A stretch of DNA of 64,000 bases from positions 1 to 64,000 of the forward strand of contig JAMOTK010000073.1 in NCBI GenBank assembly GCA_027062365.1. Direction: 5' to 3'. This DNA is from Sulfurovum sp. (GTDB lineage: Bacteria > Campylobacterota > Campylobacteria > Campylobacterales > Sulfurovaceae). A program made the position numbers and the translations under genes. Every line of letters begins with the position of its first letter. Positions within the stretch are counted from its first letter, which is position 1. The notes under the pieces are model-generated. The model had not been told where the DNA came from and ran no database searches. It saw only the letters and a list, made by a program, of their open reading frames with translations. Shown here piece by piece: positions 1-64,000 of this stretch.

Positions 1-1
1 T

Positions 2-100
2 TCTGCTTATTTAAGTTGGAAAAATATGATGCAATACATTCAGAAGGTTCTTGATGGCTATGGTACATATTATCAGATTGATTTTAATGGGTATAGATAG
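2..100 (+). CDS. 3' end of an unidentified gene (5' end outside window)
   Basis: An open frame enters from the left edge and ends at a TAG at 98-100. It gives about 32 residues, rich in aromatic residues (ending with Q-I-D-F-N-G-Y-R). I do not recognise the family. The next frame downstream belongs to a nuclease-family remnant, so this stretch may also be a degraded fragment rather than a working gene. Confidence 0.3.
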   Translation, partial: SAYLSWKNMMQYIQKVLDGYGTYYQIDFNGYR

Positions 101-115
101 TATTGTTTAATTTAG

Positions 116-397
116 TTTGGGTACTTAGAAGCATTCAAAAAAGCATTTGAGATTGCTAAACAGTATAATTGGAGCAAAAAAGAGATGGAAGTCTACGACT
201 GGCACTTTAAACAGACGTGGAAGAGGTTGAGTATGATTGAGACTGCTAAAGAGGATGGAATGAAAGAGGGGATAGTAAAAGGAGAAAAAAATAAACAGAT
301 AGAAATTGCAAAAAACCTATTAAATGCCAATATGGATATGGAGTTTATATCTCAAACAACAGGATTAACTGTAGCAGAGATAAAATCTATAAGATAA
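116..397 (+). pseudogene. C-terminal fragment of an Rpn/PD-(D/E)XK nuclease-family transposase-like protein
   Basis: The frame is open from just after a TAG at 113-115 to a TAA at 395-397, with an internal ATG at 185. It reads as the tail typical of the Rpn (recombination-promoting nuclease) / PD-(D/E)XK transposase family: an alanine/lysine helix containing A-F-E-I-A-K, then E-G-x-x-x-G-E-K, then a small helical hairpin ending in ISQTTGLTVAEI. The N-terminal PD-(D/E)XK catalytic core is missing, and no start with a ribosome site opens the frame. This is known as a common decayed family in bacterial genomes. I infer a remnant with no catalytic activity; translation from the internal ATG would give only a 70-residue tail. 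Confidence 0.6.
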
Positions 398-470
398 CTT
401 TGTTAGTTCCATAGCTCTAGCTGTGAAACGAGTAAAACCTAGCATAAATATTTTTCATCCTTTGAGTTGA

Positions 471-962
471 TTAAATTACTTTTTCAATCCCCATCAAAAT
501 AACCACAGAGAGTAGTCCTCCTGCTATTCCTGCTAGGACATCGTCAAACATGACACCCATGCCTCCTTTTACTTCTTTGTCTATCCATCCTATGGTGGAA
601 GGTTTCCAAATATCAAAAAGTCTAAATGTGGCAAAGCTTAGGAGTATGGCTAGGGGTTCGGCATAGGGGTATGGCATGGTGATGGCTACGGATTGGGCTA
701 TCATGAGACTAAGCCACATGCCTACGGCTTCATCGATCACAATATGTTGTTGGTCATGTGTACCTGTGGATTTTTCGTATTTGTTTATCTCGAAGACAGC
801 GATGATAGTAATGGCGATAGTGACCATAAAAAGGGTTTCTGAGCCTAGGGCATAGAGTATGGCTAGTCCTACAGGCAATGAGGCGAGAGTACCTACTGTA
901 CCAGGGGCTTTGGGGCTAAGTCCAGCACCACCAAAGGTAAGAAATAGTTTTTGTAATGTCAT
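471..962 (-). CDS. pgpA: Phosphatidylglycerophosphatase A
   Basis: PgpA removes the phosphate from phosphatidylglycerophosphate to make phosphatidylglycerol at the inner membrane. Family marks are the N-terminal G-x-G-L-S-P-K-A-P-G-T-V-G-T segment and the acidic I-D-E-A-V-G-M-W motif, with E and D residues that bind Mg in this family, plus several hydrophobic segments and a D-D-V-L-A-G-I-A-G near the C-terminus. The start is set at the ATG at 962, preceded by AAAGGA; an upstream in-frame ATG at 1031 lies inside the neighbouring coding region and would add a non-conserved His-rich leader. It is the last gene of the ispDF - regulator - sat-like operon, 10 bases after the stop of the sat-like gene. 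Length (163 aa) is normal. Confidence 0.93.
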   Translation of the reverse strand: MTLQKLFLTFGGAGLSPKAPGTVGTLASLPVGLAILYALGSETLFMVTIAITIIAVFEINKYEKSTGTHDQQHIVIDEAVGMWLSLMIAQSVAITMPYPYAEPLAILLSFATFRLFDIWKPSTIGWIDKEVKGGMGVMFDDVLAGIAGGLLSVVILMGIEKVI

Positions 963-972
963 GATAATCCTT

Positions 973-2154
973 TTATGTGAGTGATGATGTTTGGTAGAGT
1001 TCAATAAGGTTGAGATAGAATTTTTCTTCATTTTGTTGTTCTAGGAGTCCAGAACCTGGCATCAAAGAGTAATGCATCTCTTGGAGGTTTTTAAATCTAT
1101 CAGGAAAGAGAGCAGCTAAGATATTGGCAGAGACTTCTTTACGTACGAGGATAGAGGGTGGAATAAGACCAGATTGGATAAGCTTCATGATGGATTGAGA
1201 ATGATAATGTACATGATGATGCTGACCATGTGGACAGGTGTGTGTACTTACTAAGGTTTTACATGTATCACAATAGACATACTCATCGACAGTTTTTATC
1301 TCTATATCTATCTCTTTACAGTGGTCAAAGACGCTATTGAGACGGTTTTTATCATAATAGAGTCCGAGTCCTCCATGGTTTTTACCTACGACCAGTTGTT
1401 GACAGCCATGGTTTTTGGCTAGGAGGGCATCTAAGATAAGCTCATTAAATCCTGCGAAGATATAGGAGTTTTCAAAAGGAATGATAAGTACTTTATTGCG
1501 TGGTAAAAAGTTTTCTACAAAGGTGGTAAGTGCATTGTGTCTAATGTCATAACGTAATCCCTCAGAAGTAAAAGGCTTACGCAAAAATATGATGAGTAAA
1601 TCAGAGTCTGAAATGGCTTGACGTATCATACGTTCATGCGCACGATTGAGAGGATTGGCAGCGAGCATTAAAGAAGAGATAAATTTAGCCCCTGTTTTGT
1701 TTTTCATATTTTTAATACGGTTGATATTGTCTGTAATGAGAGGATAGTTTACGGTATATTCTCCACACACAGCTATCTCACCCAATCGAACAAGGGTATT
1801 TTTGACCCCAGGGTGTGACTTATCATTGGTACCATAAATATTATTGAGACGTTGTTTAGGGTCTATTTTGAAAGTACTTTTAACTGTGAGCTCGCCCACT
1901 TTTTTTTTCTCATTGATAAGGTCTATGACTTCACCTTCTTTGAGCGTCGTGAGGGTATGGTGGTTTTTCTTGCCTTTAGGTGCTAAAACAAAAGAAAAAG
2001 GAAATGGTACACCTTTATACATCTGTTTCTTATCAACAATAGCAGCCTCTTCTTCATTCATGAGGTGCGTAACAGGAGCGATAAGTCCTGCTTTTACCAA
2101 TGCTAGAGTAGAGAGGGCTTCTGTATCTATATAAAGTGATTTAGTATTTGCCAT
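973..2154 (-). CDS. ATP sulfurylase (sulfate adenylyltransferase)-like protein with altered active-site motif
   Basis: The 393-residue protein has the bacterial Sat layout: a PUA-like N-terminal part, a nucleotidyltransferase core and a Zn-binding C-terminal part (C295, C298, C307, H309). True Sat joins sulfate and ATP to make APS, or runs in reverse in sulfur oxidisers. The canonical Q-x-R-N-P-x-H-x-x-H motif here reads L164-A-A-N-P-L-N-R-A-H173: the Gln, the Arg and the first His are all replaced. The second motif (usually GRDHAG) reads G-K-N-H-G-G. The fold is therefore clear but ATP-sulfurylase activity is doubtful. The ATG at 2154 follows AAGGAA at good spacing. It lies between the HP1021-type regulator and pgpA, an order I recall from Campylobacter (Cj1607-Cj1610), so the family is old and retained, not a recent wreck. 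Confidence 0.75.
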   Translation of the reverse strand: MANTKSLYIDTEALSTLALVKAGLIAPVTHLMNEEEAAIVDKKQMYKGVPFPFSFVLAPKGKKNHHTLTTLKEGEVIDLINEKKKVGELTVKSTFKIDPKQRLNNIYGTNDKSHPGVKNTLVRLGEIAVCGEYTVNYPLITDNINRIKNMKNKTGAKFISSLMLAANPLNRAHERMIRQAISDSDLLIIFLRKPFTSEGLRYDIRHNALTTFVENFLPRNKVLIIPFENSYIFAGFNELILDALLAKNHGCQQLVVGKNHGGLGLYYDKNRLNSVFDHCKEIDIEIKTVDEYVYCDTCKTLVSTHTCPHGQHHHVHYHSQSIMKLIQSGLIPPSILVRKEVSANILAALFPDRFKNLQEMHYSLMPGSGLLEQQNEEKFYLNLIELYQTSSLT

Positions 2155-2212
2155 ATATCATTCCTTTTGCGTAAATATATTAAGTAAGTATAGCAATTAC
2201 TTTTGAATAATG

Positions 2213-3094
2213 CTATTTCTTTTTAAACAAGTCATACTTTTTTCTTTTTTCCCACAAACTCTTTCTTGAAATACCCAATTTTTTAGAGAGTTCTGTGTCA
2301 GGGAACTTATATTGGAAGCTATTGACGATAAATTTTACATAATCATCAATCGTTAGTATCTCATTTCTATCATAAAGCTTTGAGTCGGTAGTGAGTGTAA
2401 TCGTTGGAAAGTCTGATTCTAAATTGGCTGTACTAGAGACGATAAAATCATACTTTGGTAGCAAGGCTAAGAGAAATTCTCTATCTATCTTTTTTAGCTC
2501 GTGTATTTCTGTAATATAGAGTAGGGTACTAGGACTACTTTTTTCTATCTTATTTTTCCAATTTTTATCGGTTAAAGGTATAAATGTAAGTAAAATATTA
2601 TTGGCTTGTGCATATTTAAACACAACTTTATCAACCAATCGCTGATAATTTGTCTCTATCACAAGAGGGGTTGTGATTTTATTTACATCAAAAGTGGTTT
2701 CGATATCATATAAAAGATTATCCATATACTCTTGATAGAGTATGGTTTGCTTTTTAAGTGTTTGGTACTCTTTGTAATGTTCTATCTTACGCATGAGGTC
2801 TTCAAGCATAAAAGGTTTGACAATATAATCTTTTGCACCTAGTCTAAGAGGCTCACCTACGGTATCATTATTAATATAATTGACCATTAAGATAATAATC
2901 TTCTCTTTAAATTTTGTGATAAGAGGGGAAGTGCTTTGTCCAGGTAAGTTAGTAGATAGTAGATAAACATCTCCATTGCTACCCATGGCTTCTTTTACCG
3001 AACTATACGTTTCTGTATCATATCCATGTTCATGTAATCTTGAAGCGATGCTTTGTGCGAGATAGAGTTCATTTTCTACAATGATTATTTTCAT
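2213..3094 (-). CDS. HP1021/Cj1608-type atypical orphan response regulator
   Basis: An N-terminal receiver-like domain (residues 1-115) is followed by a long middle region and a C-terminal helix-turn-helix (around T-E-L-S-K-K-L-G-I-S-R-K-S-L-W). In the receiver, the phosphate-accepting Asp is replaced by Ser47 (L-L-S-T-N-L-P-G), while the conserved Lys of D-Y-I-V-K-P-F is kept. The same Asp-to-Ser change marks HP1021 of Helicobacter, a phosphorylation-independent regulator that binds oriC and many promoters. HP1021 also uses cysteines as a redox switch; this copy has no cysteine at all. The start is taken at the ATG at 3094 because it overlaps the ispDF stop as ATGA, indicating translational coupling; an in-frame ATG at 3106 is the alternative. 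Likely roles are control of replication initiation and global transcription, by family inference. Confidence 0.85.
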   Translation of the reverse strand: MKIIIVENELYLAQSIASRLHEHGYDTETYSSVKEAMGSNGDVYLLSTNLPGQSTSPLITKFKEKIIILMVNYINNDTVGEPLRLGAKDYIVKPFMLEDLMRKIEHYKEYQTLKKQTILYQEYMDNLLYDIETTFDVNKITTPLVIETNYQRLVDKVVFKYAQANNILLTFIPLTDKNWKNKIEKSSPSTLLYITEIHELKKIDREFLLALLPKYDFIVSSTANLESDFPTITLTTDSKLYDRNEILTIDDYVKFIVNSFQYKFPDTELSKKLGISRKSLWEKRKKYDLFKKK

Positions 3095-4212
3095 ATTTTT
3101 TTCCAATTTGTATAAGTTAAATTTGCTATAGCATGTACGGTGACACCTTCTTTGCGTCCTACAAAGCCTAGCTTTTCAGCTGTGGTGGCTTTGATGTTTA
3201 CAAAATTTTTGCGTATGCCTAACAAGGAAGCGATGGTGGCTCTCATCTCTTCTTTGTAGGGCAGTAGTCTAGGGGATTGAGCCATGATAGTCATGTCAAT
3301 ATTGCCAATACTAAATCCATAGGCATTGATACGTTTTACAGTGTCACTAAGGAGTAATTTTGAATCTACTCCTGCATACGTATCTTCGCTATCAGGATAA
3401 AGCTCACCAATATCACCCATACTAGATGCACCCAAGAGGGCATCTATGAGTGCATGAATTGCCACATCGCCATCACTATGTGCTTTGAATCCATAGTCTA
3501 CATCGATGGGAACTCCTGCTAAGACCATCTTTTTGCCTTTTTCAAAAGGGTGTATATCTATCCCAAAGCCAGTAAGTGTCTTGGCTGAGGGGGCTTTGAG
3601 ACACACTATCTTGCTAAGGTCTTCTATGGTTGTGAGTTTATGGGCTTTGCATGAACCCTTTACAAAGTGTATGCTATCTCCTAAAGAGGCAATGGCTGAA
3701 GAGTCATCTGTAAAGATAGTGTGGGTTTGTAGGGCTTTTTTGAGACGTTTGGTAGAAGAGAGTTGGGGGGTTTGTATGATTTTGACCTGTTCTCTATCTA
3801 TGGGGCTATCTTTGAGATAGAGCGTATCGGTTACGCTAAGGATAGGTACAATACACGAAGCCTTTTTTTTGGCTTTGATGATACGTTTTATCATCTCTTT
3901 AGGGATACAGCAACGTGCTATATCAGAGACTAGTACATATTTAGATGTTACATTTTGTAAAGCATTATGTAAGGAAGCTTGTCTAGTACTGCCCCCTATA
4001 ACATAGGTATAAGAAGCAAAGTGTTTCATAACAGCTACTTCTTCAGCTGATGAGACAATAATAATTTCTTTGAAGTTAGCACTTTTTTCAAAATATTCTG
4101 CTACATAGAGCCATAAAGGGGTTTCATCGGTGTAAATCCATTGTTTTTTGACACTGCTCTTAAAGCGTGTAGAATTTCCTGCCCCAAGAAGTATTAAAGT
4201 AGTATTTGACAA
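3091..4212 (-). CDS. ispDF: Bifunctional 2-C-methyl-D-erythritol 4-phosphate cytidylyltransferase / MECDP synthase
   Basis: A fusion of two non-mevalonate isoprenoid enzymes. Residues 1-205 are IspD (L-L-G-A-G-N-S-T-R-F nucleotide loop, later V-S-D-I-A-R and Q-T-P-Q), making CDP-methylerythritol. Residues 215-373 are IspF (G-F-G-I-D-I-H-P-F with metal ligands, A-H-S-D-G-D-V, then the A-T-T-A-E-K-L-G-F signature), closing the 2,4-cyclodiphosphate ring. This fusion is usual in Campylobacterota. The start codon is TTG at 4212, preceded by GAGAGG; no better ATG is available. It leads the operon with the HP1021-type regulator, the sat-like gene and pgpA. The kinase of the intervening step, ispE, is at 56.9-57.6 kb in the same window. 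Confidence 0.95.
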   Translation of the reverse strand: MSNTTLILLGAGNSTRFKSSVKKQWIYTDETPLWLYVAEYFEKSANFKEIIIVSSAEEVAVMKHFASYTYVIGGSTRQASLHNALQNVTSKYVLVSDIARCCIPKEMIKRIIKAKKKASCIVPILSVTDTLYLKDSPIDREQVKIIQTPQLSSTKRLKKALQTHTIFTDDSSAIASLGDSIHFVKGSCKAHKLTTIEDLSKIVCLKAPSAKTLTGFGIDIHPFEKGKKMVLAGVPIDVDYGFKAHSDGDVAIHALIDALLGASSMGDIGELYPDSEDTYAGVDSKLLLSDTVKRINAYGFSIGNIDMTIMAQSPRLLPYKEEMRATIASLLGIRKNFVNIKATTAEKLGFVGRKEGVTVHAIANLTYTNWKKI

Positions 4213-4382
4213 AGTTATCCCTCTCTATAAATATTTATCGTGTAACTAATTGTAACGTATTATACAAAAGCATTGCTTTATTTATACTTTTAATAAGATA
4301 AAATTACTCCTATTTTAAAAGTATGTCTTAGTTTAAGATTGAATTGGTATAACTCCTTATCACTAAATTATTAGGAATACAC

Positions 4383-5570
4383 ATGACAGAAGAAAATGTA
4401 TTAAACGCGTTAAAAAACGTGACGTATCCAGGATTTACCAAAGATATTGTAACTTTTGGTTTCGTTAAAGATATTTTAGTCAATGGCACAACCGTAGGCT
4501 TGACTATCGATATTACATCATCAGCCGATGAAGTAAAGGCACAGCTTAGAGATGAGACAACAGTAGAGCTTAAAAAATTAGGGTTTGAGACAGTGAGTAT
4601 CAATGTCACTGCCCCAGTAGCCCCTAAACAAATGTCCAACTCAGTAAGTGGTAAAAATATTGCTCCTCACGTAAAGAACTTCGTGATGGTAAGCTCTGGT
4701 AAAGGTGGTGTTGGTAAATCAACAACTTCTGTAAACCTAGCGATTGCTATGGCAATGCAAGGCAAAAAAGTAGGTCTTTTAGATGCTGATATTTATGGAC
4801 CAAATATCCCTCGAATGATGGGTGTCAATGGTCAAAAACCACAAATTCAAGGCAATAAAGTAGAACCTCTCAAAGCCTATGGCGTTGAGATTATGTCTAT
4901 GGGTTCACTGATGGAAGATGGTCAATCTCTTATTTGGAGAGGTTCTATGATTATGAAAGCCATTGAACAATTTTTAAGAGATATCTTATGGTCAGAACTT
5001 GATGTCCTTGTGATTGATATGCCACCAGGGACAGGAGATGCACAGCTTACTTTGGCTCAATCTGTACCTGTAACAGCAGGGATTACGGTGACTACTCCTC
5101 AAGAAGTTTCTTTAGATGATAGTAGACGTTCTTTGGATATGTTCCAAAAGTTGCATATTCCTACAGCAGGGATTATCGAAAATATGAGTGGCTTTATCTG
5201 TCCTTCATGTGACGAAGAATCAGATATATTTGGTATGGGTACAACAGAACCAGTAGCTAAAGAGTATGATACAGAAGTAATCGCTCGTATCCCTATCGAA
5301 CCTGCTATTAGAATAGGTGGAGATACGGGTATGCCAGTTACCTACCATAAACCAGACTCTGAAACAGCAAAACGTTACCAAGCAGCTGCGACACATCTAT
5401 TGGCATTTATAGATAAAGTCAATGCCGAAGGTGGAGCAGACAATTCAGCCGTACAACCCACGACACCCCCAGGTGTAAGTGCATGTAGTACAGGAGCAAG
5501 TGCTGCTACTGCCCCTACAAAAGCCCCTGCGAAGGACGAAAGTTGTGGTACAGGGTGTGGATGTCACTAG
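4383..5570 (+). CDS. mrp: Mrp/ApbC-family Fe-S cluster carrier P-loop ATPase
   Basis: Residues 1-80 form a MIP18/DUF59-type domain and the rest is a MinD-like ATPase. The deviant Walker A reads S-S-G-K-G-G-V-G-K-S-T (about 104-114), the switch includes D-A-D-I-Y-G-P-N, and the conserved C-P-S-C pair (C273, C276) carries the bridging Fe-S cluster in this family. The role is delivery of [4Fe-4S] clusters to apo-proteins in the cytoplasm. The C-terminus ends in an Ala/Pro-rich linker and a Cys-rich tail (C-G-T-G-C-G-C-H), seen in some Mrp proteins and a possible extra metal site. The ATG at 4383 follows AGGA. It stands alone, divergent from the ispDF operon. Confidence 0.93.
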   Translation: MTEENVLNALKNVTYPGFTKDIVTFGFVKDILVNGTTVGLTIDITSSADEVKAQLRDETTVELKKLGFETVSINVTAPVAPKQMSNSVSGKNIAPHVKNFVMVSSGKGGVGKSTTSVNLAIAMAMQGKKVGLLDADIYGPNIPRMMGVNGQKPQIQGNKVEPLKAYGVEIMSMGSLMEDGQSLIWRGSMIMKAIEQFLRDILWSELDVLVIDMPPGTGDAQLTLAQSVPVTAGITVTTPQEVSLDDSRRSLDMFQKLHIPTAGIIENMSGFICPSCDEESDIFGMGTTEPVAKEYDTEVIARIPIEPAIRIGGDTGMPVTYHKPDSETAKRYQAAATHLLAFIDKVNAEGGADNSAVQPTTPPGVSACSTGASAATAPTKAPAKDESCGTGCGCH

Positions 5571-5933
5571 ACATCTGACAAAACCTATCAGAATCGATGG
5601 GTTGAGTCTTGTTCCATAACTTCAAAGAGTGTGAAAGAACGCTTGATTCATTTATTTGGAGCTTGGACTTTAGTCCAAGAGTCCCATAAAATGGGACATA
5701 ATTTTACGAGCCTCAGTTCGACAAAATAAAAGCAAGAATTTATATAAACAAAAGATGATAGAAGGTAAGGAAATGAGTGGGTAATTCTTAATCATCTATA
5801 AAAAACAGTACGCTTTTTCCTCAAAATTATATTCCTTTTTGTCTCTATCAATTATATCAAGATAATGAATACTTTCAACTCTTTTTTAATAGGATTATCT
5901 TACAATAAAAAAATCTATATAAGGAATAATTTT
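5571..5933. other. Intergenic stretch between mrp and a small ORF; no gene seen
   Basis: I find no supported gene in these roughly 360 bases. They hold two adjacent small palindromes at 5662-5697 (listed separately) and AT-rich DNA before the next gene. The composition shift around 5640-5780 suggests old inserted material. Confidence 0.5.
5658..5697. repeat. REP-like tandem palindromes
   Basis: A GGAG tetranucleotide (5658-5661) is followed at once by a palindrome with CTTGGAC/GTCCAAG arms around TTTA (5662-5679), then by a second palindrome with GTCCCAT and ATGGGAC arms around AAA (5681-5697). A GTAG/GGAG leader plus a palindrome is the usual form of REP elements moved by REP-associated tyrosine transposases. 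No such transposase is seen here. A similar CTTTAG-centred palindrome lies at 49658-49667. Confidence 0.45.
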
Positions 5934-6341
5934 ATGAGTATCACTAACCCTTTACAACCTATCAATATATTTTCTAATATGCTCTACTCCATATTGGATA
6001 TGGTCAATGTAGCTAAAATTGATGTACTAAATCATATTGTATTATCTTTGATTAAATCCATAGATGAATACAAAGAAAATCTCTTAAAAGTAGAAAGTCT
6101 TGTGACTCTTAATCCTAATTTTGTTCAATTTAATGGATATGAAGATTTCTATGAAAACTTTGGTAGTTCATCTGATGATTTTGAAAATCTCTTAGAAATA
6201 ATGGAAGCACACAAAGATTACTCTCATGAGTTCCAAACACTTTATCAAAAAATAGACACAACCTATACGCTACTTATAGAGATAATAGACACCGTATCCG
6301 TACAAGAAGCCCTCTATTTAGATAAAAAGATAGCTTCTTGA
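5934..6341 (+). CDS. Small acidic protein, probable antitoxin partner of the broken toxin downstream
   Basis: The product is 135 residues, mostly helical and acidic, with no transmembrane segment and no motif I can name. The start is placed at ATG 5934, preceded by TAAGGA; an in-frame ATG 69 bases upstream lacks a ribosome site. The stop overlaps the TTG start of a RelE-like reading frame as TTGA, the coupling typical of toxin-antitoxin pairs. Function as an antitoxin is inferred only from this position; the sequence does not look like RelB, Phd or HigA. Independent conservation elsewhere would settle whether it is an antitoxin. Confidence 0.5.
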   Translation: MSITNPLQPINIFSNMLYSILDMVNVAKIDVLNHIVLSLIKSIDEYKENLLKVESLVTLNPNFVQFNGYEDFYENFGSSSDDFENLLEIMEAHKDYSHEFQTLYQKIDTTYTLLIEIIDTVSVQEALYLDKKIAS

Positions 6342-6621
6342 AAGAGATTATTTTCTCTTCTGATTTTGAGAGAAGCAAAAAAAATATCTTAAAAATTCTG
6401 CTTCTAATGCCAAAATTTTAGAAGAAGTTATCACTATATTTATAGAAGACCCACAAAAACTAAACTATAAACCTATCAAATGTAAAAAAGACAAAGATAG
6501 ATACTCAATCAAAGTTTTAAACACAGGTTACAGAATATTACTAAGCTCCCTAGCAAACTCTTTTGTCTTTAGATGTATATGTAATCACAATGAGTATGAT
6601 AGACGCAATAGGAGCTGTTAA
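6338..6621 (+). pseudogene. RelE/ParE-like toxin gene broken by a one-base frameshift
   Basis: A first frame from TTG 6338 reads M-K-E-I-I-F-S-S-D-F-E-R-S-K-K-N-I-L-K and stops at 6419-6421. The next frame, joining near the A-runs at 6377-6396, continues with S-A-S-N-A-K-I-L-E-E-V, then R-Y-S-I-K-V-L-N-T-G-Y-R-I-L-L and ends in C-N-H-N-E-Y-D-R-R, with TAA at 6619-6621. Joined, they give about 94 residues with the compact RelE-fold pattern of strand residues and a C-terminal H-x-E-Y-D-R. RelE-type toxins cut mRNA on the ribosome. The break may be real inactivation or an assembly error in poly-A. Confidence 0.6.
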
Positions 6622-6830
6622 AATTACCACCAAGCATCATGAGGGTGAATATAATTCCCATCACCCATATACACATAATCCTCTCTCTTCTACTAGCATT
6701 ACCATGATTTTCAAAAAAACACTCATCTATCAATTTGGCAATTCCTATAGTATAATGTACCCTATATTTTAGAGATACTAAAGTAATTATCCGATAGACA
6801 GTCCTTTTTTGGTTTTACGGTTATTTGTTT

Positions 6831-6860
6831 GAGTAAATAGAATTTTTTCTATTTGCTCAT
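6831..6860. terminator. AT-rich stem-loop, possible terminator
   Basis: Arms at 6831-6843 and 6848-6860 pair over 13 bases (one G-T wobble) around a TTTT loop. It lies between the toxin remnant and the transpeptidase gene. No clear T-run follows on the plus strand, so a terminator role is uncertain. Confidence 0.35.
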
Positions 6861-6881
6861 CTAGTCTAAATTTTATCATGC

Positions 6882-6887
6882 TATAAT
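6882..6887 (+). promoter_or_regulatory. -10 element for the L,D-transpeptidase gene
   Basis: TATAAT preceded by TGC, 54 bases before the ATG at 6941. T-rich DNA upstream and no clear -35 box fit the sigma-70 promoters of Campylobacterota. Confidence 0.5.
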
Positions 6888-6940
6888 TTACATCTAATGC
6901 AAAATTTGCAAACTTTAATATTTGTGGAGTATTTAACGAT

Positions 6941-8176
6941 ATGATGTATCTCTCTACAAAAATAAAAACATTATTACAACTTTTTCTACTCTTTACGCTA
7001 CTCTTTTTTACTCTAAAAGCAAATACCAATCTACAAGTAAAATTTGAAAAGATAGACAGAGAACAAAATAATTTACTCAATACTCTGTATCAAGAAAAAA
7101 TAAAGCGTAAACAAGCCTTAGCCCTAGCAACGCTCAAGGCTGATGAAAAAGAGAGAAAAAGACTAGAAGAAGAGGCGTATTTACGGCTCGTTGCCCAAGA
7201 TGTAGCCAAACAAAAAGCCAAAGAATTAGAAATACAACGTATCACCTTAGAAAAAGCCAAAGAAATAGAAGCACAAGAGGTACAAAGAGCCATCATATAT
7301 AAACAAATGGAAGAAGAAATAGCCTTACTCAAAAAGCAAAATGAGACACTTCAGTCTACGATGCAAGAAAATCTAAAAGCAGAAGCAATACGTAAAGAAG
7401 CAGAAATCATACAAAAAAAATCTATTGAAGAGCGTAGACTTATGTACGCTAGAGAACAAGCCCAACTCACAGCAAATAATATGATAGAAGCCACACTTGT
7501 GAGTCAAAAATTATACAATACCAAACAAGAGATAGAAAAAATTAGCGAAGAAAAGGCAAAACAAGAAGCAAAAAAAAGAGCAAAATTCCAAGAAAAAAAA
7601 GAGAAAGAAGAAAGAGCTAAACGAGCCAAAATCAAAGAACAACAACGTATCGCCTTAGCCAAACAAACAAAAATGATAGCCCAAGCCAAAGTACGATTGG
7701 CACAAGAAAAACAAAAAGAGGCACAACGCAAAAAAGCAAAACAAAAAAAAGAGAAGCAAAAAAAAGAGAAGCAAAAAAAACTTGCCAAAAAGAAAAAGAG
7801 TAAAAAAACAAAACAACAACATATCACAGCACATATAGATATCTCTAAGCAAAGAATGAAAGTCTTTAAGGGTAAAAAATTACTTTATGTATGGCGTGTT
7901 TCTACAGCACGAAAAGGCTATAAAACAGCCACAGGTACATATAAAGCCCAAAGAATAAAAAAGATGCATTATTCAAGTTTGTATCATAACTCACCTATGC
8001 CTTACACGATATTTTATCATGGTAATTATGCGATACATGGTACGCGTAGTGTTCGTAAATTGGGCAGACCTGCTTCACATGGCTGTGTTCGACTCCATAC
8101 AAAAAATGCCAAAAAGCTCTATACCCTAGTCAATAAAAACGGTAAAAACAATATGAGTATCAAAATAGTCCCTTAA
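6941..8176 (+). CDS. L,D-transpeptidase (YkuD domain) with long charged coiled coil
   Basis: Three parts: a hydrophobic N-terminal signal/anchor (residues about 8-28), a roughly 250-residue Lys/Glu/Ala/Gln-rich helix predicted to be coiled coil with K-E-K-Q-K-K repeats, and a C-terminal YkuD domain (about 295-411). The catalytic signature is complete: H366-G-T and S-H-G-C382-V-R-L. Such enzymes form 3-3 peptide cross-links or attach proteins to peptidoglycan in the periplasm. The long helix could span from the membrane to the wall and act as a ruler; that is inference. It may start at ATG 6941 or the next codon, also ATG. The A-rich coding strand makes long false frames on the opposite strand. 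Confidence 0.88.
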   Translation: MMYLSTKIKTLLQLFLLFTLLFFTLKANTNLQVKFEKIDREQNNLLNTLYQEKIKRKQALALATLKADEKERKRLEEEAYLRLVAQDVAKQKAKELEIQRITLEKAKEIEAQEVQRAIIYKQMEEEIALLKKQNETLQSTMQENLKAEAIRKEAEIIQKKSIEERRLMYAREQAQLTANNMIEATLVSQKLYNTKQEIEKISEEKAKQEAKKRAKFQEKKEKEERAKRAKIKEQQRIALAKQTKMIAQAKVRLAQEKQKEAQRKKAKQKKEKQKKEKQKKLAKKKKSKKTKQQHITAHIDISKQRMKVFKGKKLLYVWRVSTARKGYKTATGTYKAQRIKKMHYSSLYHNSPMPYTIFYHGNYAIHGTRSVRKLGRPASHGCVRLHTKNAKKLYTLVNKNGKNNMSIKIVP

Positions 8177-8205
8177 TGCTGGTTTTACTTTTGGATTTTA
8201 TAGGG

Positions 8206-8211
8206 TACAAT
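8206..8211 (+). promoter_or_regulatory. Possible -10 element for the small acidic protein gene
   Basis: TACAAT lies 30 bases before the ATG at 8241, in the short gap after the transpeptidase stop. Weak evidence; the gene could also be read from upstream. Confidence 0.3.
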
Positions 8212-8240
8212 ACACCTATATTTAACCCAAGGAACTCTTT

Positions 8241-8498
8241 ATGACCAACGCAGACAAACTCAAAAACCTTTTAGAAATAGAAGTTATCCCAGATTTAGAA
8301 GTAGCCATCGATGAACTTTTTGCTGCGATAGACAAAAGTAAAACAGCCACAAAAGAACAAAAAGAAGACCTAGAAGACCTAAGAGAAATGCGTACAGAGT
8401 GTTTTGCTATCGTAGAAGAATTAGGACGTGATGAACTTGAAAACGAAGAAATAGATGAACTTTTGAGCGAATTTATGGATATGAAAACCGAAGAATAA
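8241..8498 (+). CDS. Small acidic helical protein of unknown function
   Basis: The product is 85 residues, very rich in Glu and Asp, predicted all-helical, with one cysteine and no membrane segment or signal. The ATG at 8241 follows AAGGA at normal spacing, and codon use matches its neighbours, so it looks like a real gene. I do not recognise the family. It sits between the L,D-transpeptidase and the thiamine riboswitch with no obvious tie to either. A long frame on the opposite strand over the same bases is a shadow. Confidence 0.7.
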   Translation: MTNADKLKNLLEIEVIPDLEVAIDELFAAIDKSKTATKEQKEDLEDLREMRTECFAIVEELGRDELENEEIDELLSEFMDMKTEE

Positions 8499-8550
8499 AA
8501 AAAAAGAAACATATTTAATCTAATTAAGACTATTTTTATCTTAAATATCC

Positions 8551-8556
8551 TATAGT
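8551..8556 (+). promoter_or_regulatory. -10 element of the thiamine operon
   Basis: TATAGT lies about 10 bases before the riboswitch aptamer, with T-rich DNA before it. Transcription would start near 8563, so the leader begins almost directly with the aptamer. Confidence 0.45.
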
Positions 8557-8565
8557 ACAAAATCA

Positions 8566-8657
8566 ACCTCTCGGGGTGCTACAGATGATGTAGCTGAGAT
8601 AGCTTTTACGCTTGACCCGTTGAACTTGAACCGATTAATATCGGCGTAAGGAAGAGA
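8566..8657 (+). ncRNA. TPP riboswitch (THI element)
   Basis: The conserved THI-box blocks appear in order: CTCGGGGTGC at 8570-8579, GCTGAGA around 8593-8599, GACCC-TTGAA-CTTGAACC around 8614-8632, and the ATATCGGCGTAAGGAA tail around 8638-8653. It lies about 100 bases upstream of thiC. When thiamine pyrophosphate binds, expression of the thi operon should fall. The closing P1 helix can form between CTCT (8568-8571) and AGAG (8653-8656). Confidence 0.95.
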
Positions 8658-8716
8658 CTTTTAAAAAATTTAATGTTAAATAAATTATTTATTCATTTAT
8701 CGTTATTTTTCTACTA

Positions 8717-8724
8717 CTCTTCCT
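8717..8724 (+). promoter_or_regulatory. Candidate expression-platform strand of the TPP riboswitch
   Basis: CTCTTCCT here is the exact complement of AGGAAGAG at 8649-8656, which contains the 3' side of the aptamer P1 helix. The two pairings cannot coexist, so this could be the switching partner. How it acts on the thiC ribosome site (AAGGGA near 8748-8753) is not clear from sequence. Confidence 0.4.
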
Positions 8725-8748
8725 CAAATAATATATAAATATTTTTAA

Positions 8749-10650
<1,902 letters not shown>

Positions 10651-10659
10651 GGGGAAATA

Positions 10660-11688
10660 ATGAATATAGCAATCGCAGGGGTAGGTCTAGTAGGCAGAGT
10701 ATTAGCCCTTAATCTTTTAGAAGCAGGGCATACTTTGACCCTCTTTGACGAAGATGAAGCCTATGGAGAAAAATCAGCAGGGATGACTGCTGCTGGAATG
10801 TTGGCAGTTTTTGCCGAATTAGAAACGGCAGAATCTGTTATTTTTGAACATGGTAAACGCTCTATTTCCTTGTGGTTGCCTTTGTTAAAAATCCTAGATT
10901 TAGAAGATGCCTATCAGCAAAAAGGCTCAATCATTACAGCCCACCCCCAAGACTATTCTGAATTAGAGCATTTTATTTTTACACTCAAAGCCAAAGTAGA
11001 AGAAGCTTCAAGCATTCAACTCTTAGACAGCCGAGGAATAGAGGCATTAGAGCCTGATTTGGCACAACATAAAAAAGCCTTTTTTATTCCCCAAGAAGGA
11101 CAAGTTGATGCCCAAAGATTTATGAAAGTCTCTTCTGATTATTTGCTCAATCATCCCAACGTATCATGGCATGAAAATACCAAAGTCCAAAGTCTAGGCG
11201 AAGGTTTTGTGTCTGTTGATGGAGAAAATAAAGACTATGATTGGGTCTTTGATAGCCGTGGATTAGGGGCAAATGAAGATATAGAAAACCTCCGAGGTGT
11301 TAGAGGCGAAGTCTTTTGGCTAGATGCTCCAGAAGTAAATATCACACGTCCTACACGAATGCTTCACCCTCGTTATAAAATCTATATCGTACCTCGTCCA
11401 AACAATCGCTATGTCATCGGTGCAACAGAGATAGAAAGCGAAGACAAAAGCCCTATGTCTGTACGTTCTAGCCTAGAATTACTCTCTGCTGTGTATGCTG
11501 TGCATTCGGGTTTTGCCGAAGCACGTATTGTAAAGACTTTGACAAATTGTCGTCCAACACTCAAAGATAATTTACCAAAGATTGAACACGCAGATAAACT
11601 CACACGTATCAACGGACTCTATCGTCATGGGTATTTATTAGCCCCTGCGATTGTAGAACAAGCCCTAAATGAAGGAATATATAAATGA
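10660..11688 (+). CDS. thiO: FAD-dependent glycine oxidase ThiO
   Basis: The N-terminal dinucleotide fold (I-A-G-V-G-L-V-G-R) and the D-amino-acid-oxidase-type C-terminal part (R-P-T-L-K-D-N-L-P, then a G-L-Y-R-H-G-Y segment) identify the ThiO family. ThiO oxidises glycine to iminoacetic acid with oxygen, supplying the C2-N3 piece of the thiazole ring to ThiG. This replaces the anaerobic tyrosine lyase ThiH, which is absent from this operon, and implies at least microoxic growth. It begins 9 bases after thiC and its stop overlaps the thiS start by 4 bases. Glycine oxidase homologues vary in substrate, but the position makes ThiO the natural call. Confidence 0.93.
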   Translation: MNIAIAGVGLVGRVLALNLLEAGHTLTLFDEDEAYGEKSAGMTAAGMLAVFAELETAESVIFEHGKRSISLWLPLLKILDLEDAYQQKGSIITAHPQDYSELEHFIFTLKAKVEEASSIQLLDSRGIEALEPDLAQHKKAFFIPQEGQVDAQRFMKVSSDYLLNHPNVSWHENTKVQSLGEGFVSVDGENKDYDWVFDSRGLGANEDIENLRGVRGEVFWLDAPEVNITRPTRMLHPRYKIYIVPRPNNRYVIGATEIESEDKSPMSVRSSLELLSAVYAVHSGFAEARIVKTLTNCRPTLKDNLPKIEHADKLTRINGLYRHGYLLAPAIVEQALNEGIYK

Positions 11689-11888
11689 TAAAAGTTTCTG
11701 TAAACGGCGAAATAAAAGAATTAAAAGAAAATCTCAATATCAAAGAGATGATAGAAGCCCTAGATTACAAGCAAAAAGGTTTTGCCGTGGCAGTGAATAC
11801 ATGCTTTATCTCTATAAAAAGTTATGAAACAACGATTATTAAAGACGGTGATACGATTGATATTTTAGCACCTGTTCAAGGAGGATAA
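11685..11888 (+). CDS. thiS: Sulfur carrier protein ThiS
   Basis: The 67-residue ubiquitin-like protein ends in the required G-G. In this family the C-terminal glycine is adenylated by ThiF and converted to a thiocarboxylate that gives sulfur to ThiG. Its N-terminus (M-I-K-V-S-V-N-G-E) and the [16 protein letters not shown] ending are typical. ATGA overlap with thiO and a 1-base gap to thiG indicate coupled translation. No thiF is present in the window. Confidence 0.96.
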
Positions 11889-11889
11889 A

Positions 11890-12696
11890 ATGCAAAATAC
11901 TATAAACGACAAAACATGGGAAATAGGAGGTAAAACCCTCTCTTCACGCCTTTTAATCGGTTCAGCACTTTATCCTAGCCCTGCGAATATGGAAGATGCT
12001 ATCAAGCAAAGTCAAGCCCAAATCGTCACAGTAGCACTTCGCCGTCAATCAGCAGGAGAAAATGCTGGAGGAAATTTTTGGAATATTATCAAAGACCTCA
12101 ATATTCATGTTTTGCCTAATACTGCTGGGTGTCATTCTGCCAAGGAAGCCATTACCACAGCCCACATGGCAAGAGAAGTTTTTGATACCAACTGGATAAA
12201 ACTTGAAGTTATTGGCGACCAATACAATCTTCAACCTGACCCCTTTGAAACGCTCAAAGCAGCCGAAATTCTCATCAAAGAGGGTTTTGAAGTCTTTCCT
12301 TATACCACTGATGACCTCGTGGTTGCCAAAAGATTAGCCGATGTAGGGTGTAAAATCATTATGCCGTGGGGGTCTATGATTGGTTCGGGAAAGGGATTGA
12401 GCAATCCCGACAATCTCTTAGCCATACGCAAACAATTCCCCGAACTCCAACTTATCGTAGACGCAGGTATAGGAAAACCCTCTCATGCCACCCAAGCGAT
12501 GGAACTAGGGTATGATGGAATTTTGCTAAACTCTGCTATCGCTTTAGCTCTTGACCCTGTACAAATGGCAGAAGCCTTTAGGTATGCCATAGAAGCAGGA
12601 CGTTTGGGTTATGAAGCAGGAGTGATGCAAGAACGACAATTCGCCTCACCCTCAACGCCTACGATTGGCACACCTTTTTGGCATCAGTTTGATTAA
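11890..12696 (+). CDS. thiG: Thiazole synthase ThiG
   Basis: ThiG is a TIM-barrel enzyme that builds the thiazole phosphate from 1-deoxy-D-xylulose 5-phosphate, ThiS thiocarboxylate and dehydroglycine. Recognisable segments include S-R-L-L-I-G-S, the N-T-A-G-C-H loop, W-I-K-L-E-V-I-G-D with the Schiff-base Lys, [11 protein letters not shown] and D-A-G-I-G. Its 268 residues are a normal length. It follows thiS directly and overlaps the start of the DUF2400 gene. Confidence 0.97.
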
Positions 12697-13429
12697 AGCT
12701 CGTCTTGACCAAGAGGTCAAAAACCGTAATACTTTAACTGAATTTTCGCAAGAAAAGCCCGACCCTTTGATGGTGGCTTTGCCTTATCAAGATGAGGCTA
12801 TTGCTTTGATTTGTGCCTTGTTTGCCTATGGCAATGCCAAGGCTATTGTCAAATTTTTGCAAAGTTTAGATTTTTCTCTTTTAGACCAAAGTGAAGAAAA
12901 TATTACAAAGGCTTTGTCTGCTCATTATTATCGTTTTCAAAAATCCGAAGATATTATTGCCTTATTTATCGCCCTCAAACGACTCAAAGCCAAGCACTCT
13001 ATAGAAGATATTTTTTATGAAGGCTATGCCAAAGAACAAAATATTTTAGACGGTTTATGGCACTTTATTACGGCACTTAAAGCGAGTTATCCCTATGAAA
13101 GCAGAGGCTACAAATTTCTCATAGGCTCAGTCCCTAAAACACAAGCATCAGCAGGAGCATACAAACGCTATATGATGTTTTTACGTTGGGTCGTACGCAA
13201 AGACAATCTTGATATGGGGCTATGGTCAAAAATAGACAAAAAAGATTTGCTCATGCCCCTTGATACGCATACTTTTCACGTTTCACGTCGCTTAGGACTA
13301 CTCAAACGAAAAAGCTATGATTTAAAAGCCGTCGTAGAACTCACACAAACGCTCAGAACCTTTGATGCCAAAGACCCGATAAAATATGACTTTGCCTTGT
13401 ATAGATTGGGGCAAGAAAAGTTGGCGTGA
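12689..13429 (+). CDS. TIGR02757 / DUF2400 family protein
   Basis: About 246 residues that match my memory of the TIGR02757 (DUF2400) family: an N-terminal L-D-Q-E-V-x-x-R-N-T segment, a [14 protein letters not shown] helix and the C-terminal [16 protein letters not shown] and D-P-I-K-Y-D-F-A-L segments. These proteins are thought to share a fold with HhH DNA glycosylases, but their reaction is not established. The start is uncertain: TTG 12689 fits the family N-terminus and overlaps thiG by 8 bases, while TTG 12665 also fits; neither has a clear ribosome site. It lies in the thi operon but a thiamine role is not implied. Confidence 0.8.
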
Positions 13430-13464
13430 TATTTACTTTACTTTATACTTAGAAAATGTTATAC

Positions 13465-13472
13465 TTGTACAA
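13465..13472. promoter_or_regulatory. Candidate YefM-YoeB operator (TGTACA core)
   Basis: The perfect palindrome TTGTACAA lies 25 bases before the yefM start and overlaps a TACAAT -10-like box (13468-13473). The known E. coli YefM operator is built on TGTACA cores, so this fits autoregulation by the encoded YefM-YoeB complex. Confidence 0.5.
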
Positions 13473-13496
13473 TAAATTGAACATAAAGGGAAAGCT

Positions 13497-13751
13497 ATGA
13501 CAGTCGTAAATTATACACAAGCTCGTAATAATTTAAAAGTGATTTTAGATTCGGTGGTAGATAATGCCGATTATACAATCATCTCTAGGAGAGATGCCGA
13601 TGATGCAGTGGTGATGTCTTTGGATTCATTTAATGCCCTACAAGAAACGCTACATCTTTTGAAATCTCCTAAAAATGTACGGCACTTAGAAAAATCTATT
13701 GCACAGTATCGTTATTCACAAACACAAAATCATGCTTTATTAGATGTCTAA
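13497..13751 (+). CDS. yefM: YefM/Phd-family antitoxin
   Basis: The 84-residue protein has the YefM N-terminal DNA-binding part (Y-T-Q-A-R-N-N-L, then D-S-V-V-D-N-A-D-Y-T-I-I-S-R-R, then V-V-M-S-L-D-S-F-N-A-L-Q-E-T) and a flexible C-terminal tail that in this family neutralises YoeB. The start ATG is preceded by AAAGGGA. It overlaps yoeB by 8 bases. It probably represses its own promoter through the TGTACA site just upstream. The pair is inserted between the DUF2400 gene and thiE. Confidence 0.93.
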   Translation: MTVVNYTQARNNLKVILDSVVDNADYTIISRRDADDAVVMSLDSFNALQETLHLLKSPKNVRHLEKSIAQYRYSQTQNHALLDV

Positions 13752-14007
13752 ACGTTTACTCTCATGGACAGATGAGGCATGGAAAAGTTATGTGTATTGG
13801 CAAGGACAAGATAAAAAAACGCTCAAACGCATTAATAAACTCATAGATGCCACATTACGGACACCTTTTGAAGGTATCGGTAAACCCGAAGCCCTCAGAG
13901 AAAACCTTTCAGGGTTTTATTCTAGGCGAATAGATGATACACATCGTTTGGTCTATGCCATAGAAGAAAAGCAAATAGTGATTATCTCTTGTCGTAATCA
14001 TTATTAG
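13744..14007 (+). CDS. yoeB: YoeB-family toxin (ribosome-dependent mRNA interferase)
   Basis: The 87-residue sequence is a full YoeB: it opens with L-L-S-W-T-D-E-A-W-K-S-Y, carries the G-K-P-E-A-L-R-E-N-L-S-G-F-Y-S-R-R-I block and ends in the catalytic H-Y. YoeB cuts mRNA in the ribosomal A site during stress. The Glu of G-K-P-E and the terminal His and Tyr are the known catalytic residues and are all present, so the toxin looks active. It overlaps yefM and is followed by thiE after a few bases, so thiE may be read from the yefM promoter. Confidence 0.95.
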   Translation: MSKRLLSWTDEAWKSYVYWQGQDKKTLKRINKLIDATLRTPFEGIGKPEALRENLSGFYSRRIDDTHRLVYAIEEKQIVIISCRNHY

Positions 14008-14058
14008 GGTTGAATGAGTAAAAAATACTTTAGAAAAAATAAATATAAAAGAGAGAAG

Positions 14059-14676
14059 ATGAAATTTTTAGATTGTAGTACACGTCCTTTAGGATTATAT
14101 CCTGTGGTTGATGCCTCGTATAAATTGGAAGCATTGTATGAATGTGGGGTAAGTACGGCACAATTACGTGTGAAGCACTTGGAGGGTCAAGCCCTTGAAG
14201 AGGAAGTAAAGTTGGCAATTGAGATTTCAAATCGCTTTAATGCACGGCTTTTTATTAATGATTTTTGGGAATTGGCTATAGAGCATAAAGCCTATGGTAT
14301 ACATTTAGGACAAGAAGATATTTTAACAGCCGATATAGAAGCGATACACAAAGCCAATATACGCTTAGGGATAAGTACCCACACCACCGATGAGATAAAA
14401 ATAGCCCTAGATATAGAACCTTCTTATGTGGCGATAGGTCCTATCTATGAGACTACCTCTAAAGCGATGGTGTATACGCCAGTAGGATTAGCAGATTTAA
14501 AGCGTTGGTCAGAGGCTGTAGACTATCCTATCGTGGCGATTGCTGGTATTACGATAGATAATATTAAAGATGTGATTGATACAGGTTGTGCTGATGGTAT
14601 CGCGATGATTGGTGGGGTGTTGAGCGAAGGAGAAGTGGATAAGGGAAAAGTACAAAGGCTTTTAGCCTGTTTTTAA
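14059..14676 (+). CDS. thiE: Thiamine-phosphate synthase
   Basis: ThiE joins the pyrimidine and thiazole halves to form thiamine phosphate. The TIM-barrel marks are present: G-L-Y-P-V-V-D near the start, Q-L-R-V-K, I-N-D-F, G-I-H-L-G-Q-E-D, G-I-S-T-H-T, A-I-G-P-I-Y-E-T-T-S-K and A-I-A-G-I. The chosen ATG at 14059 is preceded closely by GAGAGAAG and fits the family start; an ATG at 14014, with AGGG before it, would add 15 basic residues and cannot be excluded. It is cut off from thiG by the DUF2400 gene and the yefM-yoeB module. Confidence 0.93.
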   Translation: MKFLDCSTRPLGLYPVVDASYKLEALYECGVSTAQLRVKHLEGQALEEEVKLAIEISNRFNARLFINDFWELAIEHKAYGIHLGQEDILTADIEAIHKANIRLGISTHTTDEIKIALDIEPSYVAIGPIYETTSKAMVYTPVGLADLKRWSEAVDYPIVAIAGITIDNIKDVIDTGCADGIAMIGGVLSEGEVDKGKVQRLLACF

Positions 14677-14709
14677 AATGCTAAAAGATGGGATAAAGTT
14701 TAGTATAGG

Positions 14710-14715
14710 TATAAT
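14710..14715 (+). promoter_or_regulatory. -10 element for the first AlgI gene
   Basis: TATAAT, 25-30 bases upstream of the TTG start at 14740, in the short gap after thiE. It probably opens the polysaccharide-modification operon. Confidence 0.5.
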
Positions 14716-14739
14716 TTTAGTAAAAATTTAGGATTGCTT

Positions 14740-16215
14740 TTGTTGTTTAACTCTTATGAATTTATCTTCTTTTTCTTGCCTATTACTTTTTTTATCTATT
14801 TTTATCTCAATAAAAAGCATTTGACAGTAGCGAGTAAAGGTTTTTTAGTTTTTGCGTCACTCTTTTTTTATTCTTGGTGGAATATTGCGTATCTTCCTTT
14901 GATATTATTTTCTATGCTTATCAATTATACCATAGGACGAGAGCTAACGCATTATGATAGTAAAATAAAAAATTATGCTCCTAAAAAACTTTTGATAGTT
15001 GGTGTTGCTTTTAATCTGTTACTTCTTGGCTATTTTAAATATATGGACTTTTTTATTTTTAATATCAATAGAGTTGCCCATAGTGAGATTCCTCTGCTTC
15101 ATTTAGCCCTTCCTTTGGCTATCTCTTTTTATACTTTTCAGCAGATTGCTTATCTTGTAGACAGTTATCGTCATGAGACTAAAGAATATGACTTTTTAAA
15201 TTATGCTGTATTTGTTACCTTTTTCCCTCAACTCATCGCTGGACCTATTGTACATCACGCTGAGATGATGCCACAATTTGCACAACTTAAAAATAAAGTA
15301 AAAAGTTACCATAATATTTCATTAGGGTTATTTATATTTTCAATAGGATTATTTAAAAAGGTGGTTATTGCTGATTCTTTTGCTGTATGGGTCAATACAG
15401 GATTTAATATGGTGGATACATTAACTTTTTTGGAAGCATGGATTACTTCTTTGTCTTATACATTTCAGCTATATTTTGATTTTTCAGGTTATGCTGATAT
15501 GGCAATAGGAGTGGCATTACTCTTTAATATCAAAATCCCTATTAACTTTAATTCCCCATATAAAGCTACCAATATACAAGACTTTTGGAGACGATGGCAC
15601 ATTACACTTTCTCGATTTTTAAAAGATTATATCTATATTCCTTTAGGTGGTAATAGAAAAGGTGAAATACGAACCTATACGAATCTTTTTGCTACCTTTG
15701 TATTGGGTGGAATTTGGCATGGTGCGGGGTGGACGTTTGTTTTTTGGGGTATGTTACATGGTTTTGCATTAGTAATACAGAAGTTATGGAGTAATTTAGG
15801 CTTCAAAATGAATGTGATTTTGGCTTGGGTATTAACTTTTAATTTTATTAATATTGCTTGGGTTTTCTTTCGGGCTGAAAAGTGGGATGATGCTATTAAA
15901 ATTTTGTATGCTATGTTAACCCCTTCTTTTAGTGTAAAAATATTTCAGGATAAAAATCCCTTATTAGATTATTTACATAGTTTAGTATTTCCTTTATATT
16001 CAAAGGAATTTACTTCTTTTTATATAGGAGAAATGCTTGTATTTGGATTTATAATTATATTGACTACACAAAATACATATCAGTTAAGTGTAAAGTTTGA
16101 TAAAATGAAAAGAGTTTCTTTCTCATATTACTTTTTATCTATTTGTTTATTAGGTATTTCTTTAATTTATCTTAGTATAGGGACAGGTTCAGTATTTTTA
16201 TACTTTAACTTTTAA
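14740..16215 (+). CDS. AlgI-type MBOAT O-acyltransferase, copy 1
   Basis: A multi-pass membrane protein of the MBOAT family, closest in style to AlgI, which moves acetyl groups across the inner membrane for polysaccharide O-acetylation. Key segments: M-L-F-N-S-Y-E-F at the start, F-P-Q-L-I-A-G-P-I-V, F-W-R-R-W-H-I-T-L-S-R-F-L-K-D-Y, and the catalytic-His region I-W-H-G-A-G-W. The start is TTG 14740, six bases after TAGGA; TTG 14734 is an alternative. The gene at 17701 encodes a close paralogue. An SGNH-like gene follows after 12 bases, as AlgJ/AlgX-type partners do. The glycan substrate is not known. Confidence 0.92.
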   Translation: MLFNSYEFIFFFLPITFFIYFYLNKKHLTVASKGFLVFASLFFYSWWNIAYLPLILFSMLINYTIGRELTHYDSKIKNYAPKKLLIVGVAFNLLLLGYFKYMDFFIFNINRVAHSEIPLLHLALPLAISFYTFQQIAYLVDSYRHETKEYDFLNYAVFVTFFPQLIAGPIVHHAEMMPQFAQLKNKVKSYHNISLGLFIFSIGLFKKVVIADSFAVWVNTGFNMVDTLTFLEAWITSLSYTFQLYFDFSGYADMAIGVALLFNIKIPINFNSPYKATNIQDFWRRWHITLSRFLKDYIYIPLGGNRKGEIRTYTNLFATFVLGGIWHGAGWTFVFWGMLHGFALVIQKLWSNLGFKMNVILAWVLTFNFINIAWVFFRAEKWDDAIKILYAMLTPSFSVKIFQDKNPLLDYLHSLVFPLYSKEFTSFYIGEMLVFGFIIILTTQNTYQLSVKFDKMKRVSFSYYFLSICLLGISLIYLSIGTGSVFLYFNF

Positions 16216-16227
16216 TTTGGAGAATAA

Positions 16228-17613
16228 ATGAAAAAAAGTTTTTTTATACTATGGTTTTTTGTAGGTACTTTATGTCTATGGTTATTTCTACCTTTATATA
16301 ATTATAATGTAGATCAATGGCGTGTATTACATAAAGATTATAAACATGCATATTTAGGAATTAAGGCAAACAAAGCTTTTCTTAAAGTTTCGTATTTAAT
16401 TGATAACCCACAAAAGTATGATACTATTTTGATGGGTTCTTCTCGAAATAGTGCGATTAATGCAAATAATATATCTTTGAAAACCTATAATATTGATAGC
16501 CCTTTTAACATTTTAGATACAAATTTACAAAATTTACAAAATTTATTAAAAAATGATGTAAAAATAAAAAATATTTGGTTGGCAATTAATGATTATGATA
16601 TTTGGAAAGACCCAAAGAGTTTTGAAAAAGATTGGCAAAAAAAGATTTATCCATATAGTTTTTTTGAAAAATTAAAATTTTATTATTTTTATTTATTCAA
16701 AGGTATTGATAATAGAGATATTAGTGTTTGGAAAAATGATTTTTTTTTAAGAGAGGTTACAAATATTACGAATAACCCAAGCCCTAGTTATATTGAGAAA
16801 ATAGAAAAAACAATCACAAGAAATCCTGAATCATGGAAGAAAAAAATGACCAGTAGTGCAGGTAGCTTATTGGGATATAGTGGCACTTCTCATCGAATAG
16901 ATAAAGCTATTCATGCATTGAAAGAGATTAAATTACTTTGTGACCAGCATAATATTTCGTTAACGGTTTTTATGTACCCTAGTTTTTATAAAACTTATTT
17001 ATTATATAATCAAGAAAAAATTATTGAATTTAAACAAGAAATAGTAAAAATTACTCCTTTTCATGATTTTTATAATTTAAATGAGCTGTCTTTAAATGAA
17101 CTAAATTGGTTTGATACTAGCCATTTTAATTATAATATTGGTAACTATATTATTAAAAGTATTCAAGATAATACATTTTTGGTTACAGAAGATACGATTG
17201 ATAAGCATATTCTTGAAGATAAAAAAAAGATTCAGAATTTAGTAGATAAAATTTTACCAATTAAGTATATTTATCCTTTTTCTACAACGATAGATATATC
17301 TTTTTTAAGAGCGATATATATATTAAAAAATAAAACTACAAAAATTATTTTAGATAAAATAATATCAGATACAGAAAATGTACTTGCAGCGTTAGAGATA
17401 GAATCTGATGAAGGGACAATATTGACAGTATATTATAAAACAAAACCTGATTCATCTTATACAAAGAAAAATATTTTTATTCGTCATATAAAGAAAGGTA
17501 TAAGTAAGTATTCTCTATCAATACCTTCTTCATATCTGAAAAATGGGATAAAGTTTGAATTTTCAAATCAAAAAATAAGTTCTAAAATAAATACTTTGAT
17601 TTTATATCAATAA
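16228..17613 (+). CDS. SGNH/DltD-like membrane-anchored protein, O-acetylation partner of AlgI copy 1
   Basis: A 461-residue protein with one N-terminal membrane anchor (residues about 4-24) and a periplasmic body. It carries an SGNH block I-like M-G-S-S-R-N-S and a late F-D-T-S-H-F segment that supplies a D-x-x-H pair, the layout of AlgJ/AlgX/DltD-type acyl-transfer partners. A C-terminal extension of about 140 residues, predicted beta-rich, is not typical and may bind sugar. The gene is visibly richer in A and T than its neighbours, suggesting a separate origin. Substrate unknown; the role is inferred from position and SGNH motifs. Confidence 0.65.
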   Translation: MKKSFFILWFFVGTLCLWLFLPLYNYNVDQWRVLHKDYKHAYLGIKANKAFLKVSYLIDNPQKYDTILMGSSRNSAINANNISLKTYNIDSPFNILDTNLQNLQNLLKNDVKIKNIWLAINDYDIWKDPKSFEKDWQKKIYPYSFFEKLKFYYFYLFKGIDNRDISVWKNDFFLREVTNITNNPSPSYIEKIEKTITRNPESWKKKMTSSAGSLLGYSGTSHRIDKAIHALKEIKLLCDQHNISLTVFMYPSFYKTYLLYNQEKIIEFKQEIVKITPFHDFYNLNELSLNELNWFDTSHFNYNIGNYIIKSIQDNTFLVTEDTIDKHILEDKKKIQNLVDKILPIKYIYPFSTTIDISFLRAIYILKNKTTKIILDKIISDTENVLAALEIESDEGTILTVYYKTKPDSSYTKKNIFIRHIKKGISKYSLSIPSSYLKNGIKFEFSNQKISSKINTLILYQ

Positions 17614-17659
17614 TAACAAATAAATATTATTTTATATAGATGTTAAAGCTTCTTATCGC

Positions 17660-17665
17660 TATAAT
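17660..17665 (+). promoter_or_regulatory. -10 element for the second AlgI gene
   Basis: TATAAT preceded by CGC, about 40 bases before the TTG start at 17701. Its presence suggests the second cassette can be read separately from the first. Confidence 0.45.
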
Positions 17666-17700
17666 TAAAATTAAAGATTTTAACAAAAAGAGGCTTTCCT

Positions 17701-19107
17701 TTGCTATTTAACTCCTATGAATTTATATTCTTCTTCTTGCCTTTTAGTTTTTTTGTTTATTTTTATCTCAATCAAAAGCATTGGACGATAGCAGGTCAAG
17801 CATTTTTAGTTTTTGCTTCACTCTTCTTCTACGCTTGGTGGAATATTATTTATTTACCTTTAATAATACTTTCTATGACGGTAAATTATACAATAGCAAA
17901 AAAAATGATAGTTTATGAAGAAAAATCCAAAATGCTTTTAATTTGGGGCATAGTATTTAACTTAAGCTTATTGGGCTATTTTAAATATATGGACTTTTTT
18001 ATTCTCAATACGAATAGGGTCTTAGATACAGAAATTCCTATGATGGACTTGGCATTGCCTTTGGCTATCTCTTTTTATACTTTTCAGCAAATTGCCTATC
18101 TCGTAGATAGTTATCGTAAACAAACTAAAGCGTATAGCTTTTTGAATTATGCTGTGTTTGTGACTTTTTTCCCTCAACTCATCGCGGGTCCTATTGTCCA
18201 TCATGCTGAGATGATGCCACAATTTGCTAAGCTTAGAAATAAAGTCAAAAATTATTATAACATCGCTTTGGGGCTATTTATCTTTTCTATTGGGCTTTTT
18301 AAGAAAGTGATGATTGCTGATACCTTTGCTATATGGGCTACAGAAGGATTTGATATAGCAGAGAGTCTTACGATGTTAGATGCTTGGGTAACCTCTTTGT
18401 CTTATACTTTTCAACTTTATTTTGATTTTTCAGGCTATACGGATATGGCGATAGGAATCGCTTTACTGTTTAATATTAAAATTCCTATGAACTTCTTCTC
18501 TCCTTATAAAGCTAGAAATATTCAAGACTTTTGGAGGCGATGGCATATTACACTTTCTCGCTTTCTAAAAGACTATATTTATATTCCTTTGGGAGGCAAT
18601 AGAAAGGGCTCTATTCGTACTTATACAAATCTATTTACGACCTTTGTTTTAGGAGGGATTTGGCATGGGGCAGGGTGGACTTTTGTTTTTTGGGGTATGT
18701 TACATGGTGGGGCATTGGTCATTCATCGTCTATGGTCACAACTAGGTTTTAAGATGTATGGCTTTATCGCTTGGTTTATTACTTTTAATTTTATCAATAT
18801 CGCATGGGTCTTTTTCAGGGCAAATGATTTTGCCTCGGCGATAAAGGTTTTAAAAGGAATGTTCTTAGGAGAATGGGTGATGCCTGTTTCATGGACATTG
18901 AGCGAGTGGTCAAAGATTTTTGCAAATGAGACTTATGTTTTTGCTTGGATTATAGGGGCATTTATCATGGTCTTGGCTTTACCAAATTCCATGCAACTCA
19001 AAGAGAAGTTTAAGCCCAATGGTTTTTTTATGCTCTTTACGCTACTCTGCTTTTCGGCAATATTTATGCTCTATAGAAAGAGTGAATTTATCTATTTCAA
19101 TTTTTAA
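17701..19107 (+). CDS. AlgI-type MBOAT O-acyltransferase, copy 2
   Basis: A close paralogue of the product of 14740-16215: the same M-L-F-N-S-Y-E-F start, A-G-P-I-V-H-H-A-E-M-M-P-Q-F loop, F-W-R-R-W-H-I-T-L-S and I-W-H-G-A-G-W-T-F-V-F-W-G-M-L-H-G regions. The two differ mainly at the C-terminus. It should transfer acyl groups across the inner membrane for glycan O-acylation. The TTG at 17701 aligns with the start of copy 1, and AAAGAGG lies just before it. It is 12 bases from its own SGNH-like partner, so two complete cassettes stand in tandem. Confidence 0.92.
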   Translation: MLFNSYEFIFFFLPFSFFVYFYLNQKHWTIAGQAFLVFASLFFYAWWNIIYLPLIILSMTVNYTIAKKMIVYEEKSKMLLIWGIVFNLSLLGYFKYMDFFILNTNRVLDTEIPMMDLALPLAISFYTFQQIAYLVDSYRKQTKAYSFLNYAVFVTFFPQLIAGPIVHHAEMMPQFAKLRNKVKNYYNIALGLFIFSIGLFKKVMIADTFAIWATEGFDIAESLTMLDAWVTSLSYTFQLYFDFSGYTDMAIGIALLFNIKIPMNFFSPYKARNIQDFWRRWHITLSRFLKDYIYIPLGGNRKGSIRTYTNLFTTFVLGGIWHGAGWTFVFWGMLHGGALVIHRLWSQLGFKMYGFIAWFITFNFINIAWVFFRANDFASAIKVLKGMFLGEWVMPVSWTLSEWSKIFANETYVFAWIIGAFIMVLALPNSMQLKEKFKPNGFFMLFTLLCFSAIFMLYRKSEFIYFNF

Positions 19108-19119
19108 GAAAGAAGAACT

Positions 19120-20076
19120 ATGCAAAGTAAAACTTATCTAAAACTACTATTTTTAGGCTTATTCTTAATGATAGGCTCTGCGATTGGTTATGCCAATTAT
19201 TTTTCACAGCATTATCCTCTTCCTATCACTGACCGTATCTCTTTGGATGCCAAACTCAAATTTGTGCGTGAGCATATTGATGTGGATAAAGTAGATACGA
19301 TGATAGTTGGCTCTTCTATTGGGCTTAATAATATTTTGGGTTCTGTCTTGCAAGAGGCATCTACAAAGATACATTCGGTAATCAATATGTCTGTCTATGA
19401 AGCCACTACCCTCCAAGCCGAACAACTTACTCACTTAAGTGATACTTTTCCCAATCTCAAACGGATTATATATTCGGCTCAATATTCAGATTTTCCTCAT
19501 GCACGAAAGTATGAAGATTTTGATACAAAAAAGCTTATTAAATATATGAGAAATGAACTTAATTTTGCCAAAAGTTGGCTTGTCTTTTTTAGAGCATGTA
19601 GAAATATTAAGTTTTGTATGGAACGCCAGAGGGCTTGGGAAGGCAAACATCAGCAACGTAATAGGTTTGAGTATTTAGGTTTTGACAGTTCGGGAAGTGT
19701 GCCTTTGCATATTTATGGTGATGATATTATTGGACATCGGTGGCGAAGTCCTCAACCTGGGGTAATGCATAGCCAATCTTTTGCTGCTGTGGCACGAATG
19801 GCAGATAGAGCCAATAAAAAAAATATTAAATTTTATTTGGCACATCAACCTTATAGAAAAGGGCTATACGAAACAAATAAAGAGGTTAGAAATGCGATAG
19901 CATATTTTGACAAAAAAGTAGGAGAGGTTTTTACTATGGTAGATGGAAAGCTTATTGTCTTGCAAGAAGAGGGTTTAGGAGATGAATATTTTGCAGATAG
20001 GACACACCTTAATGATAAAGGTAGTACAATCTTGTCAAAAGTGATTGCCAAGTTTATTGATGACGCAGAAAAATAA
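19120..20076 (+). CDS. SGNH/DltD-like protein, O-acetylation partner of AlgI copy 2
   Basis: A 318-residue protein with an N-terminal membrane anchor (about 8-26). Block I reads I-V-G-S-S-I-G-L-N, and near the C-terminus A-D-R-T-H-L-N-D-K-G gives the Asp-x-x-His pair of SGNH enzymes. Its size and form are close to DltD/AlgJ-like partners of MBOAT proteins, which complete acyl transfer to the polymer in the periplasm. It lacks the long C-terminal extension of the partner of copy 1, so the two cassettes may act on different acceptors. The gap to rfbC is 13 bases. Confidence 0.72.
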   Translation: MQSKTYLKLLFLGLFLMIGSAIGYANYFSQHYPLPITDRISLDAKLKFVREHIDVDKVDTMIVGSSIGLNNILGSVLQEASTKIHSVINMSVYEATTLQAEQLTHLSDTFPNLKRIIYSAQYSDFPHARKYEDFDTKKLIKYMRNELNFAKSWLVFFRACRNIKFCMERQRAWEGKHQQRNRFEYLGFDSSGSVPLHIYGDDIIGHRWRSPQPGVMHSQSFAAVARMADRANKKNIKFYLAHQPYRKGLYETNKEVRNAIAYFDKKVGEVFTMVDGKLIVLQEEGLGDEYFADRTHLNDKGSTILSKVIAKFIDDAEK

Positions 20077-20089
20077 TTAGAGGAAAAAA

Positions 20090-20662
20090 ATGAAATTTAC
20101 AAGAACAAAGATAGCAGATGTAGTGATAATTGACCCTAAGGTGCATGGAGATGAGAGAGGATACTTTGTAGAGACCTTTCGTCAAGATTTATTTGAAGAT
20201 TTTTTAGGCTTTAAAGTCAACTTTTGTCAAGACAATGAATCAAAAAGCTCACGAGGGGTATTAAGAGGATTACATTATCAACTCTCACCCTTTTCTCAGA
20301 GTAAATTGGTGCGTGTGATTCAAGGGCGTGTTTTAGATGTAGCTGTAGATATTCGTAAGGGCAGTCCTACCTTTGGTGAGCATGTGACTGTGGAGCTTAG
20401 TGCTGAGAATAAACGGCAACTTTTTGTCCCTCGTGGCTTTGCCCATGGCTTTGTGGTTTTAGAAGATGATACGATTTTTGCTTATAAGGTAGATAATTAT
20501 TATTCCCCTGAGAATGACAGAGGAATGCTTTTTTCTGATGAAGCCATAGGAATAGATTGGCAAATAGAAGCCGAAGCCTTTAAGCTCTCAGAAAAAGATA
20601 TGAAACAACCTCTTTTAAAAGATGCCGATTTATTTGATTTTTCGGAGAACCTTTATGCCTAA
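20090..20662 (+). CDS. rfbC: dTDP-4-dehydrorhamnose 3,5-epimerase
   Basis: RfbC/RmlC epimerises dTDP-4-keto-6-deoxyglucose on the way to dTDP-L-rhamnose. The cupin sequence shows D-E-R-G-Y-F-V-E-T, Q-D-N-E-S-K-S-S, the catalytic R-G-L-H-Y-Q and the V-P-R-G-F-A-H-G-F block; 190 residues is normal. The start ATG follows AGAGGA. It overlaps the rfbD fusion gene by 8 bases. RfbA and RfbB, needed to make its substrate, are not in the window. Confidence 0.96.
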   Translation: MKFTRTKIADVVIIDPKVHGDERGYFVETFRQDLFEDFLGFKVNFCQDNESKSSRGVLRGLHYQLSPFSQSKLVRVIQGRVLDVAVDIRKGSPTFGEHVTVELSAENKRQLFVPRGFAHGFVVLEDDTIFAYKVDNYYSPENDRGMLFSDEAIGIDWQIEAEAFKLSEKDMKQPLLKDADLFDFSENLYA

Positions 20663-22679
20663 ACATATTTTGATTACAGGGGCAAAAGGGCAAGTTGGGC
20701 AAGAGTTGAATGCTTTGGTGGAGAGCAAGAATCATAGACTAGAAGATACCGTGTTTCATTTTACGGATAGAGAAACTTTAGATATTACAGATAAAGAAGC
20801 TTTAGAAAAGTATATTTACTCATATAAAATTAATATTATCTTAAATTGTGCCGCTTATACTGCTGTAGATAAAGCAGAAAGTGAAGAATCCCTAGCCTAT
20901 GCAGTCAATTGTGATGCTGTCAAAAATTTGGCAGAGATTGCTAAAGAAGAGGATATACAACTCATACACCTTTCTACAGATTATGTCTTTAATCATAACA
21001 AACATACACCTTTTAAAGAAGAAGATATGACCAATGCAGAAGGGATATATGCCCAATCTAAATTGGCAGGAGAAGAGGCAATAAGAGAGATAAATCCTAA
21101 GAATGCTTTGATTATTCGGACTTCATGGATTTATAGTAGTTTTGGGAATAATTTTGTGCAAACCATGCTAAAATTAGGACAATCTAAAGAATCACTGAGT
21201 GTCGTTTGTGACCAGATGGGTACACCCACTTATGCAAGAGATTTGGCACAATCACTCTTGGAAATTGTAGCACAAGGTTATAGCTCTGATGAGGTAGGAC
21301 TCTATAACTATAGTAATGAAGGCTCTTGTTCTTGGTATGATTTTGCAGAAGTTATCTTTGAATTGAGTCATATTCACTGTCAAGTAAACCCTATTGCCAC
21401 CGAAGCCTATCCTACCCCTGCGAAGAGGCCTCGCTATAGTGTTTTGGATAAAAGCAAAATAAAAGAAGCCTTTGCTTTGGATATTCCTTATTGGCGAACA
21501 GCCCTAAAAGAATGTTTGGAAGTGATTAAAAAGCAAGAGGGCTATCGTGCTAAGATTGGGATTATTGGTTCAGGTTTTATTGCTAGTGGCTTGGCTAAAC
21601 TGCTGACGCAACATGATGCCTATGATATTTCCTATATTTTAACGCGTTCAGACATTGATAAACGCGATAATTTTGCACAAAATAGTCTTTTGACAAATAG
21701 CTTAGAGGACTTAATCAAGACATCAGATTTAATTGTGGAGTGTAGTGGCGATGCAATTTATGCTACCGATACGATTGATAAAATTGTCAAAGCCTCTATT
21801 CCAGTCGTAACGATGAATTCAGAATTTCATGTAACAACTGGCTCATATTTTGTGGATAAAGGTTTGGTCACAGAAGCAGAGGGAGACCAACCAGGGGTTC
21901 AAGCGATATTGCATGAAGAGGCGATTGCTATGGGATTTCGGCCCGTGGTGTATGCCAATATCAAAGGCTTTCTCAACGAAAACCCAACAAAAGAAGATAT
22001 GACCTATTGGGGAGATAAATCCAATCTTAGCCTAGAGATGGTAACCTCTTTTACCGATGGTACAAAAGTCTCTATAGAACAAGTTTTGGTTGCCAATGGC
22101 TTGGGAGCAGGGCTAATTCAAGAGGGCTTAGTAAAGCTTCCTAATGATGATATGCTTGAAGGTGGGACGATTTTAGCAGACAAAGCCAAAGCATTGGGGT
22201 TTGCTGTGAGTGATTATGTACTCTCTTCTACGCTACCTGCTGGGGTCTTTTTGATTGTAGAGCATGACGAAGACCAAGAAGATGCTTTAAGTTATTATAA
22301 ATTGGGTCAAGGCCCTTATTATGTCTTGGAGCGTACTTATCATCTTTGTCACTTGGAAATTATTAAAACGATTAAACGCGTCCTTAGTGGTGGAGGTGTA
22401 CTGCTAGATAATAGTAATGCTCCTAAATTTTCTGTAGCAGGTGTTGCTAAACATGATTTAAAAGCAGGTGAAGTAATTGAGAAGGGTATAGGAAGTTTTA
22501 TGGTACGTGGTACAGCGATTAAAATTGCAAATCATCCCTCTCATATACCGATAGGACTACTTTCCAATGCCACCCTCAAAAGGGACATCAAAGAGGGAGA
22601 AAAAATTCATTTTGATGATGTACTTCTCCCTGATAGTTTGGCTTTGGATGTTTGGAAAGAGATTATTTCAAATTCCTAA
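20655..22679 (+). CDS. rfbD: Fusion: dTDP-4-dehydrorhamnose reductase (RfbD) + homoserine-dehydrogenase-like SAF protein (COG4091 type)
   Basis: Residues 1-290 are a full RfbD/RmlD: I-T-G-A-K-G-Q-V-G nucleotide loop, S-T-D-Y-V-F, Y-A-Q-S-K-L-A-G-E with the catalytic Tyr and Lys, and R-P-R-Y-S-V-L. After a linker of only a few residues a second Rossmann domain begins (I-G-I-I-G-S-G-F-I-A-S-G), followed by an E-G-D-Q-P-G motif and a C-terminal SAF-type domain (A-K-H-D-L-K-A-G-E-V-I). The second half resembles predicted homoserine dehydrogenases of COG4091, found in sugar-modification loci; its substrate is unknown. No frameshift is seen at the joint. The start at 20655 has GGAGAA before it; an upstream frame start at 20622 has none. 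Confidence 0.9.
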   Translation: MPKHILITGAKGQVGQELNALVESKNHRLEDTVFHFTDRETLDITDKEALEKYIYSYKINIILNCAAYTAVDKAESEESLAYAVNCDAVKNLAEIAKEEDIQLIHLSTDYVFNHNKHTPFKEEDMTNAEGIYAQSKLAGEEAIREINPKNALIIRTSWIYSSFGNNFVQTMLKLGQSKESLSVVCDQMGTPTYARDLAQSLLEIVAQGYSSDEVGLYNYSNEGSCSWYDFAEVIFELSHIHCQVNPIATEAYPTPAKRPRYSVLDKSKIKEAFALDIPYWRTALKECLEVIKKQEGYRAKIGIIGSGFIASGLAKLLTQHDAYDISYILTRSDIDKRDNFAQNSLLTNSLEDLIKTSDLIVECSGDAIYATDTIDKIVKASIPVVTMNSEFHVTTGSYFVDKGLVTEAEGDQPGVQAILHEEAIAMGFRPVVYANIKGFLNENPTKEDMTYWGDKSNLSLEMVTSFTDGTKVSIEQVLVANGLGAGLIQEGLVKLPNDDMLEGGTILADKAKALGFAVSDYVLSSTLPAGVFLIVEHDEDQEDALSYYKLGQGPYYVLERTYHLCHLEIIKTIKRVLSGGGVLLDNSNAPKFSVAGVAKHDLKAGEVIEKGIGSFMVRGTAIKIANHPSHIPIGLLSNATLKRDIKEGEKIHFDDVLLPDSLALDVWKEIISNS

Positions 22680-22681
22680 AA

Positions 22682-24571
22682 CTATTGTCTATCAAAAAGT
22701 CTATCTTCTATCTGTTTGAGAAGATAGAGTGCACCATTTTCTGTTAAGTGGTCTTTATCAAAATACATGGGAATACCTTCAGGTGTCAGTGTTCGGCATG
22801 ATTTTTCTTTTGTACACATCAGTTCAAGGGTAGAGATATATTCCATTCTCTCTATATCTAGGGCCTTTTTCATGGTTTTATCCATATTCAAAGTATATTC
22901 ATAGTCTCCAGCTTTTTGGTGAAGTAATGTGCTATCTTCTCCTTTTGGTAAATTTAGTAATAATCTAGGAAGAGATTGTTTGTATCTCATAGTCCGACCT
23001 AAAAAGATAACTTTATCTGTATATTGTAAGATATATTCAACTGTTTTTTTAATGGCTTTATTGTTTGTCTGATGTAAATTAGAAAGTGAAATAATAATAA
23101 CGTCAAAATGTTCTTTTTTAATCAATTCATCTCTTGCCCATGTATGTAATTTAATACATTCTTTATTCCCCCAATCAGAATTAAGTATTGGTAGACACCC
23201 AGCCGCAGTTACTTCTGTAAGTGTTTCATTTTCTTTTAATAATGATGCCATAGCTCTATAATAATGTGATGCATGACTATCTCCTATGAGTAAATAATTT
23301 CTTTTCTCCTTTTCGGGTACAACACATATATCTTTGTTATAAGAGTGTTCATAAGTATCTGTAGAGGTTAAAAAACATATACCTGAACGAAACTGCTTTG
23401 TACGGTCATAAGATATATAGTCACTCACTTTTTCTTTATATACAGTATTTTGAATTTGAAATATACTAAAGATATAATAGGCTAGTATAGAAAATATAAT
23501 ACTTACTATCACATGCAGATAAAAGACATTAAATTGTGTTAAGTATCCTTTTCTCATCTTTTCTTCTATATATCTCCAGCTTAAATAGCCAAGTAGAATA
23601 GAGAGAAGAAAGAGTGATATTTGTTCAAATATACTTAAAGTAGGACTTACTTTTAATTTATAATAGACAATTAACGGCCAATGCCATAAGTAAATAGAAT
23701 AAGAAGCATTTCCAATCCATCGGAACAATGCGTTGGATAAGAATATACTAGTATATCTCCCTTTAGACCCAGAATAGAGTATCAGTACTGTACCAATAGA
23801 AGTCCATAGTGCATTTATCCCTGGAAATGGGGTATGTGCAGTATAGAGATACACGGTTATGCCTATAATACTCAAACCTAATAGACTTAGTATATCATTC
23901 CATGTTCTATTAAGTGTATTACTTTGTACTCCGATGGAGACAAGACCCCCAATAATAAATTGAAAAAATCTTGTAGGGGATGAAAAAAATGCAAATGCAT
24001 TGTAGTCATAATAGATATATAGTTCACTCAAAATTAAAGATATGAAGCCTAATAATAATAAAATATATAAAATATTTTCTTTTTTTATTTTATAAATAAG
24101 TAAAAGAATAATAGGAAATAGCATATAAAACTGCTCTTCTACTGATAAAGACCAAGTATGAAGTAAAGGTTCAAATTCCATAGCAGTATTGAAGTAATCT
24201 GCTTGTGAATAAAAATAGAAATTAGAAAAGTAAAAAAGTGTAGAAAAAAGACTGTGAATATATCTCATGCCTTCATTTGGTAATAAAATAAAATAACCTA
24301 CAATAGTTGTGATAAATACCATAGAGAATAATGCAGGAGCAAGACGATAAATCCGTTTAATATAAAACTCTGTAAGTGAAAAGTTGTTTTGCCCCAATTC
24401 CTTCCATATAAAGCCTAAAATTAAATACCCTGAAATAACAAAGAATATATCTACACCAAGGTATCCTCCAGGTAATATTGATGGATTAATATGAAAAATA
24501 ACTACAAAAAGTACAGAAATTGCACGTAACCCTTGTATATCCCAACGAAAATTAAGTATGTTTTTTGACAT
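22682..24571 (-). CDS. Acyltransferase-3 / SGNH polysaccharide O-acetyltransferase (OafA type), first copy
   Basis: A 629-residue fusion of about 10 membrane helices of the acyltransferase-3 family with a C-terminal periplasmic SGNH domain. The start D-I-Q-G-L-R-A-I-S-V-L-F-V-V-I-F-H and G-V-D-I-F-F-V-I-S-G-Y segments are family hallmarks; W-S-L-S-V-E-E-Q-F-Y is also present. The SGNH part has G-D-S-H-A-S-H and F-D-K-D-H-L-T-E-N-G. Such proteins acetylate O-antigen or other surface glycans. It runs against the flow of the rfb genes and ends 3 bases after the rfbD-fusion stop. A second, diverged copy lies at 27.9-29.8 kb. Confidence 0.92.
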   Translation of the reverse strand: MSKNILNFRWDIQGLRAISVLFVVIFHINPSILPGGYLGVDIFFVISGYLILGFIWKELGQNNFSLTEFYIKRIYRLAPALFSMVFITTIVGYFILLPNEGMRYIHSLFSTLFYFSNFYFYSQADYFNTAMEFEPLLHTWSLSVEEQFYMLFPIILLLIYKIKKENILYILLLLGFISLILSELYIYYDYNAFAFFSSPTRFFQFIIGGLVSIGVQSNTLNRTWNDILSLLGLSIIGITVYLYTAHTPFPGINALWTSIGTVLILYSGSKGRYTSIFLSNALFRWIGNASYSIYLWHWPLIVYYKLKVSPTLSIFEQISLFLLSILLGYLSWRYIEEKMRKGYLTQFNVFYLHVIVSIIFSILAYYIFSIFQIQNTVYKEKVSDYISYDRTKQFRSGICFLTSTDTYEHSYNKDICVVPEKEKRNYLLIGDSHASHYYRAMASLLKENETLTEVTAAGCLPILNSDWGNKECIKLHTWARDELIKKEHFDVIIISLSNLHQTNNKAIKKTVEYILQYTDKVIFLGRTMRYKQSLPRLLLNLPKGEDSTLLHQKAGDYEYTLNMDKTMKKALDIERMEYISTLELMCTKEKSCRTLTPEGIPMYFDKDHLTENGALYLLKQIEDRLFDRQ

Positions 24572-24721
24572 AGTATAGCCTCTTTTTTATTGAATGTATT
24601 TTAACAGAATTAACTTTATTTAACTGATTAATAGATTTTTATTAATAGCTTCTGCTTTTTGGCTAAGGTGTTGGTAATTAAAAGTATGTTAAGATACTTA
24701 AATATAATATAAAGAAAAAAT

Positions 24722-25648
24722 ATGACATCCCCTCTTATATCTATCATAAGTCCTTGCTTTAATGAAGAACATAGTATTTATCCATTTTTAGAAAATATTC
24801 TACCTATTTTAAAAGGCTTAAATAAAAATTATGAAATAATTTTTATTAATGATGGAAGTATTGATAGTACTTTAAATATACTTTTAGAAGCCCAAAAGAA
24901 ATATAAACATATTCGTATTTTAAATTTAGCACGAAACTTTGGAAAAGAAGCAGCATTAACAGCTGGGCTAGAATATGCTAAAGGGGATGCTATTATCCCC
25001 ATAGATGTTGATTTACAACATCCTCCCAAAACTATTATTAAATTTATCAAAGAATGGGAAAATGGCTATGATATAGTTGTAGGTAAACGCCTCACTCGTA
25101 CAGGTGAAAGTCGATTAAAGAAAATAACTGCAAAATATTTTTATCATTTTTACAATAAAGTATCTAATATCTCTATTCCTAAAGATGTAGGTGATTTTAG
25201 ACTTATGGACAAAAAGGTCGTCAATGCCCTTAATCTTCTCCCCGAAAACCAACGCTTTATGAAAGGTCTATTTTCTTGGGTAGGGTTTAAAAGTATTTCT
25301 GTTGAATATCATCAAAATGAAAGGTGTGCAGGAGATAGTAGTTTTAATCAATGGAAACTATGGAACTTTGCAATAGATGGAATTACAAGTTTTAGTACAT
25401 TACCTTTACGAGTATCACTTTATATTGGGATTATTATCTCTTTCTTTTCTTTTCTTCTTGCCTTTATATTAATACTAGAGACATTTTTTTATGGTATTAT
25501 TATTCCTGGTTATGTTTCGACCATTACAATGATTTTATTTTTAGGTGGTATACAACTCATAGGTATTGGCATACTAGGTGAATATATCGGTCGTATATAT
25601 ATAGAGACAAAAAGAAGACCTATCTATATCTTGGAAAATGAGTATTAA
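24722..25648 (+). CDS. gtrB: GtrB-type bactoprenol glycosyltransferase
   Basis: A GT2-family protein (308 aa) with an A-fold N-terminal domain (S-P-C-F-N-E-E, F-I-N-D-G-S-I-D-S-T, P-I-D-V-D-L-Q-H-P-P with the metal-binding acidic residues) and two C-terminal membrane helices. GtrB moves glucose, or a similar sugar, from a UDP-sugar to undecaprenyl phosphate on the cytoplasmic face. It is the first gene of a gtrB-gtrA-gtrC set; TAATG overlap with gtrA shows coupling. Polyisoprenyl-phosphate transferases of related function (ArnC, DPM1) look alike, but the neighbours make GtrB the best call. Confidence 0.9.
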   Translation: MTSPLISIISPCFNEEHSIYPFLENILPILKGLNKNYEIIFINDGSIDSTLNILLEAQKKYKHIRILNLARNFGKEAALTAGLEYAKGDAIIPIDVDLQHPPKTIIKFIKEWENGYDIVVGKRLTRTGESRLKKITAKYFYHFYNKVSNISIPKDVGDFRLMDKKVVNALNLLPENQRFMKGLFSWVGFKSISVEYHQNERCAGDSSFNQWKLWNFAIDGITSFSTLPLRVSLYIGIIISFFSFLLAFILILETFFYGIIIPGYVSTITMILFLGGIQLIGIGILGEYIGRIYIETKRRPIYILENEY

Positions 25649-26046
25649 TGCTATTGCAATACTTTTATAAATATATAAAAGCAATAATAAATACTAAACT
25701 TTTTCGCTATGCAATAATAGGAGGTATCTCTACACTTATACACTTTACTATATCCTCACTTTTTATTTACTTTTTACATACATCTATTTATTTATCAAAT
25801 ATTATTGCATTTTTTATTGCTTATATATTTTCATACTCTATGCAATCTACTTTTGTTTTTGGACATATTATAGCTATTAACAAAGCTTTTAAGTATTTTA
25901 TTGTTCAATTCTTTGCATTGATTATTTCTATGTTTATCTCTAATGTTTTTTATTACAATGACTATATTAAAACTATCATTATTATTATTATTATGCCATT
26001 TATTACCTTTTCTATACACAAATTTTGGACATTTCAGGAGTCATAA
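25648..26046 (+). CDS. gtrA: GtrA-family flippase-like membrane protein
   Basis: A 132-residue protein with four predicted membrane helices. It opens with F-R-Y-A-I-I-G-G-I-S-T-L-I-H-F, the GtrA signature, and ends in a K-F-W-T-F motif. GtrA proteins are thought to flip the undecaprenyl-phosphate-sugar made by GtrB across the inner membrane. Its start codon overlaps the gtrB stop by one base, and gtrC follows after 2 bases. Very AT-rich. Confidence 0.9.
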   Translation: MLLQYFYKYIKAIINTKLFRYAIIGGISTLIHFTISSLFIYFLHTSIYLSNIIAFFIAYIFSYSMQSTFVFGHIIAINKAFKYFIVQFFALIISMFISNVFYYNDYIKTIIIIIIMPFITFSIHKFWTFQES

Positions 26047-26048
26047 AT

Positions 26049-27905
26049 ATGCAAAAACAAGAAAATATTCAATTTATTTTTATCCTCTTTGCTATAAATA
26101 TACTTATTTATGGACAAAAGCTTTTTTTCTATGCCTTACCAGCTGATGATTTTATGAGATTTTATGGTGATACAAATACCAATATGCTTATTAGTTATTC
26201 TGCTCGATGGGGTCAAGCCTTACTTAATAAATATATTTTTGTGGAAGCACTACAGATATTACCTTATCTTCATGGTCTCATAGGTATCTTTTCATTTACA
26301 CTAATGGGATATTTGATTGCTAGGTATTTAAAGCTTTCCAATACATTTCATATCACAATATCAACATTACTCTTTGCAGTAAGCCCAATGTTTGCACATA
26401 ATTTATACTTTAGCACTAATATTACAACATGGATAACACTTCTTTTAGGAATGATAGGATTTTTAATGATTTCTTATTCAAAAATACTAATGAAAAGTAT
26501 TGGGTTTATATTCTTAATATTTTCTATTTCCAACTACCAAACTATCATACAAATGCTACTTCTTCTTTTGGTATTTTATATTAGTATTGCGTTAGTTAAA
26601 AGTCAAAATTTTAACAGTATCATTAAAGCTTTTGTTAAAAGTTTTTTTATAGGATTACTTATTTTATTTGCCTATATACTCTCACAATATATTAATGGAT
26701 TTTTTTTAGACTATTATGACTTACCTGAAAAACATAGGCTATCTACAGCAGATAGCCTACACTATATTTCCTTTTATTGGGAACAAATTAAACATAGCTA
26801 TGACTTAAAATACTTTATAAAATTTAACTATTTTCAACATATATTTGAGATATTCTATCTATCTATGGCTTTTTTGACCCTTCTCTCTGTGAGTTTATCC
26901 GTTCTATTACAAAAGTTTACATGGAAATTAAAAATTACAAAAATACTTCTTTTTTTGATACTTATGTTGCTTGTACCTATACTTTTAAATTTACCACTTA
27001 TATTAGGAGTTGAAATCCCTACAAGAGCTCATTTTAGTTTTGGTATAGCATTGTCTGGATTTTTTATCTTACAAACAATGACTTTAAATAAAAAATTACA
27101 AATATTCTCCAAATTATTATCATTTTTAATTATTATCGTAAGTATCTATTATATTACTATCTTTTTTGATGCGTGTACAAGACAAACAGAGGCAGATATT
27201 AGAAGGGCTAATACTATTGTTGAAAGAATTAGGTTAAGTGATATAGACAGTACTGAGCCTATTCACTTTCATATTGTAGGTCACAAGAAATTTAATGTAA
27301 AAGGTTGGAGTATGCAATGGCAACAACCTTTTAATCATAAGTGGGCAAAATACAAAATATTTGAATATTTCACTGATTTAAAGTTTACACAATTAAATGA
27401 AAAAGAGATACTTCAAGCCAAAGAATATATTTCAAATCATTATAAACATATTGAGGATTATCCATCTAAAAAATCTATGATAACTTATCAAAATAATGTA
27501 TTTTTATTTCTAGATTCGAGAGAAATAAATTCTATCATAAAGAAGAAAACCCTTCTCAAAAAAATGCCTAAAAAAGTAGATATTCGCAGTGATTATGATA
27601 TAATGGTTAGTGAAAATATACTCTTTTATCAAAAAAATAATTGTAGTGAAGAGGATAAAAATAGACAGTTTTTTTTACGAATTTATCCTAAAAATCCTAA
27701 TACTTATAGTAATGGAAAAAAAGTATATCCATTTCAAAATTGGGACTTTAAATTTTATCGTCATGGAATTAAAATTAATGGACAATGTCTCCTTGCTATT
27801 AGTCTTCCCAAATATGAAATATCTCGTATCCGAACTGGTCAACTTGACAAGTTAAAAAATATTACATGGGAAGTTAATTATCTAACAGGTGCATCAGATA
27901 AATGA
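26049..27905 (+). CDS. GtrC-type glucosyltransferase (GtrII-like family)
   Basis: A 618-residue membrane protein with about 10-11 helices and a C-terminal periplasmic domain of roughly 200 residues. The first loop holds an acidic pair (L-P-A-D-D-F-M-R-F) like the D-D motif of the GtrII family, whose members add the flipped sugar to O-antigen. The gene completes the gtrB-gtrA-gtrC order known from serotype conversion loci. The start at 26049 follows CAGGAG; an in-frame upstream start at 26025 lies inside gtrA. A perfect 10-base stem-loop sits in the coding region at 26735-26759. Its 3' end overlaps the convergent acyltransferase gene by 28 bases. The exact sugar is unknown. Confidence 0.8.
   Translation: MQKQENIQFIFILFAINILIYGQKLFFYALPADDFMRFYGDTNTNMLISYSARWGQALLNKYIFVEALQILPYLHGLIGIFSFTLMGYLIARYLKLSNTFHITISTLLFAVSPMFAHNLYFSTNITTWITLLLGMIGFLMISYSKILMKSIGFIFLIFSISNYQTIIQMLLLLLVFYISIALVKSQNFNSIIKAFVKSFFIGLLILFAYILSQYINGFFLDYYDLPEKHRLSTADSLHYISFYWEQIKHSYDLKYFIKFNYFQHIFEIFYLSMAFLTLLSVSLSVLLQKFTWKLKITKILLFLILMLLVPILLNLPLILGVEIPTRAHFSFGIALSGFFILQTMTLNKKLQIFSKLLSFLIIIVSIYYITIFFDACTRQTEADIRRANTIVERIRLSDIDSTEPIHFHIVGHKKFNVKGWSMQWQQPFNHKWAKYKIFEYFTDLKFTQLNEKEILQAKEYISNHYKHIEDYPSKKSMITYQNNVFLFLDSREINSIIKKKTLLKKMPKKVDIRSDYDIMVSENILFYQKNNCSEEDKNRQFFLRIYPKNPNTYSNGKKVYPFQNWDFKFYRHGIKINGQCLLAISLPKYEISRIRTGQLDKLKNITWEVNYLTGASDK
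26735..26759. repeat. Perfect 10-base inverted repeat inside gtrC
   Basis: TAGGCTATCT and AGATAGCCTA arms flank ACAGC, inside the coding sequence for R-L-S-T-A-D-S-L. It is markedly more GC-rich than the DNA around it. Possible roles include an RNA structure that reduces readthrough; no T-run follows, so it is not a standard terminator. Confidence 0.5.
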
Positions 27906-29848
27906 TTAAAAACATTTAGCATACTATCATTGTTTTCTATCATTTTTAATCCTATAATTGCTGAGCCTTTTAGGCTAAGATGGTGTGCATTATAATATAC
28001 TGGTTCATCACCAATATAAGGTGAACACCCTTTAGTACTACAGAGTTGTTGTTGTATTGAAAAGTATTCAACATTAGTATATTTTTTTGCTATATTATAA
28101 AGAAATTCATTTGAGATATTATCTTGTAATTTATGATTAAAATGCGTCGCACAATCAATATTTTTAATGCGTATTCTTCTCATAGCACATTTAAAATTAT
28201 AATTTTTAAATATAGGTACTTGTGCAAGTAATATAATATGTTTTACATTCTTAGCCAAATATTTAATACTCTTTTCTAATCCCTTTTGAAATCCTTTTTG
28301 TTTATAATATTCAGACCATATTCCCCCAACTATGACAGTATCATATTTTTTTGCCTCTTCAAAAACAGAAGCACAGTAAACAGAACATCCTACTTTATGT
28401 ACAGGTCCTACCCAGTCAAAAGTGTTATTTTTAACTATAGGACAAGCACTTATAGTTGTGTTTTGTAAACTAAATCCATACTTATCTGCAAAGACTCTTA
28501 GCATCCCAAGATAATGTCCAGCATTGGAGTCTCCTATTAAAAAAGCTTGAGTATGTTTGGTACCTTCAGGATAGGCACAACGCTCCTCATTATAAATGGA
28601 TTCTGCTACAAATCTTCTATATTGACAATTATGCTCATAACGGTCTGCAGATTGTATATCAGACTTAAATTTAGTAAATTCTTCCCAAGGAAAGACCCAT
28701 TGACTCTTACTCTCTATGGCTTTAATGGTGAATATCGACATTCCTGAAATTAAAATAGCAGGAAGAATAAAATACAAAATAGCTACCTTTTTGCTACTCA
28801 TATTATTTTTTCGTAAAGGTGTTTCTATAAAAAAATAACTTATTGTAGCCATGATAAATGTAAATATAATGACAGCTATGGCAATACTAATATCTATTTC
28901 TACAAATGCATAGCGTAAATATGCAAGAATTGGCCAATGCCAAAGATACGCAGAGTATGAGATAAGTCCAATAGCTACAAATATCTTTATAGAGAGTATT
29001 CGACCTATAAAAGTTTGATACATAGTACCAGATAAAATTAAAAGTGATGCTCCAATAATGACAGGGACTGCTCCTAGTCCAGGAACAGAATCAGATTCAG
29101 ATACAAATATAAAACTAAGTACAATGAGAACGAGTCCAATGACTGCCATAATTTCATTTATAAAACCTTTTACCCTAAATCCAGAGTGTACCAAAAGGGC
29201 TATAATCGCTCCAGCCAAAAGCTCCCAAGTACGCGTAGGAAGCATATAGTAAGCAAAAGAATGATTTGAATCAATAATTAAATGAGCCCATACTAAAGAA
29301 CCTATAAATAAAATACTTGGAAATAGTATACGATTTCTTAGAGTATGAACATATTTTAAAAGAATAAGTACTACAAAGGGCCAAAGAATATAAAACTGTT
29401 CTTCTACACCGAGTGACCATAAATGCAATAAAGGGAGTTCATTACTTCCTAAAGAAAAATATCCTGTGTCAACTGATGAAAAGAAATAGATATTAGCTGT
29501 TGAAAAAAATGCCCATATCATAGACTTAGATAATGCCAAAAGATCCGTTGGTATTAAAAAGAACAGTCCCACAAGAAATGTAGGGATGAGTACAAATAGC
29601 AAAGCAGGAATAATACGTTTGATACGACGCTTATAAAAATTACTAATATTAATTTTATGTGTTTCATCCACTTCTTTTGTCAAAATAAGAGTAATTAAGT
29701 ATCCCGAAATTACAAAGAAGATATCAACACCAAGAAATCCTCCAGGCATCCACTGTGCATTAATATGAAAGAGTATAACACTCAGTACAGCAATAGCACG
29801 AAGACCATCGATGTCAGAACGATATTTGAGAGTTGGATGTAGTTGCAT
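27878..29848 (-). CDS. Acyltransferase-3 / SGNH polysaccharide O-acetyltransferase (OafA type), second copy
   Basis: About 656 residues with the acyltransferase-3 membrane part (R-S-D-I-D-G-L-R-A-I-A-V-L-S-V-I-L-F-H, G-V-D-I-F-F-V-I-S-G-Y) and a periplasmic SGNH domain (G-D-S-N-A-G-H-Y block, N-A-H-H-L-S-L-K-G-S block). Block I has Asn where the first copy has His (G-D-S-H), but the catalytic Ser and the late D/N-x-H-H region remain. It should acylate a surface glycan. The start at 29848 has TAGG before it; an upstream ATG at 29866 has no ribosome site. Its stop lies inside gtrC, an antisense overlap of 28 bases. Confidence 0.9.
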   Translation of the reverse strand: MQLHPTLKYRSDIDGLRAIAVLSVILFHINAQWMPGGFLGVDIFFVISGYLITLILTKEVDETHKINISNFYKRRIKRIIPALLFVLIPTFLVGLFFLIPTDLLALSKSMIWAFFSTANIYFFSSVDTGYFSLGSNELPLLHLWSLGVEEQFYILWPFVVLILLKYVHTLRNRILFPSILFIGSLVWAHLIIDSNHSFAYYMLPTRTWELLAGAIIALLVHSGFRVKGFINEIMAVIGLVLIVLSFIFVSESDSVPGLGAVPVIIGASLLILSGTMYQTFIGRILSIKIFVAIGLISYSAYLWHWPILAYLRYAFVEIDISIAIAVIIFTFIMATISYFFIETPLRKNNMSSKKVAILYFILPAILISGMSIFTIKAIESKSQWVFPWEEFTKFKSDIQSADRYEHNCQYRRFVAESIYNEERCAYPEGTKHTQAFLIGDSNAGHYLGMLRVFADKYGFSLQNTTISACPIVKNNTFDWVGPVHKVGCSVYCASVFEEAKKYDTVIVGGIWSEYYKQKGFQKGLEKSIKYLAKNVKHIILLAQVPIFKNYNFKCAMRRIRIKNIDCATHFNHKLQDNISNEFLYNIAKKYTNVEYFSIQQQLCSTKGCSPYIGDEPVYYNAHHLSLKGSAIIGLKMIENNDSMLNVFNHLSDAPVR

Positions 29849-30006
29849 ATTTTTCAACCTAGGCATAAATTCAATAGATGATTATATCACTCTATCCTAA
29901 AAGACAGTAGTTTTAGCTTTGTTTTAAAGACTGCTTTTATTTGGTTTATCATATCTTACCTCTTATAATAAGTCACATATGATAAATATACTAACATAAG
30001 CTTCGC

Positions 30007-30012
30007 TATAAT
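30007..30012 (+). promoter_or_regulatory. -10 element for bioF
   Basis: TATAAT preceded by TTCGC, 31 bases before the bioF ATG; the extended form resembles those at 17660 and 49702. Confidence 0.5.
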
Positions 30013-30042
30013 AAGCTAAGAGATATTTAAAGGTAGAAAATA

Positions 30043-31140
30043 ATGTATGAAAATGAACTAAAAGCACTCAAAAAAGCAGGGCGATTTAGAGAGAGAAAGG
30101 TTTTTGATGTCACTTTGGATGATTTGGCTTCTAATGATTATTTGGGATTGTCTCGTAATAAAAAGCAATTTAAAAAAGCTGTAAAATTGATGGATGAATA
30201 TACGATTAAGAGTCCTAAGGCTTCTATGTTGGTCAATGGTTATCATCCTATCCATCGTATCTTTGAGCGTGAAATGGCAACAGAACATGGTTTTGAAGAG
30301 GGGCTTGTGGTGGGGTCTGGATTTTTGGCTAATATGGCTTTGATTGAGGCTTTGGTTCGTAAAGGGGATATGCTTTTTATGGATGAATCGTACCACGCTT
30401 CGGGTGTGATGGCTTCACAGCTTTTGGGCGATAGGGTGGTGACTTTTAGGCACAATGATGTAGAAGATTTGAGAGAAAAACTAGAAGCCTATCCTGCTAA
30501 ACGACAGATTATCGCTGTGGAGGGTGTCTATTCTATGGGTGGTGATTTGTGTAAGAAAGAGATATTTACCTTAGCCGATGAAGTAGAAGCCTTGATGATA
30601 GTAGATGAAGCCCATTCAGCAGGGGTCTTGGGCTTAAATCTTTTGGGTATTTTTGAGTACTATGGTATCACTATCAATGAGCGTCATATCAAGATGGGAA
30701 CTTTGGGCAAAGCCTATGGCTCTTATGGGGCATATATTTTGGCTTCAGAGCATATCATTACCTTTTTGGTCAATCGTGCAAAGCCTATCATCTATTCTAC
30801 AGCTCCTTCGGTGTTTGATACGGCATTGGCGTATGTCAATATGAAGCATATTAGTAAACATGCCACCGAGTATAGTCAAAAGATTTTGGAAAGACAAATG
30901 CTCGTACGCCAAGAATTAGGTGTAGAGTGTTATAGTCTTATTGTGCCAATGGAGATGCCAAACAATGAACATACTCAACTGGTACAAGAAGGACTCATGG
31001 AACAAGGCTACTTAGTCGGTGCGATACGACAGCCTACGGTAAGCACCCCTATCATGCGTGTGATATTAAATGTAGAGATACCCCTAAGCAAAATACGCCA
31101 TGTTTTAGCACTTATCAAGCATAATGCATCAGAATATTAG
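30043..31140 (+). CDS. bioF: 8-amino-7-oxononanoate synthase-like aminotransferase
   Basis: A PLP-dependent alpha-oxoamine synthase of 365 residues. The N-terminal N-D-Y-L-G-L-S, the G-S-G-F-L-A-N segment, D-E-A-H-S-A-G-V-L-G with the PLP-contacting Asp/His, and T-L-G-K-A-Y-G-S-Y-G-A with the Schiff-base Lys are all present. BioF condenses pimeloyl thioester and alanine in biotin synthesis. Related enzymes (KBL, SPT, ALAS) share the fold; the short length and Campylobacterota context favour BioF. No other biotin gene is beside it. It is a single-gene unit after the polysaccharide island. Confidence 0.87.
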   Translation: MYENELKALKKAGRFRERKVFDVTLDDLASNDYLGLSRNKKQFKKAVKLMDEYTIKSPKASMLVNGYHPIHRIFEREMATEHGFEEGLVVGSGFLANMALIEALVRKGDMLFMDESYHASGVMASQLLGDRVVTFRHNDVEDLREKLEAYPAKRQIIAVEGVYSMGGDLCKKEIFTLADEVEALMIVDEAHSAGVLGLNLLGIFEYYGITINERHIKMGTLGKAYGSYGAYILASEHIITFLVNRAKPIIYSTAPSVFDTALAYVNMKHISKHATEYSQKILERQMLVRQELGVECYSLIVPMEMPNNEHTQLVQEGLMEQGYLVGAIRQPTVSTPIMRVILNVEIPLSKIRHVLALIKHNASEY

Positions 31141-31269
31141 TTTAAAAAAGGTAGTCATAAATGAAAATTTAAATATAATTTTATGGGTACACTGTAATAA
31201 GACTAGACAAATACTTAAAATCTTGAATTATTTATAGTTATATTAAGATATATAATTAAAAAAATCAGA

Positions 31270-31275
31270 TATAAT
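31270..31275 (+). promoter_or_regulatory. -10 element for the DUF4136-like / lipoprotein / repeat-protein cassette
   Basis: TATAAT 34 bases before the first gene of the three-gene cassette, within strongly AT-rich DNA. Confidence 0.45.
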
Positions 31276-31308
31276 AATCTATATTTATACTAAAAAAGGA
31301 AAAAAGTA

Positions 31309-31797
31309 ATGAAAAAAACAATAAGTTTAATAGTATTCTTTTTGCTCTTAGGAGTCAGCGTGAATGCCGTAGAGATAAAAGATATCCAAATAAAAAATGT
31401 TAAAAATAATAAAATAAATTTAGAGGGCTATAAAACCTATAAAATATTAGAAGAAAGTGGTATTTTACATGATGTAAATAGCTCTAAAACATCTAAGAAA
31501 ATAAACTTAGATATAGAAATAAGAAAAATTATTCATGAAGAATTAGCAAAGAAAGGTAAAGTTTTAGTTAGGTCTAATCCTGATTTTTTAGTTGCTTATT
31601 CTGCTGGTTCAGAAAAATCTACAATAAAAAACAACACCTCTACTCCTGAATCTGCAATGGCACTTGTGTTGATTGATTCCAAAACAGGTGTTGTCCTGCA
31701 CAAATCAACGGCTGAGGCTGAGGCAAAAGGTTTACCTATTGACTTACTAAAACAAAGAATAAAATATGCAATTAAGCAGATGATAAATAGTTTATAA
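31309..31797 (+). CDS. Secreted DUF4136-like protein
   Basis: A 162-residue protein with a clear signal peptide (residues 1-20, cleavage near V-N-A). The mature part has the layout of DUF4136 envelope proteins: an early L-E-G-Y-K-T-Y-K segment, an I-R-K-I-I-H-E-E-L-A-K-K-G helix, a P-D-F-L-V-A-Y-S strand and A-L-V-L-I-D-S-K-T-G-V-V-L-H-K-S. It lacks a lipobox. The family role is unknown, with members in the periplasm or outer membrane. It leads a three-gene cassette with a small lipoprotein and a peptidoglycan-binding repeat protein. The start follows AAAAGGA. Confidence 0.65.
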   Translation: MKKTISLIVFFLLLGVSVNAVEIKDIQIKNVKNNKINLEGYKTYKILEESGILHDVNSSKTSKKINLDIEIRKIIHEELAKKGKVLVRSNPDFLVAYSAGSEKSTIKNNTSTPESAMALVLIDSKTGVVLHKSTAEAEAKGLPIDLLKQRIKYAIKQMINSL

Positions 31798-31820
31798 TCA
31801 TTTATTGAAAGGAAAATATA

Positions 31821-31988
31821 ATGCAAAAGTATAAAATAAAATACATTGTCTTAGCACTGTTAATGCTTACATCCATACTACTAACAGGTTGTATCCCCAC
31901 AAATGAGCATGTAGGTAAACCACCTGCACATAATTATAATAACTCATATTACGATCGTGGATATTATGATAATAGATATTATAGATAA
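31821..31988 (+). CDS. Small Tyr/Asn-rich lipoprotein (55 aa)
   Basis: The ATG at 31821 follows GAAAGGA and the frame ends at TAA 31986-31988. Residues 1-23 form a lipoprotein signal ending in the lipobox L-L-T-G-C. The mature peptide is only about 32 residues, ending in a Tyr/Asn/Arg-rich tail (Y-Y-D-R-G-Y-Y-D-N-R-Y-Y-R). No family is recognised. It lies 23 bases after the DUF4136-like gene and 19 bases before the repeat-protein gene, so the three are probably one operon and act in the envelope. Confidence 0.7.
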   Translation: MQKYKIKYIVLALLMLTSILLTGCIPTNEHVGKPPAHNYNNSYYDRGYYDNRYYR

Positions 31989-32007
31989 AATTTAAAGGAG
32001 TTATATC

Positions 32008-33276
32008 GTGTTGAAAAAAATATTTATTATTCCATTTACCGTGTGTTTTATAAATAGTATATCTGTTCAGGCATCTATTTTAGATCAAGTTGTTTATAGT
32101 GTTGTGGGTCAAGTAGGAAATGCTCTTGGTTCACGCTTAGGAGATGAAATATATTATGGTAGTTCTAAAAAAACCCATAAAAGAAAATCTCGAAAAAAAA
32201 GAAAAAGAAAAAAGAAAACTCCAATACCTGTTAGTGTTTCTCTTTCCCCTGAAATGAAAATACAAAAAAGTTTAGCAAGTTTAGGATTTTATCGTGGAAA
32301 GATTGATGGATTAATTAACTCATATGAAACAAGGTCTGCTATTAAAGCAATGAATATCGCTTATAATATTAGTAATACATCATCATTAAACCCATCAATA
32401 AAAGATTCTCTTCTTTATTTACATACTCTTTTTATTTTTGATACTTGTCTTGTATCGCAAAAATCTGATAAAAAATCAAAAGGTAAAAAAATACAAACAT
32501 CATTAAAGATTCATGGTTTTTATTTCACAGAAATAGATGGGTTGATAGGAAAAGGAACTCGCCGTTGTATCTCAGATTATAAAAAGGCAAAAGGGTTTCA
32601 GAACCATACTACATTAGACTTTGAAGAAGAGTATCTGCTTATTAGTACAGCTACAGAATTAAATAATAAAAATATTGAGGAAGCAATTAATCTTTTGAAA
32701 ATTAAACATTTGGGGCAGAATAATCAGATGAATCAAAATCAGATGCAAAATTCACAATATAATCGTCAGATGAACCAAAATCAAGGTCAGATGAATCAGA
32801 ATCAGATGCAAAACCAACAATATAATCGTCAGATGAATCAGAATCAGATGCAAAACCCACAATATAATCGTCAGACGAATCAAAATCAAGGTCAAATGAA
32901 TCAAAATCAGATGCAAAACCCACAATATAATCGTCAGACGAACCAAAGCCAAGGTCAAGTGAATCAAAATCAGATGCAACCCCCACAATATAATCGTCAG
33001 ACGAATCAAAATCAAGGTCAAGTGAATCAAAATCAGATGCAACCCCCACAATATAATCGTCAGATGAACCAAAGCCAAGGTCAAGTGAATCAAAATCAGA
33101 TACAAAAACCACAATATAATCGTCAAATAAGTCAAAATCAAGTGATACAAAATCAAAATCAGGTAAATACAACACCTGTGCAAAATTCACAAAGTGATGA
33201 ACAAGTAATTGCTTCAGATAAGAAAATAGAAAAATCTATTACAGATACTGAAACCATACAAGAAACTGTAAAATAA
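32008..33276 (+). CDS. Secreted peptidoglycan-binding-domain protein with Asn/Gln-rich repeat region
   Basis: A 422-residue protein: signal peptide (about 1-23), a very basic stretch (K-R-K-S-R-K-K-R-K-R-K-K-K, about 58-70), two PG_binding_1-like units (each with a G-F-Y...I-D-G-L-I pattern, near 90-130 and 165-200), then a region of seven repeats rich in Asn and Gln (about 240-372), then an acidic tail. The repeats are heptad-like blocks ending Q-Y-N-R. The start is GTG 32008 after AAAGGAG; TTG at 32011 is also possible. PG-binding units suggest an attachment to the cell wall; the repeat region resembles aggregation-prone (prion-like) low-complexity sequence. Function unknown. Confidence 0.7.
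   Translation: MLKKIFIIPFTVCFINSISVQASILDQVVYSVVGQVGNALGSRLGDEIYYGSSKKTHKRKSRKKRKRKKKTPIPVSVSLSPEMKIQKSLASLGFYRGKIDGLINSYETRSAIKAMNIAYNISNTSSLNPSIKDSLLYLHTLFIFDTCLVSQKSDKKSKGKKIQTSLKIHGFYFTEIDGLIGKGTRRCISDYKKAKGFQNHTTLDFEEEYLLISTATELNNKNIEEAINLLKIKHLGQNNQMNQNQMQNSQYNRQMNQNQGQMNQNQMQNQQYNRQMNQNQMQNPQYNRQTNQNQGQMNQNQMQNPQYNRQTNQSQGQVNQNQMQPPQYNRQTNQNQGQVNQNQMQPPQYNRQMNQSQGQVNQNQIQKPQYNRQISQNQVIQNQNQVNTTPVQNSQSDEQVIASDKKIEKSITDTETIQETVK
32725..33123 (+). repeat. Modular 21-base tandem repeats coding for Asn/Gln-rich heptads
   Basis: Seven units end in the codons for Q-Y-N-R. Their lengths are 42, 63, 42, 63, 63, 63 and 63 bases, each a multiple of 21 bases (7 codons). Short units lack the middle heptad (Q-M-N-Q-N-Q-G). 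The regular insertion or loss of whole heptads points to replication slippage or recombination, all in frame. Confidence 0.9.
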
Positions 33277-33308
33277 ACGATGTAATCCCATTCCTTATCC
33301 ATTAATCA

Positions 33309-33337
33309 CTTAGTATATTTATTAAAAATATACTAAG
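33309..33337. terminator. AT-rich 12-base-pair stem-loop after the repeat-protein gene
   Basis: Perfect 12-base arms CTTAGTATATTT and AAATATACTAAG around ATTAA, 30 bases after the stop at 33276. No T-run follows; it may end or stabilise the upstream transcript. Confidence 0.4.
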
Positions 33338-33403
33338 TTGAGGATAAACTTCAAAGTAATCTCTAATACTAAAGATATGTCACATATTTTATACTTGAAA
33401 GAG

Positions 33404-33423
33404 TATAATTTAGTGTATATAAT
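33404..33423 (+). promoter_or_regulatory. Two overlapping -10 candidates for the porin gene
   Basis: TATAAT occurs at 33404-33409 and again at 33418-33423; the second overlaps the Fur-like site that follows. Confidence 0.4.
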
Positions 33424-33438
33424 GATATTGATAATGAC
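33421..33438. promoter_or_regulatory. Fur-box-like hexamer array
   Basis: Three consecutive hexamers AATGAT-ATTGAT-AATGAC fit the repeated NAT(A/T)AT-type units bound by the iron repressor Fur. The array covers a -10 candidate of the porin gene, so iron control is plausible but not shown. Confidence 0.4.
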
Positions 33439-33510
33439 TACCAAATTAATAATCATTTAAGAATATATTGGTAATAATACGCGTATTGATTTTATGTTAC
33501 AAGGATAGAA

Positions 33511-34815
33511 ATGAAAAGAGTCATTAATTTTAGTTTGGTGTGGGTTATGGTTTTAGGGTCTATAGCGTATGGGGTTGAAGATGAAAAAAGAGAGAGACTA
33601 CCTTCTGCTAGAGATGCGATACGAAGTGTATCAGATACAAAACTAAGAGAACTTTTAGTTGTTGATAATGTTGAGGATATGTTTACGAAGGGGAAAGTAA
33701 CAGGGCAAGTAAGGTCTATTTACTCAAATATAGCCTATGACAATGCTACGGATGTATTTGCTATGGCTATTGGAGGACAACTCAAATATGAATCGGCGAT
33801 ATTGAATGGTTTTAATATGGCTATGGGTTTGGCAACTACGTATGATGTAGGGTTTATCCGTGGTAATGGAGAAGGACATAATGATAGATTGTCTGGAAGT
33901 AATCATCATTATACAGAGATAACAGAAGCTTATCTCAATTATGTATATCAAGGATTAACCCTTAGAGTAGGTCGGCAGGGACTAGATACCCCATTGGCAG
34001 ATAGTGATGATGTTAGAATGATTTCTAATACATTTGAAGCATATACAGCGTCAGTTAAAATAGATAATTTTTCTCTCATGGCAGGTCATTTACTAAGATG
34101 GCAAGGTGCTGATGCTGGTCTTGATGATGCGTGGACAAATCTAGGGGATAATGGTGTAAGTTTTGTAGGTATTTCGTATGCTACAGATAGGGTAGATGCA
34201 AATGCTTGGTACTATAATATCTCAAATGCTTCAATGCATGATAGTGAAGCAGGAGCTGATGAAAATGGAAATAATAGTATCTATTTGGATGTGACTGGAC
34301 ACTTTAGTCTACATGAGGACATCGCTTTAGATATAGGGGTACAATATTTAAGACAAGATACGTTAGACAGTAGCAATGTCCAAGCAGATATATATGGTGT
34401 GAGGGCAGAGCTTATCGTCTCTAATTTGGGTATCAATATGGCATACAACAGATCCAAAAAGAAAAATGGAAAACATAGTTTTAGTGGATATGGTGGAGGT
34501 ACGCTTTTTACAAATATGGATACGATGATTATAGATGAAATAACTGAAGACAGAGATGCTACTTCATTGGTATTTGGCTTAAGTTATGAAGTATCTGATT
34601 TTAATGTACTTTATGCTTATGGTGATTTTAGTGGGGATAAAAATTCTTTAGGAGTTAAAGCACATATTGTAGAACAAAATATTGCTGTAGAATACACTCC
34701 TAATGATGATGTGACCTTGGGTGCTATTTATGTAATGGAGGAAAATAAAGAAGATGCACGTAGTCAAGACTTTAATAGTAATAATTTTAGAGTTTTAGTA
34801 AGCTATAATTTTTAG
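33511..34815 (+). CDS. Outer-membrane porin-like beta-barrel protein
   Basis: A 434-residue protein with a signal peptide (about 1-21), a short periplasmic leader with S-A-R-D-A-I-R, then alternating strand-like segments typical of a 16-18-strand barrel, and a terminal Phe (V-L-V-S-Y-N-F) as needed for barrel assembly. The G-K-V-T-G-Q-V-R-S-I-Y-S-N start of the barrel and the L-R-V-G-R-Q strand resemble OprD-type porins. Substrate is unknown. A Fur-like array upstream suggests iron response. It stands alone between the repeat-protein cassette and the PBP1A gene. Confidence 0.78.
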   Translation: MKRVINFSLVWVMVLGSIAYGVEDEKRERLPSARDAIRSVSDTKLRELLVVDNVEDMFTKGKVTGQVRSIYSNIAYDNATDVFAMAIGGQLKYESAILNGFNMAMGLATTYDVGFIRGNGEGHNDRLSGSNHHYTEITEAYLNYVYQGLTLRVGRQGLDTPLADSDDVRMISNTFEAYTASVKIDNFSLMAGHLLRWQGADAGLDDAWTNLGDNGVSFVGISYATDRVDANAWYYNISNASMHDSEAGADENGNNSIYLDVTGHFSLHEDIALDIGVQYLRQDTLDSSNVQADIYGVRAELIVSNLGINMAYNRSKKKNGKHSFSGYGGGTLFTNMDTMIIDEITEDRDATSLVFGLSYEVSDFNVLYAYGDFSGDKNSLGVKAHIVEQNIAVEYTPNDDVTLGAIYVMEENKEDARSQDFNSNNFRVLVSYNF

Positions 34816-34947
34816 TAGATAGAGCCAAGATGAAAATAGACAGATTTATCTCTTAGCGTATCTTTTAAGATAGCGATATTTAAAGGATATGCTAAAGTAT
34901 TAGGATTATACGCTAAAATAGTATCTATATAACTTCAAAGGTTTCTT

Positions 34948-37071
34948 GTGTTCAATAGTTTGATAAAAGGTTCTATTATTTTAGCGATGCTTTTTGCTGT
35001 GGCATTGACAGCTTCATTTATCTATGCTTATGAAGAAATCTCTTTGGATGCAGATAAACTTATCCATTATAAGCCTGATACTTCTTCTATTATCTATGAT
35101 AGAAATGGTGAAAAACTTGCCTATGTTTTTAAAAAACAGCATCGTTTGTATGCACGTTACGATGAGATACCAGGGTTTTTTGTAGAGGGTCTTGTGGCGA
35201 TGGAAGATACACGATTTTTTGAACATAATGGGGTGAATCTTGATGCGATTATTAGAGCGATTGTCAAAGATATACAAGCAGGTAGTTTTGTAGAGGGTGG
35301 AAGTACACTCACTCAACAACTCATCAAAAATAAAGTCCTCTCTAATGAGAAAAAACTAGCACGTAAGATAAAAGAAGCCATTTTAGCACTCAAAATAGAA
35401 CATGAGCTAAGTAAAGAAGAGATTCTTGAACGCTATGTCAATGAAATATCGTATGGTAATAACTATTTTGGTGTTAAGACAGCATCCAATGGATACTTTC
35501 ATAAAGAGATGCATGAATTGACACATAAAGAGATGGCTATATTGGTAGGACTACCCAATGCTCCTAGCTATTATAATCCTCTAAAACACTATAAACGTGC
35601 TTTAAATCGTGCCAATAATGTACTCTATCGTATGAAAAGTATAGGATGGATTACACAAAGTGATTACCTTAAAGCTGTAAAAGAATCCCCTAAAGTTTAT
35701 AAAACATCATTGACACAAAATATAGCTCCAGAGATTATTGATGAAGTATTGAGACGTTTTAAGGGAAAATTAGGCGATATTCGTACAGGTGGATATAAAA
35801 TATACACCACTATCGATATGCAACAACAGTCTATCGCCAAAGATGCCGTAAAATTTGCCTATACAAAAGCCCTCAAAAAATACAAAGAAAATGCCAAAAA
35901 GTCTACGCTAAATGTAGCCTTTGTCGCTGTAGAGAGCAGTACAGGAGATATATTGGCGATGGTAGGAAGTACGGACTATAAAAAGTCCAATTTTAACCGT
36001 GTAACACAATCAGAGCGTCAACCAGGGTCTGCGTTTAAGCCTTTTATCTATCAGACGGCATTGGATATGGGGTATAACCCTGCCTCTCCTTTGACTGATT
36101 TGGCACGAACCTTTCAGTACTATTATAAAGGCAAACCTAAGATATGGTCACCTAAGAATTATGAACATGACTTTAAGGGATTTATCTCTTTTAGAGAAGC
36201 ATTGGTACATTCACGTAACTTAGCTACGATTAATCTTGTATCTGATTTGGGTGTAAGTACAATACGCAAAAGATTGGCGTTTTTGGATGTGCCTCATATC
36301 CCTAGAGATATGTCTATAGCCTTGGGAAATCTAGGGCTTAGTCCTCTAAAGATGGCACAGATATTTTCTGTATTTGCCAATAAAGGACACATGATAGAGC
36401 CTAGACTTGTGAGTAAGATTGTCTCCAAAGAGGGTGCTGTAATATTTGAAACACGTCTCAAAGAGATAAGTGACTTCACCACAGCAGAACAAGCCTACCT
36501 TATGACCGATGTGTTGATGGATGTGGTCAAGCGTGGTACAGGACGTAATGCACAAGTCAAGGGCATAGAATTAGCAGGAAAAACAGGTACTACCAATAAC
36601 AACGTTGATGCATGGTTTTGTGGCTATTCTCCTACGATAGAGACGATTGTATGGTTTGGTAGAGACAACAATAAGCCAATCGGTCGTGGAGCAACAGGAG
36701 GAGCGATAGCTGCACCTGCTTTTGCTTATTATTATAAAAAACTTTTAAAACTTTATCCTGAGACAAAACGTAATTTTGATATACCAGAGGGTGTGTTTAA
36801 AGGAAGGTATGAAGGTAAATCAGAATTTTATACCCAAATTTCACCTCTGCCTAATGCCCATAAAAAACATGCCAATCAGTATAACTCACTCTTAGAAGAA
36901 GAGATAAATATCGTTGAAGATGTAGCCCCTGAAGGGTCTTCTTTGGAGATGGCATCTACGATTGATATTGACAACCATTCAGGTAAAAAAGACAAAAAAG
37001 ACACCAATTTACACCCAGAAAGAAAAGTCCCTCTTACCCCAGTATCAGAGGATAGTGGTACATTATTTTAG
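34948..37071 (+). CDS. Penicillin-binding protein 1A family (bifunctional transglycosylase/transpeptidase)
   Basis: A class A PBP of 707 residues that polymerises glycan strands and cross-links peptides in the periplasm. One N-terminal membrane helix (about 5-27) precedes the GT51 domain (E-D-T-R-F-F-E-H-N-G and G-G-S-T-L-T-Q-Q motifs), followed by the transpeptidase domain with S361-A-F-K, H-S-R-N and K545-T-G-T-T. The C-terminal 70 residues are a low-complexity, charged tail. The start is GTG 34948 with AAAGG upstream. It is followed after 9 bases by a Na+/H+ antiporter gene, an unusual but probably co-transcribed neighbour. Confidence 0.95.
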   Translation: MFNSLIKGSIILAMLFAVALTASFIYAYEEISLDADKLIHYKPDTSSIIYDRNGEKLAYVFKKQHRLYARYDEIPGFFVEGLVAMEDTRFFEHNGVNLDAIIRAIVKDIQAGSFVEGGSTLTQQLIKNKVLSNEKKLARKIKEAILALKIEHELSKEEILERYVNEISYGNNYFGVKTASNGYFHKEMHELTHKEMAILVGLPNAPSYYNPLKHYKRALNRANNVLYRMKSIGWITQSDYLKAVKESPKVYKTSLTQNIAPEIIDEVLRRFKGKLGDIRTGGYKIYTTIDMQQQSIAKDAVKFAYTKALKKYKENAKKSTLNVAFVAVESSTGDILAMVGSTDYKKSNFNRVTQSERQPGSAFKPFIYQTALDMGYNPASPLTDLARTFQYYYKGKPKIWSPKNYEHDFKGFISFREALVHSRNLATINLVSDLGVSTIRKRLAFLDVPHIPRDMSIALGNLGLSPLKMAQIFSVFANKGHMIEPRLVSKIVSKEGAVIFETRLKEISDFTTAEQAYLMTDVLMDVVKRGTGRNAQVKGIELAGKTGTTNNNVDAWFCGYSPTIETIVWFGRDNNKPIGRGATGGAIAAPAFAYYYKKLLKLYPETKRNFDIPEGVFKGRYEGKSEFYTQISPLPNAHKKHANQYNSLLEEEINIVEDVAPEGSSLEMASTIDIDNHSGKKDKKDTNLHPERKVPLTPVSEDSGTLF

Positions 37072-37080
37072 GAGAATAGC

Positions 37081-38385
37081 ATGCACAGTTTTGCACCAGA
37101 GATTATACTTATTACGATATTAGGATTGGTTGTCTTTTCCGATGCCCTTGCTTTTAAACTCAAAATCCCTTCGGTTTTTATATTGCTTATCGGGTCTTAT
37201 ACGATTTATACCTATGTACCGATGGCAGTTCCCATTGACTTAAAACAGCATTTTGATGCCATTATACTTTTTTGTATCCCACTTATTTTTATGGGTGATG
37301 CCTTACATTTGCATTTTTTAGACATCAAAAAGTATAAATGGGATATTTTTTATCTAGCAGTTGTTGCTGTCTCTTTGTCTATTACCGTGGGTGCTAGTAT
37401 GTACTACTTAGGGATATTTGAAGGATTAACAATGGGTGCGTATGTATCACTCTTTGCTATCAATATGGCTACAGATGCTGTGAGTGTACAGTCTATTCTC
37501 TCTAGGTTTCAAGGGATTAGCCACCATCTAAAAGTACTCATCGAGGGGGAATCTTTAGGCAATGATGCTACGGCTGTTATCGCATTTTTCTTTATAGGGT
37601 TACCATGGATGATGAGTGGAGAGATAGAGGCAGGAAGTGCCATGTTTGATGCCTTACGTGTCTTTGTCGTGAGTATTGGTATAGGGCTTGTGATAGGATT
37701 TGTCTTTTATATGCTTATGAAACTTTTTTCAGACAAAAGAAGTGAATTTTTTGCTTTTGTGATAGAAGCGTATCTAGCCTATGTGATAGCAGAAGAGATG
37801 CATGTTTCAGGTATCTTGACACTCATTGTAGCTATCATCGCTACCAACGCATGGATAGACAGTGATAATATTGTACTAGAGGAGAATCATGCCAAAAAGA
37901 CTAAGGGATTTATGCGTAAATTACGCTTATCCACTATCAAATCAACGACTACTGAACGCTTAGAATACATCTACGAAATGGCAAAAGAGTTTGGCTATAT
38001 TGCAGCTGTTATGATATTTTTTGTTTTAGCAGAGATGGTAAACTTTGAGAAGCTATGGCAGTATAAGAGTGAGATACTCATCATGTTTACTATCACTACC
38101 TTAATCCGTGCAGTTTCTATGGCAAAATTTGCTTTTATTGGCGATAAGATAAAGCATATAGCCCCTGTTGGCATAGAGGGTTGGTTTATCCTTACTTTCT
38201 CTGGGATGAAAGGGGCATTGTCTATCATCTTGGTACACATGATACCCAATAGTTTTGAGCATAAAGAGTTTTTTGAGGTCGTGACTGTGGGTGTCGTCAT
38301 GATGTCTATCTTTGTTTATGGTACTATACTGTGGACGTACTTTACTTTCTTCAAAAAAGAAGAAGAACAAAAATTATTTACATAA
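37081..38385 (+). CDS. CPA1/NhaP-type Na+(K+)/H+ antiporter
   Basis: A 434-residue protein with about 12 membrane helices. The first helices hold F-S-D-A-L-A-F-K-L-K-I-P-S-V, and the core helix has E-S-L-G-N-D-A-T-A-V, including the N-D pair that binds the cation in electroneutral CPA1 exchangers. A further M-A-T-D-A-V-S-V segment matches the T-D-x-V motif. It should exchange Na+ or K+ for protons at the inner membrane, aiding pH and salt balance. It lies 9 bases after the PBP1A gene and 26 bases before the YiaA-like gene. Confidence 0.9.
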   Translation: MHSFAPEIILITILGLVVFSDALAFKLKIPSVFILLIGSYTIYTYVPMAVPIDLKQHFDAIILFCIPLIFMGDALHLHFLDIKKYKWDIFYLAVVAVSLSITVGASMYYLGIFEGLTMGAYVSLFAINMATDAVSVQSILSRFQGISHHLKVLIEGESLGNDATAVIAFFFIGLPWMMSGEIEAGSAMFDALRVFVVSIGIGLVIGFVFYMLMKLFSDKRSEFFAFVIEAYLAYVIAEEMHVSGILTLIVAIIATNAWIDSDNIVLEENHAKKTKGFMRKLRLSTIKSTTTERLEYIYEMAKEFGYIAAVMIFFVLAEMVNFEKLWQYKSEILIMFTITTLIRAVSMAKFAFIGDKIKHIAPVGIEGWFILTFSGMKGALSIILVHMIPNSFEHKEFFEVVTVGVVMMSIFVYGTILWTYFTFFKKEEEQKLFT

Positions 38386-38411
38386 ATTATTTATATAAAA
38401 AGGAAAATAAC

Positions 38412-38858
38412 ATGTCTCAAACACAACTACATAGTAAATGTCAAAAACCTACAGGTGCTTTTATCGGGGCATCTTGGGTGTCTTTACTCATCGGTATGAG
38501 TGCCTATCTTATTGGTCTTTGGAACTCTAATTTGGAACTCAATGAAAAGGGGTATTATTTTACGGTGTTACTTTATGGTCTTTTTTCTGCTATTTCTTTA
38601 CAAAAGAATGTGAGAGATAGACTAGCAGGTATAACAGTAACTAATATCTATTATGGGCTTTCTTGGTTTTCTTTGATGATAAGTAGCTTACTTTTGGCGA
38701 TTGGTATATGGAACAGTCAAATGTTAGCAAGTGAAAAAGGATTTTATCTCATGTCATTTGTATTAAGTCTTTTTGCTTCTATTACTATCCAAAAAAATAT
38801 CCGTGACCTAGCCCTTTCCCCACAAGAAGAAAATAGTATAGAACAAGAAAATGAGTAG
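38412..38858 (+). CDS. YiaA/YiaB-family inner membrane protein
   Basis: A 148-residue protein with two copies of a two-helix unit. Each has a G-x-S/W-x-S helix and ends in a L-Q-K-N-V-R-D or I-Q-K-N-I-R-D motif, typical of the YiaAB two-helix domain. Four membrane helices in total. Role unknown. The start at 38412 has AAAAGGA before it; a longer frame from 38331 overlaps the antiporter and is not conserved in style. A hydrophilic, Glu-rich tail ends the protein. Confidence 0.85.
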   Translation: MSQTQLHSKCQKPTGAFIGASWVSLLIGMSAYLIGLWNSNLELNEKGYYFTVLLYGLFSAISLQKNVRDRLAGITVTNIYYGLSWFSLMISSLLLAIGIWNSQMLASEKGFYLMSFVLSLFASITIQKNIRDLALSPQEENSIEQENE

Positions 38859-38926
38859 AGGAAATATAAAGTAATTTTTATTTATATGTAAGATAGAAAA
38901 GATTATACTATATATAAAGGATGAAA

Positions 38927-39721
38927 ATGAAACCTAGAAATAGAATAGTTAAAAATATAATACTTAAAAATAGTATTTTTCTTTTAGTACTACAGGTACC
39001 TCTTTGGGCCTTTGAGATAACATCAGCTTCTCATGCTGTAGATATCGCAGGAAAACAAAGAATGTTTACCCAAAATATGCTAAAAAATTATACTATGGTT
39101 GGCATGAATAATCAGTTTGGTAATCCATCAAAAAAACTCATTACGCTTGAAAAGGAGTTTGAAGAGCATTTAAATGCATTAGTACTTCAAGCACAAACAG
39201 CACAAACTAAAGAGAGTCTTACTGTGGTACAATCTCTTTGGACTCCTATTCTTCAAACGCTCAAAGAAACCCCTAGCAAGGAAAAAGTAGCAGGTCTTCA
39301 AAAGTCTTTAGATACATTATTGAAGGCTTCTGATACAGCCACACAGGCATTTGCAAAAGAATCAGGCAAATCATCTGCTAAAGTAGTCAATATGTCTGGT
39401 AAACAACGTATGCTTTCTCAGCGTATGGCAAGTTTATATATGCTTAAAGTTTGGGGGATTGATGACCCACTATTTGAAGCTAAACTACAAAAGTCAATGG
39501 ATGAGTTTAAAACTTCTCTTGTAAAGTTGGAACAAACAGAGATTAATACAGACGAAATCAACAAAGAACTCAAAAAGGTTAAACGTGCTTTTATGTACTT
39601 TGAGATGATGTCAAAATCAAAATCAAAATATACACCTTCTTTGATTTATAAAAAATCAAATGATATATTGAAATCAATGAATAGTGTTACACATGCCTAT
39701 GTGGCATTAGAAAATAAATAG
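38927..39721 (+). CDS. Stand-alone secreted protein with two PilJ-type (nitrate/nitrite-sensor-like) domains
   Basis: An N-terminal signal or anchor (about 12-28) is followed by two helical-bundle units, each starting with a G-K-Q-R-M motif: A-G-K-Q-R-M-F-T-Q-N-M-L and S-G-K-Q-R-M-L-S-Q-R-M-A. This is the hallmark of the PilJ/NarX N-terminal ligand-binding family, in which it senses nitrate, nitrite or other signals for a kinase or chemoreceptor. Here no signalling domain follows, so the protein acts alone or with a partner encoded elsewhere. ATG 38927 has AAAGG at good spacing; ATG 38921 is an alternative. The nor operon lies a few kb away. Confidence 0.8.
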   Translation: MKPRNRIVKNIILKNSIFLLVLQVPLWAFEITSASHAVDIAGKQRMFTQNMLKNYTMVGMNNQFGNPSKKLITLEKEFEEHLNALVLQAQTAQTKESLTVVQSLWTPILQTLKETPSKEKVAGLQKSLDTLLKASDTATQAFAKESGKSSAKVVNMSGKQRMLSQRMASLYMLKVWGIDDPLFEAKLQKSMDEFKTSLVKLEQTEINTDEINKELKKVKRAFMYFEMMSKSKSKYTPSLIYKKSNDILKSMNSVTHAYVALENK

Positions 39722-39736
39722 AAAAAGAGAGAATTA

Positions 39737-40402
39737 CTAGGTAGTTCTTGCTTCTTTTTCTACAATACCACTCATGCCAAAACGTCTTCCTAACTCTTGC
39801 TTGACTCTATCAGGAGAGATGTCACGGTAGCCTAAGCCTACGAGGGTATGGTAGAGTAAATCAGCACTTTCATAGATTACCTGCTCATCACTCTCTTTTT
39901 CTATTGCTACACAGACTTCATCAGCTTCTTCACGAATTTTACTTAGTAGTAGTGCTTTATCATCAAGTAGTTTTTTTGTCCATGATTTGGCTTCTTTAGA
40001 GGCATTTTTTCGCTCTAGTATCGTATGATAAAGCGTATCAACCACACTATAAAGAGCATCGGTATCTATTTGGGGTTCTAATACACGCTTTTCTTGCATT
40101 ACAGAGGTAAAGAAACAACTCTTTGTCCCTGTATGACACGCCACACCATTTTGATAGATTTTGAGTATCAGGGTATCAGCATCACAATCAAGAAGCATGT
40201 CTTTTACTTCTTGCGTATGTCCAGAGCTTTCGCCCTTTTTCCAGATACGTTGTTTACTCCGACTAAAGTAATGTGCATAGCCAGTCTCTAGGGTAAGGGT
40301 ATAGGCTTCTTCATTCATATAGGCTAACATCAAGACTTCATTGGTTTCAAAGTCTTGTGCTATCGCAGGGATAAGAGGGTTTTTATTCCAGTCTATTTTC
40401 AT
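39737..40402 (-). CDS. hisIE: Bifunctional phosphoribosyl-AMP cyclohydrolase / phosphoribosyl-ATP pyrophosphatase
   Basis: HisI (about 1-105) shows M-N-E-E-A, W-K-K-G-E-S-S-G-H-x-Q and the zinc-binding C-H-T-G-x-x-S-C-F. HisE (about 115-205) has the E-x-x-E...E-x-x-D-V/A-D acidic pattern around K-I-R-E-E-A-D-E-V and E-S-A-D-L-L-Y-H. Together they carry out the second and third steps of histidine synthesis. 221 residues is normal for the fusion. It lies 4 bases downstream of the SPFH gene in a run with ilvE, but the genes probably work separately. Confidence 0.95.
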   Translation of the reverse strand: MKIDWNKNPLIPAIAQDFETNEVLMLAYMNEEAYTLTLETGYAHYFSRSKQRIWKKGESSGHTQEVKDMLLDCDADTLILKIYQNGVACHTGTKSCFFTSVMQEKRVLEPQIDTDALYSVVDTLYHTILERKNASKEAKSWTKKLLDDKALLLSKIREEADEVCVAIEKESDEQVIYESADLLYHTLVGLGYRDISPDRVKQELGRRFGMSGIVEKEARTT

Positions 40403-40406
40403 GAGC

Positions 40407-41522
40407 TTATTGTTGTCCCATCAACCGTTGTTGTTGTTTTCCTTTGGTATCTACCCAAATATTTGGTACTGCTCCACCAGGGGTTAAGAAAATTTGTGCA
40501 TTTTTATTGACCTTAAGGGCTTCGTTAAATTTCCCTTGTACTTTGATTTGTTCGAGTTGAATCAACGCAGGAGTCAATGAATCAGAGATAAGTTTATTGG
40601 CTTTGGCTTGTTCTTCTGCTTCGATACGGATTTTATCTGCTGCACCTTGTGCTTCGATACGGTTCTTCTCAGCGATACCAGAAGCTTCTTCTGCTCTTTT
40701 TTGGGCATCAATAGTGGCTCTTCTTTTTTGTTGCTCTGCCATCTGTACATCATTAATACTATTTTGAACATTTTCAGGAAGATTGATATTTCTTAAATCA
40801 ACGGCTACGAGTATAACAGGTTGTCCATCATGAGAGTTAATAGATTTGGCAATCATAGATTTAATCTTGTTGTTAATCTCAGTTCTTTTTTCTGCTGTTT
40901 CTTCTGCGATATATTGACCAAGGACATCTCTTACTACACTTCTTACGGTAGGATTAATAAGACTCTCTTCCCAGCTCATACCATAGTTTGCAATAGTTGC
41001 AGGCGCACTTTTAGGTTTGAGTTTGTATTGGATAGAAATATCTATATCCACTTTGAGGTTTCTTTTATCTTTTACAGTAATGGCACTGGCTCTTTTAATA
41101 TTGCTACCATAGTTTTGACCCATAAGACTGTTAGATTGTCTATCTCCAATATAGGTACTTTTTGTATTTGAATATACAATTTGGCGTGTTTTGATACTTA
41201 CAGGAATAATCTCTTGAATCACAGGTAAAATAATGTGAAATCCTGCTCTAAGTGGCTCATCTTGAAATTTACCCATGTTCACTTTAATACCCACTTCTCC
41301 TTCATTGATAATCGTAAATGGTTTAAAAGCAAATATAGCAAAAACAATAGCTACAATAGCGATAATCCAAGGACCACCTTTTCCTAGATTGTTGAGTGGG
41401 TTTTCAAAATTATTTCCACCATTACCACCATTGCTTCCATTACCCCCACCACTACTGTTGGGTGTGCTTTTTTTCATGGTTGGTTTTTTCTTTTTAAAAT
41501 AGTCGTTCATATCTGCTGGCAT
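40407..41522 (-). CDS. Prohibitin-like SPFH-domain membrane protein
   Basis: A 371-residue protein with a Gly/Asn-rich N-terminal tail, one membrane helix (about 53-70), an SPFH domain (I-N-E-G-E-V-G-I-K-V at its start), a long Ala/Glu/Gln-rich coiled coil (about 270-325) and a C-terminal tail. SPFH proteins form large rings or cages at membranes and often regulate proteases such as FtsH. The ATG at 41522 follows AAGGA. The order with ilvE upstream recalls the Cj0268c-Cj0269c pair of Campylobacter. Whether it is HflK-like or prohibitin-like cannot be told by eye, though the lack of a separate hflC gene favours prohibitin-like. Confidence 0.88.
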   Translation of the reverse strand: MPADMNDYFKKKKPTMKKSTPNSSGGGNGSNGGNGGNNFENPLNNLGKGGPWIIAIVAIVFAIFAFKPFTIINEGEVGIKVNMGKFQDEPLRAGFHIILPVIQEIIPVSIKTRQIVYSNTKSTYIGDRQSNSLMGQNYGSNIKRASAITVKDKRNLKVDIDISIQYKLKPKSAPATIANYGMSWEESLINPTVRSVVRDVLGQYIAEETAEKRTEINNKIKSMIAKSINSHDGQPVILVAVDLRNINLPENVQNSINDVQMAEQQKRRATIDAQKRAEEASGIAEKNRIEAQGAADKIRIEAEEQAKANKLISDSLTPALIQLEQIKVQGKFNEALKVNKNAQIFLTPGGAVPNIWVDTKGKQQQRLMGQQ

Positions 41523-41531
41523 TAAATTTCC

Positions 41532-42452
41532 TTAGTTTATATAGGTTAAATGTTGGACGTAATCAGGGTTTTTTCCTGCTACGACATCAAAGTACGCTGT
41601 TTGTATTTTTTCTGTGATAGTGCCTCTTGAACCACATCCGATGATACGTGCATCGACTTCACGCACAGGGGTTACTTCTGCTGCTGTACCTGTGAGAAAA
41701 CACTCATCACAGATATAAATTTCTTCTCTTGTGATACGTCTTCTAATGACTTCTATCCCCATATCTGTTGCCAAATCTATCACCGTTTGTTGTGTGATAG
41801 ACTCCAAAGTATTGTCTGATGGAGGAGAGATGAGCTTACCATCTCTTACCATAAAAAAACACGCGCCACTTGCTTCTGCTATATATCCTTGGTCATCACG
41901 AAGTAACGCTTCATCATACCCAGCTTCTACAGCTTCAAACTTTGCCATTTGAGAATTGAGATAATTTGCTACGGCTTTTGCTTTTCCCATACCAGAAGTA
42001 TTGGGTGTGCGTGTCATAGACGAAATTTTGAGACGTATGCCTTCTCTAAGTCCTTCTTCACCCAAATACGCACCCCATTTCCATGCAGAAATAGAAACTT
42101 GTACAGGACAATCTTTATGATAAAGCCCCATCACACCATACCCCAAATAGACAAGGGGTCTAATATATGCACCATCAAAAAGCTCATTTTCTTGAAGTAG
42201 TTTGACCTGAGCATCATTGAGTTCTTCTACACTATACGGCACATCTATCAGTGTCATTTTTGATGAGTTTATCAGTCTTTTGGTATGTTCGGTGAGCTTA
42301 AAAATAGCACATCTACCATCGACTGTTTTATATGCTTTTGTACCTTCTATCGCACCATTACCATAGTGTAAAGTATGCGTTAGTACATGCACTTTTGCAT
42401 CATCCCAAGGGGTAAATTCCCCATCCATCCAAATAGTTTTTGCTTTATCCAT
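41532..42452 (-). CDS. ilvE: Branched-chain amino acid aminotransferase
   Basis: A fold-type IV PLP enzyme of 306 residues for the last step of Ile, Leu and Val synthesis. Marks: W-M-D-G-E-F, H-Y-G-N-G-A-I-E-G, N-Y-L-N-S-Q with the PLP Lys just before (G-K-A-K-A-V-A), G-Y-D-E-A-L-L, A-E-A-S-G-A, and C-F-L-T-G-T-A-A-E-V-T-P. The start ATG 42452 has GGAG upstream; a TTG at 42467 would add five residues. It is followed after 9 bases by the SPFH gene. Confidence 0.96.
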   Translation of the reverse strand: MDKAKTIWMDGEFTPWDDAKVHVLTHTLHYGNGAIEGTKAYKTVDGRCAIFKLTEHTKRLINSSKMTLIDVPYSVEELNDAQVKLLQENELFDGAYIRPLVYLGYGVMGLYHKDCPVQVSISAWKWGAYLGEEGLREGIRLKISSMTRTPNTSGMGKAKAVANYLNSQMAKFEAVEAGYDEALLRDDQGYIAEASGACFFMVRDGKLISPPSDNTLESITQQTVIDLATDMGIEVIRRRITREEIYICDECFLTGTAAEVTPVREVDARIIGCGSRGTITEKIQTAYFDVVAGKNPDYVQHLTYIN

Positions 42453-42516
42453 ATTATGCGACTCCAAAATTAATGAATTATTTTAGCTAAATTGTGGTTA
42501 ATGATGGGTTATGGCA

Positions 42517-42774
42517 TCAATTTATAGGTAGATAATAGCTCATACCTATCACCAAGAGTACAACAAAAAGCCAAATACTTGGGATGAGTCTATAGCCTAG
42601 CTTGACACTCTTTAATCCCATAAAATAATCAATCACCAATTGCCCTTTGATAAAGGTGGTCAGGAGTAAAATAGCGACAAAAAAGTGATTGATAATCCCA
42701 AAGTATCCTAATGAGAAAGCAAAAATACTAAAAAATACTAAGCAACCCCAAGCTATTTCTAAACTATTTTTCAT
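42517..42774 (-). CDS. norF: NorF-like small membrane subunit (cytochrome c oxidase subunit IV family)
   Basis: An 85-residue protein with three membrane helices in the style of the prokaryotic COX4/NorF family: a central T-T-F-I-K-G-Q-L-V-I-D-Y-F-M segment is characteristic. NorF proteins aid the full activity of nitric oxide reductase but their exact role is unsettled. The start ATG at 42774 follows AAGG; an upstream in-frame ATG at 42822 lies within norE. It is the last gene of the nor operon. Confidence 0.78.
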   Translation of the reverse strand: MKNSLEIAWGCLVFFSIFAFSLGYFGIINHFFVAILLLTTFIKGQLVIDYFMGLKSVKLGYRLIPSIWLFVVLLVIGMSYYLPIN

Positions 42775-42782
42775 TGAAAGCC

Positions 42783-43382
42783 TTAATGTATGATATAGAT
42801 AAGTGGAAACAAAACAATCCATAACAAATCAACCAAATGCCAATAAGATGCACCTGTTTCCATACCTGTATGGTCTTCTTTTGTATAGCCGTGGTGTTTG
42901 CTCTTTTGGTAGATGTTTCCTAAGATAACAAGTCCTAGTAGTACGTGCATGAAGTGAAACATGGTAAGCAGCAGATAGAACATAAAAAAGGTATTGGTAC
43001 TAAGATTAATCCCTGCGTCAAATATAGCTGAAAATTCAACGGTTTTAAGGATTAAAAAAAGCATACCCAAAAGCATCGCACCCAAAAGCCATCTTGACGC
43101 TTTTTGATTGGCGTGTATGTGCTGATTGTCTGGCATCTTTTTGATACTTTGTACGGCTTTCACAATAAAATAACTACTTGTAATCAAGATAAGGGTATTG
43201 ACAAATCCTATACCTTGATTGAGACTAAGCTGAGAGGTGTTAAAAAGTGCGACATCTGAGCGTCTAGCAATAGCATAGCCTATAAAAAGTAATCCAAAAG
43301 TAATAAGCTCAACATAGATAATAATCCAAATAGCAAAATCACCAACAGGGTAGGGGCTTTTTGCTTGAAGTGTTTGTGGCAT
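42783..43382 (-). CDS. norE: NorE-like protein (cytochrome c oxidase subunit III family)
   Basis: A 199-residue protein with five membrane helices and heme-copper-oxidase subunit III features: an N-terminal G-D-F-A-I-W-I-I-I-Y-V-E-L-I-T-F-G, a late F-H-F-M-H-V-L-L-G helix and a C-terminal Y-W-H-L-V-D-L-L-W-I-V-L-F. In denitrifiers this subunit-III relative (NorE) is linked to cNor assembly or activity. It lies between norQ and norF in the operon, 4 bases from norQ. Confidence 0.87.
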   Translation of the reverse strand: MPQTLQAKSPYPVGDFAIWIIIYVELITFGLLFIGYAIARRSDVALFNTSQLSLNQGIGFVNTLILITSSYFIVKAVQSIKKMPDNQHIHANQKASRWLLGAMLLGMLFLILKTVEFSAIFDAGINLSTNTFFMFYLLLTMFHFMHVLLGLVILGNIYQKSKHHGYTKEDHTGMETGASYWHLVDLLWIVLFPLIYIIH

Positions 43383-43386
43383 TGCG

Positions 43387-44166
43387 TTACTTTGTGAAGT
43401 ACAATTTGATGAGTTTTTCTAAGACTTCTAAGACATCTTCTTCATCGCTAAGGGACTGCACAATGGTATGGATACACGCTTCATATTCATCAAATCCTTT
43501 GACCATAAGTTTGGCAGCATAGACCAAAAGTCGTGTAGAGACGGCTTCTTGAATATCTGTATCACTAAGGTTACGTATATCTCCTGCGATAGAGACTAGC
43601 TTTGTGGCTCTTTCTTCATCTATGCCACTCTCTTTGATGAGTATATCTTTTTCAATATCAGGCTTAGGGTAGTTAAATTCTAAGGAGATAAAGCGTTGTT
43701 TGGTACTAGGTTTCATCCCTTTGAGTACATTTTGATACCCTGGGTTATAAGAGACTACGAGCATGAAGTCTGGATGGGCTTCTATGAGTTCTCCTGTTCT
43801 ATCTATGGGAAGTACACGACGATAATCAGCCAAAGAGTGTAAGACAACGGTGGTATCTTTACGTGCTTCTATAATCTCATCAAGATAACAGATACCTCCA
43901 TTTCTTACGGCTTTGGTAAGTGGTCCATCTTGCCAAAATGTACCATTTTCATCAATGAGATGACGACCGAGTAAATCAGCAGCCGAAAGGTCATCATGGC
44001 AGACCACGGTATAGACTTTTCGGTTGAGCTTTTCTCCCATGTATTCTATAAAACGTGTCTTACCACAGCCTGTAGGCCCTTTGATAAGTACAGGTAGATT
44101 CATACCTGCTGAGGCTTCAAAGAGTTCTATTTCATTGTTTTGTGCTAGATAATATATAGTTGACAT
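43387..44166 (-). CDS. norQ: NorQ/CbbQ-type MoxR AAA+ ATPase
   Basis: A 259-residue AAA+ protein with Walker A G-P-T-G-C-G-K-T (about 31-38), Walker B I-C-Y-L-D-E-I (about 92-98) and a sensor segment V-V-S-Y-N-P-G-Y. The C-terminal helix bundle matches the CbbQ/NirQ/NorQ family. With the VWA protein NorD it forms a complex thought to insert iron or activate the NO reductase NorCB. It is 29 bases downstream of norD and before norE. Confidence 0.95.
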   Translation of the reverse strand: MSTIYYLAQNNEIELFEASAGMNLPVLIKGPTGCGKTRFIEYMGEKLNRKVYTVVCHDDLSAADLLGRHLIDENGTFWQDGPLTKAVRNGGICYLDEIIEARKDTTVVLHSLADYRRVLPIDRTGELIEAHPDFMLVVSYNPGYQNVLKGMKPSTKQRFISLEFNYPKPDIEKDILIKESGIDEERATKLVSIAGDIRNLSDTDIQEAVSTRLLVYAAKLMVKGFDEYEACIHTIVQSLSDEEDVLEVLEKLIKLYFTK

Positions 44167-44195
44167 CTGTTTCCTTTATTTTTTTTAATTGTATT

Positions 44196-47373
<3,178 letters not shown>

Positions 47374-47820
47374 CTATCCTTCTATAGTGGGTGGCCACTC
47401 ATTGGTATCAACTTTAGAAGTCCAAATAAGGAAATCTGAAAGTGAATTTACTTCGGTTTCAGTCAAATTAAACTGTGGCATTTTACGTCTATTTGGTACA
47501 GCAAGTGGCTGTGATGCCATCCATGCTAACATATAGCTCTTAAATGCAGATTCATCAGAAGCACCTCTTCTTTTAAATACATTTCCCAATTCAGGAGCAT
47601 AATATGCACCCTCGCCCAAAATTGTGTGGCAACCCACACAGTTGTTTTTTTCCCATAGTGCTTTACCCGCCACCACAGAAGCAGTCATCGCACTCTGATT
47701 GGAACGCTTTGGTATCTGTTTGACTGTATCAAAAGTAAGACCTAAAAATATCAATAGGGCAAACATTCCACCACCATAATAGATATTCTTCGCCATACTT
47801 TTCGTAATTCGTTCTGTCAT
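47374..47820 (-). CDS. norC: Nitric oxide reductase cytochrome c subunit
   Basis: NorC (148 aa) has one N-terminal membrane helix (about 12-28) and a periplasmic c-type cytochrome domain with C-V-G-C-H as the heme site. Segments such as G-E-G-A-Y-Y-A-P-E-L-G-N and F-L-I-W-T-S-K-V-D are familiar from NorC proteins. It passes electrons to NorB. First gene of norCBDQEF; the ATG at 47820 follows AAAGGA. Two inverted repeats lie upstream in the gap to the divergent Rrf2 gene. Confidence 0.97.
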   Translation of the reverse strand: MTERITKSMAKNIYYGGGMFALLIFLGLTFDTVKQIPKRSNQSAMTASVVAGKALWEKNNCVGCHTILGEGAYYAPELGNVFKRRGASDESAFKSYMLAWMASQPLAVPNRRKMPQFNLTETEVNSLSDFLIWTSKVDTNEWPPTIEG

Positions 47821-47864
47821 AAAAGTATCCTTTTTTTAATTCTACAATATAAGTAGTCGTTAAA

Positions 47865-47870
47865 ATAATA
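47865..47870 (-). promoter_or_regulatory. -10 candidate for the nor operon
   Basis: Reads TATTAT on the minus strand, 45 bases before the norC start. The inverted repeat at 47887-47904 would cover its -35 region. Confidence 0.4.
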
Positions 47871-47886
47871 GCAAAAAAACAATTAA

Positions 47887-47904
47887 TACTACCTTGAAGT
47901 AGTA
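47887..47904. promoter_or_regulatory. Candidate Rrf2 operator 1 (norC side)
   Basis: Inverted repeat with arms TACTAC and GTAGTA around a 6-base centre (CTTGAA). It sits at the -35 position of the norC promoter candidate, suiting repression of nor. Confidence 0.5.
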
Positions 47905-47916
47905 ATTAAGATATTT

Positions 47917-47936
47917 TGAATACAATAAGGTATTCA
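47917..47936. promoter_or_regulatory. Candidate Rrf2 operator 2 (rrf2 side)
   Basis: Perfect inverted repeat TGAATAC / GTATTCA with a 6-base centre (AATAAG), 20 bases before the Rrf2 gene start. It contains a TACAAT (47921-47926) that could be that gene's -10, which suits autoregulation. Confidence 0.5.
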
Positions 47937-47955
47937 TCATCTCAAAGGTTCACCC

Positions 47956-48369
47956 ATGAAGCTAAGTAATACATCACAATACGCCATACGAATTTTAACC
48001 TATATGGCAGACAAACAAGATACCCAACGTATCAATGCCAAAGATTTATCCCAAACGTTAGATATCCCTTATAAATTTTTGACCAAGATTATGACCGACC
48101 TTGTAAAAGTAGGTTTCATTGTCTCCATCAGAGGAAGAGAAGGGGGCTATAGATTTGAAAAAGAAATCTCAGACATTAGTATAGAAGACATCCTAAAAAC
48201 CTTCAATGACGAGATAAAAGATGAAGCCTGTATCCTAGGCATAGGATACTGTAACAACACTTGCAAATGTGCCTTACACGACCAATGGCTAGACTCAAAA
48301 ATAGCCTTACAAAAAATGTTTAAAGAATCAAGCATAGACACACTTGTAGGAGAGGGGAATAAGGTTTAA
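47956..48369 (+). CDS. Rrf2-family (NsrR-like) transcription regulator
   Basis: A 137-residue Rrf2 protein: winged helix-turn-helix at the N-terminus (A-I-R-I-L-T-Y-M-A, then I-P-Y-K-F-L-T-K-I, then G-R-E-G-G-Y-R-F), dimer helix, and a cysteine cluster (C-I-L-G-I-G-Y-C-N-N-T-C-K-C) that can hold an Fe-S cluster. NsrR, the NO-sensing member, binds a cluster destroyed by NO, which releases repression of NO-response genes. Divergent from norC with two inverted repeats between, it is the obvious local regulator. NsrR identity is inferred; IscR-like or other Rrf2 roles are possible. Confidence 0.85.
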   Translation: MKLSNTSQYAIRILTYMADKQDTQRINAKDLSQTLDIPYKFLTKIMTDLVKVGFIVSIRGREGGYRFEKEISDISIEDILKTFNDEIKDEACILGIGYCNNTCKCALHDQWLDSKIALQKMFKESSIDTLVGEGNKV

Positions 48370-48489
48370 GTGTTACTGTTCAATCACCCAAAATATAATT
48401 ACTTAACCTCTCTTTCTTTACAATTGACAATCGGCTCATATTATGATATGATTAATAGATGTAATCAGCTCATAAAGAGGAAATAGGCT

Positions 48490-49626
48490 ATGGAAGAGAT
48501 TAAAAAGTGGATTTGGCAACATGAAAAATACCCAGAATTTTATTATCATGATGAAAATATACGTGCTTTACTTTCACAAGTTTCACGTAGTACGGGTAAA
48601 TTAGAAGGTGCAATATCTGCATTGAATGACAAAACGATTCATACACTTGTGATGGATGCATCCATCAATGAAATCTTACAATCTTCGGAGATAGAGGGAG
48701 AGATACTTAGTAGAGATAGTGTACGTTCTTCTGTGAGAAAAAAGCTAGATAACACTTTTGACTATAGCAATGATAGCTCTACACGACATACAGATGGATT
48801 GGTAGAACTCTTTATAGATAGTAGTTATAATGAAGCACAGCTCACACATGAGCGTTTGCATGGATGGCATAGTATACTTTTTCCTACGGGGTATAGTGAT
48901 GGGCATAAAATCAATGTGGCTACCTATCGTTTAGATGAGATGAGTGTTATCTCAAATAGGGGATATAGAGAAATGGTACATTATGTTGCACCTCCATATA
49001 AACAGCTTTTAGAGGATATGAACAGACTCTTAGACTATATTAATCATACAAAAGAAGACCCTTATGTAAAAAGCTCTATCGCCCATCTATGGTTTGTATC
49101 TATACACCCTTATGATGATGGAAATGGAAGAATAGCCAGAGCTATTACCAATTATGTACTCTCTCGTGAACTTGGGCTTGACCATAAATACTATTCACTC
49201 TCTACAGCTATTAGGCTAGAGAGAAAAGGGTACTATGCAGTATTGGAAAAGTCACAAAATCTTTTTTATAATAGAACATTTGATTTTACTACATGGATAA
49301 CATGGCATATTCATATCATTGAAAGTGCGATAAATATTTCTCTTACACAAATCAAAATTATCACAGAAAAAACCAAATTTTGGGATAGGGCAAGAGAGTT
49401 TACCTTAAATGAGAGGCAATTAAAAGTCATCAATAAAGTACTTGATATTGGCATAGAACATTTTGAAGGTGGACTGAGTACAAAAAAATATGCAAGTATG
49501 ACAAATACCTCCATTCCTACAGCCAAAAGAGATATTACACAGCTTATAGCGTATGGACTTATCCATCAAGTAGAGGGTAGTGCAGGGCGTAATACACGAT
49601 ATGATTTAACTGTATTGGATATGTAA
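48490..49626 (+). CDS. Fic-domain protein (probable AMP-transferase) with N-terminal inhibitory helix
   Basis: A 378-residue protein. Residues 1-90 resemble DUF4172 and hold the inhibitory motif S65-x-x-x-E69-G70 (S-S-E-I-E-G). The Fic domain (about 110-245) carries the full motif H206-P-Y-D-D-G-N-G-R-I-A-R. A winged-helix C-terminus (about 300-378, with S-T-K-K-Y-A-S-M-T-N-T-S-I-P-T-A-K-R-D) follows. Fic enzymes usually move AMP from ATP to a target protein; the layout is the common class II, self-inhibited type. No antitoxin gene is beside it. Function in the cell is unknown. The ATG follows GAGGAAA. Confidence 0.9.
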   Translation: MEEIKKWIWQHEKYPEFYYHDENIRALLSQVSRSTGKLEGAISALNDKTIHTLVMDASINEILQSSEIEGEILSRDSVRSSVRKKLDNTFDYSNDSSTRHTDGLVELFIDSSYNEAQLTHERLHGWHSILFPTGYSDGHKINVATYRLDEMSVISNRGYREMVHYVAPPYKQLLEDMNRLLDYINHTKEDPYVKSSIAHLWFVSIHPYDDGNGRIARAITNYVLSRELGLDHKYYSLSTAIRLERKGYYAVLEKSQNLFYNRTFDFTTWITWHIHIIESAINISLTQIKIITEKTKFWDRAREFTLNERQLKVINKVLDIGIEHFEGGLSTKKYASMTNTSIPTAKRDITQLIAYGLIHQVEGSAGRNTRYDLTVLDM

Positions 49627-49643
49627 TACACTTCTTGCAAAAC

Positions 49644-49675
49644 GCATCGGATACGATGGCTTTAGCCTCGTTAGG
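49644..49675. repeat. Cluster of short palindromes (REP-like)
   Basis: Three small inverted repeats adjoin: CATCG/CGATG around GATA (49645-49658), GGCT/AGCC around TT (49658-49667) and CCT/AGG around CGTT (49666-49675). The CTTTAG centre matches the palindrome at 5662-5679. It lies between the fic gene and the next operon and is more GC-rich than its surroundings. Confidence 0.35.
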
Positions 49676-49701
49676 GGGGTATTACTTTAGAATAAAATCG
49701 C

Positions 49702-49707
49702 TATAAT
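49702..49707 (+). promoter_or_regulatory. -10 element for the two-gene membrane-protein operon
   Basis: TATAAT preceded by ATCGC, 30 bases before ATG 49737. Confidence 0.45.
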
Positions 49708-49736
49708 GTTTGATATATTTTATTTTAGGATTATTT

Positions 49737-50300
49737 ATGCTTGTAACGATTAAACACAAATTTATTTCATTTTTACAACTGATATTGGTAATGGTTTATA
49801 TTATCTTTGAAGAGTTGATATGGGAGGGTGTGGCTAAGCCTATTTATGAGGCGATACATTCACTTAAAATTTTACAAAAGATAGAGACTAAATTAGAACA
49901 TGCCAATGCTTCTTTGATATTAGTTATCTTTGTTTTGCTCTTGAGTGTGGTTGAGGTTTTTGGGATTTATGCAGGGATGTTGTTTGTGAGTGGGCAGGTG
50001 TTACTTGGGTTATCGCTTTATATTGCCAAGATTCCTATCGCTGCGTTTACTTTTTGGCTTTTTCGTATAACCGAAGATAAGCTTATGCAATTTGCATGGT
50101 TTAAATGGCTTTATGAGAAGATTATGCAAGGGATTGATTGGCTTAAATCACGTGAAATGTATATTAGAACGATGGTCAATATCAAGGCGATGAAAGAGGC
50201 TATTCAGGCTTTTAAAGAAAAATACTTTAGTGTAGAGAGTCCTTTTGTTACAAAAATAAAAAACCTTTATGCCATTATCAAAGCCTCTTTAAAGAAGTAG
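49737..50300 (+). CDS. Membrane protein of unknown function (first of a pair)
   Basis: A 187-residue protein with an N-terminal helix, a middle hydrophobic hairpin (about 65-115) and a basic, helical C-terminal part. No family recognised. The ATG at 49737 follows TTAGGA; an upstream TTG (49710) has no support. It lies 4 bases before a second membrane-protein gene, so the two are likely co-translated and may form a complex. Confidence 0.65.
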   Translation: MLVTIKHKFISFLQLILVMVYIIFEELIWEGVAKPIYEAIHSLKILQKIETKLEHANASLILVIFVLLLSVVEVFGIYAGMLFVSGQVLLGLSLYIAKIPIAAFTFWLFRITEDKLMQFAWFKWLYEKIMQGIDWLKSREMYIRTMVNIKAMKEAIQAFKEKYFSVESPFVTKIKNLYAIIKASLKK

Positions 50301-50304
50301 TGTC

Positions 50305-51234
50305 ATGAAAAAAATGATGCAAAAAAAAGTGATAACTTGGAGTGTTGCTTTGGTGGTACTTCTCTTGATTGTTATATTTGGGATACAAGAGAGTAGGCAT
50401 TTTATATTTGTAGTGATAGTAGATACTTTTTTATTTTTAAAAGAAAATATCTTGACATTGATAGCAGCATTCTTTTTGGTCAAGGGTAAATTTATCCTCA
50501 TGTTATTTCTTAAAAAGCTAGTGATACTTTCTGCTACAGGCTTGGGTAAACGGTATTTGATAGAAAAAGTATTTAATCATAATCTTAAAATTCATTTTTT
50601 AGACCATATTGGCGATGATGTAAAACGTTTGTCTGTGTATGTCAAAGAAAACTTCAAAGACTTCCCTATTGTCAAACAACTCATTGCTGTGCTTACCTTT
50701 TTGGCTTCTTTGGGGTTTGTGGGGAAGTTTATGGGTGGGATGTTGGCAATGAAAGTCTTTATCGCAAAGTTTTGGAGTTTTATCTTGGCTATTGTGTTGA
50801 AGTTCTCTACGGCAATCGTCTACTTCTTTACAGATTATCTTTGGGGGTCTTGGATAGCACCACTGATAGAAGTACTTATCTTTTCATGGCTTTTAGAGTG
50901 GATGGAAAGAGTGCCTTTTCTCAAAAAGTATTTACAAAAGATATATCATTTTTTCATTCGTACCTTTTCATGGTTTGAGAAATATATGGAAAAGATATTT
51001 CATATCCCTGTCAAACGGTTTTTTAGATTTTTAGCAAGATATATCAAACAGTATATTTATGAGTTTATAGGATATAAGCCTGTCTCATCATGGCAACGCT
51101 TACAAGAGGTACGAGAATTATTGCCCAATAAGCATATCTCACTTGTAGCCAAACGTAAGCGTCAAAAAGATGCTAAAAAAGAGAAAAAGTATCTATCATC
51201 TCATAAACGCTTACATCAAAAAAGAAAAAGTTAG
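50305..51234 (+). CDS. Membrane protein of unknown function (second of a pair)
   Basis: A 309-residue protein with about five to six hydrophobic segments between residues 10 and 200, several aromatic amphipathic helices, and a strongly basic C-terminus (K-R-K-R-Q-K-D-A-K-K-E-K-K, then K-R-L-H-Q-K-R-K-S) that may contact RNA, DNA or acidic lipid. I do not recognise it. It ends 6 bases before the smpB stop, which is on the other strand. It starts 4 bases after its partner gene. Confidence 0.65.
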   Translation: MKKMMQKKVITWSVALVVLLLIVIFGIQESRHFIFVVIVDTFLFLKENILTLIAAFFLVKGKFILMLFLKKLVILSATGLGKRYLIEKVFNHNLKIHFLDHIGDDVKRLSVYVKENFKDFPIVKQLIAVLTFLASLGFVGKFMGGMLAMKVFIAKFWSFILAIVLKFSTAIVYFFTDYLWGSWIAPLIEVLIFSWLLEWMERVPFLKKYLQKIYHFFIRTFSWFEKYMEKIFHIPVKRFFRFLARYIKQYIYEFIGYKPVSSWQRLQEVRELLPNKHISLVAKRKRQKDAKKEKKYLSSHKRLHQKRKS

Positions 51235-51240
51235 CCTCGA

Positions 51241-51702
51241 TTAGTAGGCTCTATTTTTCATTGCTTGTTGGGCTTCTCTGTCTAAGGTTTTGCTTTTCAT
51301 ATCGGCTCTTTTGTCATGGAGTTGTTTACCTTTGGCTATGGCAATACTGATTTTAGCAAAATTACGTTCATTGAAGTAAATCATGAGAGGTATGATAGTA
51401 AGACCATCTTTATGTACTTTGACGTGAAGTTTTTCTAATTGTTTTTTGTGTAAGAGTAGTTTTCTTGGATTTCTTGTGTCTGGTATATAGTTTCTGTTGC
51501 TTGTTTCCAAGTGAGCGATATGGGCATTCATGATATGTAACTCACCCTTAATGAAGCGACAAAAAGCATCGGCTAGATTGGCACGTTTGGCACGGAGGGC
51601 TTTGACTTCAGACCCTGCGAGTACGATACCAGCTTCAAACTTTTCAAGTATTTCATAATCATGTCTGGCTTTTTTGTTTTGTGCTACAATATTGATTGCC
51701 AA
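51241..51702 (-). CDS. smpB: SsrA-binding protein SmpB
   Basis: SmpB binds tmRNA and brings it to stalled ribosomes. The 153 residues hold the usual blocks: N-K-K-A-R-H-D-Y, G-I-V-L-A-G-S-E-V-K-A-L-R, N-A-H-I-A-H-L-E, H-K-D-G-L-T-I-I-P, and the basic tail with K-R-A-D-M-K. No tmRNA gene is seen next to it. In Helicobacter smpB sits beside ispE; here they are about 5 kb apart. Confidence 0.97.
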   Translation of the reverse strand: MAINIVAQNKKARHDYEILEKFEAGIVLAGSEVKALRAKRANLADAFCRFIKGELHIMNAHIAHLETSNRNYIPDTRNPRKLLLHKKQLEKLHVKVHKDGLTIIPLMIYFNERNFAKISIAIAKGKQLHDKRADMKSKTLDREAQQAMKNRAY

Positions 51703-51785
51703 AATAGTTCCTTTTTTTAGTATTATAGCATAGATTTATCTGTATTTTTAACATCTTTCATGGGAAATTTGAGGTATGATGTGAT

Positions 51786-52016
51786 ATGAAAAATGATGCA
51801 CATAAAAATAACCCCCTACATGGGATTAAATTGTTAGAAATACTTGAAGAGTTAGAAGCCCATTATGGGTGGGAGATGTTAGGTACTTTTGTAAATATAC
51901 GTTGTTTCAACCATGACCCTAGTATCCAATCATGTTTGAAATTTTTGAGAAAGACACCTTGGGCTAGAGACAAGGTAGAAGCCTTGTATTTACTGATGTT
52001 ACGTAAATCAGACTAG
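51786..52016 (+). CDS. VF530-family small DNA-binding-like protein
   Basis: The 76 residues match the VF530 (DUF2132) family well: [30 protein letters not shown], and [18 protein letters not shown]. Members are described as small, possibly DNA-binding proteins with no fixed role. Its stop codon overlaps that of the convergent DUF2853 gene by 4 bases. Confidence 0.92.
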
Positions 52017-52711
52017 CTTAAGGCAGATTCTTTTTTAAGATTTTTTGCCAAACGATAGTAAAAAGTTGCACGGTATTTATGAGATACACCTTTTAACTCT
52101 TGACACACGTCTTGGATAAATCCATCCAATATATCTTTCTCTTGGGTCATACCTAGTTTTTTGATAAGGAAGTTTCTACGTACAGTATCAAGTTCTTTAG
52201 GGTCAGAACATGAGACCAATTCGGCATTTTTTCTATAGATAGAAGGCCCTAAGTTTTTAACGATAATGGCTAAAAAGGCTTCATCTACTTCATGATAATG
52301 CTTTTGTATATCTTTTGTATAAAGAGCAATCTTTTCCTCTTTTTTAGTCATTTTTGGAGTAGCTTTTGATTGTTTAGTAGGTGATTTTTTGACGCTTACA
52401 GGTTTTTCTATTTCTTTTTTAATAATTGCTTTTTTGGTAGTGACTACTTTTTTAGCCGTAGAAACTTTCTTTTTAGCAGGTTTTTTTATTTCTTGTTTTT
52501 TTTCTGCTGTTTTGGCTTTAGGTATTTTGGTTTCTATAGAAACTTTAGGCACTTCTTCTATTGTCTCTTTTTTTACTTCGAGACGATCTACTTTTGAGAG
52601 AGTAGCTTGTTCTCTTTTGACAATTTCTTCATACAGTACTTTTTTAGCAGGAGGCGTTCCGATACTTAAGGCACGTTTAACTAGGTCTTTAATTTTTTCT
52701 ATAGGCTTCAT
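52013..52711 (-). CDS. DUF2853-domain protein with Lys-rich N-terminal extension
   Basis: A 232-residue protein. Residues 1-120 are low-complexity, rich in Lys, Ala, Pro and Thr ([12 protein letters not shown] style), like a histone-H1-type tail. The C-terminal 105 residues read as DUF2853 ([28 protein letters not shown], and a final [12 protein letters not shown]). The domain has no known job. The basic tail suggests binding to nucleic acid. The neighbour on the other strand is a VF530 protein; the two stop codons overlap. Confidence 0.85.
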
Positions 52712-52760
52712 TTTATACTTCCTTATATATTATGTTTATTTACTATTATAGCAGAATTAT

Positions 52761-53726
52761 TTAATACTTCTTAATTGCATCATTTATTTGTACATACGCC
52801 ATCAATGGTGTAGTTTCAAAATAAGGTAGGTTATGTTTTTTTGCAAAGTCTCTGGTCATCTCTTGGACTTTAAGCAGATGAAATCTTGGGGCTTTGGGAA
52901 AAAGGTGATGTTCAATCTGTGTATTAAGACCACCATAGAACCAATGGACAATAGCCCCACCTGTAAGAGAACGACTCCCTCGCATTTGTAATTCCATCCA
53001 TGAAAATGTTTTTGCTTCTTCTTCATTAAATGTTTCACAGCCTAGGTGGTTGGTAATAAATCCAAATGATAACCAAGGCGATAAAACAAAGTTCATGACG
53101 ATAGCGACAATGAGTGTATCCATGCCACCTAACTGATAATAGAGCGTACCCCAAACCAAAGGCCAGTGTAAGAGCATGAGTGCCAATTCTCCCCATAATT
53201 TGCGTTTGATAACAAAATTATAAGATTGTGCAATAAAAGCAGGAAACATAAAAAACATAGCACCCCAAAAAACAATATGTTTATATTTTTTCAAAAAAGG
53301 ACTATCTCCTTTACGGTCATGCGTAAATGCACCATTGAGAGCAAGAATATCTTCATCTTTTTCTACGATATTACAGTAGGTATGGTGGTTGACATTATGC
53401 TTATAATCCCACCATGAAGAAGAATTGGAAAGTATCAAAGCCGAAAATGGATAAGAGAGCTTTTTGGAAAGGGCTTTATTTTTAAAATATTGTGTATGTA
53501 AAAGGTCATGAGAGACAAAAACAGAACGGGTAAAAATCAATGTTAAAAAAAGTGCTAACAAAATAGGATTCCAAAGAGGAGCAGTACTAAGGGCTATAAT
53601 CATAGATAAAATAGTAGCAATCATCTCTATCGAACCTCTTATAGGCACACGTTCAAGTAGTCCAGCTTCACGGACTTGGGTCTTTAATTCATCAAAATTA
53701 TCGGGGTATATGGTGTTTGTTGACAT
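52761..53726 (-). CDS. Membrane fatty acid desaturase
   Basis: A 321-residue integral membrane di-iron desaturase. The three His boxes are H73-D-L-L-H77, H110-N-V-N-H-H115 and Q-I-E-H-H-L-F-P near residue 275, with about four membrane helices. It should put a double bond in acyl chains of lipids to adjust membrane fluidity, using oxygen. The ATG at 53726 is preceded by AAAGAGA; TTG 53741 would add five residues. Regioselectivity cannot be judged. It is divergent from the signalling pair at 53.9 kb. Confidence 0.92.
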   Translation of the reverse strand: MSTNTIYPDNFDELKTQVREAGLLERVPIRGSIEMIATILSMIIALSTAPLWNPILLALFLTLIFTRSVFVSHDLLHTQYFKNKALSKKLSYPFSALILSNSSSWWDYKHNVNHHTYCNIVEKDEDILALNGAFTHDRKGDSPFLKKYKHIVFWGAMFFMFPAFIAQSYNFVIKRKLWGELALMLLHWPLVWGTLYYQLGGMDTLIVAIVMNFVLSPWLSFGFITNHLGCETFNEEEAKTFSWMELQMRGSRSLTGGAIVHWFYGGLNTQIEHHLFPKAPRFHLLKVQEMTRDFAKKHNLPYFETTPLMAYVQINDAIKKY

Positions 53727-53803
53727 AAAAATCTCTTTCAAATAGTTTTATTATTCATATTATAACGCTAATTAGATTAAGATTTTATCTTTTATGAGTT
53801 ATC

Positions 53804-53809
53804 TATAAT
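53804..53809 (+). promoter_or_regulatory. -10 element for the SPOR-like / hybrid-sensor operon
   Basis: TATAAT about 60 bases before ATG 53868 in the gap to the desaturase gene. Confidence 0.4.
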
Positions 53810-53867
53810 TAAATTATGTTAGACTATTAAATAAAATAATGATGAATAAGGGAATGAAGGTACGAGA

Positions 53868-54422
53868 ATGAAGTTTTTACTAGGGTTTTTATTGACTATT
53901 GTGTGTATGTTTGCTAGTGAAACAGACACAGTAGTGGTATTTGAAAAGCTGATTATCACATCAAGTAAAAGTGAAAAATCATTACAAGATTTAAAAATGT
54001 ATTGTTTAGAAAATCGTACGATAAGAACACTTCAAAAAAAACATCATTTTCGCCTATTATTAGAAAAGTTTGGGGAAGAGCGTATTCTTGTGATTAAACC
54101 GATAAAATCTAGGGATGTACGTAATACACTACTAATTTTATTGTCTTCTAAGTTTGAAAATATTTTTTATTTAAAATATGAAGAAAAAGTTTTACATAAA
54201 AGTGTAGTAAAAAACAATATAGAGATAAAAAAATCATCATGGATAACGATAATAGAATTACAGTGGCTTGCGTTGTTCTTATTGTCAATAATAGGCTTGA
54301 TTTTATCGATATACAGTAGAAAAAATATTGCAAAATTAGGGGAGAGTCAAGTGAATTTGAAACAAGAACAAAAGAAGATAGAAACAGATATTGATATATT
54401 GGGGAATGATGATGATTTATAG
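53868..54422 (+). CDS. Membrane protein with periplasmic SPOR-like domain, partner of the hybrid sensor
   Basis: A 184-residue protein: signal peptide (1-16), a periplasmic part of about 100 residues, one membrane helix (about 130-148) and a short cytoplasmic coiled coil. The periplasmic part ends in a pattern (R-I-L-V-I-K-P-I-K-S-R-D followed by a helix and F-E-N-I-F-Y) like the second half of SPOR domains, which bind bare glycan strands of peptidoglycan. The next gene starts within its last codons and has the same N-terminal layout, so the two look related and probably interact. No catalytic domain. SPOR assignment is by pattern only. Confidence 0.6.
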   Translation: MKFLLGFLLTIVCMFASETDTVVVFEKLIITSSKSEKSLQDLKMYCLENRTIRTLQKKHHFRLLLEKFGEERILVIKPIKSRDVRNTLLILLSSKFENIFYLKYEEKVLHKSVVKNNIEIKKSSWITIIELQWLALFLLSIIGLILSIYSRKNIAKLGESQVNLKQEQKKIETDIDILGNDDDL

Positions 54423-56871
54423 AGTATTATATACTATGTTACTATGGTCATTGATGTTTGTCTATACGAGTGCTATAGAAAACTTTATTGTCTTAGCGTA
54501 TGGAGAAAAAGAGATAGTAGAAAATCATCAGTTAACGTATGAGCTTATGAACTTGAAACCTTCTAAAGAATCAAGAATTATTAAAGTAGATACAAACTAT
54601 ATGTTAGAGATAGGACCTTATAAGCGTAGTGAAATATTGGCTTTAAGTTATATGCAACTAAAAAAAGTGTTTTCTGATGCTGTAATTATCGAAAAAAAAG
54701 TAGCAATAACCAAGAAAGAATCGAGTGTTCATAGGGTTAAAAAGGAAGTCTCTCCCTCCCTTAGCCCAAAAAAAGTTTATGTTATCAAAGAAACTAGTGT
54801 AGAACCGATAGATACTTCTTTATGGACAGCTCTTTTTGGTTTGGCACTCGTAGGGATATTGTTTATGTTTTTATCTTCTGATCAAATAAAACGGCTTAAG
54901 TCTGAGCATGAAAAAATAAAATCTAAGCACAAAAAATTAGAAGAGAGACAACATGAAGTACTCTCTAGTATGGGTGAAAATATCCATACTATTGCCAAAG
55001 AAGCGATGAATAGTACCTCTATCATTGCAGACAAAATTAAAAATACACGTTTGCATAAAGAGATGAAAAAAGTGATTCATAATGAAAATGAATTACTAGA
55101 TATTACCGATGATTTGATTAAATTTTTACGTTTAAAATCAAAAAAAGTAGTGATACAAAACGAAGTTTTTAATTTTAACCATGTACTCAATGAAGTGGCT
55201 GGACTATTACACTATACCTATAAACAAAATGACACCGAACTTATCTTTAATATTGATAAAAAAGTACCTAAATATATGTTGGCAGATTCATTGCAACTTG
55301 GACAAATCTTAACCAATATACTTGAATATCTTATCCAAAATAGTCAAAGTAAAGAGATTAAACTAGAAGTAAGTGTTCTTTCTAGTTTTAATGAATCCTT
55401 ACAGTTACAGTTTAATATTTTTACCGATATAGTGATAGAAAATAGTGATAGACTTTTTGATTCATATTATGATGAATCAGCACGACGTTATGTGGGATTG
55501 GGATTGTTTGTAGCACAAGAGTTAACCCATTTGATGAATGGAGAATTGGTTGTGATGGATGCCAAAGAGGGTAAAAACAGCATCATGCTAAGTTTGCCTA
55601 TCGAAGAAAAAAATAAAGAGAAAAGAAAATACCATTTACCCAATAAAGAGTTAGTTTCTAAAAAAATTCTAATCGTAGATACAAATAAAAATGCAGCATT
55701 AGCAAGTGAAAAACTTTTTGCTTATTTCAAAGCAAAAGTAACCATACTTAGCGTACAAAAATTTATTGCTCATCCTCCAAATTTTGCAGCCTATGATATT
55801 GTGGCTTTAAGCAATGGACTTTTTACCTATAAAATACTCTCTACTTTGGAAACACTTAAGGTGTCACAAGAGCTAAAAGTAATTAGTTTGGATAATCTTT
55901 TTACATCAGATACTATCTTTTTACATGATACTATAGATATTCGCCTCAAAAAACCTTTGACACAAGAATATGTGTTTGATACACTTATTGAACTGTATAA
56001 TCATAAAAAACCTAATGATGAGATACAAAATAAAACAGATAGGTTACTTGTTTATAGAGATAAGATTAAAGCTATCAAAAATATAGATTTAGAAAGCTTT
56101 AAAATTTTTAGAGGAAAACACCTTTTGATTGTTGAAGACAATATTATTAATCAAAAAGTTGTCTTGAGTGTATTGGCTAAATCGGGGATGATTTTGCATG
56201 TGGCTACCAATGGCAAGGAAGCCGTAGATTTTATACGTAGTAGTACGATGCCTATTTCTTTTATCTTCATGGATATTAATATGCCGATTATGGATGGTTA
56301 TAGAGCAACAGAACTGATACGTAGTGATGAACGATTTGTTAATGTACCTATTGTAGCACTGACTGCATTGGTCTCCGATCATGAGATAGAAAAAATGTTT
56401 GATATGGGTACAAATGCATATCTTCCTAAGCCTGTACGGATTGATACGCTCTATAGTGCCTTAAAAATGTTTTTAATTCCAGAGAATAGTGTTCCCTTAA
56501 AAAAAAACTTAATTGAGATAAAACCTATGGTCTTGGAAGGATTAAATATTAATTCAGGGTTAACCTATCTTAAAGGCAATGAGATGTTCTATAAGGAAGT
56601 ATTGAAAGAGTTTATGGATGCCTATAGTCAAAGTGATGAAGTTTTTGAACGTCTTGTCAAAGAGCAACGGTTTTCTCAAGTACAAATGTTGATTTTTGAT
56701 CTCAAAGGACTTACTGGAAGTATTGGTGCAAAAGAGATGTATGTTCTTATCAATGAGATATATCAACACCTTGTCTATAATAAACCAGAGTTACTCCATA
56801 GTTATGTCTCTCGTTATTATACCACCTTTAGTACTTTACGAAACTCTATTACCAAATATTTGGCTTCTTAA
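54412..56871 (+). CDS. Hybrid sensor histidine-kinase-like protein with degenerate kinase and HPt sites and one intact receiver
   Basis: About 819 residues: signal/anchor (1-20), periplasmic SPOR-like part (to about 85), Ser/Lys linker, membrane helix (about 140-160), coiled coil, kinase-like dimer helix, HATPase-like domain (about 260-395), a pseudo-receiver (about 415-530), a full receiver (about 568-690) and a C-terminal HPt-like domain (about 705-819). The receiver keeps E575/D576, D621, Thr and Lys. In contrast the H-box reads M187-G-E-N-I-H with Glu at the His place, the N-box has Tyr306 instead of Asn, no D-x-G-x-G box is seen, and the HPt motif is F762-D-L-K-G with Phe for His. It may be a non-catalytic scaffold. 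Start: ATG 54412 or 54409 after GGGGA. Confidence 0.8.
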   Translation: MIYRVLYTMLLWSLMFVYTSAIENFIVLAYGEKEIVENHQLTYELMNLKPSKESRIIKVDTNYMLEIGPYKRSEILALSYMQLKKVFSDAVIIEKKVAITKKESSVHRVKKEVSPSLSPKKVYVIKETSVEPIDTSLWTALFGLALVGILFMFLSSDQIKRLKSEHEKIKSKHKKLEERQHEVLSSMGENIHTIAKEAMNSTSIIADKIKNTRLHKEMKKVIHNENELLDITDDLIKFLRLKSKKVVIQNEVFNFNHVLNEVAGLLHYTYKQNDTELIFNIDKKVPKYMLADSLQLGQILTNILEYLIQNSQSKEIKLEVSVLSSFNESLQLQFNIFTDIVIENSDRLFDSYYDESARRYVGLGLFVAQELTHLMNGELVVMDAKEGKNSIMLSLPIEEKNKEKRKYHLPNKELVSKKILIVDTNKNAALASEKLFAYFKAKVTILSVQKFIAHPPNFAAYDIVALSNGLFTYKILSTLETLKVSQELKVISLDNLFTSDTIFLHDTIDIRLKKPLTQEYVFDTLIELYNHKKPNDEIQNKTDRLLVYRDKIKAIKNIDLESFKIFRGKHLLIVEDNIINQKVVLSVLAKSGMILHVATNGKEAVDFIRSSTMPISFIFMDINMPIMDGYRATELIRSDERFVNVPIVALTALVSDHEIEKMFDMGTNAYLPKPVRIDTLYSALKMFLIPENSVPLKKNLIEIKPMVLEGLNINSGLTYLKGNEMFYKEVLKEFMDAYSQSDEVFERLVKEQRFSQVQMLIFDLKGLTGSIGAKEMYVLINEIYQHLVYNKPELLHSYVSRYYTTFSTLRNSITKYLAS

Positions 56872-57644
56872 AGCAATTTAAAAAAGGTACTCCCTGACCC
56901 AGAGAAATACCATCCTTCTTTGGCAATCTCTTTGAGTTTAGGATAGGCGATACGTGATGCACTATAGAGGTCATTAAGTAGTATAGGGTCTGCTATCATC
57001 TCTAAAAGGGTACGTGAATCTAATCTCTCCCACCCCATAAATGAACATAGTGTAATATTATCTAAGAGATGCATCTTAAAGGTCTTATAGACTACCGTAG
57101 TATCACATCCTATAGGGGGTGTATAGAGTGCAAAACATAACTCTTCTTCTTCAAAAGCTTCTACAATCTCGCCAAACCCAGAGACATTAGCAGAGGGATA
57201 GTTATAGATAAAAAATGGTAAATCAGCCCCAATAGTACTGCCTATTTTGGCTAACTCATCGGTACTTATCATGAGATGACACACTTCTTTGACCAGTCTC
57301 ATAAACGCAGCAGCATCAGAAGAACCACCTCCTAATCCTGCTTGGCTAGGAATGCGTTTGGTCACAACAACCTTATGGGCATAAAAGAAATTTAAAATAT
57401 CCAAATCTCCTGTATGCTCATTGAGTGCTTTATAGGCTTTATAAATCGTATTAGACTCCATAGGTACATCTTTACACCCCTCAATGGTAAAAGACTCACA
57501 GATACAAGGTACAAATTCTATCGTATCATAAAGATGCTCCACACGCACAAAACGAGAAAGTAGGGTATGATATCCCTCTTTATGCCCTGTAATTTTTAAA
57601 AATATATTGACTTTAGCATGGGCTTTTATGGTCATTTGTTTCAT
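56868..57644 (-). CDS. ispE: 4-diphosphocytidyl-2-C-methyl-D-erythritol kinase
   Basis: A GHMP kinase for the step between the two halves of IspDF. Marks: A-H-A-K-V-N-I-F-L-K near the start, the phosphate loop P-S-Q-A-G-L-G-G-G-S-S-D-A-A-A-F, G-A-D-L-P-F-F, and the late G-S-G-S-T-F-F. The start is probably ATG 57644, six to eight bases after AAAGGA, though ATG 57650 and 57635 are in frame. It overlaps truB by 32 bases, so the two are co-translated. Its stop overlaps the hybrid-sensor stop by 4 bases on the other strand. Confidence 0.95.
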   Translation of the reverse strand: MKQMTIKAHAKVNIFLKITGHKEGYHTLLSRFVRVEHLYDTIEFVPCICESFTIEGCKDVPMESNTIYKAYKALNEHTGDLDILNFFYAHKVVVTKRIPSQAGLGGGSSDAAAFMRLVKEVCHLMISTDELAKIGSTIGADLPFFIYNYPSANVSGFGEIVEAFEEEELCFALYTPPIGCDTTVVYKTFKMHLLDNITLCSFMGWERLDSRTLLEMIADPILLNDLYSASRIAYPKLKEIAKEGWYFSGSGSTFFKLL

Positions 57645-58503
57645 CCACATTTCCTTTATTTATCTCTTTATTTTTTTCAAACTTTGCAATCCGATTAAAT
57701 CTATATTTTACTTCACCTTCTATTAATTCAATAATAGAAAAAAAGTTTTGTGTTTCTACTAGATAAATACCATTTTCTTTATTTTCAAAATATTCTATAG
57801 CAATCTTTTTGCCTAGTTCTATGTAGTCATCATCGCCTGTATAGGTATTGTTCGGTAGATTGAGGTGGGTAAACGGATTGAGTGCTTTTTCATTGTCATA
57901 ATAAAACTGACCCTCATGGATACGATGTAAAGAACTAAGTGTCCCATCTACCCCCAAAGTATCAGCAATGATTGCACCCAAACTTCTAATATAAGTACCT
58001 TCACTTACTTTGGCTTCAAAATGCACAAAAGGGTGGGTGTAATTGAGAAGTTTTATATCATAGATAGTAGAGGTGATAGTTTGGAGTGTTACCTCTTCTC
58101 CTGCACGTGCTAGAGCATAAGCACGTTGACCATTGATTTTTTTGGCACAAAACTTAGGAGGATAGTATTCTAAAACTCCTTTTAGACCTTCTACTATTTC
58201 TTTAATACTATTTTCTTCAAACGGCTCTATATCTTGAATACGGTCTATCTTTTCTATATCAAGGCTAGGAGAATTTGCACCTAGCCATAGGGTGGCTTTG
58301 TAGCTTTTGGGTGTTTTGTTTAGGTATTGAAAGAGTTTGGTATACTGCCCCGTAGCTACGATAAGACAGCCTGTGGCAAAGGGGTCAAGTGTCCCAGAGA
58401 ACCCCACTTTCTTAGTATTATATTTACGTTTAACATAGCCCATATATCCATTAGAAGTACTAAAGATAGGCTTATTTACAACAAAGAGACGATTCACGTG
58501 CAT
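57613..58503 (-). CDS. truB: tRNA pseudouridine(55) synthase
   Basis: TruB makes pseudouridine at position 55 of tRNAs. The catalytic motif G-F-S-G-T-L-D-P-F-A-T-G-C-L is clear (Asp of G-T-L-D), with Y-K-A-T-L-W-L-G, Q-R-A-Y-A-L-A-R-A-G and G-T-Y-I-R-S-L following. About 240 residues make the usual catalytic domain; the 50-residue C-terminal tail, charged and N/K-rich, is divergent. The ATG follows AAAAGGA. It overlaps ispE; no csrA gene lies between the two. Confidence 0.95.
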   Translation of the reverse strand: MHVNRLFVVNKPIFSTSNGYMGYVKRKYNTKKVGFSGTLDPFATGCLIVATGQYTKLFQYLNKTPKSYKATLWLGANSPSLDIEKIDRIQDIEPFEENSIKEIVEGLKGVLEYYPPKFCAKKINGQRAYALARAGEEVTLQTITSTIYDIKLLNYTHPFVHFEAKVSEGTYIRSLGAIIADTLGVDGTLSSLHRIHEGQFYYDNEKALNPFTHLNLPNNTYTGDDDYIELGKKIAIEYFENKENGIYLVETQNFFSIIELIEGEVKYRFNRIAKFEKNKEINKGNVDETNDHKSPC

Positions 58504-58527
58504 TTTTCCTTTTTTATGTGATAATAT

Positions 58528-59817
58528 TTAATGAGAAGGTACAAAAATGATAATATCCCCTACCATAATAGGTGTCCATATAGGATGGCTATTGGCATTT
58601 TGAATATCGCTGCCAAAGCTAATTTCAAAGGCATTAGTAAATCCATCTCCATCCCAATCTTCGTTTGCATCAGATGCATTAAGAGGGTCTAATCCATTGG
58701 CTATTTCAAGAATATCAGAAATTCCATCATTATCATCATCACTATCAATAGAATTGTCTATCCCATCATTATCTGTATCTAAGAAAAGATACATTGCAAG
58801 GTAAGGTCTGTTTTCTGCAAAATACTCATGGTTATCAGAGTTAAATAGTGCTTGATAAGGATTGGAAATAGCCAGTGCTTTGGCTCCTGTTTGACCGTAT
58901 ACATAATCATCGGTATTTGCCACTATATTAAAATGAGCCATTTCATGGATAAGTGTACCTGATTGAGAGTCCGTCCCTGTAGTTGGGGCATACCAAAAAG
59001 AATTACATAGATAAATGACATAAGGACTATAGGGATAAACATAGGCATAATAATTGTCCGAACAGGTACAATCAAAGCGAATACTTTTTGTATCTAATGC
59101 TTCATAGATATTTTTAAAGTGTGTAGTCACGGTACTTTGGCGACTGCTACTAGCTACACCAAACCATGTACGGTATCTAGGGGCTGTTGTGTTTGCTACT
59201 GAGTTTTGCATTACTGTATAGGCATCTCTTGCAATTACAATAGATGCATCATGGGCAGTATTGAGTATATTTATTTGAGAACTACTACAGCCATTAAAAT
59301 TAGGAGATACTTTATAGCTTATATTTTTTGTACTTTTTTTTTGAGGTGTAAATCCAATCGTAATACTAGGTTGGCTATTTTTCTGCTCTACTTGTGTTCG
59401 CTTACTTTGCTCTAAAGACTTGATGTCTCCTTTGTAGCTAATCGTATAATTTGCTTCATCTTGCATCTGATAGTATCTAGGCATTTCTAGCGTGATACTC
59501 CGTGTTTCCCCCTCTTCAAAGAGTACATAATCAGAGTCTGTAGCTACAGAACGTTTGACAGTTCTTCCAAGATATGGTACGGTACGGTTACCCTCTTTAA
59601 CTTCAAAGATATTGGCAGATAATTGGCTCTCAAAAGGGGTATTCCAAAGTAAGATATGGCGTATTTCATTAGAATTATTGGTCAAAGTAATCGTAATACT
59701 AGCACTTTGAACATGTTCTTTTTTTTGTGTAAAGCTTAATTGGAGACTATGGTCTGCGTAAAGCCTAAGAGACAGTGTTAAAAGAGCGATGAAGACGATA
59801 TTAAATTGTTTTTTCAT
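58528..59817 (-). CDS. Secreted M35-like (deuterolysin/Lys-specific) metalloprotease with Ca-binding repeats
   Basis: A 429-residue protein: signal peptide (1-21), a beta-rich N-terminal part (about 25-135), a catalytic domain (about 165-345) and a C-terminal Asp-rich tail. The zinc site H291-E-M-A-H295 is followed by T302-D-D304-Y-V-Y-G308, the aspzincin pattern in which an Asp is the third ligand, and by Cys-rich loops. The tail holds D-x-D-x-D-G units (347-369, 387-393) of the calcium-binding thrombospondin-3/dockerin style. Enzymes of this family cut proteins outside the cell; it is best known in fungi but occurs in bacteria. Not part of an operon with truB in obvious function; the gap is 24 bases. 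Confidence 0.8.
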   Translation of the reverse strand: MKKQFNIVFIALLTLSLRLYADHSLQLSFTQKKEHVQSASITITLTNNSNEIRHILLWNTPFESQLSANIFEVKEGNRTVPYLGRTVKRSVATDSDYVLFEEGETRSITLEMPRYYQMQDEANYTISYKGDIKSLEQSKRTQVEQKNSQPSITIGFTPQKKSTKNISYKVSPNFNGCSSSQINILNTAHDASIVIARDAYTVMQNSVANTTAPRYRTWFGVASSSRQSTVTTHFKNIYEALDTKSIRFDCTCSDNYYAYVYPYSPYVIYLCNSFWYAPTTGTDSQSGTLIHEMAHFNIVANTDDYVYGQTGAKALAISNPYQALFNSDNHEYFAENRPYLAMYLFLDTDNDGIDNSIDSDDDNDGISDILEIANGLDPLNASDANEDWDGDGFTNAFEISFGSDIQNANSHPIWTPIMVGDIIIFVPSH

Positions 59818-59845
59818 TATAGTATCCTTTTGTTATAAATATTTT

Positions 59846-61912
59846 TTAGATAGACTGTACAAAAGAGCTTAAAATCTCTTTTTTATTGCCACCAAAATTA
59901 ATCAGAAGTTTGTACTCTCGTCCTGATTTATTGGCTGATTGTACACGACCTATCCCAAAGATTTTGTGCTTGACTAAATCACCTTTTTTGTAGCTTGATG
60001 TTTTGGTAATTTTTAAGCTTGTGTCTTGAATGAGTCCTGCTTCCCCTAAAAAACGGCTTTTTTGTATCATCTTACGTCTTCCTTTATAAAAACGGCTATC
60101 AACATAAGAGAGGGTTAAATAAGACTTCGCTCTAGTGATGGCAACATAGCCTAAACGACGTTCTTCTTCCATATTACAGCCTTCTCCTAACAGAGGAAAA
60201 AACTCTTCTTCTAGCCCTATGACAAAGAGATGCTCAAATTCTAGCCCTTTAGAGGCATGGACACTCATAATAGTAATCGCATCTTCTTCTATCTGGTCTT
60301 GGTCTGATTGCAGTGAAATATCATTAAGAAAGGTGTCCAATGAAAGCTCAGGGTTTTGAAGAACTGCTTCTCTAAAGTATCCATAAAACTCATCTATATT
60401 TAAGAGCCTATCCATACCATCTACAAGACTAGTATAATGATCTTTGAGTTGGATATTTTCTTCAAAAAGTGAGATAAAATCTTCTAGTCCCTCTTCTATA
60501 GAGTCTTGTAAAATTTGAATACTTTTAACCAAATGTTCTAAAGCAGTAAAAACTTTTTTAGTCATGATATTTTCAACTTCAGCGTTTATCATTTTTGAGA
60601 TATACCCATATAATGATAATCCTGCATCAAAAGAAGCTTTGGTTAGCTTATCTATGGAGGCTTTTCCTATCCCTCTTTTGGGTTTATTGATGATACGAAT
60701 AAAAGAAAAATCATCATGAGGATTAGAAAATACACGGAGGTAAGAGATGAGGTCTTTTATCTCTGCCCTTTCATAAAATCGCATACCACCGATGAGTTTA
60801 AAGGCAAGTCCTGCTTTGTTAAATCCTTCTTCAAGTGAACGAGACAAGGCATTGATACGATAGAGTACAGCTATCTCATCAGGAGCGACCCCTTCTTTGA
60901 TAAGTTTATCTATCTCATAGGCAATAGACCGAGACTCCATAGATTCATCTAAAGAGTGTAAGAGTTGTACTTTATTGCCTTTGCCCTTATGAGAACTAAG
61001 CGTTTTCCCCAATCTTGTAGAGTTGTGTTCTATTAGACTATTGGCCGCTTCTAAGATCGGTATGGTTGAACGATAGTTAATTTCAAGCTTTACCGTTTTA
61101 CAACTGTCAAAATTATCTGCAAATTCTAAAATATTACGAATATTTGCACCCCTCCACCCATAGATACTTTGGTCATCATCGCCAACTACACAGAGGTTGT
61201 TGTGTGTACTAGAGAGTAGTTCTAAGAGCCGAAATTGTAACTCATTGGTATCTTGGTATTCATCGACCATGATATATTGGTATTTGTGGCTGATTTGCTT
61301 TCTCAAATCTTCATTGTCATGGAGTATTTTATAGGTGAGCATTAAAAGGTCATCAAAGTCAACAAGATTATTTTCTTCGATATTTTTTTGATATTCTACA
61401 TAAATCATAGCTACTTTTTTGTAGTCTGCTAATTCGGCTTTTTCTAGTACGATTTGGGCAGAGAGGATAGAATTTTTGTATTTAGAAATTTCAGAAGCGA
61501 TAAAAGAGATATTGAGGTCTATCTTTAATGTCTTGGCTATTGTACGTATGAGTCGTTTTTTATCATCACTGTCTATGATAACAAAAGCATTGCTCCGTCC
61601 TAGTTTTTCGATATGAAATTTGAGAAAAAGAAGACCAAATTTATGAAAGGTACACAGTAGGGGAGGGTAAGAAACACGCGATGGCATGAGTTGTAAAGCA
61701 CGTTCACGCATCTGTGCTGCTGCTTTGTTGGTAAATGTGAGAGTCAGTGTATTGGCAGGGTCTATCCCTACTTCCCCTACAAGGTATGCTAGTCTTGTTG
61801 TCAAGGTTTTGGTTTTTCCCGAACCTGCCCCTGCTAAGATAAGCATAGGACCATCAATATGTTCTACTGCTTCACATTGGGATGGGTTTAGTGCATTTAA
61901 AATCATTTCCAT
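59846..61912 (-). CDS. UvrD/PcrA/Rep-type DNA helicase
   Basis: A superfamily-1A 3'-5' helicase of about 688 residues. Motifs: I L-A-G-A-G-S-G-K-T-K-T, Ia T-L-T-F-T-N-K-A-A, II V-D-E-Y-Q-D-T-N, III V-G-D-D-D-Q-S-I-Y-G-W-R-G-A, IV E-I-N-Y-R-S, V V-H-A-S-K-G-L-E-F, and VI Y-V-A-I-T-R-A. A C-terminal Tudor-like end (D-L-V-K-H-K-I-F-G-I-G-R-V) is as in PcrA/UvrD. It acts in repair or replication restart. Start: ATG 61912 suits the AGAGG upstream; 61918 and 61906 are in frame. Which family member it is cannot be told by eye. Confidence 0.95.
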   Translation of the reverse strand: MEMILNALNPSQCEAVEHIDGPMLILAGAGSGKTKTLTTRLAYLVGEVGIDPANTLTLTFTNKAAAQMRERALQLMPSRVSYPPLLCTFHKFGLLFLKFHIEKLGRSNAFVIIDSDDKKRLIRTIAKTLKIDLNISFIASEISKYKNSILSAQIVLEKAELADYKKVAMIYVEYQKNIEENNLVDFDDLLMLTYKILHDNEDLRKQISHKYQYIMVDEYQDTNELQFRLLELLSSTHNNLCVVGDDDQSIYGWRGANIRNILEFADNFDSCKTVKLEINYRSTIPILEAANSLIEHNSTRLGKTLSSHKGKGNKVQLLHSLDESMESRSIAYEIDKLIKEGVAPDEIAVLYRINALSRSLEEGFNKAGLAFKLIGGMRFYERAEIKDLISYLRVFSNPHDDFSFIRIINKPKRGIGKASIDKLTKASFDAGLSLYGYISKMINAEVENIMTKKVFTALEHLVKSIQILQDSIEEGLEDFISLFEENIQLKDHYTSLVDGMDRLLNIDEFYGYFREAVLQNPELSLDTFLNDISLQSDQDQIEEDAITIMSVHASKGLEFEHLFVIGLEEEFFPLLGEGCNMEEERRLGYVAITRAKSYLTLSYVDSRFYKGRRKMIQKSRFLGEAGLIQDTSLKITKTSSYKKGDLVKHKIFGIGRVQSANKSGREYKLLINFGGNKKEILSSFVQSI

Positions 61913-61982
61913 TATCATAGCCTCTTTTATACTTAGTCTATCTATTATACCTTTTTTAGTATAAAATTAGTTAGATATGAAA

Positions 61983-61997
61983 AGAAATGATTTCTTA
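61983..61997. promoter_or_regulatory. 7-1-7 palindrome upstream of the LysR gene
   Basis: Arms AAGAAAT and ATTTCTT around one G, in the gap between the divergent helicase and LysR genes. It could be the LysR protein's own operator; nothing else in the gap explains it. Confidence 0.35.
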
Positions 61998-62041
61998 GCA
62001 TGAAAATCTTTTTAATAAGCATAAGTTATCCATGGTTTAAG

Positions 62042-62057
62042 TATAATTGGATATAAT
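62042..62057 (+). promoter_or_regulatory. Two -10 candidates for the LysR gene
   Basis: TATAAT at 62042-62047 and again at 62052-62057; ATG is at 62098 after a strong AGGAGGAG. Confidence 0.4.
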
Positions 62058-62097
62058 AATTTTATTAATTAAAATATATACTTAGGAGGAGAAAATA

Positions 62098-63000
62098 ATG
62101 TTAAAAGATTTTGTAAAATTAGAAACATTTTTAACAGTTGCACGAGAGAGAAGCTTTTCTAAGGCATCATCCAAGTTGGGTATTTCTCAACCAGCTGTCA
62201 CACAACAGATAAAATTTATCGAAAAATATTTAGCGTGTAAGGTCATTGAGCGTAAAAAGAATGGTATTAAACTAACCAATGAAGGAGAAGAGCTTTATAA
62301 AGTAGCTTCCCGACTTGAAAAAGAGATACACTCTTCAGAGCAAGATATCTTAAAAATTATGAATAAAGAAATTACTTTTAGATTGGGTGCATCTTATACG
62401 ATAGGTACGTATATCATTCCTGGACAATGCCTCAATACTATCGGTAAAGCGATTAATAATGATATTAGATTAGATATTGATGGCAGTGATATAGTGGTAC
62501 AAAAACTCAAAGATAGAAAACTAGATGTTGGTCTTATCGAATCACCTGTCATGGATAACGACCTTATCTATAGAGAGTGGTTAGAAGATGAGCTTATTGT
62601 TGTATCTAATGTACCTATTACAAAAATACTCAAAACAGAAGAACTTTATGATTTTTCTTGGATTTGCCGTAATGAAGGTTCACATACGAGACGTGTCGTC
62701 ACAGAAGTCTTTGAAGAGTTAGGTGTTTCATGTAAAAGTTTTGATGTACTTTCAGAAGTTAGCAATACCACAACCGTCCTACAAACACTCAAAAAAAGTG
62801 AACGTGACCCTAAAAAACCAGTAGTATCTATCTTATCTAAGTATGCTGTAATGGACGAAATCAACAATGGAGAGCTTTTTGAATCACGACTTAGAGGCTT
62901 TACTATGACGCGTAAGTTCTTTATTGTCTACTCTAAAGAGAACAAACACAATGCCTATGTAGATAAAGTAGTCAGCTATATTTTAGCAGGACACTGTTAA
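62098..63000 (+). CDS. LysR-family transcription regulator
   Basis: A 300-residue LTTR with a typical N-terminal helix-turn-helix (F-L-T-V-A-R-E-R-S-F-S-K-A-S, then L-G-I-S-Q-P-A-V-T-Q-Q-I) and a two-lobed effector domain with V-G-L-I-E-S-P at its hinge. The effector lobe is near the CysL/CbbR type in form; effector unknown. The likely targets, the flanking genes, give no clear pathway. Strong ribosome site AGGAGGAG. A palindrome at 61983-61997 may be its operator. Confidence 0.93.
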   Translation: MLKDFVKLETFLTVARERSFSKASSKLGISQPAVTQQIKFIEKYLACKVIERKKNGIKLTNEGEELYKVASRLEKEIHSSEQDILKIMNKEITFRLGASYTIGTYIIPGQCLNTIGKAINNDIRLDIDGSDIVVQKLKDRKLDVGLIESPVMDNDLIYREWLEDELIVVSNVPITKILKTEELYDFSWICRNEGSHTRRVVTEVFEELGVSCKSFDVLSEVSNTTTVLQTLKKSERDPKKPVVSILSKYAVMDEINNGELFESRLRGFTMTRKFFIVYSKENKHNAYVDKVVSYILAGHC

Positions 63001-63016
63001 GCATAGCGTTTTATTT

Positions 63017-63508
63017 TTACTTCTTTTTCCTGAGAAGTTTTTTATTCTCAGGGTTATTTAAAAGTGCTTCCATCGATGAAGATTGGGAAGAAGATTGAGA
63101 AGAAGATTTTTTTATTTCTATCTTTGGTTTCTCCTCCACCTCTTTATACTCTGCAAAATTAAGTACGATAGGAAATTCCTCTACATAGATACCCTTGATA
63201 GCCAAAAGTGGTAGCAAAACCACAGACCCCATATTTTGAGAACCAAATCCTGCTTCAAAAGAAAAGTACTCTTTATCTATACTTGCACTTTCAAAGGTGT
63301 AGCCACTTAATACAAACAGCGCAGTATCTTTAAATGTCTCTTTTATCTCATGAGGGAGTGGGGGAGTAAAGCTTATATGTTCTATCTGACAACTCACAGA
63401 AAAATCTTGATTTTTAGAAAATAGATATTCAATAGTATTTAAAATATTTGATTTTATGAGTGTTTTGTATTCAGGGGTTTGTAAAATTTTGAGCGTGGGT
63501 AAAGTCAT
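63017..63508 (-). CDS. Protein of unknown function, possibly cytoplasmic
   Basis: A 163-residue protein with no signal or membrane segment. The central part (residues about 30-115) alternates hydrophobic and polar residues as in a beta-rich fold; the C-terminus is a Ser/Gln-rich linker (S-S-S-Q-S-S-S-Q-S-S-S) and a short basic end (K-L-L-R-K-K-K). I do not recognise it. It follows the aminotransferase class IV gene after 8 bases and is probably read with it. Confidence 0.65.
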   Translation of the reverse strand: MTLPTLKILQTPEYKTLIKSNILNTIEYLFSKNQDFSVSCQIEHISFTPPLPHEIKETFKDTALFVLSGYTFESASIDKEYFSFEAGFGSQNMGSVVLLPLLAIKGIYVEEFPIVLNFAEYKEVEEKPKIEIKKSSSQSSSQSSSMEALLNNPENKKLLRKKK

Positions 63509-63516
63509 AGTTGTCC

Positions 63517-64000
63517 TTAGTAAGAGTCTATTGTAAAATGATTTATAATCTTAAATCCTATCATAGCATTGATTAAAGCTAGATGTGAATAGTGGGGAAG
63601 TGTCTCTTTTTTTATCTCTTTTGTTTGTAAAAAGCCATTATCAATTAATTTTTGACGCATTGTTCCTTTGAGTAGAGGATGGGTAGGGGTGTACCATGTT
63701 GTCCCATCATACAAAGCAATATTGGCAATAGTAATATCTGTAAGGTAGCCATTTTTTTCGATAATGACTTCATCTACCTCACTATGTTGCTCTAGTAAGT
63801 GAGTAAAAACATCTCTTTTGGCATATTTTAAATCATAGTCTATAGCAGAAGAGATAATCTTAAAGTGTTTGAGTTCTTTGGGTATATAGGGTATATATTC
63901 TATAGAGTGTATCTCTATGTCATAGAGGATACGGCATCTATATAGACCCTTTTTAGGAGGGATGATAAGAGAGCGTAAATCCAAACTATCTGTAGTATCA
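63517..64000 (-). CDS. Aminotransferase class IV protein (PabC-like), 3' part; 5' end outside window
   Basis: The frame is open to the right edge, so the start is outside. About 161 residues are visible. They read as the C-terminal half of a class IV PLP enzyme such as aminodeoxychorismate lyase: Y-R-C-R-I-L-Y-D near the edge, then E-V-D-E-V-I-I-E-K-N-G-Y-L-T-D-I-T-I-A-N-I, and T-P-T-H-P-L-L-K-G-T-M-R-Q-K-L-I. The PLP Lys region (D-Y-D-L-K-Y-A-K) precedes it. PabC makes p-aminobenzoate for folate; which family member this is needs the missing half. Confidence 0.8.
   Translation of the reverse strand, partial: DTTDSLDLRSLIIPPKKGLYRCRILYDIEIHSIEYIPYIPKELKHFKIISSAIDYDLKYAKRDVFTHLLEQHSEVDEVIIEKNGYLTDITIANIALYDGTTWYTPTHPLLKGTMRQKLIDNGFLQTKEIKKETLPHYSHLALINAMIGFKIINHFTIDSY

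What the first reader, a model, noticed from the sequence alone, without database searches (positions are those of the whole stretch)
53868..56871. Two-gene envelope signalling unit with a kinase that has lost its catalytic sites but kept a receiver
The 819-residue hybrid protein has kinase, receiver and HPt architecture, but the H-box His is Glu189, the N-box Asn is Tyr306, the D-x-G-x-G box is missing and the HPt His is Phe762. Only the receiver (D621) and the G-L-G-L loop are intact. Both it and the overlapping upstream small protein carry a similar periplasmic SPOR-like segment, membrane helix and coiled coil. This suggests a peptidoglycan- or envelope-responsive complex in which the big protein is a scaffold phosphorylated by another kinase. 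Seen: residues and layout. Known: SPOR domains bind denuded glycan. Inferred: role and pairing.
Basis: partly seen in the sequence, partly recalled or inferred. Interest (0 to 1): 0.68.

Follow-up and report, generated by a model that had tools for sequence, protein, structure and literature searches.

The report
Dead hybrid kinase with SPOR-like partner
A membrane signalling protein of Sulfurovum bacteria has lost every part needed to act as a kinase but has kept, under strong selection, the one part that accepts a phosphate from another protein, and it is encoded with a small look-alike of its own outer end, which suggests a sensor or scaffold read by some other kinase.

Summary
In the 819-residue protein the H-box His (Glu), N-box Asn (Tyr), DxGxG box and HPt His (Phe) are gone, and the second receiver is intact. 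These are not private defects. It belongs to a Campylobacterota family of pseudo-hybrid kinases: 74 aligned members lack the H-box His (64 have Glu there), while the receiver Asp is kept in 70 of 72. The H-box His was lost once (100/100 support); 4 early-branching members still have CA motifs and HPt His, so decay was stepwise. All domains remain under purifying selection, so this is not a decaying gene. The periplasmic part folds like SPOR (AlphaFold2; best PDB match CwlC SPOR, TM 0.75), and a relative with an intact kinase passes Pfam SPOR. But the Gln that contacts denuded glycan is absent in all 23 members, so peptidoglycan binding is unsupported. The small upstream gene is a homologue of the kinase's own N-terminal half and accompanies most family members with the SPOR-like part (about 29 of 35 loci), none of 33 without it. 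Most likely: a phospho-input receptor/scaffold whose receiver is charged by another kinase. New variant of the pseudo-histidine-kinase theme (RcsD, DivL, RetS).

The parts
53868..54422 (+). Small partner gene, 184 aa: signal peptide, SPOR-like periplasmic domain, one TM helix, cytoplasmic helix
   Evidence: ORF; homologue of the large protein's N-terminal half; AlphaFold2 model mean pLDDT 84
53943..54176 (+). SPOR-like domain of the small protein (beta-alpha-beta-beta-alpha-beta)
   Evidence: AlphaFold2 residues 26-103; Foldseek 1x60 rank 13, TM to target 0.66, the highest in the list shown; direct profile match to SPOR not significant
54264..54410 (+). TM helix and cytoplasmic helix of the small protein
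   Evidence: AlphaFold2 helix 125-181; aligns with TM and signalling helix of the large protein
54412..56871 (+). Pseudo-hybrid histidine kinase, 819 aa (ORF opens with TTG at 54391; likely start ATG 54412)
   Evidence: ORF and start region; 60+ homologues in Sulfurovaceae
54475..54699 (+). SPOR-like periplasmic domain of the large protein
   Evidence: AlphaFold2; best PDB match 1x60 CwlC SPOR, TM to target 0.75, rmsd 2.2; profile match to SPOR, E 1.4e-5, shuffled controls far below
54817..54879 (+). Transmembrane helix, running into a continuous cytoplasmic helix
   Evidence: AlphaFold2 helix 135-206 of the model; strongly conserved LWxALFGLAxIGILxLFLSSDQ
54952..55140 (+). Degenerate DHp domain; Glu codon 54976-54978 in place of the H-box His
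   Evidence: Alignments
55153..55620 (+). Degenerate catalytic (HATPase_c) domain: N-box Tyr codon 55327-55329, no DxGxG, GLGL kept at 55495-55506
   Evidence: Pfam HATPase_c E 7.7e-7; alignments
55660..56025 (+). First, inactive receiver-like domain (no acceptor Asp)
   Evidence: Alignment; BarA model match spans it
56119..56475 (+). Intact receiver domain; acceptor Asp codon 56272-56274 (D621)
   Evidence: Pfam Response_reg E 1.4e-20; all key residues present and conserved
56578..56862 (+). Degenerate HPt domain; Phe codon 56695-56697 in place of the phospho-His
   Evidence: Alignment to intact HPt domains of L122, L116, L119 and L169

Best explanation
The unit is a membrane phospho-input receptor or scaffold, not a kinase. 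The large protein cannot phosphorylate itself or pass phosphate to its own HPt (shown at the level of residues). Its dimeric DHp/CA body and envelope domain are kept as structure, and its one intact receiver accepts phosphate from another kinase or phosphotransfer protein (inferred). The small protein is a copy of the large protein's sensor-TM-helix half without the kinase body; it most likely forms heterodimers or mixed oligomers with it through the shared TM and helix, setting its conformation (inferred). Receiver phosphorylation and envelope state would thus be read together, with output through binding to other proteins, possibly an intact kinase (inferred).
For: H-box His lost in all 74 aligned members (64 have Glu) while the receiver Asp stands in 70 of 72, Lys in 71 of 72, Thr/Ser in 71. 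The H-box His was lost once on the tree (100/100 support). All cytoplasmic domains are under purifying selection (dN/dS about 0.05-0.3), the receiver usually lowest, and identity of DHp and CA among these dead kinases is about that among intact ones. Four early-branching members (f16) keep the HPt His and CA motifs but not the H-box His, so the family passed through a form in which phosphate could hardly come from its own DHp. Small partner beside about 29 of 35 family members with the SPOR-like part and beside 0 of 33 without it, upstream or downstream. In genome G039 two pseudo-kinases and the small gene stand in one run of genes with an intact, receiver-less SBP_bac_3 kinase, next to an OmpR-type regulator and a REC-GGDEF protein. 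The host has 18 HisKA matches and a membrane-anchored orphan HPt with intact His as possible donors.
Against: No donor kinase is encoded beside the unit in the window or in most relatives. The orphan HPt is genus-wide and is also present where the family is absent, so it does not mark a pair. A receiver can be conserved for reasons other than phosphorylation. The large gene's frame is broken in three Sulfurovum assemblies (G133, G070, G081) beside a small gene; assembly error or real loss.
Confidence: 0.55

Rival explanations
1. Phosphate sink or kinase inhibitor of the RetS type: it pairs with an intact BarA/GacS-like kinase or HPt and drains phosphate from it onto its own receiver, or blocks it, when the envelope signal is on.
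For: Best whole-protein match is the BarA/GacS model (E 3.9e-56) and RetS is among solved-structure matches; [quoted passage not shown] A receiver without a working HPt behind it is a natural dead end for phosphate.
Against: RetS keeps its DHp chemistry (own knowledge); here even that is gone. The large hybrid kinases of this genome (L127-L129) show no clear HPt in the alignment, so no clear GacS equivalent was found.
Confidence: 0.25
2. Inside-out signalling or recruitment: cytoplasmic phosphate on the receiver changes the dimer and so the SPOR-like domain, steering an envelope process.
For: DivL precedent of reversed information flow, whose authors suggest signals could pass to the periplasm through membrane-bound kinases (PMC4211667); SPOR-like fold outside, live receiver inside.
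Against: No periplasmic partner is known; the SPOR-like domain evolves fastest; a sister group keeps the dead kinase without any SPOR-like part.
Confidence: 0.12
3. Decaying kinase on its way to loss, with a receiver that has simply not yet decayed.
For: Broken frames in three assemblies; many genomes lack the family.
Against: One ancient loss shared by genera and families, with purifying selection on all domains since.
Confidence: 0.04

Closest known systems
BarA/GacS family hybrid kinases
   Same: Domain order TM-DHp-CA-REC-like-REC-HPt; best NCBIfam match
   Different: All kinase and HPt acceptor sites lost; single TM after a SPOR-like domain; score 190.7 against a cut-off of 890
RcsD
   Same: Membrane protein with an inactive kinase body that keeps one relay domain and serves an envelope pathway (PMC7418988; details of RcsD's lost residues from my own knowledge)
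   Different: RcsD keeps the HPt His and works with RcsC; here the receiver is kept and the HPt is dead, the mirror image. No IgaA/RcsF-like genes seen beside it
DivL
   Same: Pseudo-histidine kinase with the acceptor His replaced in a whole lineage and the fold kept (PMC4211667)
   Different: DivL keeps the other kinase boxes and binds a separate receiver protein (DivK~P); here the receiver is fused and the ATP-binding boxes are gone too
RetS
   Same: Hybrid relative of GacS that acts on another kinase, partly by taking its phosphate (PMC5992135)
   Different: Different sensor, no DHp His here; no GacS partner identified
SPOR domain proteins (FtsN, DamX, RlpA, CwlC)
   Same: Predicted fold; weak but significant profile match for the large protein
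   Different: Glycan-contacting Gln absent in all 23 members; domain sits on a signalling protein
Pseudo-HPt proteins (plant AHP6 type, from my own knowledge)
   Same: HPt fold with the phospho-His replaced
   Different: Here fused behind a live receiver in one membrane protein

Membership tests
Functional (hybrid) histidine kinase | Phospho-accepting His in the H-box | tested here: not met
Functional (hybrid) histidine kinase | N-box Asn and DxGxG box for ATP binding | tested here: not met
   Tyr313 and no DxGxG in the window protein; 26 of 74 relatives keep a strict DxGxG
Phosphorelay with working HPt | HPt His | tested here: not met
   Phe769; only 4 of 74 family members keep His, all from one genus
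Receiver domain | Acidic pair, acceptor Asp, Thr/Ser, Lys | tested here: met
   Pfam E 1.4e-20; E582 D583 D628 T658 K680 all present and conserved
SPOR domain | SPOR fold | tested here: met
   AlphaFold2 topology; top PDB match CwlC SPOR, TM 0.75, though Foldseek E only 4.8e-3
SPOR domain | Pfam PF05036 score over the gathering cut-off | tested here: not met
   No hit for either window protein, nor among the families shown for A1/A2 members; intact relative L169 passes narrowly, 21.4 against 21; hhalign E 1.4e-5 for the large protein
SPOR domain | Conserved glycan-contacting Gln on strand 1 | tested here: not met
   Val, Ile or Ala in 23 of 23; role of the Gln from PMC6895207
SPOR domain | Binding to denuded glycan strands | not testable with these tools
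   Needs a sacculus or oligosaccharide binding assay
RetS/RcsD-type accessory kinase | Physical partner kinase whose activity it alters | not testable with these tools
   No partner encoded beside it; only genome G039 has an intact kinase in the same gene run

The most novel reading that the evidence does not exclude
A two-protein envelope receptor in which information runs backwards: other kinases charge the receiver of a dead hybrid kinase, and its phosphorylation state, tuned by a kinase-less copy of its own sensor half, drives an envelope activity through a SPOR-like domain that has given up glycan binding.
Probability: 0.12. Interest if true: 0.82.

Novelty: new variant of a known kind. 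Interest (0 to 1): 0.58.

Why it matters
Pseudo-histidine kinases are known mostly as single well-studied proteins. Here is a whole inherited family in which the order of loss can be read from living relatives (H-box His first, with HPt His and the ATP-binding boxes still present in early branches), the receiver alone is spared, and a gene for a copy of the sensor half comes along. That gives a natural series for asking what a hybrid kinase is still good for once it cannot signal by itself, and whether receivers on dead kinases act as inputs, sinks or inside-out switches.

Tried and rejected
Decay as an explanation: rejected on dN/dS and on one shared ancient loss. A misaligned H-box: rejected, since intact relatives align without gaps and the His three residues on (ENIH) is not conserved. 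A direct Pfam search for SPOR in single sequences found nothing and the small protein alone gives no significant SPOR profile match; only structure and the large protein's profile do. Pairing with the orphan membrane HPt by co-occurrence: uninformative, as it is genus-wide and also in genomes without the family. Conserved neighbours as clues to function: each group sits at a fixed locus (group A between a fatty acid desaturase/smpB and ispE/truB; group C between bioB and topA; group B by ruvX), but these are housekeeping genes mostly in the opposite orientation and say nothing about the pathway. Literature: no paper found on a histidine kinase with a SPOR domain or on this family.

Full report
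What is there. The window is contig C73 of a Sulfurovum genome (the nearest named relatives are Sulfurovum sp.). A 184-aa gene (53868-54422) overlaps a gene whose likely start is ATG 54412 and which ends at 56871. Pfam sees only Response_reg and HATPase_c in the large protein; the best NCBIfam model is BarA, over residues 226-794 but far below its cut-off.

The residues. Aligned with intact hybrid kinases from the same genome and family, the large protein has Glu for the H-box His, Tyr for the N-box Asn, no DxGxG, a kept GLGL, a first receiver-like domain without acceptor Asp, a second receiver with all key residues, and an HPt with Phe for His.

Not a private defect. A protein search of 175 genomes of the family gave matches at E <= 1e-40 in 98 (some of these are ordinary hybrids). 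Of 85 full or near-full sequences aligned, 74 lack the H-box His (Glu in 64, Asp in 3, Gln in 2, others single) and 11 keep it; in the 74 the receiver Asp is present in 70 of 72 with letters there, and the HPt His in only 4. A tree of 53 sequences needs one loss of the H-box His, with 100/100 support for the split. A group from another family of the order (L168, L170, L171, L179) has lost the H-box His but kept the ATP-binding motifs and the HPt His, and L113 has kept the ATP-binding motifs only. A full-length relative, L169, with the same kind of N-terminal part has every site intact. The order of loss thus looks like H-box His first, then HPt His and the ATP-binding boxes; the rooting on the intact kinases is assumed.

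Still in use. Mean identity within groups in the dead DHp and CA domains is about that among intact kinases, and dN/dS is about 0.04-0.23 in TM-coil-DHp, 0.05-0.14 in CA and 0.01-0.13 in the receiver, against 0.2-0.5 in the SPOR-like domain, where dS is not saturated (simple Nei-Gojobori counts, several pairs near saturation).

The envelope part. AlphaFold2 gives both periplasmic domains the SPOR topology at high confidence. Foldseek's first PDB match for the large protein is the CwlC SPOR domain (1x60: TM to target 0.75, rmsd 2.2, probability 1.00, E 4.8e-3); for the small protein the same entry is rank 13 with the highest TM to target in the list (0.66). Foldseek E-values are weak and other ferredoxin-like folds follow, so the fold is SPOR-like rather than proven SPOR. 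A profile of the large protein's domain aligns full length with a SPOR profile built here from loci of genomes of the order (E 1.4e-5 for the pair, score 29.6; 60 column-shuffled controls reach 9.0), while the small protein's does not; the two align with each other at E 6.5e-11. Glycan recognition: Q270 of RlpA is highly conserved and binds the glycan (PMC6895207); at its place all 23 members have Val, Ile or Ala. Peptidoglycan sensing should therefore not be assumed.

The pair. Using BLAST and an HMM of the small protein, a small gene lies next to about 29 of 35 pseudo-kinase loci of the family that have a SPOR-like part and 0 of 33 that lack it (the totals are my count from those tables). 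Many of these small proteins are members of the HMM itself, the loci are best matches and not a random sample, and a few exceptions lie at contig ends or may be too divergent (L178 has one by eye). Gene order varies: upstream in groups A and C, downstream in genus g9 (L111, L112), between two pseudo-kinases in g7 (L100, L101). The own genome also has a second family member without SPOR-like part (C69:13639-15747).

How it may work. Shown: the protein lacks the residues for autophosphorylation and HPt transfer; the receiver is intact and conserved; the small protein is a copy of its sensor half. Inferred: the receiver is charged from outside, and the small protein associates through the shared TM and helix. 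The best contextual support is genome G039, where pseudo-kinase, small gene, second pseudo-kinase and an intact SBP_bac_3 kinase without receiver follow with short overlaps or gaps, beside an OmpR-type regulator and a REC-GGDEF protein. Rivals are a RetS-like phosphate sink and inside-out signalling.

What it is like. It is closest in logic to RcsD (dead kinase, one live relay domain, envelope), DivL (lineage-wide loss of the acceptor His) and RetS (hybrid acting on another kinase), and differs from each in which part stays alive. No paper on this family or on SPOR-bearing histidine kinases turned up in the library searched.

Noticed in passing
window 58531-59817 (-): Secreted M35 (Aspzincin) lysine-specific metallo-endopeptidase with a bacterial TSP3 repeat (Pfam E 1.8e-42).
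   Followed up: partly
window 2213-3106 (-): A response-regulator-like protein next to an IspDF fusion; the usual acceptor Asp region reads LLSTNLPG, so it may be a second phosphate-free receiver in this window.
   Followed up: no
L168:3238-4764 (+), also L170, L171, L179: A soluble 508-aa protein with HATPase_c (E 2.1e-15) and a receiver-like stretch but no DHp lies directly upstream of the early-branching pseudo-kinases: a different kind of split partner.
   Followed up: partly
L100:1967-11038 (-): Two pseudo-kinases, the small gene and an intact kinase with three SBP_bac_3 domains in one run of genes.
   Followed up: partly
G000:C70:10896-11375 (L213:5897-6379 +): Membrane-anchored orphan HPt with intact His, conserved through most of the genus.
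   Followed up: partly
L078:7139-9580, L079:5787-8247, G081:C13/C123: Orthologues of the large gene with broken frames beside a small gene; assembly error or real loss not decided.
   Followed up: no
L102:6256-8904 (+) and L121:1393-3831 (+): Two family members in genus g3 in which even the receiver acceptor site is changed.
   Followed up: no
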